Source of the DNA: Chitinophaga pinensis
Lineage (GTDB): Bacteria; Bacteroidota; Bacteroidia; Flavobacteriales_D; Crocinitomicaceae
DNA length: 64,000 nucleotides
Direction of reading: 5' to 3'
Assembly: GCA_945883825.1 (NCBI GenBank)
Contig: CAMCYF010000011.1
Span: forward strand, 1 to 64,000
A model generated the notes under the pieces. It was given only the letters and a program-made list of their open reading frames with translations. It did no database searches and had not been told where the DNA came from. Positions 1 to 64,000 of the stretch are shown one piece after another; the stretch's first letter is position 1; every line of letters begins with the position of its first letter. The translations under genes were made by a program, and so were the position numbers.

Positions 1-101
1 ACCAATTCCATATCGCCACCATCAGCATGTAAAAAAGGGCGCAATTGAAGTAAAGCGGTGTTTACTTTTTCGGTAATACTAGCTATATTGATTTCAGACA
101 T
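1..101 (-). CDS. NifU-like Fe-S scaffold domain protein (N-terminal 33 residues, rest outside window)
   Basis: The reverse strand opens with an ATG and reads MSEINIASITEK, then LRPFLHADGGDMELV before the window ends. The RPxLxxDGGDxELV pattern is the start of the NifU C-terminal (Nfu-type) domain, a small Fe-S cluster carrier; its CxxC lies beyond the edge and cannot be checked. The start codon sits 7 bases after the stop of the Mrp gene, so the two are probably co-transcribed. Mrp/NBP35 ATPases also act in Fe-S cluster transfer, which fits the pairing. Confidence 0.85.
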   Translation of the reverse strand, partial: MSEINIASITEKVNTALLQLRPFLHADGGDMEL

Positions 102-108
102 GTCAATT

Positions 109-1182
109 CTATTTTTTAGTAGCTATTAGATTCTTTAATTCTTCTGTAAAGTTATGAACTAATTCATCAAAAGCACGAGAAATTGGCGTATTTTCTTGAT
201 AAACAGCAGGTCGACCGGCATCACCGGCTTCGCAAACACTTTGAACAAGAGGAATTGAACCAAGAAAAGGAACATTCATTCCTTGCGCCAGATTTTTTGC
301 ACCATCTCTTCCAAAAATATAGTATTTATTATCAGGAAGTTCAGCAGGCGTAAACCAAGCCATATTTTCTACAATTCCAATAACAGGCACCTTCAATGTA
401 TCCATTTTAAACATATTGACACCCCTGCGAGCATCAGCTAGAGCAACTTCTTGCGGCGTACTTACGATCACAACACCATCTAAAGGAACAGCCTGCACAA
501 GCGAGAGATGAATATCTCCTGTTCCTGGAGGTAAATCAATCAACAAATAATCTAATTCACCCCAATGAGCATCTGTAAACATTTGAGTAAGTGCTTTTGA
601 AGCCATTGGGCCACGCCAAACAACAGCGTTATCCTGATCTGTAAAAAATCCAATTGATAGGAGCTTTACACCTTGTGCTAAAATTGGTTCAATCATTGAA
701 ATGCCATCAATATCAATCATTTTTGGTCTGTCACCAACAACATCAAACATAGTTGGCATTGATGGTCCGTAAATATCAGCATCAACAATACCAACCTTAA
801 ATCCTTTTTTCTGTAGCCCGCCCGCAAGATTAGAGGTAATTGTAGACTTCCCTACTCCTCCCTTACCTGAAGCAATCGCCACAATATATTTTACATCAGG
901 AAGAATTTTTCTTCTCTTTTCTTTTGATTCACTCGGCAATCCTTTTACGGTGCAATCTACTTCTAAATCAGAACCAAAAACGCGTTTTAAATTAAATGAA
1001 ACTGCTTCTTGCATCCGTTTTCTAGCATGAAGTGCTGGATTAGAGACTTGAATTGATAATTCAATACGCTGCTCTAAGATTTTTAAATCTTCAATCAAAT
1101 TCAAACTTACAATGTCTTTTTTTAAATCAGGTTCAATTATATTTCCTAATACTCTAAGGACCTCTTCACGATTAAATTCCAT
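109..1182 (-). CDS. mrp: Mrp/NBP35 (ApbC) family Fe-S cluster carrier P-loop ATPase
   Basis: The 357-residue protein has an N-terminal MIP18/DUF59-like domain (about 1-80) and a deviant Walker A GKGGVGKST at 106-114, followed by the DADIYGPSMPTMF and DLPPGTGDIHL blocks of the Mrp/NBP35 family. The family binds and transfers Fe-S clusters in the cytosol. The CxxC that follows the ENM block in E. coli ApbC is not present here: the sequence continues FTPAELPDNKYYIFG, with no cysteine pair. It follows a lipoprotein gene with a 1-base gap and precedes a NifU-like gene, giving a probable three-gene operon. Confidence 0.93.
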   Translation of the reverse strand: MEFNREEVLRVLGNIIEPDLKKDIVSLNLIEDLKILEQRIELSIQVSNPALHARKRMQEAVSFNLKRVFGSDLEVDCTVKGLPSESKEKRRKILPDVKYIVAIASGKGGVGKSTITSNLAGGLQKKGFKVGIVDADIYGPSMPTMFDVVGDRPKMIDIDGISMIEPILAQGVKLLSIGFFTDQDNAVVWRGPMASKALTQMFTDAHWGELDYLLIDLPPGTGDIHLSLVQAVPLDGVVIVSTPQEVALADARRGVNMFKMDTLKVPVIGIVENMAWFTPAELPDNKYYIFGRDGAKNLAQGMNVPFLGSIPLVQSVCEAGDAGRPAVYQENTPISRAFDELVHNFTEELKNLIATKK

Positions 1183-1183
1183 C

Positions 1184-1735
1184 TTATTTATTGTTTTTTT
1201 TTAATGATTTTACAGATTTATAAACAAAATCAATCACTTTTTTAGAATCTCCAGTCTCTCTATTTGTGAATTGATAATTAATACCATTCATATTTATAAC
1301 TGAAAACAAATGGTATGAAGAAGAGTTTACGTTCCCTAATGTTTTTCGAATAGTTCTTTTGTATAAAAGTAAATTTTTCTCTTCTTTAATAATTTCTATT
1401 TTATAATATTTATTGTTGGAGAATAATTTTTTCTTGAATTCAGGAAATAAATAAGGATAATCTCCATAATCTTCAATAAAAAGCTCGAAATTTTTGCCGA
1501 CTGCTATTTTCCACTTATAATCTCCAAGCTCATGAATTACTTCTGGCATGAAAGTAGCTCCAATTCCAGCCGTTGCATCTGGGATTTTAATTGAAGCATC
1601 AATATCGTACTTACTAAGATTAATATCCTGAAACTGATAATAATCAATCTCATTTATTGGCTGTGTTTCCGATTTACAATTTAAGAGAATAAAACTCAAA
1701 AAGAAAATTAATACAGTAAATGAATTTAATTTCAT
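1184..1735 (-). CDS. Hypothetical lipoprotein
   Basis: The protein has 183 residues. Its N-terminus MKLNSFTVLIFFLSFILLNC is a signal peptide ending in a lipobox-like LLNC, so it is probably lipidated and exported. The remainder is a mixed hydrophilic domain that I do not recognise. It is the first gene of a minus-strand train into mrp (stop one base before the mrp start). A perfect -7 element, TATCTTTG, ends four bases before the ATG, so the start is well placed and the transcript is probably leaderless. Confidence 0.75.
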   Translation of the reverse strand: MKLNSFTVLIFFLSFILLNCKSETQPINEIDYYQFQDINLSKYDIDASIKIPDATAGIGATFMPEVIHELGDYKWKIAVGKNFELFIEDYGDYPYLFPEFKKKLFSNNKYYKIEIIKEEKNLLLYKRTIRKTLGNVNSSSYHLFSVINMNGINYQFTNRETGDSKKVIDFVYKSVKSLKKNNK

Positions 1736-1739
1736 AGTA

Positions 1740-1747
1740 CAAAGATA
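1740..1747 (-). promoter_or_regulatory. -7 element TATCTTTG of the lipoprotein-mrp-nifU operon
   Basis: This perfect match to the Bacteroidota TAnnTTTG element lies four bases (TACT) before the ATG. Transcription should start at or within a base or two of the start codon. No convincing -33 TTG was seen. Confidence 0.6.
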
Positions 1748-1777
1748 CAGAATTGATTAATAGTTACTTTTTTTATT

Positions 1778-1785
1778 CAACTTTG
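1778..1785 (+). promoter_or_regulatory. -7-like element CAACTTTG of the DUF423 gene
   Basis: This matches TAnnTTTG at all but the first base and is followed by TAAA and then ATG. It mirrors the divergent lipoprotein promoter, so the 54-base gap holds two back-to-back promoters, both with four-base spacing to the start codon. Confidence 0.45.
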
Positions 1786-1789
1786 TAAA

Positions 1790-2173
1790 ATGATAAAAAC
1801 TTCACTAATTCTTGGGACTATATTGGTATGGCTTGCAATTATTTTAGGAGCCTTTGGAGCACACTTTTTAAAAACAATATTGGACACTAATCAACTAGCA
1901 TCTATTGAAACAGGTATTCGCTACCAACTTATTCAAGGAATTGCAATTGTTGTGCTCTCTCTTAATTCAGATAAGTTTAAATTTCCACTTAAAAATATAC
2001 TAAATAGCATGATAATTGGACTGTGTTTATTCAGTTTTTCAATTTATCTTCTAGTATTTTTTAATAAAATAGGATTACATATTCCATTCTTAGGATTGCT
2101 CACACCAATTGGAGGAGCAATATTAATTGGATCATGGATTTACCTAACAATATGTCTTTTGCGTAAATCCTAA
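1790..2173 (+). CDS. DUF423 family small membrane protein
   Basis: The protein has 127 residues and four predicted membrane segments (about 5-25, 42-58, 70-90, 98-122). The first helix runs into GAFGAHFLK, the hallmark of DUF423 (YwdK-like) inner-membrane proteins, whose function is unknown. It stands alone, divergent from the lipoprotein-mrp operon and 160 bases before bcp. Its length is normal for the family. Confidence 0.85.
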   Translation: MIKTSLILGTILVWLAIILGAFGAHFLKTILDTNQLASIETGIRYQLIQGIAIVVLSLNSDKFKFPLKNILNSMIIGLCLFSFSIYLLVFFNKIGLHIPFLGLLTPIGGAILIGSWIYLTICLLRKS

Positions 2174-2283
2174 TCATTCTTCTGAAGGCTTTACTATTCC
2201 TAGTATTTTATAAAGTCCACATAATTTTTTTTTAAAATTTAAACTTTTTTTCATGTAATTGTTTCTATTATGAAAATAGTTAT

Positions 2284-2291
2284 TACTTTTG
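2284..2291 (+). promoter_or_regulatory. bcp promoter, -7 element TACTTTTG
   Basis: This is a perfect TAnnTTTG with a TTG at 2259-2261, giving a 22-base spacer, within the 17-23 range described for Flavobacterium promoters. The leader to the bcp ATG is about 35 bases. The rest of the bcp upstream gap is A+T-rich and shows nothing else. Confidence 0.55.
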
Positions 2292-2332
2292 ATTAGAAAA
2301 ACATCATTATTTAGATTATTTAATAAGCAAAT

Positions 2333-2797
2333 ATGGAAAAATTAACAATTGGAACTAAAATTCCTTCTATTACATCAAGCGATCAAAATGGAAAAGAAAT
2401 CAATCTTTCCCAATTTAATGGTAAAAAACTTGTAGTCTACTTTTATCCAAAAGACGATACTCCTGGCTGTACAGCTCAAGCATGCAGCTTACGAGATAGC
2501 TTTGAAATATTAGTCGAAAAAGAAATAGTAATTCTTGGTGTAAGTGCAGATAGTGCACAAGCTCACACAAAATTTATTGAAAAATACAAGTTGCCGTTTT
2601 CTTTATTGGCAGATACGGAAAAGGAAATTATCAAAGCATTTGGAGTATGGGGATCAAAAAAATTTATGGGGAGAACATATGACGGAATCCACCGGACAAG
2701 TTTTTTATTTAATGAAGATTCAACTCTGATTGCTGTTTTAGACAAGCCAAATACAAAAGATCATGCAAATGAAATACTACAAACATACAAATTATGA
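2333..2797 (+). CDS. bcp: Thioredoxin-dependent thiol peroxidase (BCP/PrxQ)
   Basis: This 154-residue peroxiredoxin reduces hydroperoxides in the cytoplasm with thioredoxin. The motif YPKDDTPGCTAQACSLRD carries peroxidatic Cys46 and resolving Cys51, the five-residue spacing of the PrxQ/BCP class. Length is typical. It is monocistronic, with a recognisable promoter, and lies just upstream of recA. A paralogue of equal length ends the carotenoid/photolyase operon at 30.6-31.0 kb. Confidence 0.95.
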   Translation: MEKLTIGTKIPSITSSDQNGKEINLSQFNGKKLVVYFYPKDDTPGCTAQACSLRDSFEILVEKEIVILGVSADSAQAHTKFIEKYKLPFSLLADTEKEIIKAFGVWGSKKFMGRTYDGIHRTSFLFNEDSTLIAVLDKPNTKDHANEILQTYKL

Positions 2798-2830
2798 GAA
2801 GGTCGTAAATAACTTACAATCATCTCAGCA

Positions 2831-2838
2831 TAAATTTG
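2831..2838 (+). promoter_or_regulatory. recA promoter, -7 element TAAATTTG
   Basis: This perfect TAnnTTTG lies about 44 bases before the recA ATG. No LexA-like palindrome was evident around it. Confidence 0.55.
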
Positions 2839-2882
2839 TACCATAATAAAAACAGAATACTTTCACATTTAAAAAAATCAAT

Positions 2883-3914
2883 ATGTCAAAACAAGAATTA
2901 AACACAGAAAAGCTAAAAGCGCTTCAATTAACAATGGAAAAATTAGATAAAACATTCGGAAAAGGTGCAGTAATGAAATTAGGTGATTCTCCCGTTGAAA
3001 AAGTAGAGGTAATTCCAACCGGATCTATAACATTAGATCTAGCATTAGGAATTAATGGCTATCCAAAAGGAAGAGTAGTTGAAATATACGGTCCCGAATC
3101 ATCTGGAAAAACAACGCTCGCAATACATGCTATTGCTGAAGTTCAAAAGCAAGGAGGAATTGCAGCTTTTATAGATGCTGAGCATGCATTTGATCAGTTT
3201 TACGCTAAAAAATTAGGTGTTGATATCGCAAATCTATTGATTTCTCAACCAGACAACGGAGAACAAGCATTAGAAATTGCAGACAACCTTATTCGGTCTG
3301 GAGCAGTAGATTTAGTTGTTATTGATTCAGTTGCTGCATTAACTCCAAAAGCAGAAATTGAAGGTGAAATGGGAGATTCTCAAATGGGACTTCAGGCACG
3401 ATTAATGTCAAAAGCATTAAGAAAATTAACAGGTTCTATTAGTAAAGCAGGATGCTGTTGTATCTTCATCAATCAACTTAGAGAAAAAATAGGCGTGATG
3501 TTCGGTAATCCAGAAACAACAACTGGAGGAAATGCTCTTAAATTTTATTCTTCAGTTAGACTTGACATTAGAAGATCAACTCAATTGAAAGATGGTGAAG
3601 AAATAACTGGTAATCGCGTGAAAGTAAAGGTTGTTAAAAATAAAGTTGCCCCTCCGTTCAGAAAAGCAGAATTTGATATTATGTATGGTGAAGGTATTTC
3701 TAAGGTTGGAGAAATCATTGATCTTGGAGTTGAACTTAACATCCTAAAGAAAAGTGGTTCATGGTTTTCTTATGGAGAAACAAGATTAGGACAAGGAAGA
3801 GATTCAATTAAGACTTTATTACTTGACAACCCCGAATTAGCTGATGAACTAGAAGCTAAAATAAAAGAAGCAATAGTAAGCCCAAATTTAAAATTAGAAG
3901 TTTTACAAGATTGA
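2883..3914 (+). CDS. recA: DNA recombinase RecA
   Basis: The 343-residue recombinase catalyses ATP-dependent strand exchange and co-protease activation. Walker A is GPESSGKTT at about 70-78, Walker B is [10 protein letters not shown] near 145-153, and the DNA-binding loop blocks [23 protein letters not shown] (split: [11 protein letters not shown] and MSKALRK) and [15 protein letters not shown] are intact. It is normal in length with the usual acidic C-terminus shortened. It has its own promoter and a rho-independent terminator directly after the stop, so it is monocistronic. Confidence 0.98.
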
Positions 3915-3938
3915 TTTAATAGTAGATTGGTTAAAATT

Positions 3939-3962
3939 GAGGGGGAAACTCCTCTTTTTTTT
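3939..3962 (+). terminator. Rho-independent terminator after recA
   Basis: A six-pair stem (GAGGGG with CTCCTC, one G-U pair) closes a GAAA tetraloop and is followed by eight T residues. It begins 24 bases after the recA stop. Confidence 0.85.
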
Positions 3963-4115
3963 GCGGTATAATTAACAAAATCTGTACTTCATAGTCCTTT
4001 AATTATTTTTCAATGCATCCAAAACTATTGTATTTAATTAATTTAAACTTCCTTGGACTTTTAGTGTAACTCTTTTTTTTATTGTTCGTATTCAAACAGA
4101 TTGGCTTAAAAACAC

Positions 4116-4123
4116 TATTTTTG
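4116..4123 (+). promoter_or_regulatory. hppA promoter, -7 element TATTTTTG
   Basis: This perfect TAnnTTTG sits 32 bases before the ATG. A TTG at 4101-4103 is too close (12 bases) to be a standard -33 element. Confidence 0.5.
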
Positions 4124-4155
4124 CCCTCGATTAATTAAAATTTAAACAGAAAAAT

Positions 4156-6603
4156 ATGAATGCAATTATGATTTATGTTCCTATAGCTATGGCTATAATT
4201 GGCCTAATTTTTATGGCTATTAAACGATCTTGGGTGTTAAAGCAAGATGCCGGAGACGGTAAAATGAAAGAAATTTCTGATTATATATACGAAGGAGCTT
4301 TGGCTTTTCTTAAAGCAGAATACCGCTTATTAGCAATTTTTGTAGTATTAGCAAGTATTTTATTGGCTGGGATTTCCTTCATTGTTCCAACTACTCACAT
4401 ATTAATTGTTGTCGCATTTATTTTCGGAGCATTCTTTTCGGCTTTAGCTGGGAACATGGGAATGAAAATCGCTACAAAAACAAATGTTCGCACAACTCAA
4501 GCAGCTCGTACAAGTTTACCTCAAGCATTGAAAGTTGCTTTTGGTGGTGGAACTGTAATGGGTTTAGGTGTTGCTGGTTTAGCTGTTTTAGGTTTAACAA
4601 CTTTCTTTATATTATTCTTCCACTTCTTCATGGGAGGAGATTGGGCAAATGGTGGCACTGATAAAATGACAATTGTACTTGAAACCTTAGCTGGATTCTC
4701 TTTAGGAGCTGAGTCAATTGCTTTGTTTGCGCGTGTTGGTGGAGGTATTTATACAAAAGCTGCAGACGTTGGGGCAGATCTAGTAGGAAAAGTAGAAGCT
4801 GGAATTCCGGAAGATGATCCTCGAAACCCTGCAACAATTGCAGATAACGTAGGAGATAATGTTGGAGACGTTGCTGGAATGGGTGCCGATTTATTTGGTT
4901 CTTATGTTGCAACCGTATTAGCTGCCATGGTTCTTGGTAACTATGTTATCAAAGATATGGGAGGAGTAATAAATGATGCTTTTGGAGGAATTGGTCCAAT
5001 TTTATTGCCGATGTCGATTGCTGGCTTTGGAATTCTTTTCTCAATTATTGGAACCATGCTTGTTAAAATTACAAGTAATGATGCAAAAGAAGCGCAAGTT
5101 CAAAAAGCACTAAACATTGGAAACTGGGTATCTATCGTTCTTACTGCTATAGCATGTTTTATATTGGTAAAATATATGTTACCAGAATCAATGTCTATGA
5201 ATTTCTTTGGTGAAGGCGTGAAAGAAATTTCATCATTAAGAGTGTTTTATGCAACTTTAGTTGGTTTAGTAGTTGGTGGAGCAATTTCATCTGTAACTGA
5301 ATATTACACAGGATTAGGTACGAAACCAGTACTAAAAATCGTACAAAAATCTTCTACTGGAGCAGGAACTAACGTAATTGCTGGACTTGCAACTGGAATG
5401 ATTTCTACCTTCCCAACGGTTCTTTTATTTGCATTTGCAATATGGGGATCTTACGCTCTAGCAGGATTTTATGGGGTAGCTTTAGCAGCTTCAGCAATGA
5501 TGGCAACAACTGCTATGCAATTGGCGATTGATGCTTTCGGTCCAATTTCTGATAACGCAGGTGGAATTGCTGAAATGAGTGAATTACCGAAAGAAGTTCG
5601 TCAGCGAACGGACATACTAGATTCTGTAGGAAACACAACGGCCGCGACAGGAAAAGGCTTTGCTATCGCTTCGGCTGCATTGACTTCATTAGCACTATTT
5701 GCTGCCTATGTTACCTTCACTGGTATTGATGGAATAAATATCTTTAAAGCACCAGTATTAGCGATGTTGTTTATTGGTGGTATGATTCCTGTAGTTTTCT
5801 CTGCATTAGCGATGAATTCTGTTGGTAAAGCTGCTATGGATATGGTATATGAAGTTCGCCGTCAATTTAAAGAAATTCCAGGCATAATGGAAGGTACTGG
5901 CAAACCTGAATATGGAAAATGTGTTGAAATCTCAACTAAAGCGGCTCTTAGAGAAATGATGTTGCCAGGAATTTTAACAATCGGTTTTCCTATTGCGATT
6001 GTACTTTTAGGAAAATTAGTATATGGTGATAACAATCAATTAATCGCTGAGATGCTTGGTGGATATATGGCAGGAGTAACCGTTTCTGGTGTTCTTTGGG
6101 CAGTTTTCCAAAATAACGCCGGTGGAGCTTGGGATAATGCAAAAAAATCCTTTGAAGCAGGTGTTGAAATCAATGGCGAAATGACCTACAAAGGTTCTGA
6201 TGCACACAAGGCTGCAGTTACCGGAGATACGGTTGGTGATCCATTTAAAGACACTTCAGGTCCATCTATGAACATTCTAATTAAACTTACTTGTTTAATA
6301 GGTCTAGTTATAGCACCAATTTTAGGAAGTGGGCATCATGATGCTAAAAAAGCGAATGGATGCGATACAACCAAGTGTGAAATGATAGATGGTAAATGTG
6401 TACCAATTAATACCGATAAATGCGACATGAGCCAATGCTCTAAAATGACCAAAGAAGAGTGTTCAAAAATGTGCGATTCTAAAGGTTGTTCTCCTGAGGA
6501 AAAAGCTATGTGCTTATCAAATTATAGTGAAGATGGAAAATGGATTGGAAATCAAACAGGGAAATGTGAGAGTAGTAATAAAGATTGCTGCAAAAAAAAG
6601 TAG
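4156..6603 (+). CDS. hppA: K+-dependent membrane pyrophosphatase (Na+ or H+ pumping) with Cys-rich C-terminal tail
   Basis: The 815-residue integral membrane pump couples PPi hydrolysis to cation export. The catalytic block [11 protein letters not shown]...DNVGDNVGD starts near residue 203. [10 protein letters not shown] at 492-501 has Ala and Gly at the positions that are Lys and Thr in K+-independent enzymes, so it should need K+; many such enzymes pump Na+, but the ion cannot be fixed here. The transport core ends near residue 730. An unusual tail (about 736-815) follows, with 12 cysteines in about 80 residues, in runs such as [16 protein letters not shown] and [13 protein letters not shown]-PPase termini face outward, so the tail is probably periplasmic. 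The gene has its own promoter and terminator. Confidence 0.95.
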
Positions 6604-6622
6604 TTTAAATAATTGATATTTT

Positions 6623-6650
6623 AAAGCCAGGTTATCCTGGCTTTTTTTTT
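6623..6650 (+). terminator. Rho-independent terminator after hppA
   Basis: A perfect nine-pair stem (AAAGCCAGG / CCTGGCTTT) with a TTAT loop runs straight into nine T residues, 20 bases after the hppA stop. Confidence 0.92.
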
Positions 6651-6668
6651 AATATTTAATCATCCTAT

Positions 6669-7025
6669 ATGCTTACCCCTGTAAATACCTCATTAAATAA
6701 CAAAGATTTCTTTGAACAAGTGTATCAAGTAGTAAAACTAATTCCAAAAGGTCGGGTAACATCTTATGGTGCGATTGGAAACTATTTAGGAGCTAAAAAA
6801 TCGGCGAGAATGGTTGGCTGGGCAATGAATGCGTCACATGAGAATTTGGATATTCCTGCTCATCGTGTTGTTAATCGTATCGGTTTATTGACTGGTAAAA
6901 TTCATTTTGAAAAAGAAAGCACAATGCAAGAACGGCTAGAATCAGAAGGAATCACTGTTGAAAAAGATCAAATTCAAAATTTTAAAATTATTTTCTGGGA
7001 TCCCAGTAAAGAATTAGCAATATAA
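6669..7025 (+). CDS. Alkyltransferase-like protein (ATL), MGMT-fold DNA-binding protein lacking the catalytic Cys
   Basis: The 118-residue protein is the DNA-binding domain of the O6-methylguanine methyltransferase family: IPKGRVTSYGAIG (wing/helix region), ARMVGWAM, and the active-site loop PAHRVVNR at 63-70. True MGMTs read PCHRV; here Ala64 replaces the alkyl-accepting Cys, which defines ATL proteins. ATLs bind O6-alkylguanine and hand lesions to nucleotide excision repair rather than reversing them. It starts 19 bases after the hppA terminator. The Ala replacement is read directly; the role is by family. Confidence 0.88.
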   Translation: MLTPVNTSLNNKDFFEQVYQVVKLIPKGRVTSYGAIGNYLGAKKSARMVGWAMNASHENLDIPAHRVVNRIGLLTGKIHFEKESTMQERLESEGITVEKDQIQNFKIIFWDPSKELAI

Positions 7026-7065
7026 ATTCTATACTTGCTTAGCAAAGGAAATTAAAGAATTCTAT

Positions 7066-7073
7066 TAATTTTG
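7066..7073 (+). promoter_or_regulatory. -7 element TAATTTTG before the Cys/Met metabolism PLP enzyme
   Basis: This perfect TAnnTTTG sits 14 bases before the ATG, predicting a leader of only about 7-9 bases. Confidence 0.5.
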
Positions 7074-7087
7074 CATAAAAACTAAGC

Positions 7088-8227
7088 ATGAAATTCGGTA
7101 CAAAAGCAATACACGCTGGTGTTCATCCTGATCCTACAACAGGAGCTATTATGACACCCATTTATCAAACTTCAACGTATGTTCAAGATGGTGTCGGAAA
7201 TCACAAAGGATATGAATATTCGCGTACTCAAAATCCTACGCGTCATGCACTAGAAAAAAATATTGCAGCCATTGAAAATGGTAAATTCGGCGCATGTTTC
7301 GGTTCAGGTTTAGCAGCAATAGACTGTGTAATTAAAATGCTTAATCCGGGTGATGAAGTCATTTCTACGAATGACTTATACGGCGGTTCATATCGTATTT
7401 TTAAAACTATTTTTGAAAAATACGGCATCGTTTTTCATTTTGTGGACATGCAAAATACATCAGAGGTAGAACGAGTGTTAAATAAAAACACAAAAATCAT
7501 ATGGGTTGAAACGCCAACAAACCCAATGATGAATATTATTGATATTTCTGCGATGTCAAAGATTGCTAAAAAATCAGGAGCTCTTTTATGCGTGGACAAT
7601 ACTTTTGCAACTCCTTACTTACAAACCCCATTAGATTTGGGAGCAGATATTGTAATGCATTCCGTTACGAAATATTTAGGTGGACATTCAGATGTTATTA
7701 TGGGCGCATTGGTTACTTCAAATGATAAGATAGCTGATGAAATGTATCGAATACAGAATTCCTCGGGAGCAGTAACTGGTCCAATGGATTCATTTCTTGT
7801 CTTACGAGGAATAAAAACACTGCATCTTCGTATGCAAAGACACTGTGAAAATGGAGAGAAAATAGCACATTACTTAAAAACCAATTCAAAAATTGAGAAA
7901 GTTTATTGGCCAGGTTTTGAAGATCATCCTAACCATACAATTGCAAAGCATCAAATGCGTGGGTTTGGTGGAATGATTTCTTTTACATTAAAAGGCAATA
8001 ATCTGGAAGATGCACTTACAATTGTAAAAAAGGTAAAGCTATTTGCACTTGCTGAATCCTTAGGAGGTGTAGAATCTTTGATTGGACATCCTGCAACAAT
8101 GACGCATGCATCAATCCCAAAAGAAGTGAGAGAAAAAAGTGGTGTCGTTGATTCACTTATTCGCTTAAGCGTGGGTGTTGAAGATGTGGATGATTTAATA
8201 GAGGACTTAAAACAGGCACTTATATAA
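7088..8227 (+). CDS. Cystathionine gamma-synthase / gamma-lyase family PLP enzyme
   Basis: The 379-residue Cys/Met metabolism PLP enzyme (fold type I) acts in transsulfuration. The signatures are YEYSRTQNPTRHALE (substrate/cofactor loop), the GSGLAAI cofactor-binding turn, VDNTFATPYLQ, and the Schiff-base lysine Lys195 in SVTKYLGGHSD. Length and motifs fit MetB or cystathionine beta/gamma-lyase; sequence alone does not separate synthase from lyase. The stop codon is immediately adjacent to the stop of the convergent response regulator gene. Confidence 0.88.
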   Translation: MKFGTKAIHAGVHPDPTTGAIMTPIYQTSTYVQDGVGNHKGYEYSRTQNPTRHALEKNIAAIENGKFGACFGSGLAAIDCVIKMLNPGDEVISTNDLYGGSYRIFKTIFEKYGIVFHFVDMQNTSEVERVLNKNTKIIWVETPTNPMMNIIDISAMSKIAKKSGALLCVDNTFATPYLQTPLDLGADIVMHSVTKYLGGHSDVIMGALVTSNDKIADEMYRIQNSSGAVTGPMDSFLVLRGIKTLHLRMQRHCENGEKIAHYLKTNSKIEKVYWPGFEDHPNHTIAKHQMRGFGGMISFTLKGNNLEDALTIVKKVKLFALAESLGGVESLIGHPATMTHASIPKEVREKSGVVDSLIRLSVGVEDVDDLIEDLKQALI

Positions 8228-8974
8228 TTATAGTGTCTCCAACATTTTAAAAAATTGCTCCTTTTTGGCCTGAGACAGAGGGATTTCAGTGCCATCTTTC
8301 ATAATAACACATCCTCCTTCATGTTTGTCGTAACGATCAACATAATTCATGTTTATCAAATGAGACTGTTGCACACGAAAAAAAGAAAGATCAGATAACA
8401 ACATATCATATTCTTTTAGTGTCTTAGAAACCAAGATTTTTTTCCCTTCTGCAAAAAAGAAGAAGGTGTAATTTTTATCGGATTCACATCGAACAATATT
8501 GTCAATATCAACAATAAACATGCTCTCAAGTGTTTTTAAAATTAATTTCTTTTTTTTGTGAGCTTGTACATTGTTATCTAAAGCAACAAAAGGGTAATTG
8601 CTTTTCTTTTGGTCAAGTGACTTTATTGCTTTTAACAATGCAGCCTTAAGTTCATCAATAGCTAAAGGCTTTAAGATATAATCTAAAGCACTGAATTTAA
8701 TAGCTTGAATTGCATATTCCTGATATGCTGTTATAAATATCACCTCAAATTTTTTATCAGGAATAGCCTTTAAGACATCAAAACCGTTTCCGTCGGGCAT
8801 TTGAATATCTAAAATAACTAAATCAGGCTTAATTCGTTCAATTGCAGAAATTGCGGTCTTAACATTTTCACCGTCAGTATAAACATCTAAATTTAAACCA
8901 AAAGAATTAATCATTTTCTTGATTAATTGTCGCGTTGGATTTTCATCATCAACAATAAGAATTTTTTTATTCAT
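8228..8974 (-). CDS. LytTR-family response regulator
   Basis: The 248-residue regulator has an N-terminal receiver domain (about 3-120) with the acidic pair at 10-11, phospho-acceptor Asp56 in LVILDIQMPDG and the switch Lys in YILKPL. A C-terminal LytTR DNA-binding domain follows (about 145-248: RCESDKNYTFFFF, VQQSHLINMNYVDRY). It follows its partner sensor kinase by 15 bases on the same strand. LytTR regulators bind paired short direct repeats, often before membrane or secreted-protein genes. Confidence 0.93.
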   Translation of the reverse strand: MNKKILIVDDENPTRQLIKKMINSFGLNLDVYTDGENVKTAISAIERIKPDLVILDIQMPDGNGFDVLKAIPDKKFEVIFITAYQEYAIQAIKFSALDYILKPLAIDELKAALLKAIKSLDQKKSNYPFVALDNNVQAHKKKKLILKTLESMFIVDIDNIVRCESDKNYTFFFFAEGKKILVSKTLKEYDMLLSDLSFFRVQQSHLINMNYVDRYDKHEGGCVIMKDGTEIPLSQAKKEQFFKMLETL

Positions 8975-8989
8975 CTTTTAAAATTTAAA

Positions 8990-11152
8990 TCAATTATTTT
9001 CAAACTTAAGAGGAATTTTTATAATAACCTCTGTTCCAATTTCATTTAATTCATCATAATCACGAATTTTTAAATTTCCTTTCGTCTTATATTTCTGGTT
9101 AATAATTCGAATTCTTTCGCGTGTAATATCAATAGCCATTGAATTATGACTCTTTATTTTTTGGGTATTTTTAGAGCCCTTTCGTCCTACGCCATTGTCA
9201 GAAATAATTATCTGAAGCATTTTATTCTCCTCTGTAATTGAAATATTTATACAGCCGTCAATAAGCGTATGTAATTGTCCGTGTTCAATTGCATTTTCAA
9301 TAAAAGGCTGGGTAATCATTGGGGGAATTAACGCTTGTTTTTCTATTAAGAGCTCATCAATATTTAATTTAAAATCAAATCTATCTTCAAAACGCATTTT
9401 TTGTGTTGTTAAATATTTTTCGATGATTTCTAACTCTAATTCAAGTGGTATAAACTCTTTCGATGAATTTTCCAATATAAGGCGAATCAATCTGGAAAAA
9501 TTAACTAGAAATTGAGAAGACTTTTCTGGTTCGTGGCTATAAATATAACTTTGAATTCCTGACATTGCATTAAAAATAAAATGTGGATTCATTTGAGAAC
9601 GCAACAAAGACTGTGATAACTCAGCTTCTTTTTGACTTTGTTTTAATTTATTTTGACGGCTTCTGAAAATCAGAAAAAACAATAGAAATAATAGTAATAC
9701 AGCAAAAATAACGGTAATAAAAATCTGTCTGGTAAGCTGTATTGTTATCATTTCCTTCGCTTGAATTGATTCTTTTTGATAGGAAATCAACCTTTCTCGT
9801 TCTTCTCTTAAATTTGATTCTGTTAGTTGTAAAACTTTACTCCCCACTGTTGACAAAGCATTGTATTCCAAAATACTTAGGTATAAATTCTGATAATTGT
9901 AAGCTAATTGTAACTGATTCTTTTTAAAATATAATTCTGATAACAACTTATAATTTTGAGATAGCTCGACTGATTTGCTTCCTTGGCTTACTACTTTTAA
10001 CAAGTAAAATTCTGCTTGTATTAAATCTCCCTTTTGTAAATAAAGTTTCCCAAGATTATTGAAAACTAAATCTAACTCCTGCTTCTCACCCGAAATTCCA
10101 AAATAAGATATAGCTGAATTAAAATAATGTATAGCTGTTTCATAATCTGATTCTTGAGTAGCTATTTGACCTAAAACATTAGTGCATGTGCCAAGATTTC
10201 TATAATTATTAAAAGTTTTAAATGTCGCTAATGCTTCGCTTATAGTGTTGTTTGCTTTAGTAAGATTTTCACGAGCAAGAAACAATTTAGCAAAATAAAT
10301 CTTCAATTTTGCCTGCTCATAAAAATCCGATAAACGAGTTGAAAAAGTATTTGCTTTCTTTAAATATATAGTGGTTTCATCAAAATTACCTACATCAAAA
10401 GAAATTTCAGCAATAGACCTGTAGGCTAAAGACTTAAAATAAGTATGGTCTAATTCTTCAGCAAGATAGAGGAATTTAAATTCTTCGTTAATTGCTTCAA
10501 GATAATTTCTAAAAAAAAATTGAACCTTTGCTTGGTGATGCAAAGAAAGTGCTAAACATATCTTTGTGTCTGAGCGTTTCGCGAAATCTGTTGCTAAATT
10601 GGCATAGTAAATAGCTGAATCTTTTGCCTGAGTTTGCATGAAAAATAAAGAGCGTGAAATATAAGCTTCTGAAATAAACCTATTTTGCTTATTTTTTTTA
10701 GAAAATGCAATATGTTTCAATGAAAAAATTGAAGCTAAAGCATCTTTTTTTGTAACTAGATAGTGTATTGCTAATTGTCTTTGTAAATGATTGTCTTCAA
10801 ACCTCAAAAACTTTTTATTAGCAATGTTTAATTCATAACACTTTTTGAAATCAGGAATATTACCGAGCTCCAAATAGGCAGATCCCATAGATAGAAATAA
10901 TCTTCCTTTTAATTCTTCTGATCCAATTTTTAGCGCCTCCTTTTTCAAAAGATCTATTGATTCAAACCATTTTTGTCGATTAGTAGTTGAATAAAAATTA
11001 TGAAGTTCTATTAATTTGTTAATTTTTGAGTTTTGAGTTTTTGAAGAACTAATTTCTCGAAGAAGAATTTCTTCCTTGTTTTGAGCAAAGTTGTAGACTG
11101 GAAGATGCAGTGCAAAAAATAAAAAAACTAATATCTGTATTCCTTTATACAT
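8990..11152 (-). CDS. LytS-type sensor histidine kinase with extracytoplasmic TPR repeats
   Basis: The 720-residue kinase has a signal peptide (1-23), a long TPR-like helical repeat region (about 50-440), a coiled segment, one membrane helix near 475-497 (VIFAVLLLFLLFFLIF), then a His_kinase domain. The phospho-accepting His is in QMNPHFIFNAMSG near residue 525, and the ATPase domain has PPMITQPFIENAIEHG and ISDNGVGRKG. This architecture, with a LytTR partner, is common in Bacteroidota. The TPR part should lie in the periplasm and sense an unknown ligand or partner. A TAACTTAG element near the start may be its -7 box. Confidence 0.92.
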   Translation of the reverse strand: MYKGIQILVFLFFALHLPVYNFAQNKEEILLREISSSKTQNSKINKLIELHNFYSTTNRQKWFESIDLLKKEALKIGSEELKGRLFLSMGSAYLELGNIPDFKKCYELNIANKKFLRFEDNHLQRQLAIHYLVTKKDALASIFSLKHIAFSKKNKQNRFISEAYISRSLFFMQTQAKDSAIYYANLATDFAKRSDTKICLALSLHHQAKVQFFFRNYLEAINEEFKFLYLAEELDHTYFKSLAYRSIAEISFDVGNFDETTIYLKKANTFSTRLSDFYEQAKLKIYFAKLFLARENLTKANNTISEALATFKTFNNYRNLGTCTNVLGQIATQESDYETAIHYFNSAISYFGISGEKQELDLVFNNLGKLYLQKGDLIQAEFYLLKVVSQGSKSVELSQNYKLLSELYFKKNQLQLAYNYQNLYLSILEYNALSTVGSKVLQLTESNLREERERLISYQKESIQAKEMITIQLTRQIFITVIFAVLLLFLLFFLIFRSRQNKLKQSQKEAELSQSLLRSQMNPHFIFNAMSGIQSYIYSHEPEKSSQFLVNFSRLIRLILENSSKEFIPLELELEIIEKYLTTQKMRFEDRFDFKLNIDELLIEKQALIPPMITQPFIENAIEHGQLHTLIDGCINISITEENKMLQIIISDNGVGRKGSKNTQKIKSHNSMAIDITRERIRIINQKYKTKGNLKIRDYDELNEIGTEVIIKIPLKFENN

Positions 11153-11203
11153 GAAACTAAGTTAAGAAAAAACTTGAGTATAAGAAAGGTTGAATGAGAC
11201 AAT

Positions 11204-11263
11204 AATTAAAGGTGTAATTAAAGGTGTAATTAAAGCTATAAGGAAAGCTGTAAGTAAAACTTA
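11204..11263. repeat. Five-unit 12-bp tandem repeat between the sensor kinase and ruvC
   Basis: Five adjacent 12-base units read AATTAAAGGTGT, AATTAAAGGTGT, AATTAAAGCTAT, AAGGAAAGCTGT and AAGTAAAACTTA: two identical copies followed by progressively diverged ones. The array lies in the divergent gap, about 50-110 bases upstream of the kinase start and about 75 before ruvC. It may be a slippage-prone spacer or a phased protein-binding array. Confidence 0.75.
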
Positions 11264-11339
11264 CTTATTTTTATGAATTAAAGTCAAAAAATACAAATAT
11301 CCCTGAATTATATTTAGTTTTATTTCTGAAAAAGAAATA

Positions 11340-11897
11340 ATGATTGAAGACCGCATAATTCTTGGAATTGACCCTGGAACAACCGTCATGGGTTATGGCT
11401 TAATTCAAGTGAAAAACGGAAAATTAACAATGCTTAATTTTGGAATTATTCAGTTAAATAAACTTGCAAATCATCCTGAAAAATTAAAAAGGATTTTGGA
11501 TCGCTTAAATGGCTTAATTGAGGAATTTCATCCGGATGAAATGGCAATAGAAGCTCCTTTTTTTGGTAAAAATGTGCAGTCAATGCTTAAATTAGGAAGA
11601 GCTCAAGGAGTAGCAATTGCTTCCTGTTTAAATCACAATATTCCTTTTGAAGAATATGCACCAAGAAGAATAAAACAAGCAATTACAGGGAATGGAAATG
11701 CTTCAAAAGAACAAGTTGCAGCTATGCTTCAAAAATTATTATCATTTGATGATATTCCAAAATATCTAGATGCTACCGATGGATTAGCCGTTGCTGTTTG
11801 TCATTATTTCTCAAAAGGAATAGGAGAACACAATAAAGGAAATGGAGGGTCCTGGAAAGGATTTTTATCTCAAAATCCTAAGCGAGAAAAGAAATGA
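11340..11897 (+). CDS. ruvC: Crossover junction endodeoxyribonuclease RuvC
   Basis: The 185-residue Holliday-junction resolvase has the RNase H-like fold. Acidic residues are seen in [13 protein letters not shown] (Asp11), [11 protein letters not shown] and the C-terminal [13 protein letters not shown] block, along with the RuvC-typical [20 protein letters not shown] segment (in two pieces: [20 protein letters not shown]). The tail is somewhat longer than in E. coli. Its stop overlaps the rnhA start in ATGA, so the two nucleases are translationally coupled. Confidence 0.96.
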
Positions 11898-12355
11898 AAA
11901 TCATAAATATTTATACTGATGGGTCATCAAGAGGGAATCCTGGACCGGGTGGATTTGGAGTTATTTTACAATTTGGTGCTCTAGTGAAAGAACTTTCTCA
12001 GGGTTTTCGTAGAACAACAAATAACCGAATGGAACTATTAGCGGTAATTTATGCACTTGAAAATTTAAAAACAAACAAATACCCTGTTCATATTTATTCT
12101 GATTCAAAATATGTAATTGACGCTATTTCTAAGAAATGGGTTTTTGGCTGGGAAAAGAAAAACTTTAAAGGAAAAAAAAATGCCGATTTATGGCTGCGTT
12201 ATTTAGAGCTTCATCCTAAATTCGAACTCAATTTTATTTGGGTAAAAGGACACGATGGACATCCAGAAAATGAAAGGTGTGATGTTCTAGCATTTAATGC
12301 TGCATCAAATAACCCTCAAAACATAGATTTCTTTTTTGAAGAGGAAGAAAAATAA
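11894..12355 (+). CDS. rnhA: Ribonuclease HI
   Basis: The 153-residue enzyme degrades the RNA strand of RNA-DNA hybrids. The catalytic acidic residues are visible in [15 protein letters not shown] (Asp9), [16 protein letters not shown] and the final RCDVLA. The substrate-handling [21 protein letters not shown] region ([15 protein letters not shown]) is of E. coli type. It overlaps ruvC by four bases and runs convergently into the PKD protein gene with a 4-base gap. Confidence 0.95.
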
Positions 12356-12359
12356 TGAC

Positions 12360-15300
12360 TTATTGATTAACTAGTGTAATATACCCTGTTTTATCAAATT
12401 CAGTTCCTCCTTTTAATAAGCCCTTTAAGCGATAGAAATAAACACCATCACTGCAATTTTCACCACCATTAGTCTTTCCGTTCCATAAAAATAATGGGGA
12501 AGATGGATCCCTGTCTTTTTCAAAAACTACATTTCCCCATCTATTCAAAGCAGTGAAAACATAAGATGAAAAATAGTCAGAATCTAATTCAAAATTATCA
12601 TTAAGCTCATCTCCATTTGGTGTGAATACATTTGGTAGAATAGGTACGATATCTGGATTTACATTAATTACAAGACTATAAGTACTAGAGCAGCCAAGGG
12701 CATTCTCAATTGTTAAACTAATTGTATAAGGATTTACAAGTGGAAAAGTTATTGATGGAGGATTTTGAAGATTTGAAGTATCCCCATTTCCAAAATCCCA
12801 ATACCAACTAGTAATTGGTGATACTGAGGTTGAAGATTGATTAGAAAAAGTTACTGGGGTATTAATATTAACAGGATTCGTACTTGCTGTAAAATTAGCG
12901 CTAAGACCACTCGTGTTAGTTACTATTATTTGAGGATTTATAGGATAAGGAACATTACAACCTGCAGCATCTGTTAATATTACACTAGGTGAATAAGTTC
13001 CATCACTACTATAAAAATGTTCAAAACTTAGTCCAGTCTCAGTGGTATTATCGTCTAAATCCCATAATGCAGAAGAAATATTATTTGGGTTTGTAATAAA
13101 AAAACTTGCTGTTTGAGTACAAACATCATAATCATATTGAGGAGTCCCACTAGGACCTCCAACGGTAAGATAATCATTGAATAAAGTATCATCTGAACAA
13201 CCATATTGATCTGTAATTGAAAGAGACAAATCATAGCTTCCAGGAAAAAAATAAGTATTTGAAGGATTTTCTAATCCAGATTGATTACCATTACCGAAGT
13301 CCCACAGCCAAGTATTTATTGTTCCATAAGAAGTTGATGCATCTAGATAATCTCCTGTTATTGGAGGGCAGGGAACAGAAGGAGGTAAATTATCTGTAAA
13401 ATTAGCATTAGGGATGGAAACAGTAAAGGAAATTGAAATAGTATCTTTACATGTATTAATATCTTGAGCTACTAAAATCAAATTATGAATTGCACTTGTT
13501 TGACCAGGAGCTACATTTTGTTCAATATAAGGCTCATTTGGATTAAAATCTGTAGATAGAGTATCACCTATTGTATTATCAATATACCATTCATAGTTTA
13601 CAGGGGAAACACCAACTGATAGATTATCTGTATTAAGTACCTCGCCATTACAGATAATATTGTCTAATGTAAAAAAGGCAGTAGGTTTTGTAAGAATTAT
13701 CTCTTTGGTAGAAAAACTAGAACAGCCAAAATCATTATATGCAGTTAAGGTTGTAACATACACACCTTCACCATTAAATGTATGTTGGATTGATGTTTGA
13801 GGAGTTGCTGGAACTGTTATTGGAACAGGTAAGGTAGTAATTCCAGGTGAACCATCGGAAAAAGACCAATCAAAATGATTCATTGGATTATATGTTGGGG
13901 GTTGAACTGTCAAATTTAAAAATGTAACCAAATGAGGAGAACATCCACCCTCATCTGCTGCTGGTGTCGATATTACAGCAAAAGGAGGAGCCAAAACTCT
14001 TATAAATTGAGTGAATGAAGCTGAACAACCAACATCATTTGATGCTACTAAAGTAATAGCAAAATTTCCAGGACCAGGATACGAGTATGTCGGATTTGGA
14101 CCATTATTTAAAAATTCTTGATTTCCCATGTTGTAAGCCCAAGAATCAATTGAATGAGAACTCCAAGATGAACTCGAATCGGAAAGTTGAATTTCTACTC
14201 CTTGGCAAATAGTATCATTAGGAATTGAGAAGTCGGAAGTAATGCTAGAAACATAAAAAAATTGTTTGCTTGTATCGCTGCATCCTGTGGTAATATTATT
14301 AATAACTTGCTGGATCTCATAGGTGCCATAATTCGTATAACTATGTGATGTACTTCCTAAATTAGCGTCGTCTAGCTCAGTATCATTTAATACTGTATTT
14401 GGAGAGCCATCACCCCACTGCCAAATCATTTGAACATTGTCACTTAAGAGTCCGTGAACAGAGGTATCACTTACTATCGCCACAGCTGGCCAAATAGTAG
14501 AAACTAATGGAGTGGGATTACAAATTAGATTTGTATCAAGATCAAAGAATGATATTGGAGCATTGATATAGACCATATCATTCATAACAAGTGTATCCTT
14601 ACATCCTAAATAATCAACAACTAACATAACATCAAAATAACCTGAATCTGATTCAAATTGATAAGTTGGGTTTTGAATAGTATCTGTTGATGAAGATCCA
14701 TCGTTAAAATCCCAAAAATAGGTAATTGGAGAGCTTGGATTTGCAGGACTCACAACTACAGTAGGGGTAAATTCAACATCCGTTTTAATACAATTAATAG
14801 GAGAATCAACAGTAAAGTTCATTGAGTTTATCTGACCTACAGTTATAAAACTATCTAAAATAGTTGTGCCTGAACAACCTGACTGAGTTGTTACACTTAG
14901 AGAAACATTATAAAAACCTAAGGTAGTATATAATTGAGCTGGTGGATTTTGACCATTAAAAACTTGACCATTACCAAAATTCCACGACCATGAGGTAATA
15001 GGATTTAATGGCGATGGCGAAACAGATTGATCTGTAAACTGAACAGTCAACGGAGAGCAGCCCCCTTCAAAATCTGCAGAAAAAGATGGTGCTACATTGC
15101 TAATTGTAATAAAATCTGGAATTGAAGTACTTCCTGAACACCCGGCTGAAGTTGTTATCGTAAGAGAAACAGTGTAAGAACCATTAATATTATAAGTTTG
15201 AGCAGGAGGGTTTTCAAGAATTGAAGTTGAGCCGTTTCCAAAATTCCATAAATAAGATGATCCTGCAACAGAAGGTGTAGTATTATTTATATTAATTGAT

Positions 15301-15662
15301 GCAGGTGCACAATTACTACTTATTGGTGCTACAAATGTAGGATTAGGAACAGCTTGAATAATTATTTGCTGAGATGCAGACGAAGTAAGCCCATTTGCAG
15401 ATGTTGTAAGTAAGGTTACATTAAAAGTTCCTGCACTAGTGAAAGTATGAGTTGGGCTCGTTAAAGTTGAAAAAGTACTATCTCCAAAATTCCAAAGATA
15501 GGAAAGTGGAGCAGTTCCTCCGTTAGAGGTATTTGTAAATACAGTTGTTGCTCCAATACAAGCAGTTGTTGGAAGAGCAGAAAAACTTGCTGTTGGAACT
15601 TGTGAAAAAGAAAAACAACTTATAAACAGTAAAGGAAGAGTAAATTTAAACATGCTTATCAT
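12360..15662 (-). CDS. Multi-PKD-domain secreted protein with gliding-motility/T9SS type B C-terminal domain
   Basis: This 1100-residue protein has a signal peptide (FTLPLLFISCFSFSQ) and about ten PKD repeats, marked by W-x-F/W-G-(N/D)-G motifs such as YLWNFGDST, SWNFGNGQ, YFWDFNDGS, WQWGDGSP, WLWDFGNGN and YWDFGNGDT, with cysteine pairs at many repeat ends. The C-terminus (ILPNVFTPNGDELNDNF ... NRWGNVVFEK ... WNGKTNGGENCSDGVYFYRL) is the CHU_C / type B sorting domain used by the type IX secretion system. It is probably a surface adhesin or polymer-binding protein. An ATG at 15653 is an alternative start; either keeps the signal peptide. Confidence 0.92.
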   Translation of the reverse strand: MISMFKFTLPLLFISCFSFSQVPTASFSALPTTACIGATTVFTNTSNGGTAPLSYLWNFGDSTFSTLTSPTHTFTSAGTFNVTLLTTSANGLTSSASQQIIIQAVPNPTFVAPISSNCAPASININNTTPSVAGSSYLWNFGNGSTSILENPPAQTYNINGSYTVSLTITTSAGCSGSTSIPDFITISNVAPSFSADFEGGCSPLTVQFTDQSVSPSPLNPITSWSWNFGNGQVFNGQNPPAQLYTTLGFYNVSLSVTTQSGCSGTTILDSFITVGQINSMNFTVDSPINCIKTDVEFTPTVVVSPANPSSPITYFWDFNDGSSSTDTIQNPTYQFESDSGYFDVMLVVDYLGCKDTLVMNDMVYINAPISFFDLDTNLICNPTPLVSTIWPAVAIVSDTSVHGLLSDNVQMIWQWGDGSPNTVLNDTELDDANLGSTSHSYTNYGTYEIQQVINNITTGCSDTSKQFFYVSSITSDFSIPNDTICQGVEIQLSDSSSSWSSHSIDSWAYNMGNQEFLNNGPNPTYSYPGPGNFAITLVASNDVGCSASFTQFIRVLAPPFAVISTPAADEGGCSPHLVTFLNLTVQPPTYNPMNHFDWSFSDGSPGITTLPVPITVPATPQTSIQHTFNGEGVYVTTLTAYNDFGCSSFSTKEIILTKPTAFFTLDNIICNGEVLNTDNLSVGVSPVNYEWYIDNTIGDTLSTDFNPNEPYIEQNVAPGQTSAIHNLILVAQDINTCKDTISISFTVSIPNANFTDNLPPSVPCPPITGDYLDASTSYGTINTWLWDFGNGNQSGLENPSNTYFFPGSYDLSLSITDQYGCSDDTLFNDYLTVGGPSGTPQYDYDVCTQTASFFITNPNNISSALWDLDDNTTETGLSFEHFYSSDGTYSPSVILTDAAGCNVPYPINPQIIVTNTSGLSANFTASTNPVNINTPVTFSNQSSTSVSPITSWYWDFGNGDTSNLQNPPSITFPLVNPYTISLTIENALGCSSTYSLVINVNPDIVPILPNVFTPNGDELNDNFELDSDYFSSYVFTALNRWGNVVFEKDRDPSSPLFLWNGKTNGGENCSDGVYFYRLKGLLKGGTEFDKTGYITLVNQ

Positions 15663-15738
15663 ATGAAAAATTAATTCGTAAAGATATTTAATTTAAGACT
15701 AAAAACAACCTATAAAAGTTGCAAACCAAATAAAAAAA

Positions 15739-16251
15739 TTAATTTCCTTTTTTTAAAATTAAAGTCGTAGAATACCCTGGAACAAAATCAACGGTGTAAA
15801 CTGCACCACCATAACTTCTAACTTCCTTTGACCCTACAATGTATTTTATATTTGATGGATCATGCTCCGATGCATCATAATCTGCACCCTTGATAAGTAC
15901 ATCGGGCTGTATATCTTTAATCAAATCAAGAGGAGTTTCCTCATTAAAAACTAAAACTAAATCAACAAAACCCAAAGCAGCTATTAATAACATTCTGGCT
16001 TCCTCTGAATTAATCGGTCGATTCTCTGCTTTATTTAATCTTCTAACTGAATCATCGCTATTTACTGCTACAATTAGACGATTTCCGAAATCTGCAGAAG
16101 CTGCTAAATAATTAACATGACCTAAGTGTAAAATATCAAAACATCCATTTGTAAAGCAAATTTTCTCTCCTTTCAACTTCCAAGACATGATTCTTCTTTT
16201 TGCTTCTTCAATTGAAACCAATTTATTTTGAAGAAATTCAAATCGAGTCAT
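15739..16251 (-). CDS. RfaE2/HldE-C-like nucleotidyltransferase (heptose-1-phosphate adenylyltransferase family)
   Basis: The 170-residue cytidylyltransferase-like protein has the motif FTNGCFDILHLGH (HLGH at 42-45), NSDDSVRRLNK, the EEARMLLIAALGFVD block and IKGADYD, matching the second (adenylyltransferase) domain of HldE/RfaE. That activity makes ADP-glycero-manno-heptose for LPS core; no kinase domain is present here, so it is a stand-alone domain. It ends a minus-strand run after panC and panD (35-base gap), although the pathway differs from pantothenate synthesis. Confidence 0.85.
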   Translation of the reverse strand: MTRFEFLQNKLVSIEEAKRRIMSWKLKGEKICFTNGCFDILHLGHVNYLAASADFGNRLIVAVNSDDSVRRLNKAENRPINSEEARMLLIAALGFVDLVLVFNEETPLDLIKDIQPDVLIKGADYDASEHDPSNIKYIVGSKEVRSYGGAVYTVDFVPGYSTTLILKKGN

Positions 16252-16286
16252 TTTTGTTTTTTATGTTACTAGGGTTAAAACTAAAT

Positions 16287-16637
16287 CTAATCTAATAAAT
16301 TAGTTTGCTCATTTGGAAAAACAAGTGATGGCTTAAACGTTTTTGCAAGTTCAAAATCCATTAATCCATAACCAATAATTATAATTACATCGTTTACAGC
16401 TGCACGTCTTGCTGCAGGGCCATTTAAGCAAATCGTACCAGAATTTCTTTTACCTTTAATTACGTATGTTTCAAGTCGTTCGCCATTATTAATATTCACG
16501 ATTTGAACTCTTTCGCCCTCGATTAAATTTGCGGCTTCCATCAACGATTCGTCAATGGTTATGGAGCCAATATAATTCAAATCCGCTTGGGTGATTTTAA
16601 CCCTGTGAATTTTAGATTTTAAAACATTTATTAACAT
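16287..16637 (-). CDS. panD: Aspartate 1-decarboxylase proenzyme
   Basis: The 116-residue pyruvoyl enzyme makes beta-alanine for pantothenate. The self-cleavage site Gly24-Ser25 lies in [13 protein letters not shown]; the YVIKG and [19 protein letters not shown] blocks complete the family signature. It follows panC by 40 bases and has its own -7 element in that gap, so it can be expressed with or without panC. Confidence 0.96.
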
Positions 16638-16654
16638 ATTCTTAAAATAACAGG

Positions 16655-16662
16655 CAAAAATA
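16655..16662 (-). promoter_or_regulatory. panD -7 element TATTTTTG
   Basis: This perfect TAnnTTTG on the minus strand lies 17 bases before the panD ATG, inside the panC-panD gap. Confidence 0.5.
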
Positions 16663-16677
16663 ATTCAAATTCTCGAA

Positions 16678-17520
16678 TTAGAGAACTATATTATCAATCA
16701 AACGAACTTTATTGCAATATGCAGCAATGCAACAAACATTTGTCGCTTGCCAATCTACAGCATTCGTAAGTGTCTTTTCATCAACAATCTCTAAATATTC
16801 TAGCTGTAAATCACCAGATTTAAAAAAAGCTGTGGCGCTTGTTTTTAAAGATTGAGGATTCATTTTTGATTTATTTTCTTTAACAAAAAGTAATGTTTTA
16901 TAAATTATTAATGCCGCTTCAATATCAGATGAATTCAAGCGCATATTTCTACTACTCATCGCTAAACCTGATGGTTCTCTTAAGGTTTCGCAAGAAACAA
17001 TTTCAATTGAAAAATTAAAATGAGCTACCATTTTTCGAATTATTGCAAGTTGTTGAAAATCTTTTTGTCCAAAATAAGCACGATCTGCTTTTATAATTTG
17101 AAAAAAATTATGAACAACATGAACTACACCCTTGAAGTGTCCAGGACGAAATTTACCTTCCATTACAGCATCAATACCTTTCAAATCTACAGGGATAAAA
17201 AATTGATTTTGTGGATAAACTTCCGCTATTTCTGGATGAAATATGATACAATTTTTTCTGGATCCAATTAACAATAGATCTGAGTCAAGAGTTCTTGGAT
17301 ATTGAGCTAAATCCTCCTGATTATTAAATTGTGTGGGGTTGACAAATATACTAATCACTACCCAATCATTCTCGGACAAAGCTCTGTCTATAAGAGATAA
17401 ATGACCAGCATGCAAGGCACCCATAGTTGGAACAAATCCAATTAATAATCCATTTTCCTGCAATAAACTTAGTGCAGATCTTAAATCCCTTGAAGTAGTA
17501 AACAATCTATTTTTTGGCAT
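16678..17520 (-). CDS. panC: Pantothenate synthetase
   Basis: The 280-residue enzyme condenses pantoate and beta-alanine with ATP. It has the nucleotidyltransferase motif VPTMGALHAGHLSLI (HAGH at 37-40), FVNPTQFN, the ATP-binding KDFQQLAIIRKMV segment and LREPSGLAMSSRN. It is normal in length. panC followed by panD is a partial pantothenate operon; panB and panE are not in the window. Confidence 0.96.
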   Translation of the reverse strand: MPKNRLFTTSRDLRSALSLLQENGLLIGFVPTMGALHAGHLSLIDRALSENDWVVISIFVNPTQFNNQEDLAQYPRTLDSDLLLIGSRKNCIIFHPEIAEVYPQNQFFIPVDLKGIDAVMEGKFRPGHFKGVVHVVHNFFQIIKADRAYFGQKDFQQLAIIRKMVAHFNFSIEIVSCETLREPSGLAMSSRNMRLNSSDIEAALIIYKTLLFVKENKSKMNPQSLKTSATAFFKSGDLQLEYLEIVDEKTLTNAVDWQATNVCCIAAYCNKVRLIDNIVL

Positions 17521-17541
17521 TTTAAAGTCCTAAATAATAGA

Positions 17542-17549
17542 CAAAGCTA
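17542..17549 (-). promoter_or_regulatory. panC -7 element TAGCTTTG
   Basis: This perfect TAnnTTTG on the minus strand is 21 bases before the panC ATG. The divergent gene at 17611 has its own element 31 bases away on the other strand. Confidence 0.55.
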
Positions 17550-17580
17550 TTGCTTTTCACGAAAGTTCATTTAAAATCCT

Positions 17581-17588
17581 TAAATTTG
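17581..17588 (+). promoter_or_regulatory. -7 element TAAATTTG of the GT5-like gene and downstream run
   Basis: This perfect TAnnTTTG is 22 bases before the ATG. It is the likely promoter for the GT5-like, DUF4270 and glmS genes, which are separated by only 3-6 bases. Confidence 0.55.
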
Positions 17589-17610
17589 CACACTATTCAT
17601 TTATAAACTA

Positions 17611-18429
17611 ATGGAAAAAAAGAAAATTCTATTCATAACTCAAGAAATATTTCCCTTTTCACCAAAGACAGAAATATCTTCCACAGCAAGACGCTTACCT
17701 CAAGTGATTCAAGAAGCAGGAAAAGAAATACGTGTATTTACACCTCGCTTTGGATCTATTAATGAGCGAAGGCATCAATTACATGAAGTTATTAGACTTT
17801 CTGGCTTAAATATTTGCATCGACGATAATGATCATCCTTTGATTATAAAAGTTGCATCAGTTTCTGCAGCAAGAATGCAAGTTTATTTCATAGATAATGA
17901 AGAATACTTTAAAAGAAAAACAAATTTACAAGACGAAAAAGGAAAATGCCACCCAGATAACGATGAAAAAGCAATGTTTTTCTGTCGTGGAGTGCTAGAA
18001 ACCGTAAAAAAATTAGGCTGGCAACCTGATGTTATACACTGCCACGGTTGGATGACAGGAATTATGGCCCTTTATGTAAAATATATTTATAATAAAGATC
18101 CACATTTCAAAGACACTAAAGTAGTTTACAGTTTCTATAATGATAAATTTGATGCTCCATGGGACAAAAGATTTTCTGAAAAATTACTTTTTGAAGGCTT
18201 CCCTCAAGATCTTGCCGATAAGTTTAAAGATAGTAGTTTCTTAAATGTTTCTAAAATTATAACAGACCATTGTGATGGTGTGACTATTGCAATAGAGAAT
18301 CTTCAGCCAGACTTAAAAGATATTTATGATACTTCAGAATGTCATAAGATGGCATTTACGAATGAAGAGAATCAAGCAAAAGAATTGTCACTTTTTTTTG
18401 ATAAAGTTATTGAAAATGTTTTAGTCTAA
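17611..18429 (+). CDS. Half-length glycogen/starch synthase-like (GT5 N-terminal domain) protein
   Basis: The 272-residue protein matches only the N-terminal Rossmann half of GT5 glycogen synthases: ILFITQEIFPFSP at the start, IRVFTPRFGSINERRHQLHEV, YFIDNEEYF and PDVIHCHGWMTGIMALY. Full enzymes are about 470-500 residues; the C-terminal nucleotide-sugar half is absent. The ADP-glucose-binding KxGGL segment is replaced by SPKTEISSTARRLPQV, so classical synthase activity is unlikely. It is the first gene of a run with DUF4270 and glmS, an order I know from Flavobacteriia. Family placement is firm; its job is unknown. Confidence 0.85.
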   Translation: MEKKKILFITQEIFPFSPKTEISSTARRLPQVIQEAGKEIRVFTPRFGSINERRHQLHEVIRLSGLNICIDDNDHPLIIKVASVSAARMQVYFIDNEEYFKRKTNLQDEKGKCHPDNDEKAMFFCRGVLETVKKLGWQPDVIHCHGWMTGIMALYVKYIYNKDPHFKDTKVVYSFYNDKFDAPWDKRFSEKLLFEGFPQDLADKFKDSSFLNVSKIITDHCDGVTIAIENLQPDLKDIYDTSECHKMAFTNEENQAKELSLFFDKVIENVLV

Positions 18430-18435
18430 CTGACA

Positions 18436-19728
18436 ATGAAGTCAAACAAAAAACTCTTTTTCTTTCTTTTTGTTCTTGCAACTGTAGTTGTTTCTGCTTG
18501 TAAAAAAAAAGATACACTTGTTGGTCAAGGAGTCTTAAATCCTGATGACTATCTTAATGGAATAACCACAGATACCTTTGATTTAGAAACCTATACAATA
18601 GAAGAAGATTCAATAATTACATCAAACCCACCAAATACTGTTTTAGGAAGTTATAAGGACCCAAAATTTGGAGATTTTGATGCTTCTTTTTACACACAAT
18701 TTCGTTTGGGGAGTTTAAACCCTGTCTTTGGTGATCCTAGTCAAATTGTATTGGACTCCTTTGTTTTAGCTCTTGAGTATGCAGGGTATTATGGTGACTT
18801 AAGTGCTCAAAATTTTGAGATTTATGAATTATCAGAAAATTTATCAATAGATAGTAATTATTATTCTTTCTCAAGCAAGTCTGTTAATTCATCTAATTTA
18901 GTTCCAATTGGGAAAGGCGCTATTGTACCAAAACCAAATCAAGCTTCAATAGTTGGAGGTGATTCTTTAGATGCGCAACTGAGAATCCATCTCGATACAA
19001 ATTTTGCTAAAAGTATGATTTTGGAAGCAAATAATGGAGGAACAACCTTTGCATCAAATGAGACATTCCTGACTTTTTTTAAGGGTCTTTACGTAAAGAC
19101 AAACAATCCTACTCAGGCAAATGGGCAAGGTGCAGCATTGTACTTTAATTTAAATGATGCAGCCTCAAAACTCACAATTTATTATAAATTAGCTACTATT
19201 AAAAAAACATTTGACTTCTTAATTAATTCATCATGTGCAGATTTTACACATTTGGAAATAAATAATTTTGGGACTAATATTGCTGCTATTTTACAAAATC
19301 CATCATTAGGGAATAGTGAATTTTATGCTCAAGCATTCAAACATAGGGCTGTTGTAAAAATTAAACATATCAATAAGTTGCCAGATAATACAATTATTCA
19401 TAAAGCTAGCCTAACACTACCAATTCAATATCAAACAAATTATCGCCTTAGCCCAGGAGTAAGTGTTTCAGTAGCCACAAAATTAAAAAGTGCAGACAAT
19501 TACTACACGAGTTTAGGAATATTTGGAGGATTTGAAGAGTATTCTAAACACTTTAGAATTGATTTAAGAGATTATATTCAAGCTGTATTGAATCGTAGTA
19601 TTGACAATACAGGTCTAATTATTTCTCCTCGATTTTTTATAAACTCCGCTGAAAGAATTATTTTTAATGGAAAAAATACTTCTAACAAGAAGAAACCGCA
19701 ATTAATTGTTACTTATACTACCTTCTAA
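18436..19728 (+). CDS. DUF4270 family lipoprotein
   Basis: The 430-residue protein has a signal peptide ending in VVSAC, with the lipidated Cys at 22. TFDLETYTIEEDSIITS, the segment VLGSYKDPKFGDFDASFYTQF (in pieces: VLGSYKDPKFG, ASFYTQFRL), and a C-terminal RIDLRDYIQAVLN with LIISP are characteristic of DUF4270, a Bacteroidota outer-surface family of unknown function. It is six bases after the GT5-like gene and three before glmS. Synteny suggests an envelope role linked to amino-sugar supply, but that is inference. Confidence 0.9.
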   Translation: MKSNKKLFFFLFVLATVVVSACKKKDTLVGQGVLNPDDYLNGITTDTFDLETYTIEEDSIITSNPPNTVLGSYKDPKFGDFDASFYTQFRLGSLNPVFGDPSQIVLDSFVLALEYAGYYGDLSAQNFEIYELSENLSIDSNYYSFSSKSVNSSNLVPIGKGAIVPKPNQASIVGGDSLDAQLRIHLDTNFAKSMILEANNGGTTFASNETFLTFFKGLYVKTNNPTQANGQGAALYFNLNDAASKLTIYYKLATIKKTFDFLINSSCADFTHLEINNFGTNIAAILQNPSLGNSEFYAQAFKHRAVVKIKHINKLPDNTIIHKASLTLPIQYQTNYRLSPGVSVSVATKLKSADNYYTSLGIFGGFEEYSKHFRIDLRDYIQAVLNRSIDNTGLIISPRFFINSAERIIFNGKNTSNKKKPQLIVTYTTF

Positions 19729-19731
19729 ACT

Positions 19732-21576
19732 ATGTGTGGAATCGTTGCATATATTGGAAAAAAACAAGCTTTTCCTATTATACTCAAAGGATTAAAGCGT
19801 TTAGAATACCGCGGGTATGATAGCGCGGGAATTGCTTTAATAAACCAAGATCAACTAAACGTATTTAAAAAAGCCGGAAAGGTTAGTAATTTGGAGGAGT
19901 TTATGCTTCACCAAGACCATAATGGAACTTCAGGAATAGGTCACACTCGTTGGGCCACACACGGAGCACCAACTGACACGAATGCTCATCCCCATGTTTC
20001 TATGGATGGTTCAATAGCACTTATCCATAATGGAATAATTGAAAACTACAATGCTTTAAAGCAAGAGTTAATAAGACAAGGCTATTTGTTTAAAAGCGAA
20101 ACAGATACAGAAGTACTTGTTCATTTAGTTGATTTCATTAGCAAGAAAGAAAATGTGTGGTTTGGAGAAGCCTTACGTTTAGCACTTTTAAACGTTGTGG
20201 GGGCCTATGCAATTGTAGCTATTTCAAAAAACTTTCCTGGTCAAATGGTTGCAGCTCGAAAGAGTAGCCCGCTTGTGGTAGGAATTGGAGAAAATGGAGA
20301 TTTTTATTTAGCATCTGATGCCACTCCAATTGTAGAATACACAAAACGAGTTGTGTATTTAGAAGATGAGGAAATAGCGGTTATTAAGCTAGGTGAGGAA
20401 TTAAAAATATACAACATCTCCGACCAAGAAAAAACAACTTACATTCAACAGCTAGAACTTGAGTTGGAAGCCCTAGAAAAAGGTGGCTACGACCATTTTA
20501 TGCTGAAGGAAATTCACGAGCAGCCTAGATCAATTCATGATTGTTTCCGTGGAAGATTAAATTCAAGCGAAGGTTGGGTTTCATTAGGTGGTTTAAAAGA
20601 GTATGAACAAAAGATGATACAAGCAAAACGTCTTGTTATTGTCGCTTGTGGAACTTCGTGGCATGCAGGGCTTGTTGGCGAGTATTTAATTGAGGAATTA
20701 GCTCGAATAAATGTAGAAGTAGAATATGCTAGCGAATTTCGTTATCGCAACCCAATTATTAGTGAAGAAGATGTTGTTATTGCAATATCACAATCAGGAG
20801 AAACTGCAGATACATTGGCTGCACTTGAATTGGCAAAGTCAAAAGGGGCTACTATTTTAGGAATTTGCAATGTTGTTGGCTCATCTATTTCGCGTATTAC
20901 AGATGCGGGTTCTTACACTCATGCTGGACCTGAAATTGGAGTTGCTTCTACGAAAGCATTTACTGCCCAAGTAACTATTTTAAGTTTACTTGCTCTTTCC
21001 TTAGCTCATAAAAAAGGAACAATTAGTGAATCTGAATTCCGAATATTAATAGCTGAATTGGAAGCTATTCCTGAAAAAGTACAGCGCGTCTTAGAAAATA
21101 ATGCTCATATTGAGAAAATTGCCTTAGAATTTAAAGATGTAACGAATGCACTTTATTTAGGAAGAGGGAGTTTATTTCCTGTCGCTCTTGAGGGTGCTTT
21201 AAAATTAAAAGAAATTTCATACATTCATGCAGAAGGTTATCCTGCCGCAGAAATGAAGCACGGTCCGATTGCTCTGATTGACGAAAATATGCCAATTTTT
21301 GTAATTGCAACTCAGGGGAATTCATACGAGAAAGTTGTATCAAATATTCAAGAAGTTAAAGCTAGAAAAGGGAAAATTATAGCCATCGTAACAGAAGGAG
21401 ATGAACATTTAAAAGAAATTGCTGATTATCATATTGAAATTCCAAAATCACATGAGTTTTTTGTGCCTATTCTTGCAACTATCCCATTCCAGCTTATTTC
21501 CTATCATATTGCCGTAATGAGGGATTGTAATGTTGACCAGCCAAGAAATTTAGCTAAGTCTGTTACAGTGGAATGA
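19732..21576 (+). CDS. glmS: Glutamine-fructose-6-phosphate aminotransferase (isomerizing)
   Basis: The 614-residue enzyme makes glucosamine-6-phosphate for peptidoglycan and LPS. The catalytic N-terminal Cys2 opens MCGIVAYIGKK; GHTRWATHGAPTDTNAHPH is the class II glutaminase block. Two SIS isomerase domains follow (VACGTSWHAG, ISQSGETADT, YLGRGSLFPVALEGALKLKE in part), and the C-terminus DQPRNLAKSVTVE is canonical. Its ATG is three bases after the DUF4270 stop, so it must be co-transcribed. No glmS-type ribozyme is possible with such a short gap. Confidence 0.97.
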   Translation: MCGIVAYIGKKQAFPIILKGLKRLEYRGYDSAGIALINQDQLNVFKKAGKVSNLEEFMLHQDHNGTSGIGHTRWATHGAPTDTNAHPHVSMDGSIALIHNGIIENYNALKQELIRQGYLFKSETDTEVLVHLVDFISKKENVWFGEALRLALLNVVGAYAIVAISKNFPGQMVAARKSSPLVVGIGENGDFYLASDATPIVEYTKRVVYLEDEEIAVIKLGEELKIYNISDQEKTTYIQQLELELEALEKGGYDHFMLKEIHEQPRSIHDCFRGRLNSSEGWVSLGGLKEYEQKMIQAKRLVIVACGTSWHAGLVGEYLIEELARINVEVEYASEFRYRNPIISEEDVVIAISQSGETADTLAALELAKSKGATILGICNVVGSSISRITDAGSYTHAGPEIGVASTKAFTAQVTILSLLALSLAHKKGTISESEFRILIAELEAIPEKVQRVLENNAHIEKIALEFKDVTNALYLGRGSLFPVALEGALKLKEISYIHAEGYPAAEMKHGPIALIDENMPIFVIATQGNSYEKVVSNIQEVKARKGKIIAIVTEGDEHLKEIADYHIEIPKSHEFFVPILATIPFQLISYHIAVMRDCNVDQPRNLAKSVTVE

Positions 21577-21607
21577 TTTAATAAAAATATTTATCTAAAC
21601 TAAAAAA

Positions 21608-22195
21608 ATGGAGGAATTACTTAATTATCTCGGGGTTTCATTCATAATAAGTAAATTTTTACCTTATTTACTTACTATTTTAATTGGAATTGTTTCCTCA
21701 ATACTCATACACAAGCATATTTCAGCTTCTAAATATATACGCATTATAGTTATTATACTAATTACAGCATTGCCTTTTGGAATTTATTTTTCAATTTATC
21801 CTATTTTTGAAGGCGATATAAATAGTGAAGGAGTTATTATTAGAAAAAACTTAGACTTACCAAAGAACAAAGATTTATTAATTATTGCCTTGGCCGATTG
21901 CCCCTTCTGTATTCAATCTCAAAAAACCATAAAAATTATTCATCAAAAAAATAAGAGAATTAAAGCCGAATATATAATTGTAAATGGAACCAAGCAAGAC
22001 TCTATTAGATATGCGCGCATGTTGCACGGTTTTGCAAGCTGTAGAACTGTAAAAAATAGTGTTCCCTTAACTCAAACTATACAAGGTAAATTCCCATCAT
22101 TTATTTTAGTTCAGAAAGGAAGATTAAAAAAAGTCTGGAATAATAATAATTTTAGCGTCAGAGCTTGGGACGAAGTTGTTTCTGGTATCGAATAA
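21608..22195 (+). CDS. Membrane-anchored thioredoxin-like protein with CPFC motif
   Basis: The 195-residue protein is not recognised at family level. Two or three N-terminal membrane helices (about 15-33, 40-62) precede a thioredoxin-like domain: LLIIALADCPFCIQSQKTI places Cys98 and Cys101 in a CxxC, and FPSFILVQKGRLKKVWNN resembles the cis-Pro strand and the following beta hairpin. An additional Cys lies in GFASCRTV. The domain probably acts in envelope thiol-disulfide exchange. The gene starts 31 bases after glmS and ends 60 before dxr; its partner is not evident. Confidence 0.65.
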   Translation: MEELLNYLGVSFIISKFLPYLLTILIGIVSSILIHKHISASKYIRIIVIILITALPFGIYFSIYPIFEGDINSEGVIIRKNLDLPKNKDLLIIALADCPFCIQSQKTIKIIHQKNKRIKAEYIIVNGTKQDSIRYARMLHGFASCRTVKNSVPLTQTIQGKFPSFILVQKGRLKKVWNNNNFSVRAWDEVVSGIE

Positions 22196-22243
22196 TTTTT
22201 TTCTAATTTATAGTGAATTCAAGTAATTCATTTTTCAAAATGT

Positions 22244-22251
22244 TACTTTTG
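22244..22251 (+). promoter_or_regulatory. dxr -7 element TACTTTTG, four bases from ATG
   Basis: This perfect TAnnTTTG is followed by TGGT and ATG. It predicts a leaderless dxr mRNA and fixes the start codon. Confidence 0.6.
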
Positions 22252-22255
22252 TGGT

Positions 22256-23416
22256 ATGTCTGAAAAAATTGGGATTGCCATTCTTGGATCAACTGGGTCA
22301 ATTGGAACGCAAGCATTAGAAGTGATAGAAAATCACCCTGATTATTTTGACTTACAAGTTCTTACTGCAGGAAAAAATGCAGAGTTATTAATTGAGCAAG
22401 CAAAAAAATATCAGCCTAATACAGTTGTTATTGGTGATGAGGATTCCTACCAGAAAGTAAAAGATGCTCTTTGGGGAGAAAATATTCATGTTTATTGCGG
22501 TGAAGAGGCTTTGTTTCAAGTTGTTGAAGCAACAAATGTACATACAGTTCTTACTGCACTCGTAGGTTACGCAGGATTAAAACCAACTATTCATGCTATC
22601 GAAGCAGGGAAAACCATTGCTTTAGCAAATAAAGAAACTTTAGTTGTAGCTGGAGAATTTATCACAAAATTAGCAAGAAAAAAAGGCGTAAATATTTACC
22701 CTGTAGATTCTGAGCATTCAGCTATTTTTCAATGCTTAGTTGGCGAGTTTCACAATCCAATAGAAAAAATATATTTGACGGCTTCAGGTGGTCCTTTTCG
22801 AGGATTTTCTATTTCAGACTTACAAAAAGTAACTTTAGAACAAGCTCTAAAACATCCTAACTGGTCAATGGGAGCTAAAATAACAATTGATTCTGCTTCA
22901 TTAATGAACAAAGGATTAGAGGTTATCGAGGCAAAATGGCTTTTTAATTTAAAGCCTGAGCAAATTGACGTAATCGTTCACCCGCAATCGATTGTACATT
23001 CGTTAATTCAATTCCAAGATGGAAGTATGAAGGCTCAAATGGGCTTGCCTGACATGAAACTACCAATTCAATATGCCTTGAGTTACCCAAATCGTTTAGC
23101 GACAAATTTTCCGCGCTTTAATTTTATGGATTATCCTAACTTAACTTTTGAAGCACCAAATCGTGAGGTATTTAAAAACTTAGACCTTGCATATCGCGTT
23201 ATGGATGAGTTAGGGACAAGTGCATGCGCATTAAATGCCGCAAATGAAATTGCAGTAGAAGCTTTTTTAAATAAAAAAATTAGCTTCTTGGAAATTGGAG
23301 AGCTCAATGAAACAGTTGTAAATGAAACAAATAATATTTTAAATCCTAGCTACCAAGATTACGTTAACTCCGACCAAAATGCGAGAGAAAAAGCACTGCA
23401 ATTACTCCGCAAATAA
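22256..23416 (+). CDS. dxr: 1-deoxy-D-xylulose 5-phosphate reductoisomerase
   Basis: The 386-residue NADPH enzyme commits the MEP pathway to isoprenoids by forming methylerythritol phosphate. The NADPH site ILGSTGSIGTQALEVI is at 9-24; metal/substrate motifs VDSEHSAIFQCL and TASGGPFRGF, the SMGAKITIDSASLMNKGLE block and VHPQSIVHSLI are all present. Its product pathway supplies the IPP/DMAPP used by idi and crtB encoded 5 kb downstream. A lipoprotein gene follows after five bases. Confidence 0.97.
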   Translation: MSEKIGIAILGSTGSIGTQALEVIENHPDYFDLQVLTAGKNAELLIEQAKKYQPNTVVIGDEDSYQKVKDALWGENIHVYCGEEALFQVVEATNVHTVLTALVGYAGLKPTIHAIEAGKTIALANKETLVVAGEFITKLARKKGVNIYPVDSEHSAIFQCLVGEFHNPIEKIYLTASGGPFRGFSISDLQKVTLEQALKHPNWSMGAKITIDSASLMNKGLEVIEAKWLFNLKPEQIDVIVHPQSIVHSLIQFQDGSMKAQMGLPDMKLPIQYALSYPNRLATNFPRFNFMDYPNLTFEAPNREVFKNLDLAYRVMDELGTSACALNAANEIAVEAFLNKKISFLEIGELNETVVNETNNILNPSYQDYVNSDQNAREKALQLLRK

Positions 23417-23421
23417 TACAT

Positions 23422-23913
23422 ATGAAATTAATTCAATTCATAGTAATTCTTATATTTTTTAGCTCTTGTAATAGCCAAAAATTAGCCATACATGTTGAGA
23501 AATGGAAACCCTATTGCGGAGGTGCTAAACCAACAGAAGAAATGTCAAAAGGTTTAAAAACTCCTTTTTCAGGTGAAAAATTTAAATTGTATTTTAAAGG
23601 TAAAACATCTTCAGATAAAATTATAAGGCTTGACGAATACGGAAATTGGAAAGGTAAAATACCAAAGAATGTAAGTTGTGAAATTTATCGATTAGATAAA
23701 ACAATAAGTCTTGATGAACTTCGCAAAAAATACACAAAAGAAATAGGGAAATTTTATACTGTAATTGAAGATAAAGAAATATTTCTTTGGCAAAATCAAG
23801 CTGACTTTATTATTCCAATTGTTACAAAAAAACCAGTCAGTTTTGACATTCAAGACAAATGTTTTGTTGGATTAAATCCATGCATAAAATACATTGGTCC
23901 CTTTCCTCAATAG
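23422..23913 (+). CDS. Hypothetical lipoprotein
   Basis: The 163-residue protein has a signal peptide ending FFSSCNSQ, with the lipidated Cys at about 16. The mature part includes WKPYCGGAKPTEEM, GKTSSDKIIRLDEYGNW, and a C-terminal CFVGLNPCIKYIG. I do not recognise the family; the pattern suggests a small beta-rich periplasmic domain. It lies five bases downstream of dxr, probably co-transcribed, and converges on folA. Confidence 0.7.
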   Translation: MKLIQFIVILIFFSSCNSQKLAIHVEKWKPYCGGAKPTEEMSKGLKTPFSGEKFKLYFKGKTSSDKIIRLDEYGNWKGKIPKNVSCEIYRLDKTISLDELRKKYTKEIGKFYTVIEDKEIFLWQNQADFIIPIVTKKPVSFDIQDKCFVGLNPCIKYIGPFPQ

Positions 23914-23922
23914 AATTAATTT

Positions 23923-24435
23923 TCAAACTTCAATTCTTGAGTAGTGAAAAATTCGAAAAGAATTAGAATGAGCTTCATTTTTTTCTTGGTAACCAATTTC
24001 AGTTTTAGACCAATTTAAAGCATCAAACTCTGGAAAAAAGGTGTCTGCACCAAATATACCATCAATATGGGTTATAAACATTTCTTTTAAAACAGTCGAT
24101 GTTAAAGCCATACTGTAAATTTCACCACCACCAATTATAAAAATAGTTTTGTCGACTTCATTTTTAAAATGTTCTAAGCAAGTTTCAAAAGAATGAAAAA
24201 CAAGACAATTATCAGCAGTAAAATTTTTATTGCGTGTCAGAATAACATTCAAACGGTTTGGAAGAGGACGGTATTTTTCAGGAATAGAATCAAAATTTTT
24301 TCTTCCCATTACTACAATTTGATTTTTAGTTGTTTCCTTAAAAAACTTCATGTCTGAGGGCAAATGCCACATAAGGTCATTGTTTTTTCCAATTCCACCT
24401 TCTAAATCAATAGCAACAATTAATGAAACTTTCAT
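23923..24435 (-). CDS. folA: Dihydrofolate reductase
   Basis: The 170-residue enzyme regenerates tetrahydrofolate with NADPH. SLIVAIDLEGGIGKNNDLMWHLPSD (in pieces: SLIVAIDLEGGIGK, LMWHLPSDMKFF), VVMGRKNFDSIP, LPNRLNVILTRN and IFIIGGGEIYSMAL are the standard DHFR blocks. It starts one base after the thyA stop, so the two form the classical thyA-folA pair, in which DHFR recycles the dihydrofolate that thymidylate synthase makes. Confidence 0.97.
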   Translation of the reverse strand: MKVSLIVAIDLEGGIGKNNDLMWHLPSDMKFFKETTKNQIVVMGRKNFDSIPEKYRPLPNRLNVILTRNKNFTADNCLVFHSFETCLEHFKNEVDKTIFIIGGGEIYSMALTSTVLKEMFITHIDGIFGADTFFPEFDALNWSKTEIGYQEKNEAHSNSFRIFHYSRIEV

Positions 24436-24436
24436 T

Positions 24437-25231
24437 TTAAATGGCTACTGCCGCTTTTATATGTGGATGAGGATCATAATTTTCCAATTCAAAATCCTCG
24501 TATTTGAAAGCAAAAATATCTTTGACTTCAGGATTTATTTTCATTTTTGGAAGTTTTCTAAAATCACGTGTCAATTGTAAATTTGCTTGTTCTATGTGAT
24601 TTGAATACAAGTGAGCATCTCCCAAAGTATGAATAAAGTCGCCGGGTTTTAAATTACATACCTGAGCAACCATTAAGGTCAATAAGGCATATGAAGCAAT
24701 ATTAAAAGGAACACCCAAAAATGTATCAGCACTTCTTTGGTATAACTGACAACTCAATTTTCCATCGGCAACATAAAATTGAAAAAAAGCATGGCAAGGA
24801 GGAAGCGCCATATTCTCAATTTCGGCAACATTCCAAGCAGAAACAATAATGCGTCTTGAATCGGGATTAGTTTTTAACTGAGAAATAATTTTGGTAATTT
24901 GATCAATGTGCCGACCGTCTGCACAAGGCCATGAACGCCACTGAGAACCATATACCGGACCTAAATTTCCATTTTCATCAGCCCACTCATCCCAAATTGA
25001 AACATTGTTCTCTTTTAAATACTGGATATTTGTTTCTCCCTTTAAAAACCAAAGTAACTCGTGAATAATAGACCTCATGTGCACTTTTTTAGTTGTTAAA
25101 CAGGGAAATCCCTCGTTTAAATCAAAGCGCATCTGGTAACCAAAAACTGAAATTGTTCCTGTTCCTGTTCGATCTTCTTTTTTTGCTCCCTTGTCTAAAA
25201 TATGCTGAAGTAAATCGTGATATTGTTTCAT
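24437..25231 (-). CDS. thyA: Thymidylate synthase
   Basis: The 264-residue protein matches the E. coli enzyme in length. It methylates dUMP with methylene-THF. The nucleophile is in [13 protein letters not shown]; the phosphate-binding [18 protein letters not shown] block and the C-terminal [13 protein letters not shown] are intact. It is followed directly by folA. The 255-base gap upstream separates it from the divergent crt operon. Confidence 0.98.
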
Positions 25232-25408
25232 AAAATTATTGAATTCTCAGAGACTAAATTACTTTAAAATCTTTTACTAAATAAACTGATTTAACACCTT
25301 TTTCTAACAAGTTACTAACTTTAATTTTAAAATAAATATGTTCTATAATCATTATAGATATTAGGAAAATTGACATTTTTTTTATTTTATTTTAAAAAAT
25401 AGTTCATT

Positions 25409-25474
25409 TTGTTTAATCTTTTTTTCATAACATTAAACATTATTGTTTAACTTTACACCACAAATATTAAACAA
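25409..25474 (+). promoter_or_regulatory. Four-half-site operator-like array before the crt/photolyase operon
   Basis: Four copies of a TTGTTTAAT-like nonamer occur in 66 bases: TTGTTTAAT (25409-25417, +), ATTAAACAT (25432-25440, reverse), TTGTTTAAC (25443-25451, +), ATTAAACAA (25466-25474, reverse). The GTTTAA cores form two identical modules of GTTTAA-N16-TTAAAC separated by six bases, a 34-base period. The inner pair forms the palindrome TTAAACA-TTAT-TGTTTAA. The last half-site lies 12 bases before the ATG. Confidence 0.7.
25448..25455 (+). promoter_or_regulatory. Candidate -7 element TAACTTTA of the crt operon
   Basis: This seven-of-eight match to TAnnTTTG is embedded in the third GTTTAA half-site. 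A protein bound to the array would therefore block or contact polymerase directly. Confidence 0.4.
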
Positions 25475-25486
25475 AAACTTTTTATT

Positions 25487-25999
25487 ATGTCAACTTTAGA
25501 ATTTAATGATGCCTTAATTGGAATTGAAAACAACCTAAAATCATTTGCTTTAAGTTTTACGCGCAATAAAGAAGATGCTTCAGATTTGACCCAAGAAACG
25601 ATGTTAAAAGCAATTGTTTATCGTAATTATTACACTCCCCAAACAAATTTTAAAGCATGGGTTTTTACCATCATGCGAAATTTATTTATTAATCAATACC
25701 GTCGGAAAGCAAAATCAAAAACAATTTTTGATAACTCGAAAGATTTATTTTTAATTTCAAATTCTTCAGGACATGAAGAAACAGCTTTAGAAATTATTTC
25801 TGAAAAAGAAATTAAAAGTAAAATTCGTACTTTAGGCGATGAATATAAAGCTCCATTTGAAATGCATTTTCAAGGTTTTAAATACAAAGAAATTGCTGAT
25901 GAGCTAAATATTCCAATTGGCACAGTAAAAAGCAGAATTTTCATTGCACGCAAAAAATTAAGCGATTTACTTCCAGATTACTCGTTTTCTGAAAATTAA
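25487..25999 (+). CDS. ECF-type RNA polymerase sigma factor heading the carotenoid operon
   Basis: The 170-residue sigma factor has region 2 (DASDLTQETMLKAIVYRNYY, NFKAWVFTIMRNLFINQYRR) and region 4 (FEMHFQGFKYKEIADELNI, PIGTVKSRIFIARKKL). There is no anti-sigma gene next to it. Its stop TAA is directly followed by the ATG of crtI, so it belongs to the crt operon and may autoregulate it. ECF factors in similar positions respond to light or singlet oxygen in other bacteria; that is analogy. Confidence 0.92.
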   Translation: MSTLEFNDALIGIENNLKSFALSFTRNKEDASDLTQETMLKAIVYRNYYTPQTNFKAWVFTIMRNLFINQYRRKAKSKTIFDNSKDLFLISNSSGHEETALEIISEKEIKSKIRTLGDEYKAPFEMHFQGFKYKEIADELNIPIGTVKSRIFIARKKLSDLLPDYSFSEN

Positions 26000-27475
26000 A
26001 TGGCAAAAAAAATTACTATTCTCGGTGCCGGTATTTCTAGTTTATCTAGCGCATGTTTTTTAGCCAAAGAAGGTTATGACGTGACTATTCTTGAAAAGAA
26101 TGCAACTATCGGCGGAAGGGGAAGACAATTTTCTGAAAATGGTTTTACCTTTGATATGGGTCCAAGTTGGTATTGGATGCCTGATGTTTTTGAACGATTT
26201 TACCAGCAATTTAACCATACCTCATCAGATTTTTACGAACTAAAACGACTAGATCCTTCCTACAGAGTTTATTGGTCAGATAAAAGCTACACAGATGTTC
26301 CAGCCAACATGAAAGAAATTGAAAATTGGTTTGAATCTTTAGAACCTGGAAGCTCTAAAAAACTTCAGTTATTTTTAAAAGATGCTAAGTACAAATATGA
26401 AGTAGGCATGCAGGACTTAGTTCACAAGCCAAGTTTGAGCATCTTTGAGTTTGCAGACAAAAGAATTTTAAAGGGTTTAATGAACATGCATTTGTTTTCT
26501 TCCTTTTCTAAATATATCCGAAAATATTTTAAGCATCCAAAAATCCTATCACTACTTGAGTTCCCTGTTCTTTTTTTAGGTGCTATGCCCAACGAAACAC
26601 CTGCGCTTTATTCTTTGATGAATTATGCAGATATTTCACTTGGAACTTGGTACCCAAAAGGAGGCATGTATAAATTTGTTGAAGCTTTTGAAAAAATAGC
26701 AAAAGAACAAGGCGTCAAAATTAGAACAAATGCAGAAGTCACTGGCTTTGTAATCGAAAATAATAAAATTATTGCTGCAAAAGTTGGGGAGGAAATTGTT
26801 GAAGGAGATATCTTTGTTTCCGGAGCCGATTACCAACATACAGATGAAAAATTATTAAAAGAAAATGCAAACTATTCTGATAAATATTGGGACAAAAGAA
26901 CCATGGCACCTTCGTGTTTATTGTTTTATGTTGGAATTAATAAAAGAGTGACAAATCTTCAACATCACAACTTATTTTTTGATGAATCACTTGATTTTCA
27001 TGGCAAAGAAATTTACAAGGATCCTAAATGGCCAACAGCTCCCTTATTTTATCTTTGTGTACCCTCTCTTTCAGATGCTACTGTTGCTCCTGAAAATTGC
27101 GAAAATATGTTTTTCCTAATCCCAATTGCACCAAATCTGGAAGACTCAGAAGAAATAAGAGAGAAGTATTTTACTATTTTACTTGAACGTTTACAAAAAT
27201 TAACAGGAAATACAATTAAAGAAAATATTGTTTATAAAAAAAGTTATTGTATTTCTGACTTTAAAAAAGATTACAATGCATTTAAAGGAAATGCTTACGG
27301 CTTAGCAAACACATTAATGCAAACCGCGATATTGAAGCCGAGATTAAAAAGCAAAAAACTTTCAAATTTTTATTATACTGGTCAATTAACAGTTCCTGGT
27401 CCTGGCGTACCTCCTTCAATCATTTCCGGTGAAGTTGTAGCGAAAGAAATTATCAAAACACATAGCTTAAATTAA
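26000..27475 (+). CDS. crtI: Phytoene desaturase (CrtI type)
   Basis: The 491-residue FAD enzyme has the N-terminal dinucleotide fold ITILGAGISSLSSACFLAKE (residues 4-23) followed by LEKNATIGGRGR, and the C-terminal signature YYTGQLTVPGPGVPPSIISGE (YYTGQLTVPGPG, VPPSIISGE) of bacterial CrtI desaturases. It converts phytoene to lycopene or a related polyene at the membrane. Gaps of 0 bases from the sigma gene and 4 bases to crtB show tight coupling. Cyclase or hydroxylase genes are not in the window, so the final carotenoid is unknown. Confidence 0.95.
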   Translation: MAKKITILGAGISSLSSACFLAKEGYDVTILEKNATIGGRGRQFSENGFTFDMGPSWYWMPDVFERFYQQFNHTSSDFYELKRLDPSYRVYWSDKSYTDVPANMKEIENWFESLEPGSSKKLQLFLKDAKYKYEVGMQDLVHKPSLSIFEFADKRILKGLMNMHLFSSFSKYIRKYFKHPKILSLLEFPVLFLGAMPNETPALYSLMNYADISLGTWYPKGGMYKFVEAFEKIAKEQGVKIRTNAEVTGFVIENNKIIAAKVGEEIVEGDIFVSGADYQHTDEKLLKENANYSDKYWDKRTMAPSCLLFYVGINKRVTNLQHHNLFFDESLDFHGKEIYKDPKWPTAPLFYLCVPSLSDATVAPENCENMFFLIPIAPNLEDSEEIREKYFTILLERLQKLTGNTIKENIVYKKSYCISDFKKDYNAFKGNAYGLANTLMQTAILKPRLKSKKLSNFYYTGQLTVPGPGVPPSIISGEVVAKEIIKTHSLN

Positions 27476-27479
27476 GTTT

Positions 27480-28316
27480 ATGAAACAGATATTCGACGAT
27501 CTTAGTCAACAAATTAGTGAGATAACAACAAAAAAATACAGCACATCCTTTTCTTTAGGTATAAAATGTCTTCACTCAGATTTACATAAACCAATTTATT
27601 CGATTTATGGTTTTGTTCGATTTGCCGATGAAATTGTAGATTCCTTTGAGGGATATGAGAAAGCAGAACTTTTAAAAGATTTTAAGATTCAAACATATAA
27701 AGCCATTGAAAGTAAAATTTCCTTGAATCCAATTTTAAATAGTTTTCAGTGGGTTGTAAATAAATATAACGTTCCTCATGAATTAATTGAAACTTTTTTA
27801 AATTCCATGGAAATGGACCTTGAAGAGAAAACCTATGACACGGAAAATTATGAAAAATACATACTTGGCTCTGCTGAAGTCGTAGGACTTATGTGTTTAA
27901 AAGTATTTGTTGAAGGGAATGACACAGAATATGAGAGATTAAAGCCAAGTGCAATGAAGCTAGGCTCTGCATTTCAAAAAATTAATTTTTTACGGGATTT
28001 GAATGCTGATTTTAAAGATCTAGGTCGTAGTTATTTTCCAGGAATAGACATGAAAGACTTTAATTCAGGCATTAAAAGGCAAATCGAAGAAGACATAGAA
28101 AAAGATTTTATAGCTGGATATAAAGGAATTTTAGAATTACCTCGAAACGCAAAATTTGGTGTTTATATGGCCTACAAATATTATTTCAAATTATTCAAGA
28201 AAATAAAATCTACTGAACCAAATACTATTCTCAATGAGCGCGTTCGACTTCCAAATTACAGAAAAGCACGCATCCTTCTAACTTCAATTATTCGTCTTAA
28301 TCTCAACCGACTCTAA
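27480..28316 (+). CDS. crtB: Phytoene synthase
   Basis: The 278-residue squalene/phytoene synthase has the first aspartate-rich motif as FVRFADEIVDS and the second as INFLRDLNADFKDLGRSYFP (INFLRDLNAD, GRSYFP), with Y-CYxVAG replaced by AEVVGLMCLKVF. It condenses two GGPP to phytoene. The stop overlaps the idi start, so the order crtI-crtB-idi is translationally coupled. Length is normal. No GGPP synthase (crtE) gene is in the window. Confidence 0.95.
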   Translation: MKQIFDDLSQQISEITTKKYSTSFSLGIKCLHSDLHKPIYSIYGFVRFADEIVDSFEGYEKAELLKDFKIQTYKAIESKISLNPILNSFQWVVNKYNVPHELIETFLNSMEMDLEEKTYDTENYEKYILGSAEVVGLMCLKVFVEGNDTEYERLKPSAMKLGSAFQKINFLRDLNADFKDLGRSYFPGIDMKDFNSGIKRQIEEDIEKDFIAGYKGILELPRNAKFGVYMAYKYYFKLFKKIKSTEPNTILNERVRLPNYRKARILLTSIIRLNLNRL

Positions 28317-28846
28317 TGAATCCAGATTATGTTGTTCTTGTTGATGAATCCGATAACGAAATTGGTGTAATGGAAAAATTTGCGGCGCATGAACAAGGCA
28401 AACTTCATCGTGCCTTTTCTGTATTTATATTTAATGATAAACACGAGTTATTATTACAACGTCGGGCTCTGGGGAAATACCACTCACAAGGATTATGGTC
28501 AAATACCTGCTGTAGCCATCCAATGCAAGGTGAGGAAATAATTGTAGCAGCTCAAAGAAGGCTCAAAGAAGAAATGGGAATGAGCTGTGATTTAAAACAC
28601 ACATTTAAATTTATTTATCATGCAGAACTCGATAATAACTTAAAAGAACATGAAATTGACCATATTTTAATTGGGTTTTCTAATGAAACACCACATCCAA
28701 ATCTCGAAGAAGTGATTGCTTTTAAATGGCTATCGCTGGAATTTCTTAAAAAAGATATTGAAATAAACCAAAGTTCTTATTCTGCTTGGTTGAAATTATT
28801 AATTAGAAATCATTACTCACAAATTTTAAATAATTTAAAACCATGA
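28316..28846 (+). CDS. idi: Isopentenyl-diphosphate delta-isomerase, type I
   Basis: The 176-residue Nudix-fold enzyme interconverts IPP and DMAPP. The catalytic Cys is in LWSNTCCSHPMQGE and the metal/acid residues are in RRLKEEMGM and LKEHEIDHILIGF. The ATG overlaps the crtB stop by one base, and its own stop overlaps the next ATG in ATGA. It links the MEP pathway (dxr at 22.3 kb) to carotenoid synthesis. Confidence 0.96.
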   Translation: MNPDYVVLVDESDNEIGVMEKFAAHEQGKLHRAFSVFIFNDKHELLLQRRALGKYHSQGLWSNTCCSHPMQGEEIIVAAQRRLKEEMGMSCDLKHTFKFIYHAELDNNLKEHEIDHILIGFSNETPHPNLEEVIAFKWLSLEFLKKDIEINQSSYSAWLKLLIRNHYSQILNNLKP

Positions 28847-29247
28847 GGGTTTGTAGAAGAGCAACATTTAATGCTGCTCACCGCTTATTTCGTAAAGATT
28901 GGTCAGACGAAAAAAATAGTGCTGTATTTGGAAAATGTAATAACCCTAATTTTCACGGCCACAATTATGTTCTCGAAGTATGGATTGAAGGAGCTATTGA
29001 TACTGAAACTGGTTATGTAATAGATTTAAAAATTGTGAAAGACCTTATTAAAAATGAAATTACAGATCGTTTTGATCACAAAAACCTAAATTTAGACTGC
29101 AAAGAATTTTTAAATTTAAATCCAACAGCTGAAAATATTGCAGTTGTCTGTTGGGATTTACTTCGTGCAGAATTAGATACTAAATATGAATTAAGTATCA
29201 AACTTTGGGAGACCGAAAATAACCTCGTTGAATACGCTGGGAAATAA
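28843..29247 (+). CDS. 6-pyruvoyl-tetrahydropterin synthase family protein
   Basis: The 134-residue tunnelling-fold protein has zinc ligands His13 (NAAHRL), His38 and His40 (FHGHNY) and catalytic Cys32 in FGKCNNPNFHGHNY. That FGKCNNPN-HGHNY block, DHKNLN, and the C-terminal LWETENNLVEYAG closely resemble animal PTPS rather than short QueD forms. It could make 6-pyruvoyl- or 6-carboxy-tetrahydropterin. Position between idi and photolyase argues for a light-related or pterin role instead of queuosine, but the sequence does not decide. Confidence 0.85.
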   Translation: MRVCRRATFNAAHRLFRKDWSDEKNSAVFGKCNNPNFHGHNYVLEVWIEGAIDTETGYVIDLKIVKDLIKNEITDRFDHKNLNLDCKEFLNLNPTAENIAVVCWDLLRAELDTKYELSIKLWETENNLVEYAGK

Positions 29248-29265
29248 CTATTCAAAACTGAAGAA

Positions 29266-30573
29266 ATGACAGCACTATTCTGGCACAGACGAGATTTACG
29301 TATTGATGATAATAAAGGTCTTTTTGAAGCTTTAAAGCAAAATGAGATTGTACATCCAATTTTTATTTTTGATAAATCCATCTTAGATAAATTACCAAAA
29401 AATGACCAGCGCATTTTATTTATATACCAGGAAATTGAAAGTCTAAAAAAAAGCTATCAAAATCTTGGATCAGATTTATGGGTTTACTATAGTGAACCTT
29501 CAGAAATCATTCCGAAAATAGCACAAGAATTAAACTGTTCATCAGTCTATTTTAATAATGATTATGAGCCTTATGCTCTACAACGAGACCAAGAAATTCA
29601 ATTATCATTGAATAATATAAAAATTGAATTCATAGGAAATAAAGACCATGTTATCTTTGAAAAAAATGAGGTCTTAAAAGATGATGGAAAACCCTATACA
29701 ATCTTTACTCCGTATTCAAGAAAATGGAAGGCAAATTTAAAAGAAGAGGACCTAAGAGAATATTCCATAGAAAAATACAGTAGAAATTTAGTCCAAAAAC
29801 AACAAGAAGAAGCCTTAATTACTCTTGAAGAAATGGGTTTTGAATCAAAAGTTTTGCATGATTTTCCAGATAGAATTGCCAAGAACGAAATTTTAAAAAA
29901 TTATCACCTTTCTCGCAACTTTCCTGCTGTTAAAGGAACTAGCAAGTTAAGTCTTCATCTAAGATTTGGAACGATTAGTATTCGAAAGTTGGCACTAATA
30001 GCTCGCGAACAAAACGAAACATACCTCAACGAATTAATATGGCGTGACTTTTATCAAATGATTATTTTTCACTTTCCAAAAAGTGCTGAAAATTCATTTA
30101 AAACACAATACGACAAAATTATTTGGGAAAAAAACGAAGTCCATTTTGATTCTTGGTGTACTGGAAAAACAGGTTATCCTATAGTTGATGCTGGAATGCG
30201 AGAATTAAATGCAACAGGTTTTATGCACAACAGAGTTAGAATGGTTGTAGCGAGCTTTCTCACAAAACATTTGTTGTTAGATTGGCGCTTAGGGGCCGCC
30301 TACTTTGCTGAGAAATTATTGGATTTTGAACTTGCCAGTAATACTGGAGGATGGCAATGGGCAGCAGGTTGTGGTTGTGATGCCGCTCCCTATTTTCGTG
30401 TATTCAATCCGCAAGCGCAGCAGGAAAAATTTGATAAATCATTCGAATACATTAAAAAATGGGTTCCAGAATTCGGAACAAGTTCATATCCTGAGCCAAT
30501 TATTGAACATAAATTTGCAAGAGAACGAATTTTACAACGATTTAAATCTGCATTAAACGAAACCAATGCTTAA
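29266..30573 (+). CDS. phrB: Cryptochrome/deoxyribodipyrimidine photolyase
   Basis: The 435-residue flavoprotein repairs UV pyrimidine dimers with light. The N-terminal antenna domain starts LFWHRRDLRIDDNKGL. The FAD domain has LNELIWRDFYQMI, CTGKTGYPIVDAGMREL, GFMHNRVRMVVASFL and SNTGGWQWAAGCGCDAAPYFR, all typical of class I CPD photolyases. It follows the PTPS gene by 18 bases and overlaps the PrxQ gene by eight. Pterins can serve as antenna, so the pairing with PTPS may be functional (inference). Confidence 0.94.
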   Translation: MTALFWHRRDLRIDDNKGLFEALKQNEIVHPIFIFDKSILDKLPKNDQRILFIYQEIESLKKSYQNLGSDLWVYYSEPSEIIPKIAQELNCSSVYFNNDYEPYALQRDQEIQLSLNNIKIEFIGNKDHVIFEKNEVLKDDGKPYTIFTPYSRKWKANLKEEDLREYSIEKYSRNLVQKQQEEALITLEEMGFESKVLHDFPDRIAKNEILKNYHLSRNFPAVKGTSKLSLHLRFGTISIRKLALIAREQNETYLNELIWRDFYQMIIFHFPKSAENSFKTQYDKIIWEKNEVHFDSWCTGKTGYPIVDAGMRELNATGFMHNRVRMVVASFLTKHLLLDWRLGAAYFAEKLLDFELASNTGGWQWAAGCGCDAAPYFRVFNPQAQQEKFDKSFEYIKKWVPEFGTSSYPEPIIEHKFARERILQRFKSALNETNA

Positions 30574-31030
30574 AATAGAAGATGCCTGTCCAATTTTTGA
30601 ATTACCAAATCAATTTGGAGAGACTATAAAAATTAGTGAATTGTTAGGCAAAAAAATACTTGTTATTTTCTTTTATCCAAAAGATTATACTTCAGGTTGT
30701 ACACTAGAAGCTTGTGCTTTTAGAGATAATTATGCTGAATTTCAAGGTTTAAATTGTGAGATTATTGGTATTTCGTCGGATAATGAAGACCGTCACTTAG
30801 CATTCTCAACAAAATATCTCTTAAACTACACCCTACTCGCTGATTCAAATAAAAAAGCACGAAAAGCATTTGAAGTTCCAACAAATTTATTTGGTCTAAT
30901 TCCCGGAAGAGTTACATACGTAATTGGCTTGGATAAAAAAATTAAAGCAATTTATAATTCACAAACAAATCCCTTTGGTCACATTCAAAAAGCCATGGAA
31001 ATAGTTAAGGTTTTGAATTCAGACTCATAA
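30566..31030 (+). CDS. PrxQ/BCP-type peroxiredoxin (second copy)
   Basis: The 154-residue peroxiredoxin has YPKDYTSGCTLEACAFRD, with peroxidatic and resolving cysteines five residues apart. It ends with LFGLIPGRVTYVIGLDKKI. It overlaps photolyase by eight bases, so it is the last gene of the carotenoid/photolyase operon. Its role is likely removal of lipid or hydrogen peroxide formed under photo-oxidative stress. It is a clear paralogue of bcp at 2.3 kb, with about half of the positions conserved by eye. Confidence 0.92.
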   Translation: MLKIEDACPIFELPNQFGETIKISELLGKKILVIFFYPKDYTSGCTLEACAFRDNYAEFQGLNCEIIGISSDNEDRHLAFSTKYLLNYTLLADSNKKARKAFEVPTNLFGLIPGRVTYVIGLDKKIKAIYNSQTNPFGHIQKAMEIVKVLNSDS

Positions 31031-31110
31031 AATAATTTATCGGTTATTTTAAGCTTCTTTTTGCCTGCCTCTGACACAAAATGTGTAACTTCACGAAAAT
31101 TTATTTAGTA

Positions 31111-31710
31111 ATGGACTCAGATTTAGAAAAAGTAAGTTACGCAGTTGGAATGAGTATTGGAGAAAGTTTAAAAGCCCAAAACTTAGAAGATATTGATACG
31201 AAAAAGCTTTCATTAGCGATGGATACTATTTTCAAAAATCAAGACCCTCTCTTTACACCTGAAGAAGCGAACAGTATTATTCAAGCTTATCTTGATACAA
31301 AAAAACATGCAGCTTATGGAAGTCTAAAACTTGAGGGTGAAAAGTTTTTAAAAAATAATAAATCAAATAAAGACATTCAAACCACAGAATCTGGATTGCA
31401 ATATGAAATAATAAAAAGTGGAAATGGCAAGAGACCTTCAAAAGTAGATTCAGTAAGCGTGCATTATCATGGAACCCTTATAGACGGAACTGTTTTTGAT
31501 AGTTCAGTAGAAAGAGGAACACCTGCTAGCTTTGGAGTTCATCAAGTAATTCCCGGATGGACAGAAGCATTGCAATTGATGGATATTGGCTCGAAATACA
31601 GATTATTTATTCCACAAGAACTGGCCTATGGTGCAAATCCACATCCCGGTGGACCAATACAACCATTTAGTGCGCTTATTTTTGAAGTAGAATTATTAGA
31701 AATTAATTAA
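31111..31710 (+). CDS. FKBP-type peptidyl-prolyl cis-trans isomerase (Mip/FkpA-like), cytoplasmic form
   Basis: The protein has an N-terminal helical dimerisation domain (KVSYAVGMSIGESLKAQ) and a C-terminal FKBP domain with VHYHGTLIDGTVFDSSVERG, VIPGWTEALQLM and ELAYGANPHPGGPIQP. I chose the ATG at 31111 because family members begin close to KxSYAxGM. An ATG 30 bases upstream (31081) would add MCNFTKIYLV, which looks like leader DNA. No signal peptide is seen. It folds proteins by proline isomerisation. A second FKBP gene follows after eight bases. Confidence 0.88.
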   Translation: MDSDLEKVSYAVGMSIGESLKAQNLEDIDTKKLSLAMDTIFKNQDPLFTPEEANSIIQAYLDTKKHAAYGSLKLEGEKFLKNNKSNKDIQTTESGLQYEIIKSGNGKRPSKVDSVSVHYHGTLIDGTVFDSSVERGTPASFGVHQVIPGWTEALQLMDIGSKYRLFIPQELAYGANPHPGGPIQPFSALIFEVELLEIN

Positions 31711-31718
31711 AAAGAAAT

Positions 31719-32645
31719 ATGAAATACCTATCATTTATTATCTTAAGCTCACTGATTTTTTTTAGCTGTGGAGAAAAGAAAGATACTAGTAAACCAATTG
31801 AATTTAAAAATCAAAAAGAGAAACTTTCCTATATTCTGGGAGCTATAAATGCAAAAACACTCTCTAATAGTGGTGAAGCATCTTTTAGTCAACTAGATAA
31901 AGAACTCTTAATTAAAGGGTTTAATGAAAATCTAAATGGTAATTCAACAGAAGAGTGCTTACAAACTCTGCAAAAATTATTTGGTGCAACTTATCAAGAT
32001 TTTAATAAGAAGTATGTTAAAGAAGGTTCTCTTTGTATGGGAAGAATGACAGGTTACGCATTTTATTTTGATATTAAAAAACTAGGTGGTTTAAACGATG
32101 TAGATCTTGAATTTGTGAAACGCGGTTACGAAGATGGACTTTATAAAAGAGATACCGTGACATTCAAAGAAAAAGAAATGCAGGAAGAAATGCAAAATTT
32201 TATTGTCAAATTGAACGAAATAAATGGCGAAAAAATGCTTGCAAAAGCAAAAATATTGAAAGGCGCTGAAATTTTTGAAAATGGTATTATTATGGAAACT
32301 TTACGTATTGGAAAAGGAACACAACCTTCGGCAACTGATGATGTTAAAGTTCATTATATCCTAACATCTGCCTTGGGAGATACCGTTCAAAATTCGTATA
32401 CCATGAAAAATGAAGCCGGAATTATCGAAGCTGTGTCCTTGCAATTAAGTGGTGGTGTAATACCAGGTTGGTCTTATGTTCTTCCTAAAATGAAAAAAGG
32501 AGGTTTGTACAGAGTTTATATTCCTTGGAACTTAGCTTACGGAGAGCAACAAGGGCGCGAATCACTTTGTTTTGTAATTGAGCTAATTGATCACGCAAAA
32601 ACTGGAAGCTTTGTAAAACCTGATATGAATCCTAACGGTCAATAA
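31719..32645 (+). CDS. FKBP-type peptidyl-prolyl isomerase lipoprotein
   Basis: The 308-residue protein has the lipobox LIFFSC (Cys near 17), an N-terminal helical region and a C-terminal FKBP-like domain: VKVHYILTSALGDTVQNSY, GGVIPGWSYVLPKMKKGG and YIPWNLAYGEQQG. The DGTxFD loop of active FKBPs is replaced by LGDTVQNSY, so catalysis may be weak and a chaperone role is possible. It pairs with the cytoplasmic FKBP just upstream, giving one copy per compartment. Confidence 0.85.
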   Translation: MKYLSFIILSSLIFFSCGEKKDTSKPIEFKNQKEKLSYILGAINAKTLSNSGEASFSQLDKELLIKGFNENLNGNSTEECLQTLQKLFGATYQDFNKKYVKEGSLCMGRMTGYAFYFDIKKLGGLNDVDLEFVKRGYEDGLYKRDTVTFKEKEMQEEMQNFIVKLNEINGEKMLAKAKILKGAEIFENGIIMETLRIGKGTQPSATDDVKVHYILTSALGDTVQNSYTMKNEAGIIEAVSLQLSGGVIPGWSYVLPKMKKGGLYRVYIPWNLAYGEQQGRESLCFVIELIDHAKTGSFVKPDMNPNGQ

Positions 32646-32656
32646 ATAAAAGTTTA

Positions 32657-32664
32657 TATATTTA
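32657..32664 (+). promoter_or_regulatory. -7-like element TATATTTA, five bases before the lipoprotein ATG
   Basis: This matches TAnnTTTG except for the last base. The five-base gap (CACTT) to the ATG is close to the four-base geometry seen at several other genes here. Confidence 0.4.
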
Positions 32665-32669
32665 CACTT

Positions 32670-33821
32670 ATGCAAAAAATCAAGAAATACCTCTATTTTA
32701 TATTTATTAGTTTGGGTTTAATCGTCCTAAATTCATGTAACGAAAAAATTGAATTAATAGGAGATTTTGTTGAAACTGCAGTTGTTTATGGCTTATTAGA
32801 TCAAGCTGATTCGCTGCATTATATAAAAATAAACAGGGCTTTTATTGGGCCAGGAAACGCTTTAGAAATTGCACAAATAGCGGATTCAAGTTATTTCACC
32901 AATGTAGACGCAACTATTTCTGAATATTTGAACGGAAATCTTACAAGATCATGGTTGTTGAGAGATACTATTTTAGATAATAAAGATCCAAATGGCGTTT
33001 TTTATGCTCCCGAGCAAAAAGTATATTACTTTAAAACAATGCCAACAGGATTTAATGGTGTAATTCAAACTTCCACAAATCCACAAATGACTTCTTTAAA
33101 CCCCCAAGCAATTTATAAAATTGACATTGTTCTTAACGATGGTGCATTTAGTGTTAGTGGAGAAACTGAATTAGTGAGAGGTATCACTTCTGCTGCAGCT
33201 ACTCAAAACTTTAATTTTAAATTTGCTGATAATCCTGGAGAATATACATCAACTGGAATAACAGTTTCTTCAACAGGAAATTCCTTTGTTTTAAATACAC
33301 AACTGAAGATGGCTTTTAATGAATGGGAAAACAACACTTATTCAGAAAAATCATTCTTTTGGAATCTTGGTGAAGCAGATGTTCAACCATTATCAAGTAA
33401 AGTATTTACAGCAAATGGAGAAACATTTTATGATTTAATGAAAAGTAATTGTACTGAAAATTCAACTATTACAAAAAGAACATTTAAAGGTGTAACTATA
33501 AAAATTACAGGTGGAGCAGAAGAACTCTACAACTTCATAGCAGTTAATAAGCCCTCATCAGGCTTAGCTCAAAGTAAACCTACTTATACAAACCTCACCG
33601 CAACAAATGGAAAGCGAGTTATTGGGATTTTCTCATCCCGGCAAACAGTTGAAATCTATCATCCTTTTTATGTTTCACAGCAACAGGCATATCTTAGAGC
33701 ACTTGATAAGAAAAGTACAAGAGAACTTTGCCAAGGACCTATAACTGGATTGTATTTATTTTGCTCCAATCATCCTGGTGATAACGTAGTAAATCAAGAA
33801 GAAAGCTACGCTTGTCAATAA
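32670..33821 (+). CDS. Hypothetical lipoprotein (possibly DUF4249-like)
   Basis: The 383-residue protein has the signal peptide ending LIVLNSCNEK (lipid Cys near 23). The mature N-terminus VETAVVYGLLDQADSLHYIKINRAF (ETAVVYGLLDQADS, HYIKINRAF) resembles the opening of DUF4249-type Bacteroidota lipoproteins, where a VVxGLL strand precedes a beta sandwich. The rest is beta-rich with several paired Cys near the C-terminus. The assignment is tentative and function is unknown. It lies between the FKBP pair and priA with its own -7-like element. Confidence 0.7.
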   Translation: MQKIKKYLYFIFISLGLIVLNSCNEKIELIGDFVETAVVYGLLDQADSLHYIKINRAFIGPGNALEIAQIADSSYFTNVDATISEYLNGNLTRSWLLRDTILDNKDPNGVFYAPEQKVYYFKTMPTGFNGVIQTSTNPQMTSLNPQAIYKIDIVLNDGAFSVSGETELVRGITSAAATQNFNFKFADNPGEYTSTGITVSSTGNSFVLNTQLKMAFNEWENNTYSEKSFFWNLGEADVQPLSSKVFTANGETFYDLMKSNCTENSTITKRTFKGVTIKITGGAEELYNFIAVNKPSSGLAQSKPTYTNLTATNGKRVIGIFSSRQTVEIYHPFYVSQQQAYLRALDKKSTRELCQGPITGLYLFCSNHPGDNVVNQEESYACQ

Positions 33822-33859
33822 GTTATTGTTCTAACTATTTAAAAATATAGGCGTTTTAT

Positions 33860-33867
33860 TATTTTTA
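33860..33867 (+). promoter_or_regulatory. priA -7-like element TATTTTTA, four bases before the GTG start
   Basis: This is a seven-of-eight match followed by CACT and GTG. It supports the GTG start and again predicts a leaderless mRNA. Confidence 0.45.
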
Positions 33868-33871
33868 CACT

Positions 33872-36355
33872 GTGAGTGATAGAAAAACTTTATTTGCAGA
33901 TGTATTACTGCCTGTTCCAATACACCAAGTTTTTACTTATCGTATTCCTTTTGAACTGAATAATTCAATAAAATTTGGAGTCCGGGTAATTGTTCCTTTC
34001 GGCAAAAACAAATTACAAACTGGAATTATTACAAGAATACACGAAGAAATTCCAAGTTCTTATCAAGCAAAATACATCGAACATCAGTTGGATGAACGCG
34101 CAATTATCACTGAAAACCAATTGCACTTTTGGCAATGGATTTCTTCTTATTATATGGCGCCTTTAGGAGATGTAATGAATGCTGCCTTGCCCTCTAATTT
34201 TAAATTAGCAAGTGAAACAATTCTTGTTATTCACCCAGAATTTAGTGCAGAATTAGACTCTCTAGATGAGAAAGAACAGATAATTATTGATGCGCTAAGC
34301 GCAAAAGATTCACTCGACTTAAAAGAACTTTCAGTAATTCTCGGAATAAAAACAATTCAACCACTCATAAAAAAAATGATTGAAAGAAGAATTGTTATTT
34401 CAAAAGAAGAAATCAACCAGCGCTATACCCCAAAGACACTGACATGTATTTCATTCTCTGAGGATTTTTCAAATGAACAAAATTTAGCTCAATTATTGGA
34501 AGAAATGGAGCAAAATGCACGTATGCAAAAGCAATTTGACACACTCTTAATTTTAATAAAAGAGGCAATGGATTGCGGTTCTATACTTACTCCAATTCCA
34601 AAAAAAATACTACTTGAAAAAGGAATTAGTGCATCAGCACTTTTAACATTGGAAAAAAGAGGTGTTCTTATTTCTGAGCGTTATCAAATTGATAGAATAA
34701 AAAATAAAATAGATACCTCGAATGTATTTAAAGAGTTAACACAAGCACAAGCACTTGCTTTAGAAGAAATTAAAAGTGCATTTGAGACGAAAAATGTTGC
34801 CTTATTACACGGTGTTACAGGCTCTGGAAAAACTGAAATTTATGTTCAACTTATTCAAGAACAATTAGACAGCGGAAAGCAGGTTTTATTTCTTCTACCT
34901 GAAATTGCCTTAACAACTCAATTAATTCAACGCTTATCTTACTACTTTGGAGCACAAGTTGGAGTTTATCATTCGCGGTTTAATCAAAATGAACGAATTG
35001 AAATATGGAACAAAGTACTTGAAAATAATGCAAAACAATTTCGAATTATTTTAGGTGCTCGTTCTTCGGTATTTCTTCCATACCAAGACTTGGGATTAAT
35101 TATCGTAGATGAGGAGCACGAAAGTTCCTTTAAACAATATGATCCTTCTCCACGATACAATGCAAGAGATACAGCAATTATTCTAGCAAAGCAATACGGC
35201 GCAAAAGTATTACTAGGAACTGCTACTCCATCGTTGGAAACATATTACAATGCAAAGACAGGAAAATTTGCGCTTATTAATTTATTAGAGCGATATAAAG
35301 GGCTAGAACTCCCAGAAATTATATGTGCCGATTTAAAACGCGAGCGAAAATTAAAAAATATGCAGGCGCATTTTTCATCACTTTTAGTCGATGAGATGAA
35401 AATAGCACTGGATAATGGTGAGCAAATAATTTTATTTCAAAACCGCAGAGGATACACACCACTTTGGTCCTGTGAAATTTGTGCCTGGACTCCAAGATGT
35501 ATAAATTGTGATGTTTCATTAACCTACCACAAACACAGTAATTTGTTAAAATGCCATTACTGTAGTTATTCATCAGCACCTGTTGGATCGTGTCCATCTT
35601 GTGGAAGCAATCGCTTAAAAATGCTTGGATTCGGAACGGAAAAAATAGAGGATGATTTGGCCTTAATTTTTCCTGAAAATAGTATTAAAAGATTGGATTT
35701 AGACAGCACAAGAAGCAAAAATGCCTACGAAGAAATATTGAGTGATTTTGAAAATCGAAAGATTGATATTTTAATCGGCACGCAAATGGTAACAAAAGGT
35801 CTGGATTTTGATAATGTGAGTCTCGTTGGTATATTAGATGCTGATATGCTTTTAAAAAGACCAGATTTTAGAGCATATGAAAGATCGTATCAGCTGATGT
35901 CACAGGTTGCTGGAAGAGCCGGGAGAAAAGAAAAAAGAGGGAAAGTAATTATTCAAACCGCAGATCCAGAACATTGGGTTATTCAATTAGTAATGAAACA
36001 CGATTATTTCGGTTTTTACAAAAATGAAGTCATAGAGCGGGAAAATTTTTTCTATCCACCATTTTATAAGATGATAACGCTAACTTTAAAACACAAGGAA
36101 GAATTTCTAGTAGACCGAGCTGCATTGGAATTATCACAATCCTTGAGAAATGTATTTAAAGAACGTGTTTTAGGACCTGAGTTTCCACTCATTAAAAGAA
36201 TTCAGAATTTATTTTTAAAGGAAATAAAACTAAAAATTGAACGCTCTGCTTCAGATAAAAAAGTAAAGGAACGAATTGCTTTTACAATCGATGAGTTTTA
36301 TGCTAAACCCGCCAATAAACCAATTCGAATTGTTATTGATGTTGATTCACTCTAA
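33872..36355 (+). CDS. priA: Primosomal protein N' (replication restart helicase PriA)
   Basis: The 827-residue superfamily 2 helicase reloads DnaB at stalled forks. An N-terminal 3'-end-binding domain (FADVLLPVPIHQVFTYRIP in part) is followed by Walker A GVTGSGKTEIY near 314, DEEH near 413, RYNARDTAI, GTATPSLETYY, a zinc region with eight cysteines (CEICAWTPRCINC ... CHYCSY ... CPSCGS) and GTQMVTKGLDF. It starts with GTG, supported by the -7 element four bases upstream. It converges with rpoD, one base between the stops. Confidence 0.96.
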   Translation: MSDRKTLFADVLLPVPIHQVFTYRIPFELNNSIKFGVRVIVPFGKNKLQTGIITRIHEEIPSSYQAKYIEHQLDERAIITENQLHFWQWISSYYMAPLGDVMNAALPSNFKLASETILVIHPEFSAELDSLDEKEQIIIDALSAKDSLDLKELSVILGIKTIQPLIKKMIERRIVISKEEINQRYTPKTLTCISFSEDFSNEQNLAQLLEEMEQNARMQKQFDTLLILIKEAMDCGSILTPIPKKILLEKGISASALLTLEKRGVLISERYQIDRIKNKIDTSNVFKELTQAQALALEEIKSAFETKNVALLHGVTGSGKTEIYVQLIQEQLDSGKQVLFLLPEIALTTQLIQRLSYYFGAQVGVYHSRFNQNERIEIWNKVLENNAKQFRIILGARSSVFLPYQDLGLIIVDEEHESSFKQYDPSPRYNARDTAIILAKQYGAKVLLGTATPSLETYYNAKTGKFALINLLERYKGLELPEIICADLKRERKLKNMQAHFSSLLVDEMKIALDNGEQIILFQNRRGYTPLWSCEICAWTPRCINCDVSLTYHKHSNLLKCHYCSYSSAPVGSCPSCGSNRLKMLGFGTEKIEDDLALIFPENSIKRLDLDSTRSKNAYEEILSDFENRKIDILIGTQMVTKGLDFDNVSLVGILDADMLLKRPDFRAYERSYQLMSQVAGRAGRKEKRGKVIIQTADPEHWVIQLVMKHDYFGFYKNEVIERENFFYPPFYKMITLTLKHKEEFLVDRAALELSQSLRNVFKERVLGPEFPLIKRIQNLFLKEIKLKIERSASDKKVKERIAFTIDEFYAKPANKPIRIVIDVDSL

Positions 36356-36356
36356 A

Positions 36357-37226
36357 TTATCCCAAGTAACTCTTTAAAGTTCTATTTTTAGAAGTGTGCT
36401 TTAAACGTCGAATTGCTTTTTCTTTAATTTGTCTAACCCGTTCTCGCGTTAAATCAAATTTAGTTCCAATTTCTTCTAAAGACATTGGAGTTGCACCTTC
36501 CAATCCATAAAACATATTTACAACATCGCTTTCTCTTTGCGTCAAAGAAGTAAGTGAACTTCGAATATCAGAGCGCAAAGATTCTAATACTAGATTTGCT
36601 TCTGGACCAGGCAGTGAATCACCCACCATTACATCGTACATGCTCGAAGAAGATTCATCACCATCTACAAGAGGTGCATCCATTGAAATATGTCGACCAT
36701 TCTGTGCAAGAGATTGCTTAACCTCCTCAGTTGTGCATTCTAAAAACTCTGCTAATTCATCTGCTGAAGGAGGTCGCTCGAATTTTTGTTCTAATTCAGA
36801 ATAAGCACGGTTAATTTTATTTATGTTTCCAATTTTATTTAGTGGTAAACGGACAATTCTAGCTTGTTCGGCAAGAGCTTGCAAAATCGACTGGCGAATC
36901 CACCAAACAGCATACGAAATAAACTTAAATCCTCGGGTTTCATCAAAACGCTCTGCGGCTTTAATTAAGCCAACATTCCCCTCATTTATTAAATCCGGAA
37001 GTGCTAAGCCTTGATTTTGATATTGCTTAGAAACAGAAACAACAAATCGCAAGTTTGCTTTTGTTAAACGCTCCAATGCCTGACGGTCACCATTGCGAAT
37101 TTTACGTGCTAATTGAACTTCTTCATCAGCTGTAATAAGATCAACGCGTCCAATTTCTTGAAGGTATTTATCAAGAGATGCCGTTTCTCTGTTTGTAACT
37201 TGTTTTGCGATTTTTAATTGTCTCAT
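36357..37226 (-). CDS. rpoD: Primary RNA polymerase sigma factor (short Bacteroidota type)
   Basis: The 289-residue sigma-70 factor lacks the long N-terminal region 1.1 and insert of E. coli RpoD, as usual in Bacteroidota. Region 1.2 ([20 protein letters not shown] in part), 2.4 ([17 protein letters not shown]), 3 ([17 protein letters not shown]) and 4.2 ([26 protein letters not shown], in part) are present. It should read the TAnnTTTG elements found throughout this window. The upstream gap of about 280 bases to the next gene is A+T-rich; I saw no clear promoter or hairpin in it. Confidence 0.96.
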
Positions 37227-37505
37227 TTTGCTTTATTTGTAAGTGTTGGAGTTATAAAACGTATTATAATTAAAAAGGTTAGTGTTTTGACGCTTTTTTT
37301 TTGAAATAAAAACAAGAAGATTATAATTTGTAAATAAATGAGTAGTATTTGATTAGTTTGGCTGAATATTTAACTTCCTTTTAAAATTTAAAAAAGAGCG
37401 TTTTAGCAGGATTTTTTATCTTTTCTAGAAACTTAATCCCAAAAAAAATAAATTATTGATTTGGAAAAACTACTTATTTTTTTTAAACTTGTTATAATCA
37501 AGAAG

Positions 37506-37868
37506 ATGGAAAAAAGAACTTGTTTAGAATGTGAGGCAAAATTATCTGGGAGAAAAGACCAAAAATTCTGTGCTGATTACTGTCGAAATACCTATAATAA
37601 CCGACAGAATGAAGATGCCAATGCAACGGTAAGGAGAATAAATGGGATATTGAGAAAAAATAGAAGGATTCTAGCGCAGCACAATCCAAATGGAAAAAAA
37701 ACACTAGATGGCATTACCTTAGCAGAAGACGGATTTAATTTTCATTATTTCACAAACACCTACAAAACTTTAAAAGGAAGCCACTACTATTTTTGCTACG
37801 ATCATGGTTATATTAAGTTAGAAAATGACCAATATATGCTGGTGCTCAAGCAAGATTATGTGAAATAG
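37506..37868 (+). CDS. Small treble-clef/zinc-ribbon protein, function unknown
   Basis: I place the start at the ATG of MEKRTCLECEAKL; a longer frame from a TTG at 37461 adds a hydrophobic stretch unlike the rest and is unlikely. The 120-residue protein has CLEC...KFCADYCRNTYNN (Cys6, 9, 22, 26), a zinc knuckle seen in many small Bacteroidota proteins, then a basic middle and DGITLAEDGFNFHYFT near the end. It probably binds zinc and perhaps nucleic acid. It lies between rpoD (divergent) and lysS. Confidence 0.78.
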   Translation: MEKRTCLECEAKLSGRKDQKFCADYCRNTYNNRQNEDANATVRRINGILRKNRRILAQHNPNGKKTLDGITLAEDGFNFHYFTNTYKTLKGSHYYFCYDHGYIKLENDQYMLVLKQDYVK

Positions 37869-37914
37869 AATAAATGAGCTGCTTTATTTCGTTCTCAAAT
37901 TTGCAAAGAACTTC

Positions 37915-37922
37915 TATCTTTG
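37915..37922 (+). promoter_or_regulatory. lysS promoter, -7 element TATCTTTG
   Basis: This perfect TAnnTTTG is 20 bases before the lysS ATG and predicts a short leader. A TTTG at 37900-37903 is too close for a normal -33. Confidence 0.55.
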
Positions 37923-37942
37923 TAAAGTCAATAAAATAATCA

Positions 37943-39646
37943 ATGAGCTTAATAGAACTTTCTGAACAAGAAATACAAAGACGTGAATCTTTACAAAAAT
38001 TACGCGACTTAGGAATAGATCCTTATCCTGCGGCATTATTTCCAGTAAATTCCTCCGCTAAGGAAATAAAGAATGATTTCGAAGATGGAAAGCAGGTTTG
38101 TATTGCAGGAAGAATGATGAGCCAACGAGTGATGGGAAAAGCATCTTTTGCTGAACTTCAAGACGCTAGTGGAAGAATTCAAATTTATATTAACCGCGAC
38201 GAGATTTGCCCTGATGAAGATAAAACATTCTACAATGAAATTTTTAAAAAATTACTCGATTTAGGAGACTTTATAGGTGTAGAAGGAAAAGTTTTTAAAA
38301 CACAAGTTGGGGAAATTTCCATTCATGTCACAAAATTAACGCTATTAGCAAAAGCCTTAAGACCTTTGCCGCTTCCTAAAATTGATGCAGAGGGAAGAAT
38401 TCACGATGCTTTTACAGATGCTGAAATGCGCTCGAGACAACGATATGTAGATTTAGTAGTAAACCCGCACGTAAAAGACACTTTTGTAAAACGATCAAAA
38501 ACGATTTCTTCAATGCGCCGGTTTTTTGATGGGTTTGACTATTTAGAAGTTGAGACACCAATTCTACAAGCAATACCAGGTGGAGCAGCAGCACGCCCCT
38601 TTATCACACATCACAATGCATTAGATATTCCACTTTATTTAAGAATTGCAAATGAAATGTATTTAAAACGATTAATTGTTGGTGGTTTTGAAGGCGTTTA
38701 TGAATTTGCAAAAGACTTTCGGAATGAAGGAATGGATCGCACGCATAATCCAGAATTTACAATGCTTGAAATCTACGTTTCCTATAAAGATTACAACTGG
38801 ATGATGGATTTCACAGAAAAAATGATTGAAAAGGTCGCTCATGATGTTTGCGGAAGCACAGAAATAGAAGTTGGCGGAAATAAAATTTCACTAAAAGCAC
38901 CTTATAAAAGAATTTCTATGCGCGATGCAATTCTTGAATTTACTGGAAAAGATATCAATGGTAAATCAGAAATGGAATTAAAGGAAATTTGTAAAGAATT
39001 AGGAATTGAAACAGATTCTTCAATGGGGAAAGGGAAATTAATAGATGAGATTTTTGGTGAGAAATGTGAAGCGCATTTTATTCAGCCAACATTTATTACA
39101 GACTATCCAATTGAAATGTCGCCTTTGTGTAAGAAACACCGCGATAATCCAGAATTAACAGAACGCTTTGAGTTGATGATTAATGGGAAAGAAATTGCAA
39201 ATGCTTACTCAGAATTAAATGACCCGATTGACCAAAGAGAACGCTTTGAAGAACAAATGAGTCTTTCTGAAAAAGGAGACGACGAAGCAATGTTTATCGA
39301 CCAAGATTTTTTGAGGGCTTTAGAATATGGCATGCCCCCAACCTCTGGGATGGGAATAGGAATTGACCGTTTAGTAATGCTTTTAACAAATAATATTTCC
39401 ATTCAAGAAGTACTGTTTTTTCCTCAAATGCGACCAGAAACTAAATCCGTTAAAGTCGAACTAAATGATTCAGAAAAAATCATTTTTGAAACGATGAAAG
39501 AATTGAAAGAACTGCAATTATTCCAGCTCAAAGAAAAATTTGAAATGAGTAATAAAGTATGGGATACAAGTATTAAAACTTTAACGAAACATAATTTAAT
39601 AAAAGTTACGAAAGAATTGGAAGAACTTTGGGTTCGACTTGCGTAA
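37943..39646 (+). CDS. lysS: Lysyl-tRNA synthetase, class II
   Basis: The 567-residue enzyme has the OB-fold anticodon domain (VCIAGRMMSQRVMGKASFAEL in part) and class II motifs: motif 1 near FFDGFDYLEVETPILQ, motif 2 FRNEGMDRTHNPEFTMLE, and motif 3 GMGIGIDRLVMLL. It is about 60 residues longer than E. coli LysS because of a C-terminal extension (ETKSVKVELNDSEKI ... TKELEELWVRLA), a winged-helix-like tail I know from other Bacteroidota LysS. Monocistronic with its own promoter. Confidence 0.96.
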   Translation: MSLIELSEQEIQRRESLQKLRDLGIDPYPAALFPVNSSAKEIKNDFEDGKQVCIAGRMMSQRVMGKASFAELQDASGRIQIYINRDEICPDEDKTFYNEIFKKLLDLGDFIGVEGKVFKTQVGEISIHVTKLTLLAKALRPLPLPKIDAEGRIHDAFTDAEMRSRQRYVDLVVNPHVKDTFVKRSKTISSMRRFFDGFDYLEVETPILQAIPGGAAARPFITHHNALDIPLYLRIANEMYLKRLIVGGFEGVYEFAKDFRNEGMDRTHNPEFTMLEIYVSYKDYNWMMDFTEKMIEKVAHDVCGSTEIEVGGNKISLKAPYKRISMRDAILEFTGKDINGKSEMELKEICKELGIETDSSMGKGKLIDEIFGEKCEAHFIQPTFITDYPIEMSPLCKKHRDNPELTERFELMINGKEIANAYSELNDPIDQRERFEEQMSLSEKGDDEAMFIDQDFLRALEYGMPPTSGMGIGIDRLVMLLTNNISIQEVLFFPQMRPETKSVKVELNDSEKIIFETMKELKELQLFQLKEKFEMSNKVWDTSIKTLTKHNLIKVTKELEELWVRLA

Positions 39647-39705
39647 TACTAAATTTGCATTGCATATTCTTAGAGTAAATTATTCATTCTAAATAACTTA
39701 TTGTT

Positions 39706-40476
39706 ATGACTACAAAAGAAGAAATTGTACATAATTGGCTTCCGCGTTATACTGGAAAAAAAATTGAGGATTTTGGTCACTACATTTTACTCACTAATTT
39801 CTCTGCATATGTTAACCTATTTGCAAAATGGAAAAATGTTGAGGTTGAAGGATTAGACCGGCCGATGCAATCTGCAACAAGCGAAGGAATCACCATCATT
39901 AATTTTAGTATGGGGAGCGCGATGGCGGCGACAATAATGGACTTATTATCTGCTATAGAACCAAAAGCGGTTTTATTTTTAGGGAAATGTGGTGGATTAA
40001 AAAAGAAAAATGAAATTGGCGATCTAATATTACCAATTGCAGCGATTCGAGGTGAAGGTACTTCCAATGATTATTTTCCAGCGGAAGTTCCTGCCTTGCC
40101 ATCCTTCAATCTTCAAAAAGCGATTTCTTCAACAATAAGAAGTAGTGGAAGAGATTATTGGACAGGAACAGTTTATACCACTAATAGAAGGGTTTGGGAG
40201 CACGATGAAAAATTTAAAGAATATTTAAGAACAATAAGAGCCATGGCAATTGACATGGAAACTGCGACCATTTTTAGTGTTGGATTCTTTAATGAAATTC
40301 CTGTTGGCGCATTGTTATTAGTAAGTGACCAACCGATGACGCCTGAAGGAGTGAAAACAGAAACAAGCGATGCAAATGTAAGTGCTAACTACTTATCTGA
40401 CCATCTAAAAATAGGAATTGATTCCTTAAAAGAAATTCAAAATTCGGGAAATACAGTAAAGCATTTGAAATTTTAA
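39706..40476 (+). CDS. amn: AMP nucleosidase (short Bacteroidota type)
   Basis: The 256-residue nucleoside phosphorylase-fold enzyme matches the C-terminal catalytic part of AMP nucleosidase, which hydrolyses AMP to adenine and ribose 5-phosphate. Signatures are NFSMGSAMAATIMDLL, VLFLGKCGGLKKKNEIGDLI (in part), RGEGTSNDYFP, VYTTNRRVWEHD, AIDMETATIFSVGF and LLLVSDQPMTPEGVKT. E. coli Amn is about 480 residues with an extra N-terminal domain that is absent here. It ends 15 bases from the convergent regulator gene. Confidence 0.9.
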   Translation: MTTKEEIVHNWLPRYTGKKIEDFGHYILLTNFSAYVNLFAKWKNVEVEGLDRPMQSATSEGITIINFSMGSAMAATIMDLLSAIEPKAVLFLGKCGGLKKKNEIGDLILPIAAIRGEGTSNDYFPAEVPALPSFNLQKAISSTIRSSGRDYWTGTVYTTNRRVWEHDEKFKEYLRTIRAMAIDMETATIFSVGFFNEIPVGALLLVSDQPMTPEGVKTETSDANVSANYLSDHLKIGIDSLKEIQNSGNTVKHLKF

Positions 40477-40491
40477 AGGCAAAGAAAATAC

Positions 40492-41184
40492 CTATAGCTC
40501 TTCACTAAAAGTGTAGCCTACTCCTTTAATTGTTCTGATAACTGAATCCCCTAATTTTTCTCTTAATTTTCGAATGTGCACATCAATTGTTCGTTCGCCA
40601 ACAATTGTATCGTTACCCCAAACTATCGAAAGAATTTGATCTCTGTTAAAAACCTTACCTGGGCGACTTGCGAGTAACTCTAAAAGTTCAAATTCTTTTT
40701 TTGGTAAGATGATAGATAAACCATCTACTTCTATTAAAAATTTTTCTCTGTCAATTTTTATTTTTTTAGAAGGTGAATCAACATCGATTCTTTTTGTATT
40801 CTCAAACCTTCTTAACAAAGATTCTATTTTAGTAATCAATAAACGAGGGCGAATTGGTTTTGTGATATAATCATCAGCACCAGCTTCAAAACCTGCAATT
40901 TGAGCATAATCTTCAGCACGAGATGTTAAAAAAACAATAATGGGCTGCGCTAAATTTAAATCTTTTCGAATCATTTGACATGCTTCAATACCGTCTATTT
41001 TTGGCATCATCACATCTAAAATTATCAAGGATGGCATTATTTGCTGAGTTAATCGAACCCCCTCTTCTCCATTTGAAGCGGTAAATACTTTGTAACCTTC
41101 TTTCCTAATCGTATAAGATAGAAATTCTAAAATGTCTGGTTCGTCATCGACAAGTAAAATTGTATGCCCCCTTAAATTATCCAT
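40492..41184 (-). CDS. OmpR/PhoB-family response regulator
   Basis: The regulator has about 230 residues from the ATG at 41184 (MDNLRGHTILLVDDEP). A longer frame to 41211 would read through the terminator hairpin of the upstream gene, so I reject it. The receiver has DDEPD, phospho-Asp in LIILDVMMPKIDG and Lys in DYITKPI; the winged helix has LPKKEFELLELLASRPGKVF (in part), VGERTIDVHIRKLREKL and IRTIKGVGYTF. No kinase lies next to it. It is downstream of a T9SS protein and a TonB receptor whose promoters carry matching 11-base repeats, the spacing used by PhoB/PhoP-type factors. Confidence 0.93.
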   Translation of the reverse strand: MDNLRGHTILLVDDEPDILEFLSYTIRKEGYKVFTASNGEEGVRLTQQIMPSLIILDVMMPKIDGIEACQMIRKDLNLAQPIIVFLTSRAEDYAQIAGFEAGADDYITKPIRPRLLITKIESLLRRFENTKRIDVDSPSKKIKIDREKFLIEVDGLSIILPKKEFELLELLASRPGKVFNRDQILSIVWGNDTIVGERTIDVHIRKLREKLGDSVIRTIKGVGYTFSEEL

Positions 41185-41193
41185 TCTTTTATT

Positions 41194-41228
41194 TAAAAAA
41201 AGGGCTGCCAAAACTTTTAACAGCCCTT
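41194..41228 (-). terminator. Rho-independent terminator after the T9SS beta-helix-like gene
   Basis: Read on the minus strand, AAGGGCTG and CAGCCCTT form an eight-pair stem followed by a T run. It lies between the T9SS gene stop and the regulator start, so the regulator is expressed by read-through or from a promoter within the short gap. Confidence 0.85.
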
Positions 41229-41240
41229 ACTATTTACTTT

Positions 41241-42899
41241 TTATTTTGCAACTATAAAGCTTTTTGTGAAGCTTGAATTTTGCCCTACAAAAAGTATTGA
41301 ATACATGCCATTTGCTAAAGATGACACATTCATTGTTACAAAATTTTGATCTTCATCTTGAACATCTATTGTTTGAATGATTCTTCCAACTCGATCGCTT
41401 ACAAGAAGTTTAAATGCTGAACCACTTTGATTATCAAAAGCAACAACTAAATTCTCATTCGCAGGATTTGGATAAATCGAAATGTTATTTAATTCAATTG
41501 ATTCTTCAATTCCTCCTGTTATGTCTACAAAGAACTTCGGATGAGTAAATGAAGCACCTGAAGCTGCGGAAGAACCACTAGTCAATCGAGCATCTGGAGT
41601 TGTTCCAAGTGGTGCAAATAAATTTACCCAAGATACTTGAGATATAGATTGCGTTGAGTCATTTCCATCAGCACCCCAAAAAGAAGTATAGAAAGAACTT
41701 GTAGATGCAGCTCCACCGCTTGTACCAGCATTATAAACTGTATTTGTATTATTCGTGAAACCTGTAAGAACATTGTTAGAAAAAACCAAAGTGTCGGCAT
41801 TTACATTATTTACAACTGAAGTCCCTTCGATTGATAATCCTTTTTCCCAACCTACAACAAGGGAATTAAAACATGAAACAGCCGTATTTCTTCTCAAACG
41901 AAACGCTTTTTCGAACTTCTCACCCACTGGAAGAACTATTGAACCATTTCCTTTAGGTCCAACTAATGTAACGTTAGAAAAAATAGCGGCAGTTTTTGGT
42001 TGACCAGCAGAGCCTGCTGCATCATTATCTGATTCAAAACAATTGGAATCACCAATTGCATCAGAAACATCTTTATCACGAATTGCTAAGGCAAACTGTA
42101 TTTTTCCTCTAAAACCAAAGTCAGTATCAAAATCATCATCTAAACCTCTGTATGCAATAAGATGCTTACAATTAACAGTTCCTCCAAACCATTCAAATGA
42201 ATCATCCCCTGAATGAGAAACTTGAATAAAATCAATCGTTGTTGCAGATCCAACTGATCCAAAAGTTAAACCATTAATCTCCTTGTTAGGTTCTAATGCA
42301 ATACCAGCAAATTCAATTCGAACATATTTTAATGTGCCAGAATTATCGTTATCTAAACTTCCGCCGTACTCAGTATTATTTGTTGGAACGATTCCTTCAA
42401 TATTCGCTACACCACCCGGTTGATTGTTTCTTGCTAATCCTAGAAGAACAATACCACCCCAATCTCCTTCACTACGGTTGCCTATAGCTTCATTAGAAGT
42501 AAAAATAATTGGACTTGCTATTGTGCCAATTGCATTTAATTTAGATCCGCGTGTAACTAATAATGAACCTTGTGTCGCTTTGTCACCACGAATAATTGTT
42601 CCTGGTAGAATGGTTAAAGTAGCAGAGTTTGTTACATATATTTTATTCTGTAATAAAATAACACCACTCCAAGTTGTACTTGTTGTTATGTCTGTTGAAA
42701 CTGTAGTTGTTGTAGCTGGATAATCTGTATTTTCTGCATCAAAATTTGACCAGCCCGAAGTCCAATCTGATGCTGCAGTGTTATCCGTTACAGGAAATGC
42801 ACCTTTGTAGGTTGTTGGTGTCCAAAATGCATCTTGAGCGTGTAGGTTAATCCCCAAGCTTAATACAAAGCTTGCTAAGTAAATGTTTTTCTTTTTCAT
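41241..42899 (-). CDS. T9SS-exported protein, probable right-handed beta-helix, type A sorting domain
   Basis: The start is the ATG of MKKKNIYLASFVLSLGINLHAQ, a signal peptide; a TTG frame 24 bases upstream is less likely. The 552-residue protein has the ladder-like body TLTILPGTIIRGDKATQGSL, DWGGIVLLG, YGGSLDNDNSG, YVRIEFAGI, EWFGGTVNCKHLIAYRGLDD (in part), common in a Bacteroidota family often found near TonB receptors. The C-terminus SIYPNPANENLVV ... ANGMYSILFVG ... FTKSFIVAK is a type A T9SS sorting signal. It has its own promoter with phased repeats and its own terminator. Substrate unknown; phosphate-related uptake is a hypothesis. Confidence 0.88.
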   Translation of the reverse strand: MKKKNIYLASFVLSLGINLHAQDAFWTPTTYKGAFPVTDNTAASDWTSGWSNFDAENTDYPATTTTVSTDITTSTTWSGVILLQNKIYVTNSATLTILPGTIIRGDKATQGSLLVTRGSKLNAIGTIASPIIFTSNEAIGNRSEGDWGGIVLLGLARNNQPGGVANIEGIVPTNNTEYGGSLDNDNSGTLKYVRIEFAGIALEPNKEINGLTFGSVGSATTIDFIQVSHSGDDSFEWFGGTVNCKHLIAYRGLDDDFDTDFGFRGKIQFALAIRDKDVSDAIGDSNCFESDNDAAGSAGQPKTAAIFSNVTLVGPKGNGSIVLPVGEKFEKAFRLRRNTAVSCFNSLVVGWEKGLSIEGTSVVNNVNADTLVFSNNVLTGFTNNTNTVYNAGTSGGAASTSSFYTSFWGADGNDSTQSISQVSWVNLFAPLGTTPDARLTSGSSAASGASFTHPKFFVDITGGIEESIELNNISIYPNPANENLVVAFDNQSGSAFKLLVSDRVGRIIQTIDVQDEDQNFVTMNVSSLANGMYSILFVGQNSSFTKSFIVAK

Positions 42900-42961
42900 A
42901 ATATTTTTTTTTAGTTGGAACAAAATTCCACAGAAAAAGAAGTTGCCATGTTACACGATAT

Positions 42962-42988
42962 TTAAATGTTCTTTAAGTTTAGGTTAAG
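42962..42988 (-). promoter_or_regulatory. Phased TTAA(A/G) direct repeats upstream of the T9SS gene
   Basis: On the + strand TTAAA (42962), TTAAG (42973) and TTAAG (42984) are spaced exactly 11 bases apart. The first repeat is 63 bases upstream of the minus-strand ATG. The same triad occurs before the TonB receptor. Confidence 0.65.
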
Positions 42989-43030
42989 AACTATCGGTAT
43001 TTTGTTAACATTAGAAAAAAGCGGGAATTA

Positions 43031-45877
43031 TTAGAAATTGTATTTTAATGACATAGAAACAGTTTGCCCAAACGTTATTTCTTGCCAAGCACTGTCAGTG
43101 CCTTTATCATACTTCTTATTTTTATTTATATCTTGGAAATAGATTAAATCTTGTGCAAGTAAATCCTTAATATTTAATTTTAATTCTAATTTATTCTTAA
43201 ACATTTTGGAAATCTGAAAGTCGATTACATTTCTACCATTCTCCCAAACACTAGGTTCTTGAATACTACCAGCAATAGCAATTCTTTGACCTACTAAATT
43301 ATAAGACAAACTAAAATTAACATCCTTAGGAGCTGAATAATATATACCTGCATTAATAATATAAGGAGATTGGCCTTGTAATGGTCTTGCGGAATTAGTA
43401 TATTCTGCTTGACCTGCATACATACTTAAATCTACACTTGAACGAATAATTGAAGCATTTGCATAAAGTGTGATATCCTTTAAGAACGAAGTGGAAGCTT
43501 TAGAATCAATCAGTTCAAGATTCATTCTAAATTCAAATTCAGCGCCATAATTTTTTGTGTTTCCTACATTGTCATATTTTAGTTCTGGTGCTCCAGATGT
43601 TCCGGTTCCTAAAATCAATTCAATTGGATTGGTAAATTGCTTGTAGAATGCCGAGACACTAAAAATTTGTCCAGCACCAGGAAAAAATTCAAATCTAGCA
43701 TCAAAATTATTAATTGATGCTCTCTTTAATGTGGGGTCTCCTGATGTTAAATTGTCATTCAAGAAATTGTAAAAGGAAAATGGTGCTAACTCTCTAAATT
43801 CAGGTCGAGAAAGTGTTTTTGACGCACTCAAGCGAAAATTCGCTTTATTAGTAAGTGAATAAATTAAATTCACGGAAGGTAATATATCAACAACAGTTGT
43901 ATCAATATTTTGCTGAAGATTAGAACCAAATTCTATATATTTAAAATTCTGACGATAAGACTCTATGCGAGCACCTCCAACAATTCTTAGTTTTTCAGCA
44001 ATTTTTGTATCGAACATGGCATAAGCAGTATTTAAAATCGAAAATGCTTGGTAACTGTCATCTACATTTGTTCCTTCTTCTAATTTAAAACCACCTTGAC
44101 CATCAGCCATTAAACCTAAATTTGAATTTGAAAAGATTTGGTCTTCAGGTAATGATAATAATTGGTCATTAAAATTTAAGCTTCCTGCTGGATTGTATTT
44201 CGAAAAACCTAAATTTCTCGATTCGAAAGAACGCGTTCGGTATTGATGCATCCCCCCCATTTTAAGTTCCGTCTTTGTATTCAAGAACTCAAGAGGAATA
44301 GAAAGATCATATTTCGCACTTACTATTTTTTCATTTAGCAGCGACCAAAACATATTTCCAGCACCAAGTGTTGAAATATCATTATTTTGTATGACTGCAG
44401 CAAATGGAAGGGCTGTATCTGTTTGCTGGTATACTGTTCTTCTTAGAAAAGGGACTTCACGTTTCACATCACTAATGCCAGCTATCCATTTAAATTTTAT
44501 TTTATTTTTAAATTCATGATTTCCAAGAAATTGAGAACTTACAAGCTTATTTTGCGTGTACCAAATATTAGTTGATTTCTCAGATAAAACTGATTCAATA
44601 TCCATGTCTCGCTTTCCATTTCGAATATTCACTTTGTCATCTGAGGAAAGCGAATAAAGTGTTTTTAATTGAAGGGAATTATTATTGTTTAGTTTATATT
44701 TCATATTAAACATCGCACTGTTTAATACAGACTGAGTATACGCTGAATCTTTTAATTCATTTTTAGTGATAACTCCTGCTGCTGACTCTTCAAATTCTCT
44801 TCTTGTAACTTTATTAAAACTCATGTTGCTTTGGTAATTGTAAGCAAATACATAACCGAAATTTCGCTCCTCAGCTAACTTAATTGTTTTCCCGATGCTG
44901 TATTGCAAATTTAGATTTGGTAAAGCAAAACGACTATATGTCCCCCAACTATTTGGAATTGATTTAGCATATTCTGCTTTTTGAAGAGCGGAAAGATTAT
45001 TAAAATCTTCTGTTGATGGTAAACCAGATGGAAGAGTTCTTGAAGAAGAACTAAAGCCCAAAAAGTCTGTTTTGCTTCCATCGTATGTTTTAAAATCTTT
45101 AAAAGTTGTAATTAGATTGTAAGAACTTCCTATTTGGATACTTTGAAAATCATTTTCCTTGGGTTCAGTTGTATTGATATCAATTACACCACCAGCAAAT
45201 TCTCCTGGTAAATCTGGTGTTGCTGTCTTAATAATCACTAAATTATCTAACATATTTGAAGGGAAGACATCAAAAGAGAATGCCTTTCGATCACTTTCAG
45301 AACTTGGTAAAGGGGCACCGTTGATTAAGGCAAAATTGTAACGATCACTTAAGCCCCTTACAACAACAAATTTATTATCCTGGACACTTGCTCCACTAAT
45401 TCTTTTTAAAACATCTGAAGCTTTTGAATCGGGGGTCTTTTTAAATGTCTCTGATGTAATTCCATCTACAACTGTTGCGCTATTTCTTTGTAGTCTTAAT
45501 ATTTCAGTTGTTGATTCTCTATTAACTTTCGCTTTAACAGTAACAGGACCAAATTCTAGAATAACTTTATCTAAGGGAATATTTAAAACTAAATTCTCGT
45601 TTTCTTTTAATTTTATTTCCGTTAAAATTAGGTTGTTGTATGTTTCATTTCGAACTTCCAATATGTAAGTTCCTGCGCTTAAACCTTTCAAAGAATAATT
45701 TCCATCACCATCCGCTACAGCACCTTTTCCTAGTCCTTGAAGAATTACTTTTGCACCAAATAAAGCTTCATTCGTTTTAGAATCTGTTATTTTTCCGCTT
45801 AGGGAAGCATTTTGAGAAAATGAATAAGAAATTAAAAAACAAGTAGTTAAAAAGGTTAATAAAGACTTAAAATGCAT
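43031..45877 (-). CDS. TonB-dependent outer-membrane receptor with CarboxypepD_reg-like N-terminal domain
   Basis: The 948-residue receptor has a signal peptide (to SYSFSQ), a carboxypeptidase regulatory-like domain (about 25-105, NASLSGKITDSKTNEALFGA in part), and a plug (RISGASVQDNKFVVVRGLSD, NGAPLPSSE, FDVFPSNMLDNLVIIKTATPD in part). A long beta-barrel follows, ending in the aromatic MSLKYNF. These features mark active uptake of a ligand across the outer membrane. It is upstream of the T9SS protein and the PhoB-type regulator on the same strand, with its own phased-repeat promoter. The ligand cannot be read from the sequence. Confidence 0.93.
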   Translation of the reverse strand: MHFKSLLTFLTTCFLISYSFSQNASLSGKITDSKTNEALFGAKVILQGLGKGAVADGDGNYSLKGLSAGTYILEVRNETYNNLILTEIKLKENENLVLNIPLDKVILEFGPVTVKAKVNRESTTEILRLQRNSATVVDGITSETFKKTPDSKASDVLKRISGASVQDNKFVVVRGLSDRYNFALINGAPLPSSESDRKAFSFDVFPSNMLDNLVIIKTATPDLPGEFAGGVIDINTTEPKENDFQSIQIGSSYNLITTFKDFKTYDGSKTDFLGFSSSSRTLPSGLPSTEDFNNLSALQKAEYAKSIPNSWGTYSRFALPNLNLQYSIGKTIKLAEERNFGYVFAYNYQSNMSFNKVTRREFEESAAGVITKNELKDSAYTQSVLNSAMFNMKYKLNNNNSLQLKTLYSLSSDDKVNIRNGKRDMDIESVLSEKSTNIWYTQNKLVSSQFLGNHEFKNKIKFKWIAGISDVKREVPFLRRTVYQQTDTALPFAAVIQNNDISTLGAGNMFWSLLNEKIVSAKYDLSIPLEFLNTKTELKMGGMHQYRTRSFESRNLGFSKYNPAGSLNFNDQLLSLPEDQIFSNSNLGLMADGQGGFKLEEGTNVDDSYQAFSILNTAYAMFDTKIAEKLRIVGGARIESYRQNFKYIEFGSNLQQNIDTTVVDILPSVNLIYSLTNKANFRLSASKTLSRPEFRELAPFSFYNFLNDNLTSGDPTLKRASINNFDARFEFFPGAGQIFSVSAFYKQFTNPIELILGTGTSGAPELKYDNVGNTKNYGAEFEFRMNLELIDSKASTSFLKDITLYANASIIRSSVDLSMYAGQAEYTNSARPLQGQSPYIINAGIYYSAPKDVNFSLSYNLVGQRIAIAGSIQEPSVWENGRNVIDFQISKMFKNKLELKLNIKDLLAQDLIYFQDINKNKKYDKGTDSAWQEITFGQTVSMSLKYNF

Positions 45878-45932
45878 AAGATAGAAGTATTAAAATTGTA
45901 TGCAAAGAAACTGCCTTATCGTAATGCTAAAA

Positions 45933-45959
45933 TTAAAATAAGGTTAAGGTTATATTAAG
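45933..45959 (-). promoter_or_regulatory. Phased TTAA(A/G) direct repeats upstream of the TonB receptor
   Basis: On the + strand TTAAA (45933), TTAAG (45944) and TTAAG (45955) repeat at 11-base intervals, the same order and spacing as at 42962-42988. The first repeat is 56 bases from the minus-strand ATG. The rest of the 292-base gap is A+T-rich with no further clear signal. Confidence 0.65.
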
Positions 45960-46169
45960 GAATTATTTAACCTTGGTAATATTAAAATAATCTACAGGCT
46001 AAAAAACATCCTTTTTAGTTATTTTATTTACAGCATGGCTTGACCTAAATTAAAATAGAATAATAAATATTAAAATATAAAATCAGTAATTTTAAGGAAA
46101 TTTTTAATGTTTGAATACAAAACGGTGACGAATCAACTAACATTCTTTACCAAACTTATCTTACTATAA

Positions 46170-47177
46170 ATGTCCTATTTATATCTTTTATTTTTATCAG
46201 TAGCAATTTTTTGTTATTCAACTTCTTACACCCAAAACAAAGTAGTATTTATTGAAGGTAAAGCTCAAGGAACAACTTATCACATTACCTATTACGAAAA
46301 GCAAGATCGGAATTTTGAAGATGAAATTTCAAAACTCTTATTTGAATTTGATTTATCGCTTTCAACCTACAATCCAAATTCTCTTATCTCGAAGATTAAT
46401 AATAATGAAAAAGATGTTGTACTTGATGACTATTTTCTCACATGTTTTAAAAAAGGAAAAGAGTTATGGAAAAATACAAATGGGTCATTTGACCCAACCG
46501 TATATCCATTGGTAAATGCTTGGGGCTTTGGACCAAAGGAAAAAATTGTTGTTACAAAAGAAAAAATCGACAGTATTTTAGCATTTGTAGGTTTTGAATT
46601 AATCAACATTAAAGAAGGAAAAATTGTAAAAACTGATCCCCGTGTTTCACTTGATTTTAATGCTTTTGCACAAGGATACTCAGTTGATATTGTTCGGCAA
46701 TTTTTTAATGCTAAGAATATTGACTCCTACATCATTGAAATTGGTGGAGAAGTGTATGCAAAAGGACTAAACGACAAAGATTCTTGGTTAGTTGGTATAG
46801 AAATCCCTATTGCCAATCAAAAAAGTTTAAATTCTTATCATACAATTGTAAAACTTGAAAATAAAGCAATTGCAACTTCTGGAAATTATAGACGCTATAT
46901 TATAGAAAATGGCGAAAAAATAGTGCATCATATCGACCCTAAAACTGGATATCCAACAAAAAACAATTTACTAAGCGTTACAATTATTTCAGACTCATGT
47001 ATTATTTCAGATGCAACTGCAACAGGAATTTTGGTTATGGGTTTAAAAAAATCAAAGAAATACCTCAAAAAAAACAAGGAAATTGAGGCTTTGATAATTT
47101 ATATGGATAGAAGAGGAATCTATAAAACTTTCCTTTCAGATGGTTTTCAAAAGTTCATTATTAGTACAGAAAATTAA
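46170..47177 (+). CDS. apbE: FAD:protein FMN transferase (ApbE family)
   Basis: The 335-residue exported protein (signal peptide to YTQN) attaches FMN covalently to Ser/Thr of target proteins in the periplasm. It has EGKAQGTTYHITYY, STYNPNSLISKIN, DPTVYPLVNAWGFGP, DFNAFAQGYSVD, EIGGEVYAKG, SGNYRRYI, HHIDPKTGYPT and ISDATATGILVMG, matching ApbE blocks. It runs convergently toward a DUF2271 gene whose product has a candidate TTGAT acceptor site, so the pair may be enzyme and substrate. Confidence 0.93.
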   Translation: MSYLYLLFLSVAIFCYSTSYTQNKVVFIEGKAQGTTYHITYYEKQDRNFEDEISKLLFEFDLSLSTYNPNSLISKINNNEKDVVLDDYFLTCFKKGKELWKNTNGSFDPTVYPLVNAWGFGPKEKIVVTKEKIDSILAFVGFELINIKEGKIVKTDPRVSLDFNAFAQGYSVDIVRQFFNAKNIDSYIIEIGGEVYAKGLNDKDSWLVGIEIPIANQKSLNSYHTIVKLENKAIATSGNYRRYIIENGEKIVHHIDPKTGYPTKNNLLSVTIISDSCIISDATATGILVMGLKKSKKYLKKNKEIEALIIYMDRRGIYKTFLSDGFQKFIISTEN

Positions 47178-47220
47178 GGTGCTTAATTACTGCTGGCGAA
47201 GAATTTGAAAATAGTTAAGC

Positions 47221-47793
47221 TTAATCTTTCTTTTCAGGATTTTCAATAATTTCAGCACTTAAAGGATTCCATGAAAGTATAATAGCATCAAAATTAGCAT
47301 CTGCTGCTGGAGACTGTGCATCAGCATTTGGACCTTTCACAAATGAAAAAGACCTAACTACTGTTCCATTTGCACTGTGATTCCAAGTCTCTTCAATGGA
47401 AATTTTATAAATACCATCAGGGAGAAGATTCCCATTGACATCTGTTCCATCCCATGTAACAGATCTATTACCAAAACTTGCTAAAGTCGCGCCAGTGGTT
47501 GCACTAACAACATTACAGTTTGCAGCAATTGCATTTGAAGCAGCACCACCTGAATTAACCGCCCAAGTTTGTAAATGATCTCTCGTAACAGAGCCAACAT
47601 TTCTAGATATTGTTTTTACAAATTGACCTAAATCTGATTGAATCCAAACCGCAAGAACGTGTTTCCCATAATTATTATACGTTGCAGAAGCTGGTTTGCT
47701 TACTTCATTAAAGCTAAATGTCAAAGTTCCTGCTGTTTGTGCTATTCCAGAAAATGTAAATCCTAATGAGATAATAAATGCAATTTTTTTCAT
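47221..47793 (-). CDS. DUF2271 family periplasmic protein, candidate flavinylation target
   Basis: The 190-residue protein has a signal peptide (to SGIAQ). KHVLAVWIQSDLGQFVKTI, WDGTDVNGNLLPDGIYKI and an Ig-like FlgD-type fold mark DUF2271. SATTGATLAS (residues 97-106) fits the (S/T)GA(S/T) core of ApbE flavinylation sites, with Thr103 as the possible FMN acceptor; the preceding Asp of the full consensus is Ser here. It is the last gene of the DUF5777-YceI-membrane-cytochrome operon and faces apbE across 43 bases. Confidence 0.8.
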   Translation of the reverse strand: MKKIAFIISLGFTFSGIAQTAGTLTFSFNEVSKPASATYNNYGKHVLAVWIQSDLGQFVKTISRNVGSVTRDHLQTWAVNSGGAASNAIAANCNVVSATTGATLASFGNRSVTWDGTDVNGNLLPDGIYKISIEETWNHSANGTVVRSFSFVKGPNADAQSPAADANFDAIILSWNPLSAEIIENPEKKD

Positions 47794-47815
47794 GTAATAT
47801 TATTTTTAATTTTTA

Positions 47816-48160
47816 CTAATTATTTTTTTTACCTTGATTCACCCAACATTCCATTCGTTGAATGATACTATCAGGCAAGGCGTATCCATTACCATTTCCG
47901 TCTATCGGCATCAACTTATAACCGCTTTTTCTCATAGCTCCAATAATGGCAGAAGAATTAGATGAAATAGTAGCGTGATTTGTAAGAGAGTAACCATTCT
48001 GATTATCATGGCAGCCCGCACAATTATTCTCAATGAGTGGTAGAATTTCATCGTTAAAAGAAACAGTATCTGAACAATTTGCATTTGAATAGAAATCAAC
48101 TTTATCCTTTTTGCAACTGCAAACAAGAATAAATAGTATAAAAAAGCTGCTAAATTTCAT
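47816..48160 (-). CDS. Small monoheme c-type cytochrome lipoprotein
   Basis: The 114-residue protein has a signal peptide with lipobox-like ILVCSC and one heme c site, CAGCH at 47-51. A Met in GYKLMPIDGNG may be the second heme ligand, and RMECWVNQG closes the domain as in short cytochrome c lipoproteins of Bacteroidota. It should transfer electrons in the periplasm, anchored to a membrane. It overlaps the preceding membrane-protein gene by 11 bases and is 22 bases before the DUF2271 gene. Confidence 0.82.
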   Translation of the reverse strand: MKFSSFFILFILVCSCKKDKVDFYSNANCSDTVSFNDEILPLIENNCAGCHDNQNGYSLTNHATISSNSSAIIGAMRKSGYKLMPIDGNGNGYALPDSIIQRMECWVNQGKKNN

Positions 48161-48545
48161 TTTTTTTAATAATTGGTGAAAGTGCTAACCAAAATAGTGG
48201 AAGAATAAAATGTAAGGGAATTACAAATCCAGGATAAAATTCAGTCATTTCTAATGACTCCGGAAAATCCTCTTTCATTATTGGAAGGAGTATGCTGCAT
48301 AACGATGCAAAAACAAAAACTATATTAAAAATAATGCCCCCAAATTTTGGCAATAATTTAGTGCTGAGAAAGCATAAACCTGATACAATTAAACCCAAAG
48401 AAAAATAGCATGTTATAATTTTCCAAAGAGGAAGAATGGATGAAAAATCTGAAATCAACTCATAATATTTTGTCATATAAATGGAAGCTCCAAGTGATGA
48501 AATCAATGAAACAGCTAATCCTAAAAGAAAATATGACTTAAACAT
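48150..48545 (-). CDS. Four-helix membrane protein, family not recognised
   Basis: The 131-residue protein has four predicted membrane helices (about 4-22, 40-60, 68-90, 105-124) and few charged residues. I do not recognise the family. It has no His pairs that would suggest b-heme. It starts one base after the YceI gene stop and overlaps the cytochrome gene, so it belongs to the operon and could anchor or wire the redox proteins. Confidence 0.65.
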   Translation of the reverse strand: MFKSYFLLGLAVSLISSLGASIYMTKYYELISDFSSILPLWKIITCYFSLGLIVSGLCFLSTKLLPKFGGIIFNIVFVFASLCSILLPIMKEDFPESLEMTEFYPGFVIPLHFILPLFWLALSPIIKKNEI

Positions 48546-48546
48546 G

Positions 48547-49086
48547 TTATTTTTTTACTGCGGGTAAATCAAAAGAAACTTTCATGATGTCTGGAACGAC
48601 ATCGCTCTTTTTACCAATGTTAAAATCCATTCTGTTTACATTAATACTTCCAGTAAAAGTAATAGCATTTCCGGACCCACTTTTCTTTGCTTTAACGACA
48701 TACACTTTAGTTGTTCCTTTAAGCGTTAAATCTCCTGTAATTTTATATAAATCACCTTCTTTTTCTACTGTTTTAGACACAAACTTGATATTTGGGTATT
48801 TTTTGGCATCAAACCATTCTTCAGTTTGGGCTTTTTTATCTCTCATTCCGTTGCCTGTTTTTATTGACGAAATCGCGATTGAGAAATTAAATTTTGAAGT
48901 CTCTAAACTTTGCTCGTTAAACTCGATTGTCCCCTCCATTTTTTTGAATGAGCCTGAGGGATCAGCACTTTTAAATGTGAGAGAGAAAGCATCAGTAATT
49001 TCAAAACGATCTATGGACATAAACGCCAAAGAAGTTGTTAGTATTAACAAACTAAAATATGCAATTATGACTGAGTATTTTTTCAT
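48547..49086 (-). CDS. YceI family periplasmic lipid-binding protein
   Basis: The 179-residue protein has an N-terminal signal sequence or anchor (VIIAYFSLLILTTSLAF), then the YceI lipocalin-like barrel: GSFKKMEGTIEFNEQSLE, ISSIKTGNGMRDKKAQTEEW (in part), FDAKKYPNIKFVSK, ITGDLTLKGTTK and SINVNRMDFNIG. YceI barrels bind polyisoprenoids or similar amphiphiles. It is 11 bases after the DUF5777 gene and one base before the membrane protein gene. Confidence 0.9.
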   Translation of the reverse strand: MKKYSVIIAYFSLLILTTSLAFMSIDRFEITDAFSLTFKSADPSGSFKKMEGTIEFNEQSLETSKFNFSIAISSIKTGNGMRDKKAQTEEWFDAKKYPNIKFVSKTVEKEGDLYKITGDLTLKGTTKVYVVKAKKSGSGNAITFTGSINVNRMDFNIGKKSDVVPDIMKVSFDLPAVKK

Positions 49087-49097
49087 AAAATAAAGTA

Positions 49098-49985
49098 TTA
49101 AAATTTACGAGCTACACAAAAACCGAACCTAAATTGCCCTTTCAACCAATTTTCTGTAGTGTAAGGTATAAATTGAGTTTCACCTAAACCACCAGAATTA
49201 GTAAAATTGACAGTAAAGTTGTGCCCAAAAGTAAACCACTCCAAAGCAAGGCCTAGACTATTCTTATAAAAACTTGAAGGGCGAAATTGTTTATTGTGAA
49301 AAACATGATAGTATTCAGCAAGTATTGCAAAGCGGCTACTAATTTTCAAGCGAAATGCGCTTCCAAGAGCAAATAGAGTATTTTGATCATTTTGAGTAAC
49401 ATAATTTCGGTGGAGAAGTGTTGGTATAAGAGCAAGGGAAAATCGCTCGCCAAAATGTTTTGCTAAATTAAGCTGAGTAAAATAAGCTAGTCGATGAGAA
49501 GCTTTTGGAAAAAAACTAACATCAGATTGAAGGATTGAATTTTTCATGTAGGTAAAGCTAGAACCAGAAATCACAGTCATAGAAAGAGGCATACTTCCTT
49601 TTTTTTGCTCAAGGACTTTGAATTTTAAAAATCCATCTAAAAGCGAGCGATAAGGAGCTCCTGTTCCTTTAGATCTTCCAAAGCCAAGCATGAATTTATC
49701 ACTTAAGCCATATTCTATTGCTATTCTCATGTCTGAGAGGTAATCAAAACCAAACATATTTTGGTATCCTCCATTAGTACCAGAAAAATCTCCAAAGCGA
49801 TGTTCAATACGCATTTCGTAAGTTCCTTTAGGAAGAGAAGCAATTGAGTGACCATTAATGATCCTTGTAGAAGAAAATGTTATTGGTTCTTCAAATGGTA
49901 TTTCGGATTCATCCGTAGTCTGAGCTAAAAATAAAGGTGAAGCAGCTAGAAATAAAAACGTAAAAAAGGATAAGGAGAAATTCAT
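49098..49985 (-). CDS. DUF5777 family outer-membrane beta-barrel protein
   Basis: The 295-residue protein has a signal peptide (to FLAQ), followed by FSSTRIINGHSIASLPKGTY, EMRIEHRFGDFSG, NMFGFDYLSDMRIAIEYG, MLGFGRSKGTG and alternating beta strands ending FRFGFCVARKF. This is DUF5777, a predicted barrel often encoded with YceI and cytochromes in Bacteroidota (from memory). It heads the five-gene cluster with DUF2271 at the other end. Confidence 0.85.
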   Translation of the reverse strand: MNFSLSFFTFLFLAASPLFLAQTTDESEIPFEEPITFSSTRIINGHSIASLPKGTYEMRIEHRFGDFSGTNGGYQNMFGFDYLSDMRIAIEYGLSDKFMLGFGRSKGTGAPYRSLLDGFLKFKVLEQKKGSMPLSMTVISGSSFTYMKNSILQSDVSFFPKASHRLAYFTQLNLAKHFGERFSLALIPTLLHRNYVTQNDQNTLFALGSAFRLKISSRFAILAEYYHVFHNKQFRPSSFYKNSLGLALEWFTFGHNFTVNFTNSGGLGETQFIPYTTENWLKGQFRFGFCVARKF

Positions 49986-50048
49986 TTTTTTGGTAAAATT
50001 AAAAATAAAAAAATACTATTTGTATAATTTTTAGATATAAAATCAAAG

Positions 50049-50765
50049 TCATTGACCTGTTCCAATTAGAAATACTGTCGGTATTTTACTTAAGTCGTAT
50101 GCTTTTTCTCGCCATTCAATTACTGAATGAGTTTGAATCAATGCATTGTGAATGGTTAAATTAGAAGCAATACACAATTGAGTAGTATCCGTTAATTCAT
50201 TCAGTAAATCTTCTAAAACATTCATATTTCGAAATGGAGTATCCATAAAAATATGTGTCCCACCATGGCGTCGAGTATCCATTTCCATGTCTTTCATTTT
50301 CCGAATACGGTCTTTTCGTTCCTTTGGTAAATAACCATGAAAGGTGAAATGCTGTCCTGAAAATCCACTACCCATTAATGCCAAAAAAATAGAAGAAGGT
50401 CCAACAAAAGGAACAACTTGAATTCCTTGACTATGAGCTAAAAAAACCAATTCAGCGCCAGGATCTGCAATTCCGGCGCAACCAGCTTCAGAAATAACTC
50501 CTACATCCTCACCATTTGTTAGTTTGAGAAGGACCTTCATACAATCCGATTCTTTAGAATGCTTATTCATGAGTGTGAAATGACATTCATCAATTGGAAA
50601 TTGACGGTCCATTTTTCGCAGCAAACGTCTGGCAGATTTGATTTCTTCGACTGCAAAGTGGCGCAATAGAATTGTTGATTTTATAACATCATCTGGGATT
50701 ATATCGGATATCGATTCACCTCCTAAGGTATTTGGAATCAAAAATAATTTACCTAATTTCTCCAT
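50049..50765 (-). CDS. RsmI-like SAM-dependent methyltransferase (tetrapyrrole methylase fold)
   Basis: The 238-residue protein has the tetrapyrrole-methylase fold: KLFLIPNTLGG at the start, LTNGEDVGVISEAGCAGIADPGAELV (in part), VVPFVGPSSIFLALMGSGFSG (in part), FHGYLPKER and TPFRNMNVLEDLL. These match RsmI, which methylates C1402 of 16S rRNA, though this clade is shorter than E. coli RsmI (286). It overlaps the phosphatase gene upstream by 17 bases. Confidence 0.88.
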   Translation of the reverse strand: MEKLGKLFLIPNTLGGESISDIIPDDVIKSTILLRHFAVEEIKSARRLLRKMDRQFPIDECHFTLMNKHSKESDCMKVLLKLTNGEDVGVISEAGCAGIADPGAELVFLAHSQGIQVVPFVGPSSIFLALMGSGFSGQHFTFHGYLPKERKDRIRKMKDMEMDTRRHGGTHIFMDTPFRNMNVLEDLLNELTDTTQLCIASNLTIHNALIQTHSVIEWREKAYDLSKIPTVFLIGTGQ

Positions 50766-51243
50766 TTTTAATTTTCGTTATGATAAGTGAAGTTACTTTT
50801 TCTACTAATTCATAAACAGCTTTAAAATCCTCTAAGCTGCCATAATAAGGGTCGGGAACTGAAAGATTTGAATCAGAATCTAATTCATCTAAAATTAACC
50901 GTACTTTTTTTCTATCAGAATTATTTCTTGCTAAACTCAAAATATTTTGTCGATTTGATTCATCCATTGCGTAGATAATATCAAAATCATCAAAATCATT
51001 TATTGTGAACTTTCTAGCTACTAAATTTTTGATGTTGGTGCCAAATTGTTCTGCTGTTGAGCACATTCTTGAATCAGGTTCTTTACCAATATGATAAGCC
51101 GCAGTTCCCGCAGAATCAACAAGAATATTTAAGTTATTTTCTTTTACTTTTCTTCGCAATAAACCATCTGCAATAGGAGAGCGACAAATGTTACCCAAAC
51201 AGACCATTAAAATTCGCAATGAATAGTTTGACTCTTGCTTCAC
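50749..51243 (-). CDS. Low-molecular-weight protein-tyrosine phosphatase
   Basis: The 164-residue enzyme has the P-loop VCLGNICRS (Cys15 to Arg21), IYAMDESNRQN and the general acid in VPDPYYGSLEDF. These LMW-PTPs dephosphorylate tyrosine, often in polysaccharide control; no kinase partner is in the window. It lies four bases after dnaA and overlaps the methyltransferase gene. Confidence 0.93.
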   Translation of the reverse strand: MKQESNYSLRILMVCLGNICRSPIADGLLRRKVKENNLNILVDSAGTAAYHIGKEPDSRMCSTAEQFGTNIKNLVARKFTINDFDDFDIIYAMDESNRQNILSLARNNSDRKKVRLILDELDSDSNLSVPDPYYGSLEDFKAVYELVEKVTSLIITKIKNGEIR

Positions 51244-51246
51244 AAA

Positions 51247-52677
51247 TTAATGAATCGTCAATTTTTTCTCTAACTCCTCTAAATAATTTCGGAATTGTTT
51301 ATCTGTCTCAGATAAATTAACAACTGTACGGCAAGCATGAAGAACGGTAGCATGGTCTTTTCCACCACAGTGAGCACCTATATTTGCAAGTGATGATTTT
51401 GTCATCTTTTTAGAGAAATACATTGAAATTTGTCTTGCTTGAACAACTTCACGCTTTCGCGTTTTAGATTTTAGCATTTCAATTGGCAAATCAAAGTAAT
51501 CACAAACTACTTTCTGAATGTATTCTATAGAAACTTCACGAGCTGTACTGCGAACAAATTTATCCACCATTTGCTTTGCAAGTTCCAAAGTAATTGCTTT
51601 TTTATTAAGTGAGGCCTGCGCTAAAAGTGTATTTAAGGCACCTTCAATTTCTCGGATATTTGTATTTATAGAATAAGCTAAGTATTCAACAACATCATTT
51701 GGCAGCTCAATTCCGCTTCCGTACATTTTCTTTTCCAAAATTGCAATTCGGGTTTCAAGATCAGGTGTTCCTAAATCTGCAGATAATCCCCACTTGAAGC
51801 GAGAAAGTAAACGTTGCTCCATTCCTTGCATTTCTACTGGTGCTTTGTCTGATGTTAAAACAATTTGCTTGCCATTTTGGTGCAAGTGATTGAAGATTGA
51901 AAAGAAAACATCTTGGGTTCTTTCTTTACCAGTAAAAAATTGAACATCATCAATAATTAAAACATCTACCATTTGATAAAAATGAACAAAATCGTTGGTA
52001 GTATTATTCTTTATAGCATCTATAAATTGGTGTGCAAATTTTTCAGATTGCACATACAAAACTGTTTTATTGGGAAAATTATCTTTAATCTCGATTCCAA
52101 TTGAATGCGCTAAATGTGTTTTTCCCAAACCAACACCACCATAAATTAATAGAGGATTAAAAGCAGTTCCGCCTGGTTTATTTGCTACAGCATAACCAGA
52201 TGCACGAGCCAAACGATTACATTCGCCCTCTACAAAATTTTCAAAAGTATGAGATGCGATTAAATTCGATTCAATATTCACCTTCTTTAAGCCTGGAATA
52301 ATAAATGGATTGCGAATTTGCTTCTCATTTGTATTAATCGGCATATTGACCGGAGCATTTTTTAAAGAGCTTGTATTATTTGTAGGAATTTTAACTGTAT
52401 AAGGACTTGAAGAGTTTGAATTGTTTTCCATAACAATACTGTATTCTAAACTTCCATCGTTGCCAATTTCTTTTTTGACAACTTTTCGAAGCAGTTGAAT
52501 ATAATGTTCTTCTAACCATTCATAAAAAAAATGTGAAGGGACTTGGATTGTTAAAATGTTGTTTTCTAATTTAATTGGAACAATTGGTTCGAACCATGTT
52601 TTGAATGCTTGTAGAGAGATGTTGTCTTTGATTAACTTTAAACAAGACTCCCATACACCTTCGTGACTTTTAATCAT
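51247..52677 (-). CDS. dnaA: Chromosomal replication initiator protein DnaA
   Basis: The 476-residue initiator has domain I (VWESCLKLIKDNISLQAFKTW in part), a linker rich in Asn and Ser (about 90-115), the AAA+ domain with GGVGLGKTHLAHS and VLIIDDVQFFTGK, and the domain IV signature HCGGKDHATVLHACRTV. It heads a run with LMW-PTP and an RsmI-like gene. Upstream 52678-52936 is very A+T-rich; I found no cluster of TTATNCACA boxes. Confidence 0.97.
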   Translation of the reverse strand: MIKSHEGVWESCLKLIKDNISLQAFKTWFEPIVPIKLENNILTIQVPSHFFYEWLEEHYIQLLRKVVKKEIGNDGSLEYSIVMENNSNSSSPYTVKIPTNNTSSLKNAPVNMPINTNEKQIRNPFIIPGLKKVNIESNLIASHTFENFVEGECNRLARASGYAVANKPGGTAFNPLLIYGGVGLGKTHLAHSIGIEIKDNFPNKTVLYVQSEKFAHQFIDAIKNNTTNDFVHFYQMVDVLIIDDVQFFTGKERTQDVFFSIFNHLHQNGKQIVLTSDKAPVEMQGMEQRLLSRFKWGLSADLGTPDLETRIAILEKKMYGSGIELPNDVVEYLAYSINTNIREIEGALNTLLAQASLNKKAITLELAKQMVDKFVRSTAREVSIEYIQKVVCDYFDLPIEMLKSKTRKREVVQARQISMYFSKKMTKSSLANIGAHCGGKDHATVLHACRTVVNLSETDKQFRNYLEELEKKLTIH

Positions 52678-52713
52678 AATTGAATTTTATAAACAGTTTA
52701 TTTTTACTTTAAA

Positions 52714-52734
52714 AAAGTGATAAAAAAACACTTT
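52714..52734. repeat. Inverted repeat AAAGTG-N9-CACTTT upstream of dnaA
   Basis: A six-base inverted repeat with a nine-base A-rich spacer lies about 40 bases upstream of the dnaA start. It could be a regulatory site, but in such A+T-rich DNA chance is not excluded. Confidence 0.35.
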
Positions 52735-52862
52735 CAAAGCGTATTTTTTGGAGAGTACAAAGATTTGTATAAAAAAGTTAAAAAAAAAATTGAATTGCTA
52801 TTGACTTTATAGTTTTTTTTACTTGTTTAAAATTAATCGCATGTTTTTTTTAGTTTAATATG

Positions 52863-52876
52863 TACTTTCGAAAGTA
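52863..52876. promoter_or_regulatory. Perfect 14-bp palindrome TACTTTCGAAAGTA between dnaA and the thioesterase gene
   Basis: The complete dyad TACTTTC/GAAAGTA occupies the divergent region, about 61 bases upstream of the thioesterase ATG. It is a good dimeric operator candidate; the bound factor is unknown. Confidence 0.45.
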
Positions 52877-52936
52877 GTTATAAATATTAACTTACTGTTC
52901 TACTAATTGTTAAATAAATTAAATAAAATTATAAAA

Positions 52937-53341
52937 ATGCTTGGAAAATTTGAAGGCGCTCATTATGTCAGAGTGAGATACAGCGAAACAGACAAAATGG
53001 GCTTCTGTTATTACGGGAATTATGCTGCATTTTTAGAGCTTGGTCGCGTTGAACTTTTAAGGGAAAACAAAATTATCTACAAAGAACTTGAGGATTTAGG
53101 AATTTTATTGCCGGTTTCAGAATTAAGTATCAAATACCTTCACCCAGCAAAATATGATGACCTTCTAAAAATAAAAACTACAATTAGCGACTTGAAGGGA
53201 GCACGAATTTATTTTTCTTATGAAATTTACAATGAAAATGAAATTCTTATTCTAAGTGCAACTACAACTTTGGTTTTTGTCGATGCAAAAACTATAAGGC
53301 CAATAGCAGCACCAGACTTTATATTAGATATCCTAAAATAA
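52937..53341 (+). CDS. YbgC/4HBT-family acyl-CoA thioesterase
   Basis: The 134-residue hot-dog thioesterase starts at MLGKFEGAHYVRVRYSETD; an upstream TTG frame adds only Lys/Asn-rich residues and is rejected. RVRYSETDKMGFCYYGNYAAF contains the catalytic Asp and His/Tyr region (here YYGNY where many members have HHGxY), then FLELGRVELLRE. Its function is hydrolysis of short acyl- or hydroxybenzoyl-CoA-like thioesters; the substrate is not clear. Confidence 0.87.
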   Translation: MLGKFEGAHYVRVRYSETDKMGFCYYGNYAAFLELGRVELLRENKIIYKELEDLGILLPVSELSIKYLHPAKYDDLLKIKTTISDLKGARIYFSYEIYNENEILILSATTTLVFVDAKTIRPIAAPDFILDILK

Positions 53342-53387
53342 AGATAAAGACTTCTTGAACATAAAATCTTTTCTCAGAAGCGTCAAA

Positions 53388-53408
53388 TCTTAAAGGAGTT
53401 CTTTAAGA
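53388..53408. promoter_or_regulatory. Inverted repeat TCTTAAAG-GAGTT-CTTTAAGA before ftcD
   Basis: A perfect eight-base inverted repeat with a five-base spacer lies where the -33 region of the ftcD promoter should be (the -7 element is at 53424). With no T run after it on either strand, it looks like an operator rather than a terminator. Confidence 0.45.
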
Positions 53409-53423
53409 GACAAAAAATAAAAT

Positions 53424-53431
53424 TAAATTTG
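53424..53431 (+). promoter_or_regulatory. ftcD -7 element TAAATTTG, four bases from ATG
   Basis: This perfect TAnnTTTG is followed by TGGT and ATG, the same last twelve-base layout as at dxr. A leaderless mRNA is predicted. Confidence 0.6.
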
Positions 53432-53435
53432 TGGT

Positions 53436-55085
53436 ATGAAACAACTAATAGAATGTGTTCCGAACTTTAGTGAAGGTTCTGACATGAGTATAATCAAGCA
53501 AATTACGAATGAAATTGAAAGTGTTGAAGGAGTTCGTCTACTGGATGTAGATCCTGGGAAAGCAACTAATAGAACAGTTGTCACCTTTGTTGGAGAACCA
53601 ATTTCAGTTATTGAAGCAGCATTCCGCGCTATAAAAAAAGCTGCAGAGCTAATTGATATGCGCAAACATACTGGTGAACACCCACGAATGGGAGCAACAG
53701 ATGTTTGTCCTTTAATTCCTGTGGCAAATATTTCAATGGAAGAAACTGCTGAATGGGCAAAAAAATTAGGTGAGCGTGTAGGAAATGAATTGGAAATACC
53801 CGTTTATCTTTATGAGGATGCGCAAAAAAATCCGGAACGTAAAAATCTATCTATTATTCGTGCAGGCGAATACGAGGGGTTTTCTAAAAAAATTCTTTTG
53901 AGTGAATGGGCTCCAGATTTTGGGAAAGCAATTTTTAATGCTAAAAGTGGTGCAACAGTAATTGGCGCTCGAGATTTTTTAGTTGCATACAATATAAATC
54001 TGAATACAACATCGACGAGACGAGCAAATGCTATTGCTTTTGATGTTCGGGAATCAGGAAGGAAAATCCAAAATGAAAAAGGAGAAGAAATAGTACAGCC
54101 AGGCACACTAAAATCCGTAAAGGCTATTGGTTGGTTTATTGAAGAATATGGCGTAGCTCAAATCAGTATGAATCTGACAAACGTAAATATTACTCCCATA
54201 CATATTGCTTTTGATGAAGTTTGTAAGAAAGCAAATGAAAGAGGTGTTCGTGTTACTGGCTCAGAATTGGTTGGTTTGATTCCTTTAAAGTCTCTGCTAG
54301 ATGCTGGAAGGTATTTTTTAGAAAAACAACAACGAAGTGTTGGCGTAAGCGAAAAAGAATTAATTCACATTGCAGTTAAGTCACTCGGCCTTGATGAACT
54401 TTCGGAATTTATACCAAAGAAAAAAATTATTGAATACTTACTAAACGAGGAAAAACAAGACAAACTTGTTAATTTAACATTACAAGAGTTTGCAAATGAA
54501 ACTGCAAGTGAATCACCAGCTCCAGGAGGAGGATCAATAGCAGCATACATGGGATCACTCGGAATATCCCTCGCAACAATGGTAGCGAATCTTTCAGCAC
54601 ATAAAAAAGGTTGGGATAAGCGGTGGAAGGAATTTAGCGCTTGGGCAGAAAAAGGTCAAAAGATTAAAGATGAATTATTATACTTAGTTGATGAAGATAC
54701 CAATGCATTTAATAAAATAATGGAGGCATTCTCACTGCCCAAATCCTCTGAGCAAGAAGTAAAATTTCGCACTGAAGCCATACAAAATGCCACAAAATAT
54801 GCAACAGAAGTTCCGCTTAAGACAATGATTTTAGCTTATTCTTCTTTCCCAATAATAAAAGCAATGGCGGAGATAGGAAATCCAAATTCCATAAGTGATG
54901 CTGGTGTAGGTGCTTTGTGCGCAAGAAGTGCGATTATTGGTGCATATATGAATGTGCGAATTAATGCAGCAGAATTAAAAGATGAGGCATTTAAAAAAGA
55001 AATTCTGGCAAAAGCTGAAAAAATAAAAAACGATGCGATTAAAGAAGAAGAAGCGATTTTAAAAATCGTTTATGCTGTTATTTGA
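53436..55085 (+). CDS. ftcD: Bifunctional glutamate formimidoyltransferase / formimidotetrahydrofolate cyclodeaminase
   Basis: The 549-residue fusion has formiminotransferase N- and C-subdomains (1-330: MKQLIECVPNFSEGSDMSII in part, RTVVTFVGEP, HTGEHPRMGATDVCP) and a cyclodeaminase domain (about 345-549: ESPAPGGGSIAAYMGSLGI in part, NPNSISDAGVGALCARSA in part). It moves the formimino group from formiminoglutamate to THF and deaminates it, ending histidine breakdown. Other hut genes are not in the window. A palindrome at its -33 region may mediate control. Confidence 0.95.
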   Translation: MKQLIECVPNFSEGSDMSIIKQITNEIESVEGVRLLDVDPGKATNRTVVTFVGEPISVIEAAFRAIKKAAELIDMRKHTGEHPRMGATDVCPLIPVANISMEETAEWAKKLGERVGNELEIPVYLYEDAQKNPERKNLSIIRAGEYEGFSKKILLSEWAPDFGKAIFNAKSGATVIGARDFLVAYNINLNTTSTRRANAIAFDVRESGRKIQNEKGEEIVQPGTLKSVKAIGWFIEEYGVAQISMNLTNVNITPIHIAFDEVCKKANERGVRVTGSELVGLIPLKSLLDAGRYFLEKQQRSVGVSEKELIHIAVKSLGLDELSEFIPKKKIIEYLLNEEKQDKLVNLTLQEFANETASESPAPGGGSIAAYMGSLGISLATMVANLSAHKKGWDKRWKEFSAWAEKGQKIKDELLYLVDEDTNAFNKIMEAFSLPKSSEQEVKFRTEAIQNATKYATEVPLKTMILAYSSFPIIKAMAEIGNPNSISDAGVGALCARSAIIGAYMNVRINAAELKDEAFKKEILAKAEKIKNDAIKEEEAILKIVYAVI

Positions 55086-55535
55086 TTCTCCTAAAAATAA
55101 TTTTTTGAGTGTACGCTTTCGAACCACTAATCAAATTCATAACGAGAACAATAATCTCAATTTGAGAATTTATTTTACTTTCTTTTTTTCTTGACAAAAA
55201 AAGAAACACCACCAAGTAACAGCGAAGCTAAAAAAATCAAGGCTCTGAATTTCTATTTTTCCACCCAGGTGAACGTAAACTATTATTTTACAATAATTTA
55301 AAAATCGTTTCAAACAAGATAACTCATTTCAGTAGCAAAAATCATGAAATTCAAGGCCGAATATTTCTGCTGGGGAGGAATATCACATCCATATCGTGTT
55401 AAGCATGCCGCGAATCAGTGAATTTTAACATCGTAAGAATCAATATTAAAGCCAATAAAAGAAAATTCTCCATTGATTGGAATCTATTCTATCTAAATGA
55501 ATGGAAGTAAAACCAAACCATTAAATGTGATAGCG
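55086..55535. other. 450-base gap with degenerate repeat-like and compositionally odd segments
   Basis: No convincing gene is seen. At 55188-55242 CTTGACAAAAAAAG and AAAAAAATCAAGGCT form an imperfect inverted pair, a pattern I have seen between genes in Bacteroidota. At 55344-55421 a richer-GC stretch holds a 25-codon frame (MKFKAEYFCWGG...), too short to call a gene. This could be debris of a lost gene or mobile element. Confidence 0.35.
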
Positions 55536-58046
55536 TCAATACTCCCACTTATCACTAAAACTATTATAGAAGTTTATTCCAAATTTAAATTGAATGGAAG
55601 ATTTATCAAATGAATTATTCTGACTAACAGCATACAATCCAATCTTAAACAATTGCTTTCTAATTCTAAATTTCCTTTCTAAACCCGCATAAAGTTCAAC
55701 TTGAGCAAAATTGGAACTGGGTATAGATATCAATCCTCCTCCAATCGTTTCTTCTAATTTTAATTTATTAATTAGCCATATTTTATTAAGAAAATAGCCG
55801 TTGAAATGATGGATAAAATTGAATTGAATGAAAGAATTAGACGTATGCAAAGCGGTGTCTAATAACTGCATCGTATTTACAGGATTTGAGAAAAACCCCA
55901 TATCAGATGGTCTAAAGAATTTATTTTCAATTAAACGTAAATCTTGCTTGTGCAGGTATTGGCCAGCCACAAATCGAAATGAAGAATTACCAAATGACTT
56001 TAATTTCATGGTATGTGTCGCTTGAAATTCTAAATAACTAAAATCTGCTTCCGCATCAAAAATGGTAGGGATAGCAACCTTATATTTCAAAAAAACCACT
56101 GGCCAAATCGAACCCAAAACCACTTTTTTATGTTTTCGAATAGTATACTTTTGTCGAAAGTGATACTCTAAATCCAAAGAAACCTGCATAATTTTATAGG
56201 GATCAAATAATTGAGCAGGCTGAACTTGCTTAAATATAGCCAACCATTCTGGATACTCTAAATTACCAATTGACTCTCGAAATGAATATAAAACAGAAGA
56301 TTTTCCATACAAACCATTAACAATTTCTCGAGAAAAAAAGGCTTCAAATTTACGATTTCTTACTCTACTACTCGGCGCTAAGGCTCCTACAATATTCTGA
56401 GTTCCTGCGATAAAATCATATACATCCCCTATTTCAAATCCAATTTTAGAAAAATTCATTCGATTATAGAGGATTGAACCTGCAAAAGAACCTTTAAAAT
56501 CCTTATTATAAGATCCATAATCAATATACGGCGCAATAGTTATAATTTTTGAATTTTTAAATTCCTTCTGAAAAGAAATGCCTGGTCTATATCGAAATCC
56601 TCCTATTCCAAACGGAGTAAATTGAGAAATCACTGGCAAAATCGTGAATTCATATTTCTTAAATGAATTCACATGACTTATTCCAGAGAAAAAAATCGCG
56701 GAAAAATTGATCACGTTTCGTGTACTATCTTTTATCTTCAAATATTCTTCACTTTCGTGATACAAGATAATGCTGTCTTGATCTTTAATAAATTGTTTTT
56801 CAAAATCTTTTAAAGTAAAAGGTCTCGTTTCATTCCAAAACGATGAATCTTTTTCAAAAGCATCCTCCTTATAAACAGTTGATTCTAACCAGAAATTTTT
56901 CGGAGAATCATCAACTACAAATTTGTAGTCTTGATGAGAAACCCGCACCAAACCATTTATCAAATCCTTTCCTTCTTTTATGTTGTATACAAATTCTCTT
57001 CGAACCGGAACTAAATGCTCTCCTACTTTTTTGTAATCGCAGATGATGTGAATATCTTTAAAATAATTAAGTACTTTTTTATTCACTTGGAGTTCATAAG
57101 ATACCAATTCCCAGCTCCCTTCTCGAATAAATAAGGTTCCTGAAAACAAAGCTTCGTAATCAAACTTAGGCTTTACGGTAACCTCATTGATCATTGTTCC
57201 TGTGGAGTCCACAAAAGAATTCTCTAAAAAATACCTGTAATACATAAATGCATTGTCAGCCAATGGAGAGACCAAAGGATTTTGTGTTAACTTGTTTGAC
57301 GAGATTGAATTTTCAAAAAGAGAAAAATGAGCATCCTTAATTCCATTAATAAATAGATACGGATTCGCAGACAAGCTTTGTTCTTCGGCTATACTCTGTT
57401 CCGAATTTCCAAAATCAAAACGAACCCCTACTTGTGATGTATTATTAGTCATTGCTGATGAACGATCCGCTAGATCGTTGTAAGCATAAAATTCATCTTT
57501 AAATTTTCCGATGCGCTTGTAAGAGGTTTTTGCTTTCCATTCAATGATGTTTAACTTATCTTTTCCAATGATTGAATCCCTTTCAAGACTATCTAATTTT
57601 GCCTTTTCAAGCGTGGAAAAGCAATATGTTTCGCATTCGTACTCAGCCAACAAGTCTTGAAAATAAGGTCTTTTCTTAATAACTTCCTTCATTAACTCCT
57701 TTCCTTTGTCTTTTTTACTTTGAGCAAAAACACTTATCTCATCAAATTCTAGCGTGTTCTCTTTCATAACAATAACCAAACTATTAGCCAGATCGACAAT
57801 TTCAACTGTATCTGTTTTGGTATCATAACCCAAGGATGAAAAGACCAACACATGCTTACCCTTCTTCAGTTCTAATTGAAAATTTCCTGAAGCATTTGCA
57901 ACAGTTCCATATGATTCATTTAATAGATGTACTTTTGAAAAGGGTATTTCAACGGAATCCTTATCTATTATTTTACCTGTCAAAACTTGGGAAAAAGAAA
58001 TAAAACTTGCTAAAACAAAGAGAATACTGAAAATGATTTTGTTCAT
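55536..58046 (-). CDS. DUF5686 / carboxypeptidase regulatory-like domain outer-membrane protein
   Basis: The 836-residue protein has a signal peptide (to SFSQ), a CarboxypepD_reg-like domain at about 20-95 (VLTGKIIDKDSVEIPFSKV, LVFSSLGYDTKTD), then the DUF5686 region (KGKELMKEVIKKRPYFQDLL, CETYCFSTLEKAKLDSL) and a C-terminal beta-rich barrel ending FGINFYNSFSDKWEY. It is related in layout to TonB-linked outer-membrane proteins but has no plug. Function unknown. It stands alone between two long gaps of odd sequence. Confidence 0.87.
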   Translation of the reverse strand: MNKIIFSILFVLASFISFSQVLTGKIIDKDSVEIPFSKVHLLNESYGTVANASGNFQLELKKGKHVLVFSSLGYDTKTDTVEIVDLANSLVIVMKENTLEFDEISVFAQSKKDKGKELMKEVIKKRPYFQDLLAEYECETYCFSTLEKAKLDSLERDSIIGKDKLNIIEWKAKTSYKRIGKFKDEFYAYNDLADRSSAMTNNTSQVGVRFDFGNSEQSIAEEQSLSANPYLFINGIKDAHFSLFENSISSNKLTQNPLVSPLADNAFMYYRYFLENSFVDSTGTMINEVTVKPKFDYEALFSGTLFIREGSWELVSYELQVNKKVLNYFKDIHIICDYKKVGEHLVPVRREFVYNIKEGKDLINGLVRVSHQDYKFVVDDSPKNFWLESTVYKEDAFEKDSSFWNETRPFTLKDFEKQFIKDQDSIILYHESEEYLKIKDSTRNVINFSAIFFSGISHVNSFKKYEFTILPVISQFTPFGIGGFRYRPGISFQKEFKNSKIITIAPYIDYGSYNKDFKGSFAGSILYNRMNFSKIGFEIGDVYDFIAGTQNIVGALAPSSRVRNRKFEAFFSREIVNGLYGKSSVLYSFRESIGNLEYPEWLAIFKQVQPAQLFDPYKIMQVSLDLEYHFRQKYTIRKHKKVVLGSIWPVVFLKYKVAIPTIFDAEADFSYLEFQATHTMKLKSFGNSSFRFVAGQYLHKQDLRLIENKFFRPSDMGFFSNPVNTMQLLDTALHTSNSFIQFNFIHHFNGYFLNKIWLINKLKLEETIGGGLISIPSSNFAQVELYAGLERKFRIRKQLFKIGLYAVSQNNSFDKSSIQFKFGINFYNSFSDKWEY

Positions 58047-58210
58047 TTTAATTTTAAGTATGTTGTTGTTTTTTTTTCGATAAAGTGAGTTCTGTTCTAC
58101 ACTTTTTGTTTGCTAATTTAATAACTTTAATTTAATCTGTATTTGTTTTTCAAAATGCCCATAACGTCCAGCTAGAAGAAGTTTCATGTATTATAAAGTT
58201 TTTGATACTT

Positions 58211-58497
58211 AAATAAAAAGGGAAAGGATTACCTTTGTCCCTCTATAAATCACATTAAAGTAACAGATCACATTAAAGAAGCGAAAGACTCCTTATTCTC
58301 TTTCGGGATTTTGCCTCCTCTAAAAGGTAAAAGCATTCAATCCATTTTTGATGGTATAGAATTTCAATCTAAATTCGTCAACGTAACGTATCATAAGAAT
58401 TATTTATAAAGAGCGAGAAAATGGCCTTTTGGAAAAAATCGCCATACGTAAACGTCCAGGAACGGTTGTTTCAAAATTAACATTTGAACATTGATAA
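58211..58497 (+). pseudogene. Possible decayed gene fragment (two frames)
   Basis: Two adjacent open stretches in different frames give protein-like sequence: DHIKEAKDSLFSFGILPPLK ... FQSKFVNVTYHKNYL, then IIYKERENGLLEKIAIRKRP ... SKLTFEH. They suggest a frameshifted remnant. I do not recognise the family and no start codon with a promoter is evident. The stretch could also be chance; it would need a homology search. Confidence 0.25.
58249..58278. repeat. 12-bp direct repeat ATCACATTAAAG, 18-base period
   Basis: Two exact copies (58249-58260 and 58267-58278) are separated by TAACAG. The 18-base period equals six codons and keeps the relic frame open, duplicating HIK. Confidence 0.6.
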
Positions 58498-58535
58498 AGA
58501 TTTAAAAATCTCAAAAATTAATAAGACCTTCAGCA

Positions 58536-58543
58536 TACTTTTG
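58536..58543 (+). promoter_or_regulatory. -7 element TACTTTTG of the SirB1-like gene
   Basis: This perfect TAnnTTTG is seven bases before the ATG, so the leader is at most a few bases. Confidence 0.5.
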
Positions 58544-58550
58544 CTGAGTT

Positions 58551-59429
58551 ATGAATTTAGAGAATTCTTCTATTCAAGCCCTAGTAAAATTAATTGACGA
58601 TCCCGATGATTCTGTATTCGAGCACGTAAGGGGGAAATTAATTCAATTTGGACCTGATGCAATACCTTATTTGGAACAATCTTGGGAAAATGATTATTAT
58701 GGATTAATCTTTCAAACGAGAATTGAAAACATCATTCAAGATATCCAATTTGAAGTCATAAAAAATCAATTACTTGAATGGACGGTCTCATCAGAGAAAG
58801 ATTTACTAGAAGGCGCGATAATTATTGCAAAATTCCAATATCCAGATTTAGATGATTCTCAAATATATAATTCAATACAAGCTATCCGAAAAGATATTTG
58901 GCTTGAATTAAATGATAATCAGACAGCCTACGAACAAGTAAAAATCTTCAACCGCATCTTCTTTGGAATGTATCATTTTCAGGGTGACACAAAAAATTAT
59001 TATTCGCCAGTTAATTCCTGCATCAATGTTGTAATGGAAAGCAAAAAAGGTAATCCTTTAGTAATCAGTTTAATTTACAGTATTATTGCTCAAAAATTAG
59101 ATCTTCCTATTTATGGTGTGAACTTGCCAAATCATTTTATTTTGGCTTATATGGATGATAAAGGAACCGGATTTTTAAGCAATACCCAAAATGAATATGG
59201 CGTATTATTTTACATTAATGCGTTCTCAAAGGGCAGTGTTTTTGATGCTGCAGAAATTAAGTCTTTTTTGGATGAACTCAAATTGAGCTATGAACGCACT
59301 TTTTTTGAGCCCTGCTCTAATACGAGTATTATAATGAGGATGATAAATAACTTAATTGCGTCCTATCAACAAATTGGAAATGCTGAAAAAGTGGAAGCAC
59401 TTATTCGTTTAAAAGAGATTTTAGATTAG
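58551..59429 (+). CDS. SirB1/transglutaminase-like domain protein
   Basis: The 292-residue protein has an N-terminal HEAT-like helical segment (IQALVKLIDDPDDSVFEHVR in part) followed by the SirB1-type transglutaminase-like core: NRIFFGMYHFQGDTKNYYSP, NSCINVVMESKKGNPLVISL and LPIYGVNLPNHFILAYMD. No enzymatic function is established for the family. It converges with the small minus-strand gene, overlapping by four bases. It is probably cytoplasmic since there is no signal peptide. Confidence 0.83.
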   Translation: MNLENSSIQALVKLIDDPDDSVFEHVRGKLIQFGPDAIPYLEQSWENDYYGLIFQTRIENIIQDIQFEVIKNQLLEWTVSSEKDLLEGAIIIAKFQYPDLDDSQIYNSIQAIRKDIWLELNDNQTAYEQVKIFNRIFFGMYHFQGDTKNYYSPVNSCINVVMESKKGNPLVISLIYSIIAQKLDLPIYGVNLPNHFILAYMDDKGTGFLSNTQNEYGVLFYINAFSKGSVFDAAEIKSFLDELKLSYERTFFEPCSNTSIIMRMINNLIASYQQIGNAEKVEALIRLKEILD

Positions 59430-59866
59430 CATTGCATTGACCTCAATTCTGACAACTGCGTTATCTGGGGATTTATAAAAGGTGCTTTTTGAACTACCGC
59501 ATCAAAATAAGAAAGTAAGCGTGTTTCATTTCCTTCTATCACTAAGACTTCCAGTCGCGTAAAAAAATCTATCCCTAATTCTGAGCCCATGCGTTTTGCA
59601 AAATGAACTGAGGAATCAATGGAACATCCAGAGGCAGATTCGATATTTTCATCTACAGAAAAGATTAAATACTGCGAAAAAAGTAAAGTTGCATTGCATT
59701 GTAATCTTTTGCCGTGAGCAGACCAGCTATCAAGAAATACAGTTAATTGCTCTTTTAAAAATTGCTCCTCTGAGGCTACTAATTTTCTATTCGCAAGATG
59801 CAACCAAATGCGACTTGAATCAGGCAACTCAGAAAAAAGTGATTTAAAGATCTGCTGCATTGGCAA
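59426..59866 (-). CDS. Conserved Bacteroidota protein of unknown function (often mislabelled ABC transporter ATPase)
   Basis: The 146-residue protein has LPDSSRIWLHLANRKL, FLDSWSAHGKRLQC, YLIFSVDENIESASGCSIDS and LEVLVIEGNETRL. There is no Walker motif, so the ABC ATPase label sometimes given to this family does not fit. It overlaps the end of the CCG reductase gene by 23 bases (an ATG at 59860 is an alternative start) and ends the minus-strand Fe-S gene train. Confidence 0.72.
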   Translation of the reverse strand: MPMQQIFKSLFSELPDSSRIWLHLANRKLVASEEQFLKEQLTVFLDSWSAHGKRLQCNATLLFSQYLIFSVDENIESASGCSIDSSVHFAKRMGSELGIDFFTRLEVLVIEGNETRLLSYFDAVVQKAPFINPQITQLSELRSMQC

Positions 59867-60632
59867 TTAATTCTGCTACATCTAAAACTTTTATAGCATC
59901 TTCTTTTTCAACATTTTTTATGCCGTCTGTCATCATAGTATTACAAAACGGACATCCAGTTGCAATAATTTCGGCCGCTGTTTCCAAGGCATCCTCTGTT
60001 CGCTCAATATTTATTTCTTTTGTCCCTGGTTCTGCTTCTTTAAACATTTGTGCTCCACCTGCTCCGCAACATAAACCCTTTGATTTACAGCGTTTCATTT
60101 CTACCAATTCTGCATCTAATTTTTCAATCAAACTCCTTGGTGCTTCATAGACATCATTTGCTCGACCTAAATAACAGGGATCGTGAAAAGTGATTTTTTT
60201 TCCTTTGTAGGTTTCGCTGCCTTCCAATGCTAATTTGCCTGTATTGATTAAATCTTGAATTAATTGTGTGTGATGAACAACTTCATATTCACCTCCTAAT
60301 TCAGGATATTCATTTTTCAATGTATTAAAGCAATGTGGACAGGCAGTAACAATTTTTTTTACTTCATATCCATTTAATACCTGAATGTTCATCATTGCCT
60401 GCATTTGAAAAGTAAACTCATTTCCAGCACGTTTTGCAGGATCACCAGAACAACTTTCTTCTGTTCCAAGAACTGCAAAATTCACCTTGCAATGGTTTAA
60501 TATTTTAACCAAAGCTTTTGTGATTTTCTTAGCTCGATCATCAAAACTTCCTGCACAACCAACCCAAAAGAGAATTTCTGGTGTTTCACCTTTGGCAATC
60601 ATTTCAGACATTGTAGGAACATGTAAACTCAT
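59844..60632 (-). CDS. CCG-domain (Fe-S) oxidoreductase, heterodisulfide reductase subunit B-like
   Basis: The 262-residue protein has two cysteine-rich CCG domains: LFWVGCAGSFDDRAKKI, CPHCFNTLKNEYPELGG, then FHDPCYLGRAND, CKSKGLCCGAGGAQMF and ATGCPFCNTMM. Such domains bind noncubane Fe-S clusters and act in thiol/disulfide or quinone-linked electron transfer. It is encoded in the same direction as a membrane 4Fe-4S protein two genes upstream; together they resemble HdrB/HdrC- or GlpC-like reductase parts. A flavin subunit is not in the window. Confidence 0.87.
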   Translation of the reverse strand: MSLHVPTMSEMIAKGETPEILFWVGCAGSFDDRAKKITKALVKILNHCKVNFAVLGTEESCSGDPAKRAGNEFTFQMQAMMNIQVLNGYEVKKIVTACPHCFNTLKNEYPELGGEYEVVHHTQLIQDLINTGKLALEGSETYKGKKITFHDPCYLGRANDVYEAPRSLIEKLDAELVEMKRCKSKGLCCGAGGAQMFKEAEPGTKEINIERTEDALETAAEIIATGCPFCNTMMTDGIKNVEKEDAIKVLDVAELIANAADL

Positions 60633-60635
60633 ATC

Positions 60636-61070
60636 TTATTCTTCAAAAACTTGAATATTTGTACTTTTTTCAATCATAGTAGTAAATTTACCAGTAAAAC
60701 GTGTAGCACGTACTATATGATTGTCAATCCAATGATAATTTCCTCCTCTTGGTTTTCCCATTAACAAAGCATGATAATTGAATCCATTTTCCTTGAGCCA
60801 TAGTTCCGTTACAATTCGATGTTCTTCTACTCTAGAAGTAAAAAAAGTAATAATATGACCTTCATTAAACCATGTGTTAATTGTCTCTAAAGCGTCATCA
60901 TAACGAGAGGCAGTAAGCATTCTTTCGGGTTCTTCATTTGGAATATCATCGCAAATTGTACCATCAATATCGATAAGGTAATTTTTTATATGTTCAGGCA
61001 AAATAGGCGAAAGAGCTTTCCCATTTTCATTTATCTTAATTAAATCATTTGAAATTAAATTACTCTTCAT
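60636..61070 (-). CDS. HAD-like phosphatase family protein
   Basis: The 144-residue protein has the HAD motif I YLIDIDGTICDD (two Asp near 52 and 54), the Thr/Ser of motif II in ITFFTSRVEEHR, a Lys in LMGKPRGGNYHWIDNHIV and a final motif-like acidic region. The substrate is not clear. Its start overlaps the Fe-S membrane gene by 11 bases and it is three bases before the CCG gene, so it sits inside the electron-transfer operon without an obvious redox role. Confidence 0.8.
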   Translation of the reverse strand: MKSNLISNDLIKINENGKALSPILPEHIKNYLIDIDGTICDDIPNEEPERMLTASRYDDALETINTWFNEGHIITFFTSRVEEHRIVTELWLKENGFNYHALLMGKPRGGNYHWIDNHIVRATRFTGKFTTMIEKSTNIQVFEE

Positions 61071-62382
61071 TTGCCCAATTTAAGCGGTCGCTCTGTGAAA
61101 ATTGCCATGGAGCACCATTGTTTTCTATATTCGTCAACATCCCTGTTAATTCTGTTGGCATCTTTGATTCTTCCATTACCAAAAATCTTCTTAAGTCGAT
61201 TATGATCGAAAGCGGATCGATATTAATAGGACATTCTTCCACGCAGGCATTACAACTTGTACACGCCCAAATTTCTTCTTCTGAAATATAGGAATGCAAT
61301 AAACTTTTTCCATCGTCAAAATCTTTACCAAATTTCCGTTGATTATTCCCTACTTCAACCATGCGATCACGTGTATCCATCATGATTTTTCGAGGAGAAA
61401 GTAATTTACCAGTTTGATTAGCAGGACAGGCAGAAGTACAGCGACCACATTCCGTGCAAGTATAGGCATCAAGAAGATTTTTCCAAGTTAAATCTGTTAC
61501 ATCTTTTACACCAAATCTCAAAGGAACTGCATTTGGATCAACTGCTATAGCATAAGGATCTGCACTTGGGTCAAGCATTAACTTTACTTCACTTGTAACC
61601 GATTCTAAATTGGTAAATTTTCCTTTTTTTTCAAGATTAGAATAATAGGTGTTGGGAAAAGCTAAAAGAATATGAAAATGCTTAGAGTAAGGGAGATAAT
61701 TCAAGAAAATGAAGACCATTATAATATGTCCCCACCACCCTATTTGCTCTAATAAATGAAGGGTTTCTATTGATTTTATTCCGCCAAAAAATACAGGTCC
61801 AATAAATTGACTGACTGTAAATCCATAACTGGAATTTGAACTCAATACCTGAGCAGCTTCATCTGCACCATTCATCGTAAAAATACAGACTAATAAAATT
61901 ACTTCAAAAATCAGGATTAAATTCGCATCTTTCGTAGGCCATCCCTTTAATTCACTCATCCTTAAACGAGGCACTTTCAACATGTTTCTTCGCGCCAAGA
62001 AAGCAATTGTGGCAAAAAAAGCTAGCACAGATAAAATTTCTATAAAACTTATCATGAAAGTATAAAATCCTCCCAAAGAAGCACGTAATGAACGATGTAC
62101 TCCGGATAGACCATCAGCAAGAATTTCAATTAGTTCAATTTGAGTGATTACAAAGGCAAGATATAAAGCAAGATGGAGAAATGCAGGAATAGGTTTTGAA
62201 AACATTTTTTTTTGCCCAAATGCAACTAGTGTCATTAGCTTCAGACGAGTCCAAAAATTATCAGAGCGATTTAAATCTCTTCCCAAAAGAATATTACTTC
62301 TAACTTTCCAAATGTTGTATCCAAAGAAACCGAATCCAACAATTATTAGTAGGGAAAAGATAATAATTTTAACCATAAACAA
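61060..62382 (-). CDS. Membrane-bound 4Fe-4S dicluster electron-transfer protein (HdrC/NarI-like)
   Basis: The 440-residue protein has about five N-terminal membrane helices (first at 3-22; others around 70-90, 100-125, 155-175 and 210-235) and a cytoplasmic ferredoxin-like domain with CTECGRCTSACPANQTGK and CTSCNACVEECPINIDP, eight cysteines for two 4Fe-4S clusters. Histidines in the helices could bind b-heme. It likely passes electrons between the quinone pool and the CCG protein encoded downstream. MlaD-like and amidase genes precede it on the same strand. Confidence 0.88.
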   Translation of the reverse strand: MFMVKIIIFSLLIIVGFGFFGYNIWKVRSNILLGRDLNRSDNFWTRLKLMTLVAFGQKKMFSKPIPAFLHLALYLAFVITQIELIEILADGLSGVHRSLRASLGGFYTFMISFIEILSVLAFFATIAFLARRNMLKVPRLRMSELKGWPTKDANLILIFEVILLVCIFTMNGADEAAQVLSSNSSYGFTVSQFIGPVFFGGIKSIETLHLLEQIGWWGHIIMVFIFLNYLPYSKHFHILLAFPNTYYSNLEKKGKFTNLESVTSEVKLMLDPSADPYAIAVDPNAVPLRFGVKDVTDLTWKNLLDAYTCTECGRCTSACPANQTGKLLSPRKIMMDTRDRMVEVGNNQRKFGKDFDDGKSLLHSYISEEEIWACTSCNACVEECPINIDPLSIIIDLRRFLVMEESKMPTELTGMLTNIENNGAPWQFSQSDRLNWANEE

Positions 62383-62384
62383 AA

Positions 62385-63422
62385 TTAATCTGGAATACTA
62401 TCTAATAAATTTCGCAATTTCTTTTCTTCCTTTGAACTTATTGGAACTCCCTTCGTTTTTCGGCCAGTTATCGAAAAATGAATGTACCTCTCTGGATGAA
62501 CTTGAATATCAGAAACAAGATTTTGCAGTTCATTATTCGTTTCAACTAACTCATCATATAACTTTTCATCATGAATCAATTTACCCAATGTTCCATTTCC
62601 TTTGCTTGCATCATCTAAAACTAAATTTAATTTTTTGAGAGTTGTTTGAGCATCAAGTATCACTGATTTAAAATCAGCGGTAACAAAATCATCTGTGATT
62701 CTCTTTGTATTTCCTATTATAGCTGTTATTTGCTCATTGCTTTTTTGAAGATTTGACGTAATCCCTTCAACATTTTGCATAATTCTAGAAAACTGGATTC
62801 TCTCAGCTACTACAAAACCTTCGATTTCGGAAGCAACGTTACCTAATTTCTGAATTGTTAATTTTACTTGTTTCAAACTACCCTCAATTTCAGATGTTGC
62901 TGTAGTATCCCAAAAAGCAGACAAAGAAATTACCATTTTATCAATAGAAGCCATCATTCCTTGTAACTTTTGTGCAATTGGATCTGCATAGGCCTTTACT
63001 TGAGATATCATGTCTACACTTAACCTTCCTGGTATAGAAGCTCCTGGCAGGTAATTTCCTTTTGAAAGATCTGAAGATAATTTTATTAAAATCCCTTTAC
63101 TAAATAAATCCAATGACCCAATTTCAATAATTGTGCCTTTTGGCAAAACTACATCAGAATTATTTATAGTAAATGTGACCTTAACTCGTTTTTTAGGATT
63201 AATATTTGGAGTATATGCTATTTTTTTAACTTTTCCAACAACTACTCCATTTAATGTAACGTTACTTGCAACTGTAAGTTGACCTGAATTTTCAAAGTAG
63301 GAATAGTATTCCAAATCACCTCCAAAAAAACTATTACCTTTTAGAAAATTAACGCCAAGAACTAACAAGATAATTCCTGAAATAGCAATAGAACCTACTT
63401 TTAATTCTTTAATAAATCTCAA
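62385..63422 (-). CDS. MlaD/MCE-family lipid-transport protein
   Basis: The 345-residue protein has one N-terminal membrane helix (IAISGIILLVLGVNFL) and an MCE domain (about 35-115: YYSYFENSGQLTVASNVTLN, GVVVGKVKKIAY, VLPKGTIIEIGSLDLFSKGI in part), then a long helical tail (about 150-310). MlaD-type proteins bind phospholipid for transport across the periplasm; Mla ATPase and permease genes are not in the window. It lies five bases after the amidase gene, so an envelope role is likely for both. Confidence 0.9.
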   Translation of the reverse strand: MRFIKELKVGSIAISGIILLVLGVNFLKGNSFFGGDLEYYSYFENSGQLTVASNVTLNGVVVGKVKKIAYTPNINPKKRVKVTFTINNSDVVLPKGTIIEIGSLDLFSKGILIKLSSDLSKGNYLPGASIPGRLSVDMISQVKAYADPIAQKLQGMMASIDKMVISLSAFWDTTATSEIEGSLKQVKLTIQKLGNVASEIEGFVVAERIQFSRIMQNVEGITSNLQKSNEQITAIIGNTKRITDDFVTADFKSVILDAQTTLKKLNLVLDDASKGNGTLGKLIHDEKLYDELVETNNELQNLVSDIQVHPERYIHFSITGRKTKGVPISSKEEKKLRNLLDSIPD

Positions 63423-63427
63423 TTAAC

Positions 63428-64000
63428 CTATTTTTCTGCTAATTTAATAGCTTTTTCGATATTAATTCGTTCTCCATTTAAAAAAGCAACCAAAAATGCA
63501 TTTTGGAAGCCCTTTTTTATTAATTCAATTTTATAATCTTTTGCTATTTGATAATTAGAAAAATTCCCAATACAGTATTTAAATGAATTATCTTGCTCAT
63601 ATTCATATACTTCGTAACCTTTAAATAACTTATATGAATTATCTCTTCTTTGATCCCAAGACTCAACTTGAACTCTAAAAACTAAACCTAAACTATCCTT
63701 TAATATTACTTTGATTGATGTAACTGGCTCTTCTAGCATTATATCTTTTTTTTCATTCTTAATAGTGATTTTATTTTCTATCTGATTTCGGTAATTTTCA
63801 AATGCATTGAACATCAACGTGGCCATATTTGACTGTCCTGATGTATTGCCTAAAAATTTTTCCTCCGTTGAATTAGTTAAAAAGCCAGTCTCTATTAATA
63901 CACTTGGCATTGTAGTTTTGTATAGCACTAAAAAACCAGCTTGTTTTACTCCTCGATCGTACCTTCCAAATTTTTTAAATTCTTTTTGTAATTTTTCTGC
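63428..64000 (-). CDS. N-acetylmuramoyl-L-alanine amidase, C-terminal part (5' end outside window)
   Basis: The open frame runs through the window edge, reading AEKLQKEFKKFGRYDRGVKQ, AGFLVLYKTTMPSVLIETGF and LTNSTEEKFL, the last third of an Amidase_3 domain including the catalytic Glu in VLIETGF. A GTG at 63928 is internal, not the start. A roughly 90-residue SPOR-like tail follows (FRVQVESWDQRRDNSYK, AKDYKIELIKKGFQNAFLV in part), which would bind septal peptidoglycan. The enzyme cleaves the stem peptide from muramic acid in the periplasm. Confidence 0.85.
   Translation of the reverse strand, partial: AEKLQKEFKKFGRYDRGVKQAGFLVLYKTTMPSVLIETGFLTNSTEEKFLGNTSGQSNMATLMFNAFENYRNQIENKITIKNEKKDIMLEEPVTSIKVILKDSLGLVFRVQVESWDQRRDNSYKLFKGYEVYEYEQDNSFKYCIGNFSNYQIAKDYKIELIKKGFQNAFLVAFLNGERINIEKAIKLAEK

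Follow-up and report, generated by a model that had tools for sequence, protein, structure and literature searches.

Two adjacent genes, one for a TonB-dependent receptor and one for a secreted protein of the type 9 secretion system (T9SS), are each preceded by the same triad of short direct repeats in a 64,000-nucleotide stretch of DNA from Chitinophaga pinensis (hereafter, the window). A gene for a PhoB-like response regulator lies beside them. Which regulator reads these repeats, and in response to which signal? The reading favored here, with a probability of roughly 85%, is that the two triads are Pho boxes of the neighboring regulator, such that phosphate shortage turns on the TonB receptor and the T9SS protein.

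Phased repeats and their position beside the promoter

On the plus strand, the triads TTAAA/TTAAG/TTAAG begin at positions 42962/42973/42984 and 45933/45944/45955. A direct check of the sequence thus finds them, with their 11-base period, exactly where the first-pass annotation had placed them upstream of both genes. In gene orientation (minus strand), both read TTAA-N7-TTAA-N7-TTAA. The gaps to the start codons are 62 bases (ATG 42899) and 55 bases (ATG 45877), within one base of the 63 and 56 given earlier. The form TTAAR-N6-TTAAR-N6-TTAAR occurs twice in the window versus 0.05 times expected, and at least two copies were seen in one of 100 shuffles. The features of the two promoters and genes are as follows.

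45922..45959, minus strand: putative Pho box preceding the TonB receptor gene, with TTAA at 45958-45955, 45947-45944, and 45936-45933 and a degenerate fourth half-site, TTA, at 45924-45922
45903..45906, minus strand: TTTG in the putative -7 box of the promoter of the TonB receptor gene, at offset 52 relative to the start of the triad
43031..45877, minus strand: TonB-dependent receptor, 948 aa (PF13715, PF07715, PF00593)
42951..42988, minus strand: putative Pho box preceding the T9SS protein gene, with TTAA at 42987-42984, 42976-42973, and 42965-42962 and a fourth half-site, TAA, at 42953-42951
42921..42924, minus strand: TTTG in the putative -7 box of the promoter of the T9SS protein gene, at offset 63 relative to the start of the triad
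41241..42899, minus strand: secreted protein, 552 aa from ATG 42899, with a type 9 secretion sorting domain (PF18962)

The consensus of the Bacteroidota -7 box is TAnnTTTG, and the TTTG offset of the T9SS promoter equals that of the TonB promoter plus one 11-bp turn. Both the Bacillus subtilis PhoP site (TTAACA-type) and the Escherichia coli Pho box consist of 11-bp direct repeats upstream of phosphate-starvation genes and are bound by winged-helix response regulators, although the half-site letters are different in E. coli and the core promoter is not that of Bacteroidota. The T9SS protein may adopt a parallel β-helix fold, as suggested by a structure model of moderate confidence (mean pLDDT 67.6). 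Comparison of this model with PDB structures returns weak tailspike matches (TM about 0.2) and better, though still weak, matches to sorting-domain-like folds, while a PDB sequence search gives one weak match, to a sorting domain.

The arrangement is conserved in relatives, of which the best 80 of 485 were kept as loci. Loci were excluded when the start of the TonB or T9SS gene was not assignable or fell less than 60 nt from a contig end, and background genes were excluded when they lacked enough free sequence upstream. With the window included, the exact triad precedes the TonB gene at 33 of 62 usable starts and the T9SS gene at 18 of 79, the other 29 and 61 being without it. Tandem direct half-sites with an 11-bp period are accompanied by a fixed position beside the core promoter; TTTG stands at offset 52 in 32/33 triad-bearing TonB promoters and at offset 63 in 17/18 triad-bearing T9SS promoters, the window again included. 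When the window is excluded, 200-nt upstream regions of these mutually related loci contain the triad before 36/64 TonB, 16/75 T9SS, and 7/27 regulator genes, as compared with 1/472 other genes. The 11-base spacing occurs 1.84 times per TonB region and 0.93 times per T9SS region versus 0.24 in the background. After clustering at 70% TonB identity, the 11-bp pair precedes the TonB gene in 25/30 clusters and the triad in 11/30. A scan of 60 genomes of the family gives 31 matches versus 8 for a reversed control, and 13 of the 30 matches that came with loci adjoin TonB, T9SS-like, regulator, porin/DUF47, or choice_anch_I genes.

The regulator, its presumed kinase, and the preceding hairpin

Two further features lie downstream of the T9SS gene.

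40492..41184, minus strand: PhoB-like response regulator (Response_reg + Trans_reg_C), likely start ATG 41184
41200..41228, minus strand: terminator-like hairpin of 13 pairs with a T run after it, separated by 15 nt from the regulator ATG (z = -3.6)

The receiver domain and the Trans_reg_C winged helix bear out the earlier assignment of an OmpR/PhoB-family regulator beside the two genes; an earlier possible start, TTG 41211, is also listed. Its best family match is the Bacteroidota PhoB model NF053854, with 200.4 bits, below the cut-off of 270. The genome harbors eight matches to this model, all under 270 bits, and the neighboring regulator is the best of them. In the tree it is placed in the syntenic clade (99/93). 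A kinase follows the regulator within 150 nt in 35/37 loci of this gene order and also in 3/3 genus mates, with regulator matches of less than 65% identity left out of the kinase and hairpin counts. In the present genome, the likely kinase orthologue is located apart from the regulator, on contig C28. It is 62-66% identical to the kinases of four relatives and 53% identical to that of a fifth, and its best NCBIfam match is PnpS (244 bits, below the cut-off of 400).

The strongest competitor for the sites is a second PhoB-like regulator of the genome (C7:32857-33525), which has a nearly identical recognition stretch, with RTIDVHIRKLREK common to both proteins. Relatives of this second regulator stand directly upstream of a TonB gene in nine loci (L037, L040, L042, L043, L045, L046, L049, L053, and L076), and eight of these nine locus regulators are in the tree, where they group with the C7 copy (100/100). 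That the C7 protein is the main binder, or that both regulators bind, is nevertheless unlikely, given that relatives of the neighboring regulator are present at 56/80 loci and that the triad is found in 7/27 regulator upstream regions, in loci with a divergent regulator and TonB gene. Moreover, the C7 copy is encoded apart from the locus, and none of the four HisKA kinases of the genome is on its contig.

Under the preferred assignment to the neighboring regulator, phosphate shortage would lead the PhoR/PnpS-like kinase on C28 to phosphorylate the PhoB-like regulator (40492-41184), which would then bind the TTAA half-sites that are repeated in tandem, with 11-bp phasing, directly before the -7 box. 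The four half-sites would probably be occupied by two dimers arranged head to tail. The bound regulator may recruit RNA polymerase for expression of the TonB receptor and the secreted T9SS protein, and these two would work together at the cell surface to scavenge phosphate or a phosphorylated compound.

The supply of the regulator itself appears to follow a different route. The first-pass annotation had proposed a regulon of three genes; boxes are indeed found before the TonB and T9SS genes, but the regulator gene has no box upstream of it in this genome and stands behind the terminator-like hairpin. Such a hairpin precedes the regulator in 34/35 relatives scored and, with its T run, in 3/3 genus mates, and this conserved hairpin ends 9-19 nt ahead of the start codon. 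This position just before the regulator start suggests that read-through of its own target gene supplies the regulator, probably across the hairpin terminator with which the T9SS gene ends. An internal promoter at the T9SS gene end was considered and finds no support, since TAnnTTTG occurs at 6/37 such ends versus 92/561 others. It is conceivable, at somewhat under even odds, that the locus represents a Pho system devoid of Pst and PhoU, with the regulator gene (and, in relatives, the kinase gene) placed behind its own target and gated by the conserved hairpin. Read-through as the sole drive from the target promoter would amount to damped positive feedback, and some distant Bacteroidota could do likewise via divergent promoters that share boxes. 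Such a conserved hairpin would be a simple and testable feedback design.

Phosphate genes and known starvation systems

The case for phosphate as the signal is drawn from other genomes, where the same repeat is found before pst, pit, and porin genes of the lineage. In distant relatives, genes with the 11-bp pair include those for PstS, a PstC-like permease, Porin_O_P, PHO4 (Pit), and DUF47. Among 30 Bacteroidia pstS loci, which are the class matches that came with loci and were picked regardless of a TonB locus, TTAAY-N6-TTAAY precedes pstS in 9 (base-shuffle mean 0.2, maximum 3) and was not found in 21; the top repeat spacing across the 30 loci is 11. In the present genome, PhoU (PF01895), PstS (TIGR02136), and Na/Pi have no match, such that the PhoU and PstS pair of a Pst-PhoU-coupled Pho system is not found; the genome has one Pit gene beside a gene taken as DUF47 by resemblance.

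The closest known counterpart is the PhoBR cluster (PUSIV, Fjoh_0543-0546) of Flavobacterium johnsoniae, which, according to the main text of PMC8115612, encodes PhoR, PhoB, a TonB-dependent transporter (pf07715, pf13715), and an IPR011050 surface protein. Table 1 of that paper gives 8.02 for Tbdt, 9.91 for FII, and 3.06 for PhoB in this operon, the first figure being taken here as the log2 change on Pi depletion, while two other members of the cluster, PhoR (0.76) and OprP (-1.3), show no induction (PMC8115612). The likeness to the window rests on gene order and domains. The surface protein is termed a lipoprotein in F. johnsoniae and carries a T9SS sorting domain here, and PhoR has a neighboring locus tag, whereas the presumed kinase is on another contig here. 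The same main text states that FI/FII/FIII share 31-36% identity with a Caulobacter low-Pi lipoprotein (PMC8115612, citing PMC2996285). ElpS of Caulobacter crescentus is described as a phosphate-starvation surface lipoprotein tied to phosphatase activity, with release that depends on the T2SS (PMC2996285).

A PhoB/OmpR-type site that answers to a signal other than phosphate, for example redox or iron, would accord with the lack of PhoU, Na/Pi, and PstS matches in this genome. Riemerella anatipestifer, also of the Bacteroidota, offers a parallel for redox. Its PhoP gives a DAP-seq motif with TTTAACA as the most conserved bases, which contains a TTAAC half-site, and the authors note its similarity to the E. 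coli ArcA motif and take up redox in their discussion (PMC9603813). PhoP binds upstream of its own operon, and its 583 peaks cover the upstream regions of 764 genes; the account, as far as its text goes, is without an 11-bp triad, promoter phasing, or cross-species comparison (PMC9603813). There is little room for a non-phosphate signal, however, as other Bacteroidota carry the 11-bp repeat of the window before genes for PstS, Pit, porins, and DUF47, and the like-ordered F. johnsoniae cluster is induced on phosphate depletion, such loci being tightly repressed under N and Fe limitation per the text of PMC8115612.

Phosphate control by the neighboring regulator, as the first-pass annotation had proposed for a starvation uptake regulon, thus stands as the best reading; it is supported by conserved sites with fixed phasing, the regulator-kinase neighborhood, repeats before pst/Pit/porin genes elsewhere, and the F. 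johnsoniae induction (PMC8115612).

Bacteroidota are important degraders of organic phosphorus. Expression studies such as PMC8115612 have identified their phosphate-starvation genes; the words "motif" and "promoter" do not occur in the main text of that paper. In the literature searched, with most subscription papers outside its scope, no Bacteroidota Pho box defined by 11-bp phasing and no hairpin before phoB was found. A defined operator, in which TTAA recurs every 11 bp and the distance to the -7 box is constant, would allow Pho regulons to be predicted from sequence in uncultured genomes and would tie a TonB receptor and a T9SS protein to phosphate.

Rarity of the pattern within the genome

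The bare triad is neither rare nor enriched in this genome. TTAA-N7-TTAA-N7-TTAA occurs at 8 places versus 13 for a reversed control pattern, and the TTAAR form gives 3+2 matches versus 2+6 in the control. The first-pass annotation had named frequent occurrence of the triad at random sites as grounds against its proposal; this applies in part to the triad alone, while the longer, promoter-anchored pattern escapes it. With the fourth half-site added (TAA, offset 34), the genome holds a single exact match, the T9SS-gene site, and the TonB site departs from the pattern by one mismatch. With up to two mismatches allowed, 77+79 (156) matches are found versus 130+150 (280) in the control; because these relaxed matches are rarer than the control, only the best ones carry meaning. 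Four half-sites in 11-bp phase together with the -7 box are, unlike the bare triad, rare in the genome. Although the counts of the bare triad and of the relaxed matches would suit chance in AT-rich DNA, or a structural promoter element (UP-element-like or bending) with no dedicated regulator, such an origin is highly improbable in view of the fixed distance to the -7 box, the triad before only 1/472 other genes, the conservation in relatives, and the recurrence before phosphate genes.

A matrix compiled from 45 sites that precede these two genes in relatives, with the window left out, scores the two window sites at 24.4 and 22.6, and the next non-overlapping place in the 64 kb at 7.3. Since the matrix derives from the same two promoters, these scores speak to conservation and not to independent recognition. 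The remaining triad or one-mismatch places in the genome lie before, abutting, or inside mixed genes with no common theme visible, and these two sites are the only convincing ones found in this genome. Its own Pit/DUF47 operon, considered as a target, is without a box (best matrix score 3.6).

A choice-of-anchor I gene is a doubtful third member of the regulon. Out of 23 rows, 3 fragments were excluded, and just 2 of the 20 starts examined have high matrix scores (16.5 and 24.0); the pair is found in 0/2 genus mates that carry the gene. At L174, an exact triad lies at -185 and the best score is poor (3.0), while the site in the present genome, on contig C5, is the one that scores 16.5.

Box architecture and promoter phasing

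The locus lies on contig C11 of a source genome of 2.16 Mb in 46 contigs (99.79% complete), which its relatives place in Bacteroidota. It comprises three genes, listed in transcription order:

43031-45877, minus strand, TonB-dependent receptor (first)
41241-42899, minus strand, secreted protein with a type 9 sorting domain (T9SS protein; second)
40492-41184, minus strand, OmpR/PhoB-type response regulator (third)

The first-pass annotation had reported a triad of half-sites before each of the first two genes, and the positions of both are borne out. In gene orientation, each reads TTAA-N7-TTAA-N7-TTAA. A weaker fourth half-site lies 11 bp past the triad (TAA at 42953-42951 for the T9SS gene and TTA at 45924-45922 for the TonB gene), followed at both places by a TTTG, which we take to belong to a Bacteroidota-type -7 box.

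Of the triad-bearing promoters, window counted in, 32 of 33 before TonB have TTTG at offset 52 from the first TTAA, and 17 of 18 before the T9SS gene have it at 63; the exceptions are the distant loci L064 and L066. The offsets of the two classes are exactly 11 bp apart; therefore, the half-sites stay on one face of the helix with respect to the core promoter. This phasing is the strongest argument that the triads are a putative activator site.

The triad is less distinctive as a word. A genome-wide scan found the bare TTAA triad no more often than its reversed control (8 places vs 13), i.e., not clearly above chance in the source genome. Only the T9SS-gene site matches the four-half-site pattern exactly in this genome; the TonB site deviates by one mismatch. 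At up to two mismatches, the pattern gives 77+79 matches vs 130+150 for the control. A matrix built, window excluded, from 45 sites that precede these two genes in relatives scores the two places at 24.4 and 22.6 and the next non-overlapping place at 7.3, which is evidence of conservation, not of independent recognition.

In the stretch 46170-47793, an ApbE (FMN transferase) gene diverges from the TonB gene, and the next gene, DUF2271/FlgD-Ig-like, is on the opposite strand. The T9SS protein has 552 aa; many close relatives have a longer version (842-1199 aa among those listed), and the alignable part ends at residue 457 in many relatives.

Conservation and the link to phosphate genes

GTDB genomes were scanned with the T9SS protein, and the best 80 of 485 relatives were used. 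Several of these loci stop at contig ends; a TonB match is present in 76 of the 80 and a regulator match in 56. The latter is downstream of the T9SS gene with >65% identity in 37 loci, upstream of TonB in opposite orientation and some 2-3 kb off in 17, and weak in two. The exact triad precedes 33 of 62 usable TonB starts and 18 of 79 usable T9SS starts (window counted in). Within 200-nt upstream regions, it occurs in 36/64 TonB, 16/75 T9SS, 7/27 regulator, and 1/472 other rows; the rows are related to one another, and their Fisher values are not literal. Grouped at 70% TonB identity, the loci form 30 clusters; a TonB triad is present in 11 of these and a TonB 11-bp pair in 25. TTAA spacings peak at 11 upstream of both genes. 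The background regions show a smaller peak at 11 too (0.24); the regulator's own upstream regions, 15/27 of which hold a pair or triad, add to it, as do phosphate genes.

A TTAAY pair or triad occurs in 30 of the 472 other upstream regions, nine of which (four loci) precede genes read as phosphate uptake genes. Seven of these nine were put through a Pfam scan. It matched a binding protein and a permease domain in L064, a binding protein in L080, Porin_O_P and PHO4 in L078, and DUF47 (PhoU_div) in L085, with no match for the porin-like gene of L064. The L064 binding protein is also above the NCBIfam PstS cut-off. A search of the class yielded 30 pstS matches with loci, picked independently of the TonB/T9SS locus. 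TTAAY-N6-TTAAY is present in nine of them (0.2 in base shuffles) and absent from 21; the commonest TTAA spacing is again 11.

A four-half-site scan of 60 family genomes gave 31 matches in 21 genomes vs eight for the reversed control. In the source genome, the family-scan pattern finds the TonB site and a site on contig C5 and misses the T9SS site, where two half-sites lack a following C or T. Thirty rows, some overlapping, have loci: seven precede TonB homologues, three T9SS-like homologues, and two choice_anch_I genes. One further row lies between a regulator and a porin, and another has a porin on one side and a DUF47 gene on the other. The remaining 16 are of other types or lack an assignment, seven of these beside no called gene. 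Strictly counted, 13 rows fit (7+3+1+1 and one choice_anch_I row), or 14/30 with both choice_anch_I rows.

Systems of this kind have been reported. In PMC8115612, the PhoBR operon listing gives 0.76 for PhoR (Fjoh_0543), 3.06 for PhoB (0544), 8.02 for Tbdt (0545), 9.91 for FII (0546, IPR011050), and -1.3 for OprP, first figures that we read as log2 change on phosphate depletion. Three further papers report that TTTAACA is the best-conserved stretch in Riemerella PhoP sites (PMC9603813), mention a Pho box for the pst operon in general terms (PMC3547664), and describe ElpS (PMC2996285). The kind of system is therefore already known. The literature searched yielded no earlier description of an 11-bp promoter-anchored box across Bacteroidota or of the hairpin before the regulator.

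Regulator, kinase, and hairpin

The best curated match of the regulator is the Bacteroidota PhoB model, below cut-off (200 vs 270 bits). In a tree that carries warnings of long branches and unsettled bootstrap, it falls within the syntenic clade (99/93), separate from the genome's second PhoB-like regulator on contig C7. In L037, L040, L042, L043, L045, L046, L049, L053, and L076, the gene directly upstream of TonB encodes a second PhoB-like regulator, whose source-genome relative is C7:32857-33525.

A kinase homologue follows the regulator within 150 nt in 35 of the 37 relatives' loci with the same gene order; one of the remaining two stops at a contig end, and the kinase is about 0.9 kb off in the other. 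The two genes are adjacent in 3/3 genus mates examined. The likely kinase orthologue of the source genome, presumed to be the regulator's partner, is on contig C28 (L100:1144-2217, L157:4048-5121), away from the regulator, and shares 62-66% identity with four relatives' kinases and 53% with a fifth. The next gene, presumably xseA, resembles that after the kinase in L020 and others. Therefore, either the pair is split in the source genome or the assembly is wrong.

Between the T9SS gene and the regulator, a terminator-like hairpin (41228-41200; 13 pairs, T run, fold z -3.6) lies 15 nt ahead of the regulator ATG. A hairpin of this type occurs in 34 of 35 scored relatives' gaps, its stem ending 9-19 nt ahead of the ATG; of the other gaps between same-strand genes, 18 of 155 have one. 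In L006, the sole miss, a hairpin is visible in the gap sequence, and 3/3 genus mates have one. The hairpin is conserved though stem sequences vary (gaps in L006-L076). Little space for a promoter is left between hairpin and ATG, and the -7 consensus is not in excess before the hairpin (6/37 vs 92/561). We infer from this arrangement that transcription of the T9SS gene may read through into the regulator gene; alternatively, the regulator may have a promoter that escaped recognition or be expressed from a processed transcript.

Candidate regulon of the source genome

No match to PhoU, an Na/Pi cotransporter, or PstS was found in the source genome. Its one Pit lies beside a DUF47-like gene, and this operon has no box. 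Within pattern searches confined to TTAA-type words, by which weaker sites may be missed, the TonB/T9SS/regulator locus is the convincing candidate regulon. The C5 site precedes a choice_anch_I gene and has a score of 16.5, but scores of that order occur in just 2/20 starts. The C5 choice-of-anchor I protein (L156:538-5235, minus strand) has 1565 aa, with the four-half-site match about 155 nt upstream. A strong site is present at -83 in another family genome (L152/L172); most of the remaining examined starts of such genes lack a site.
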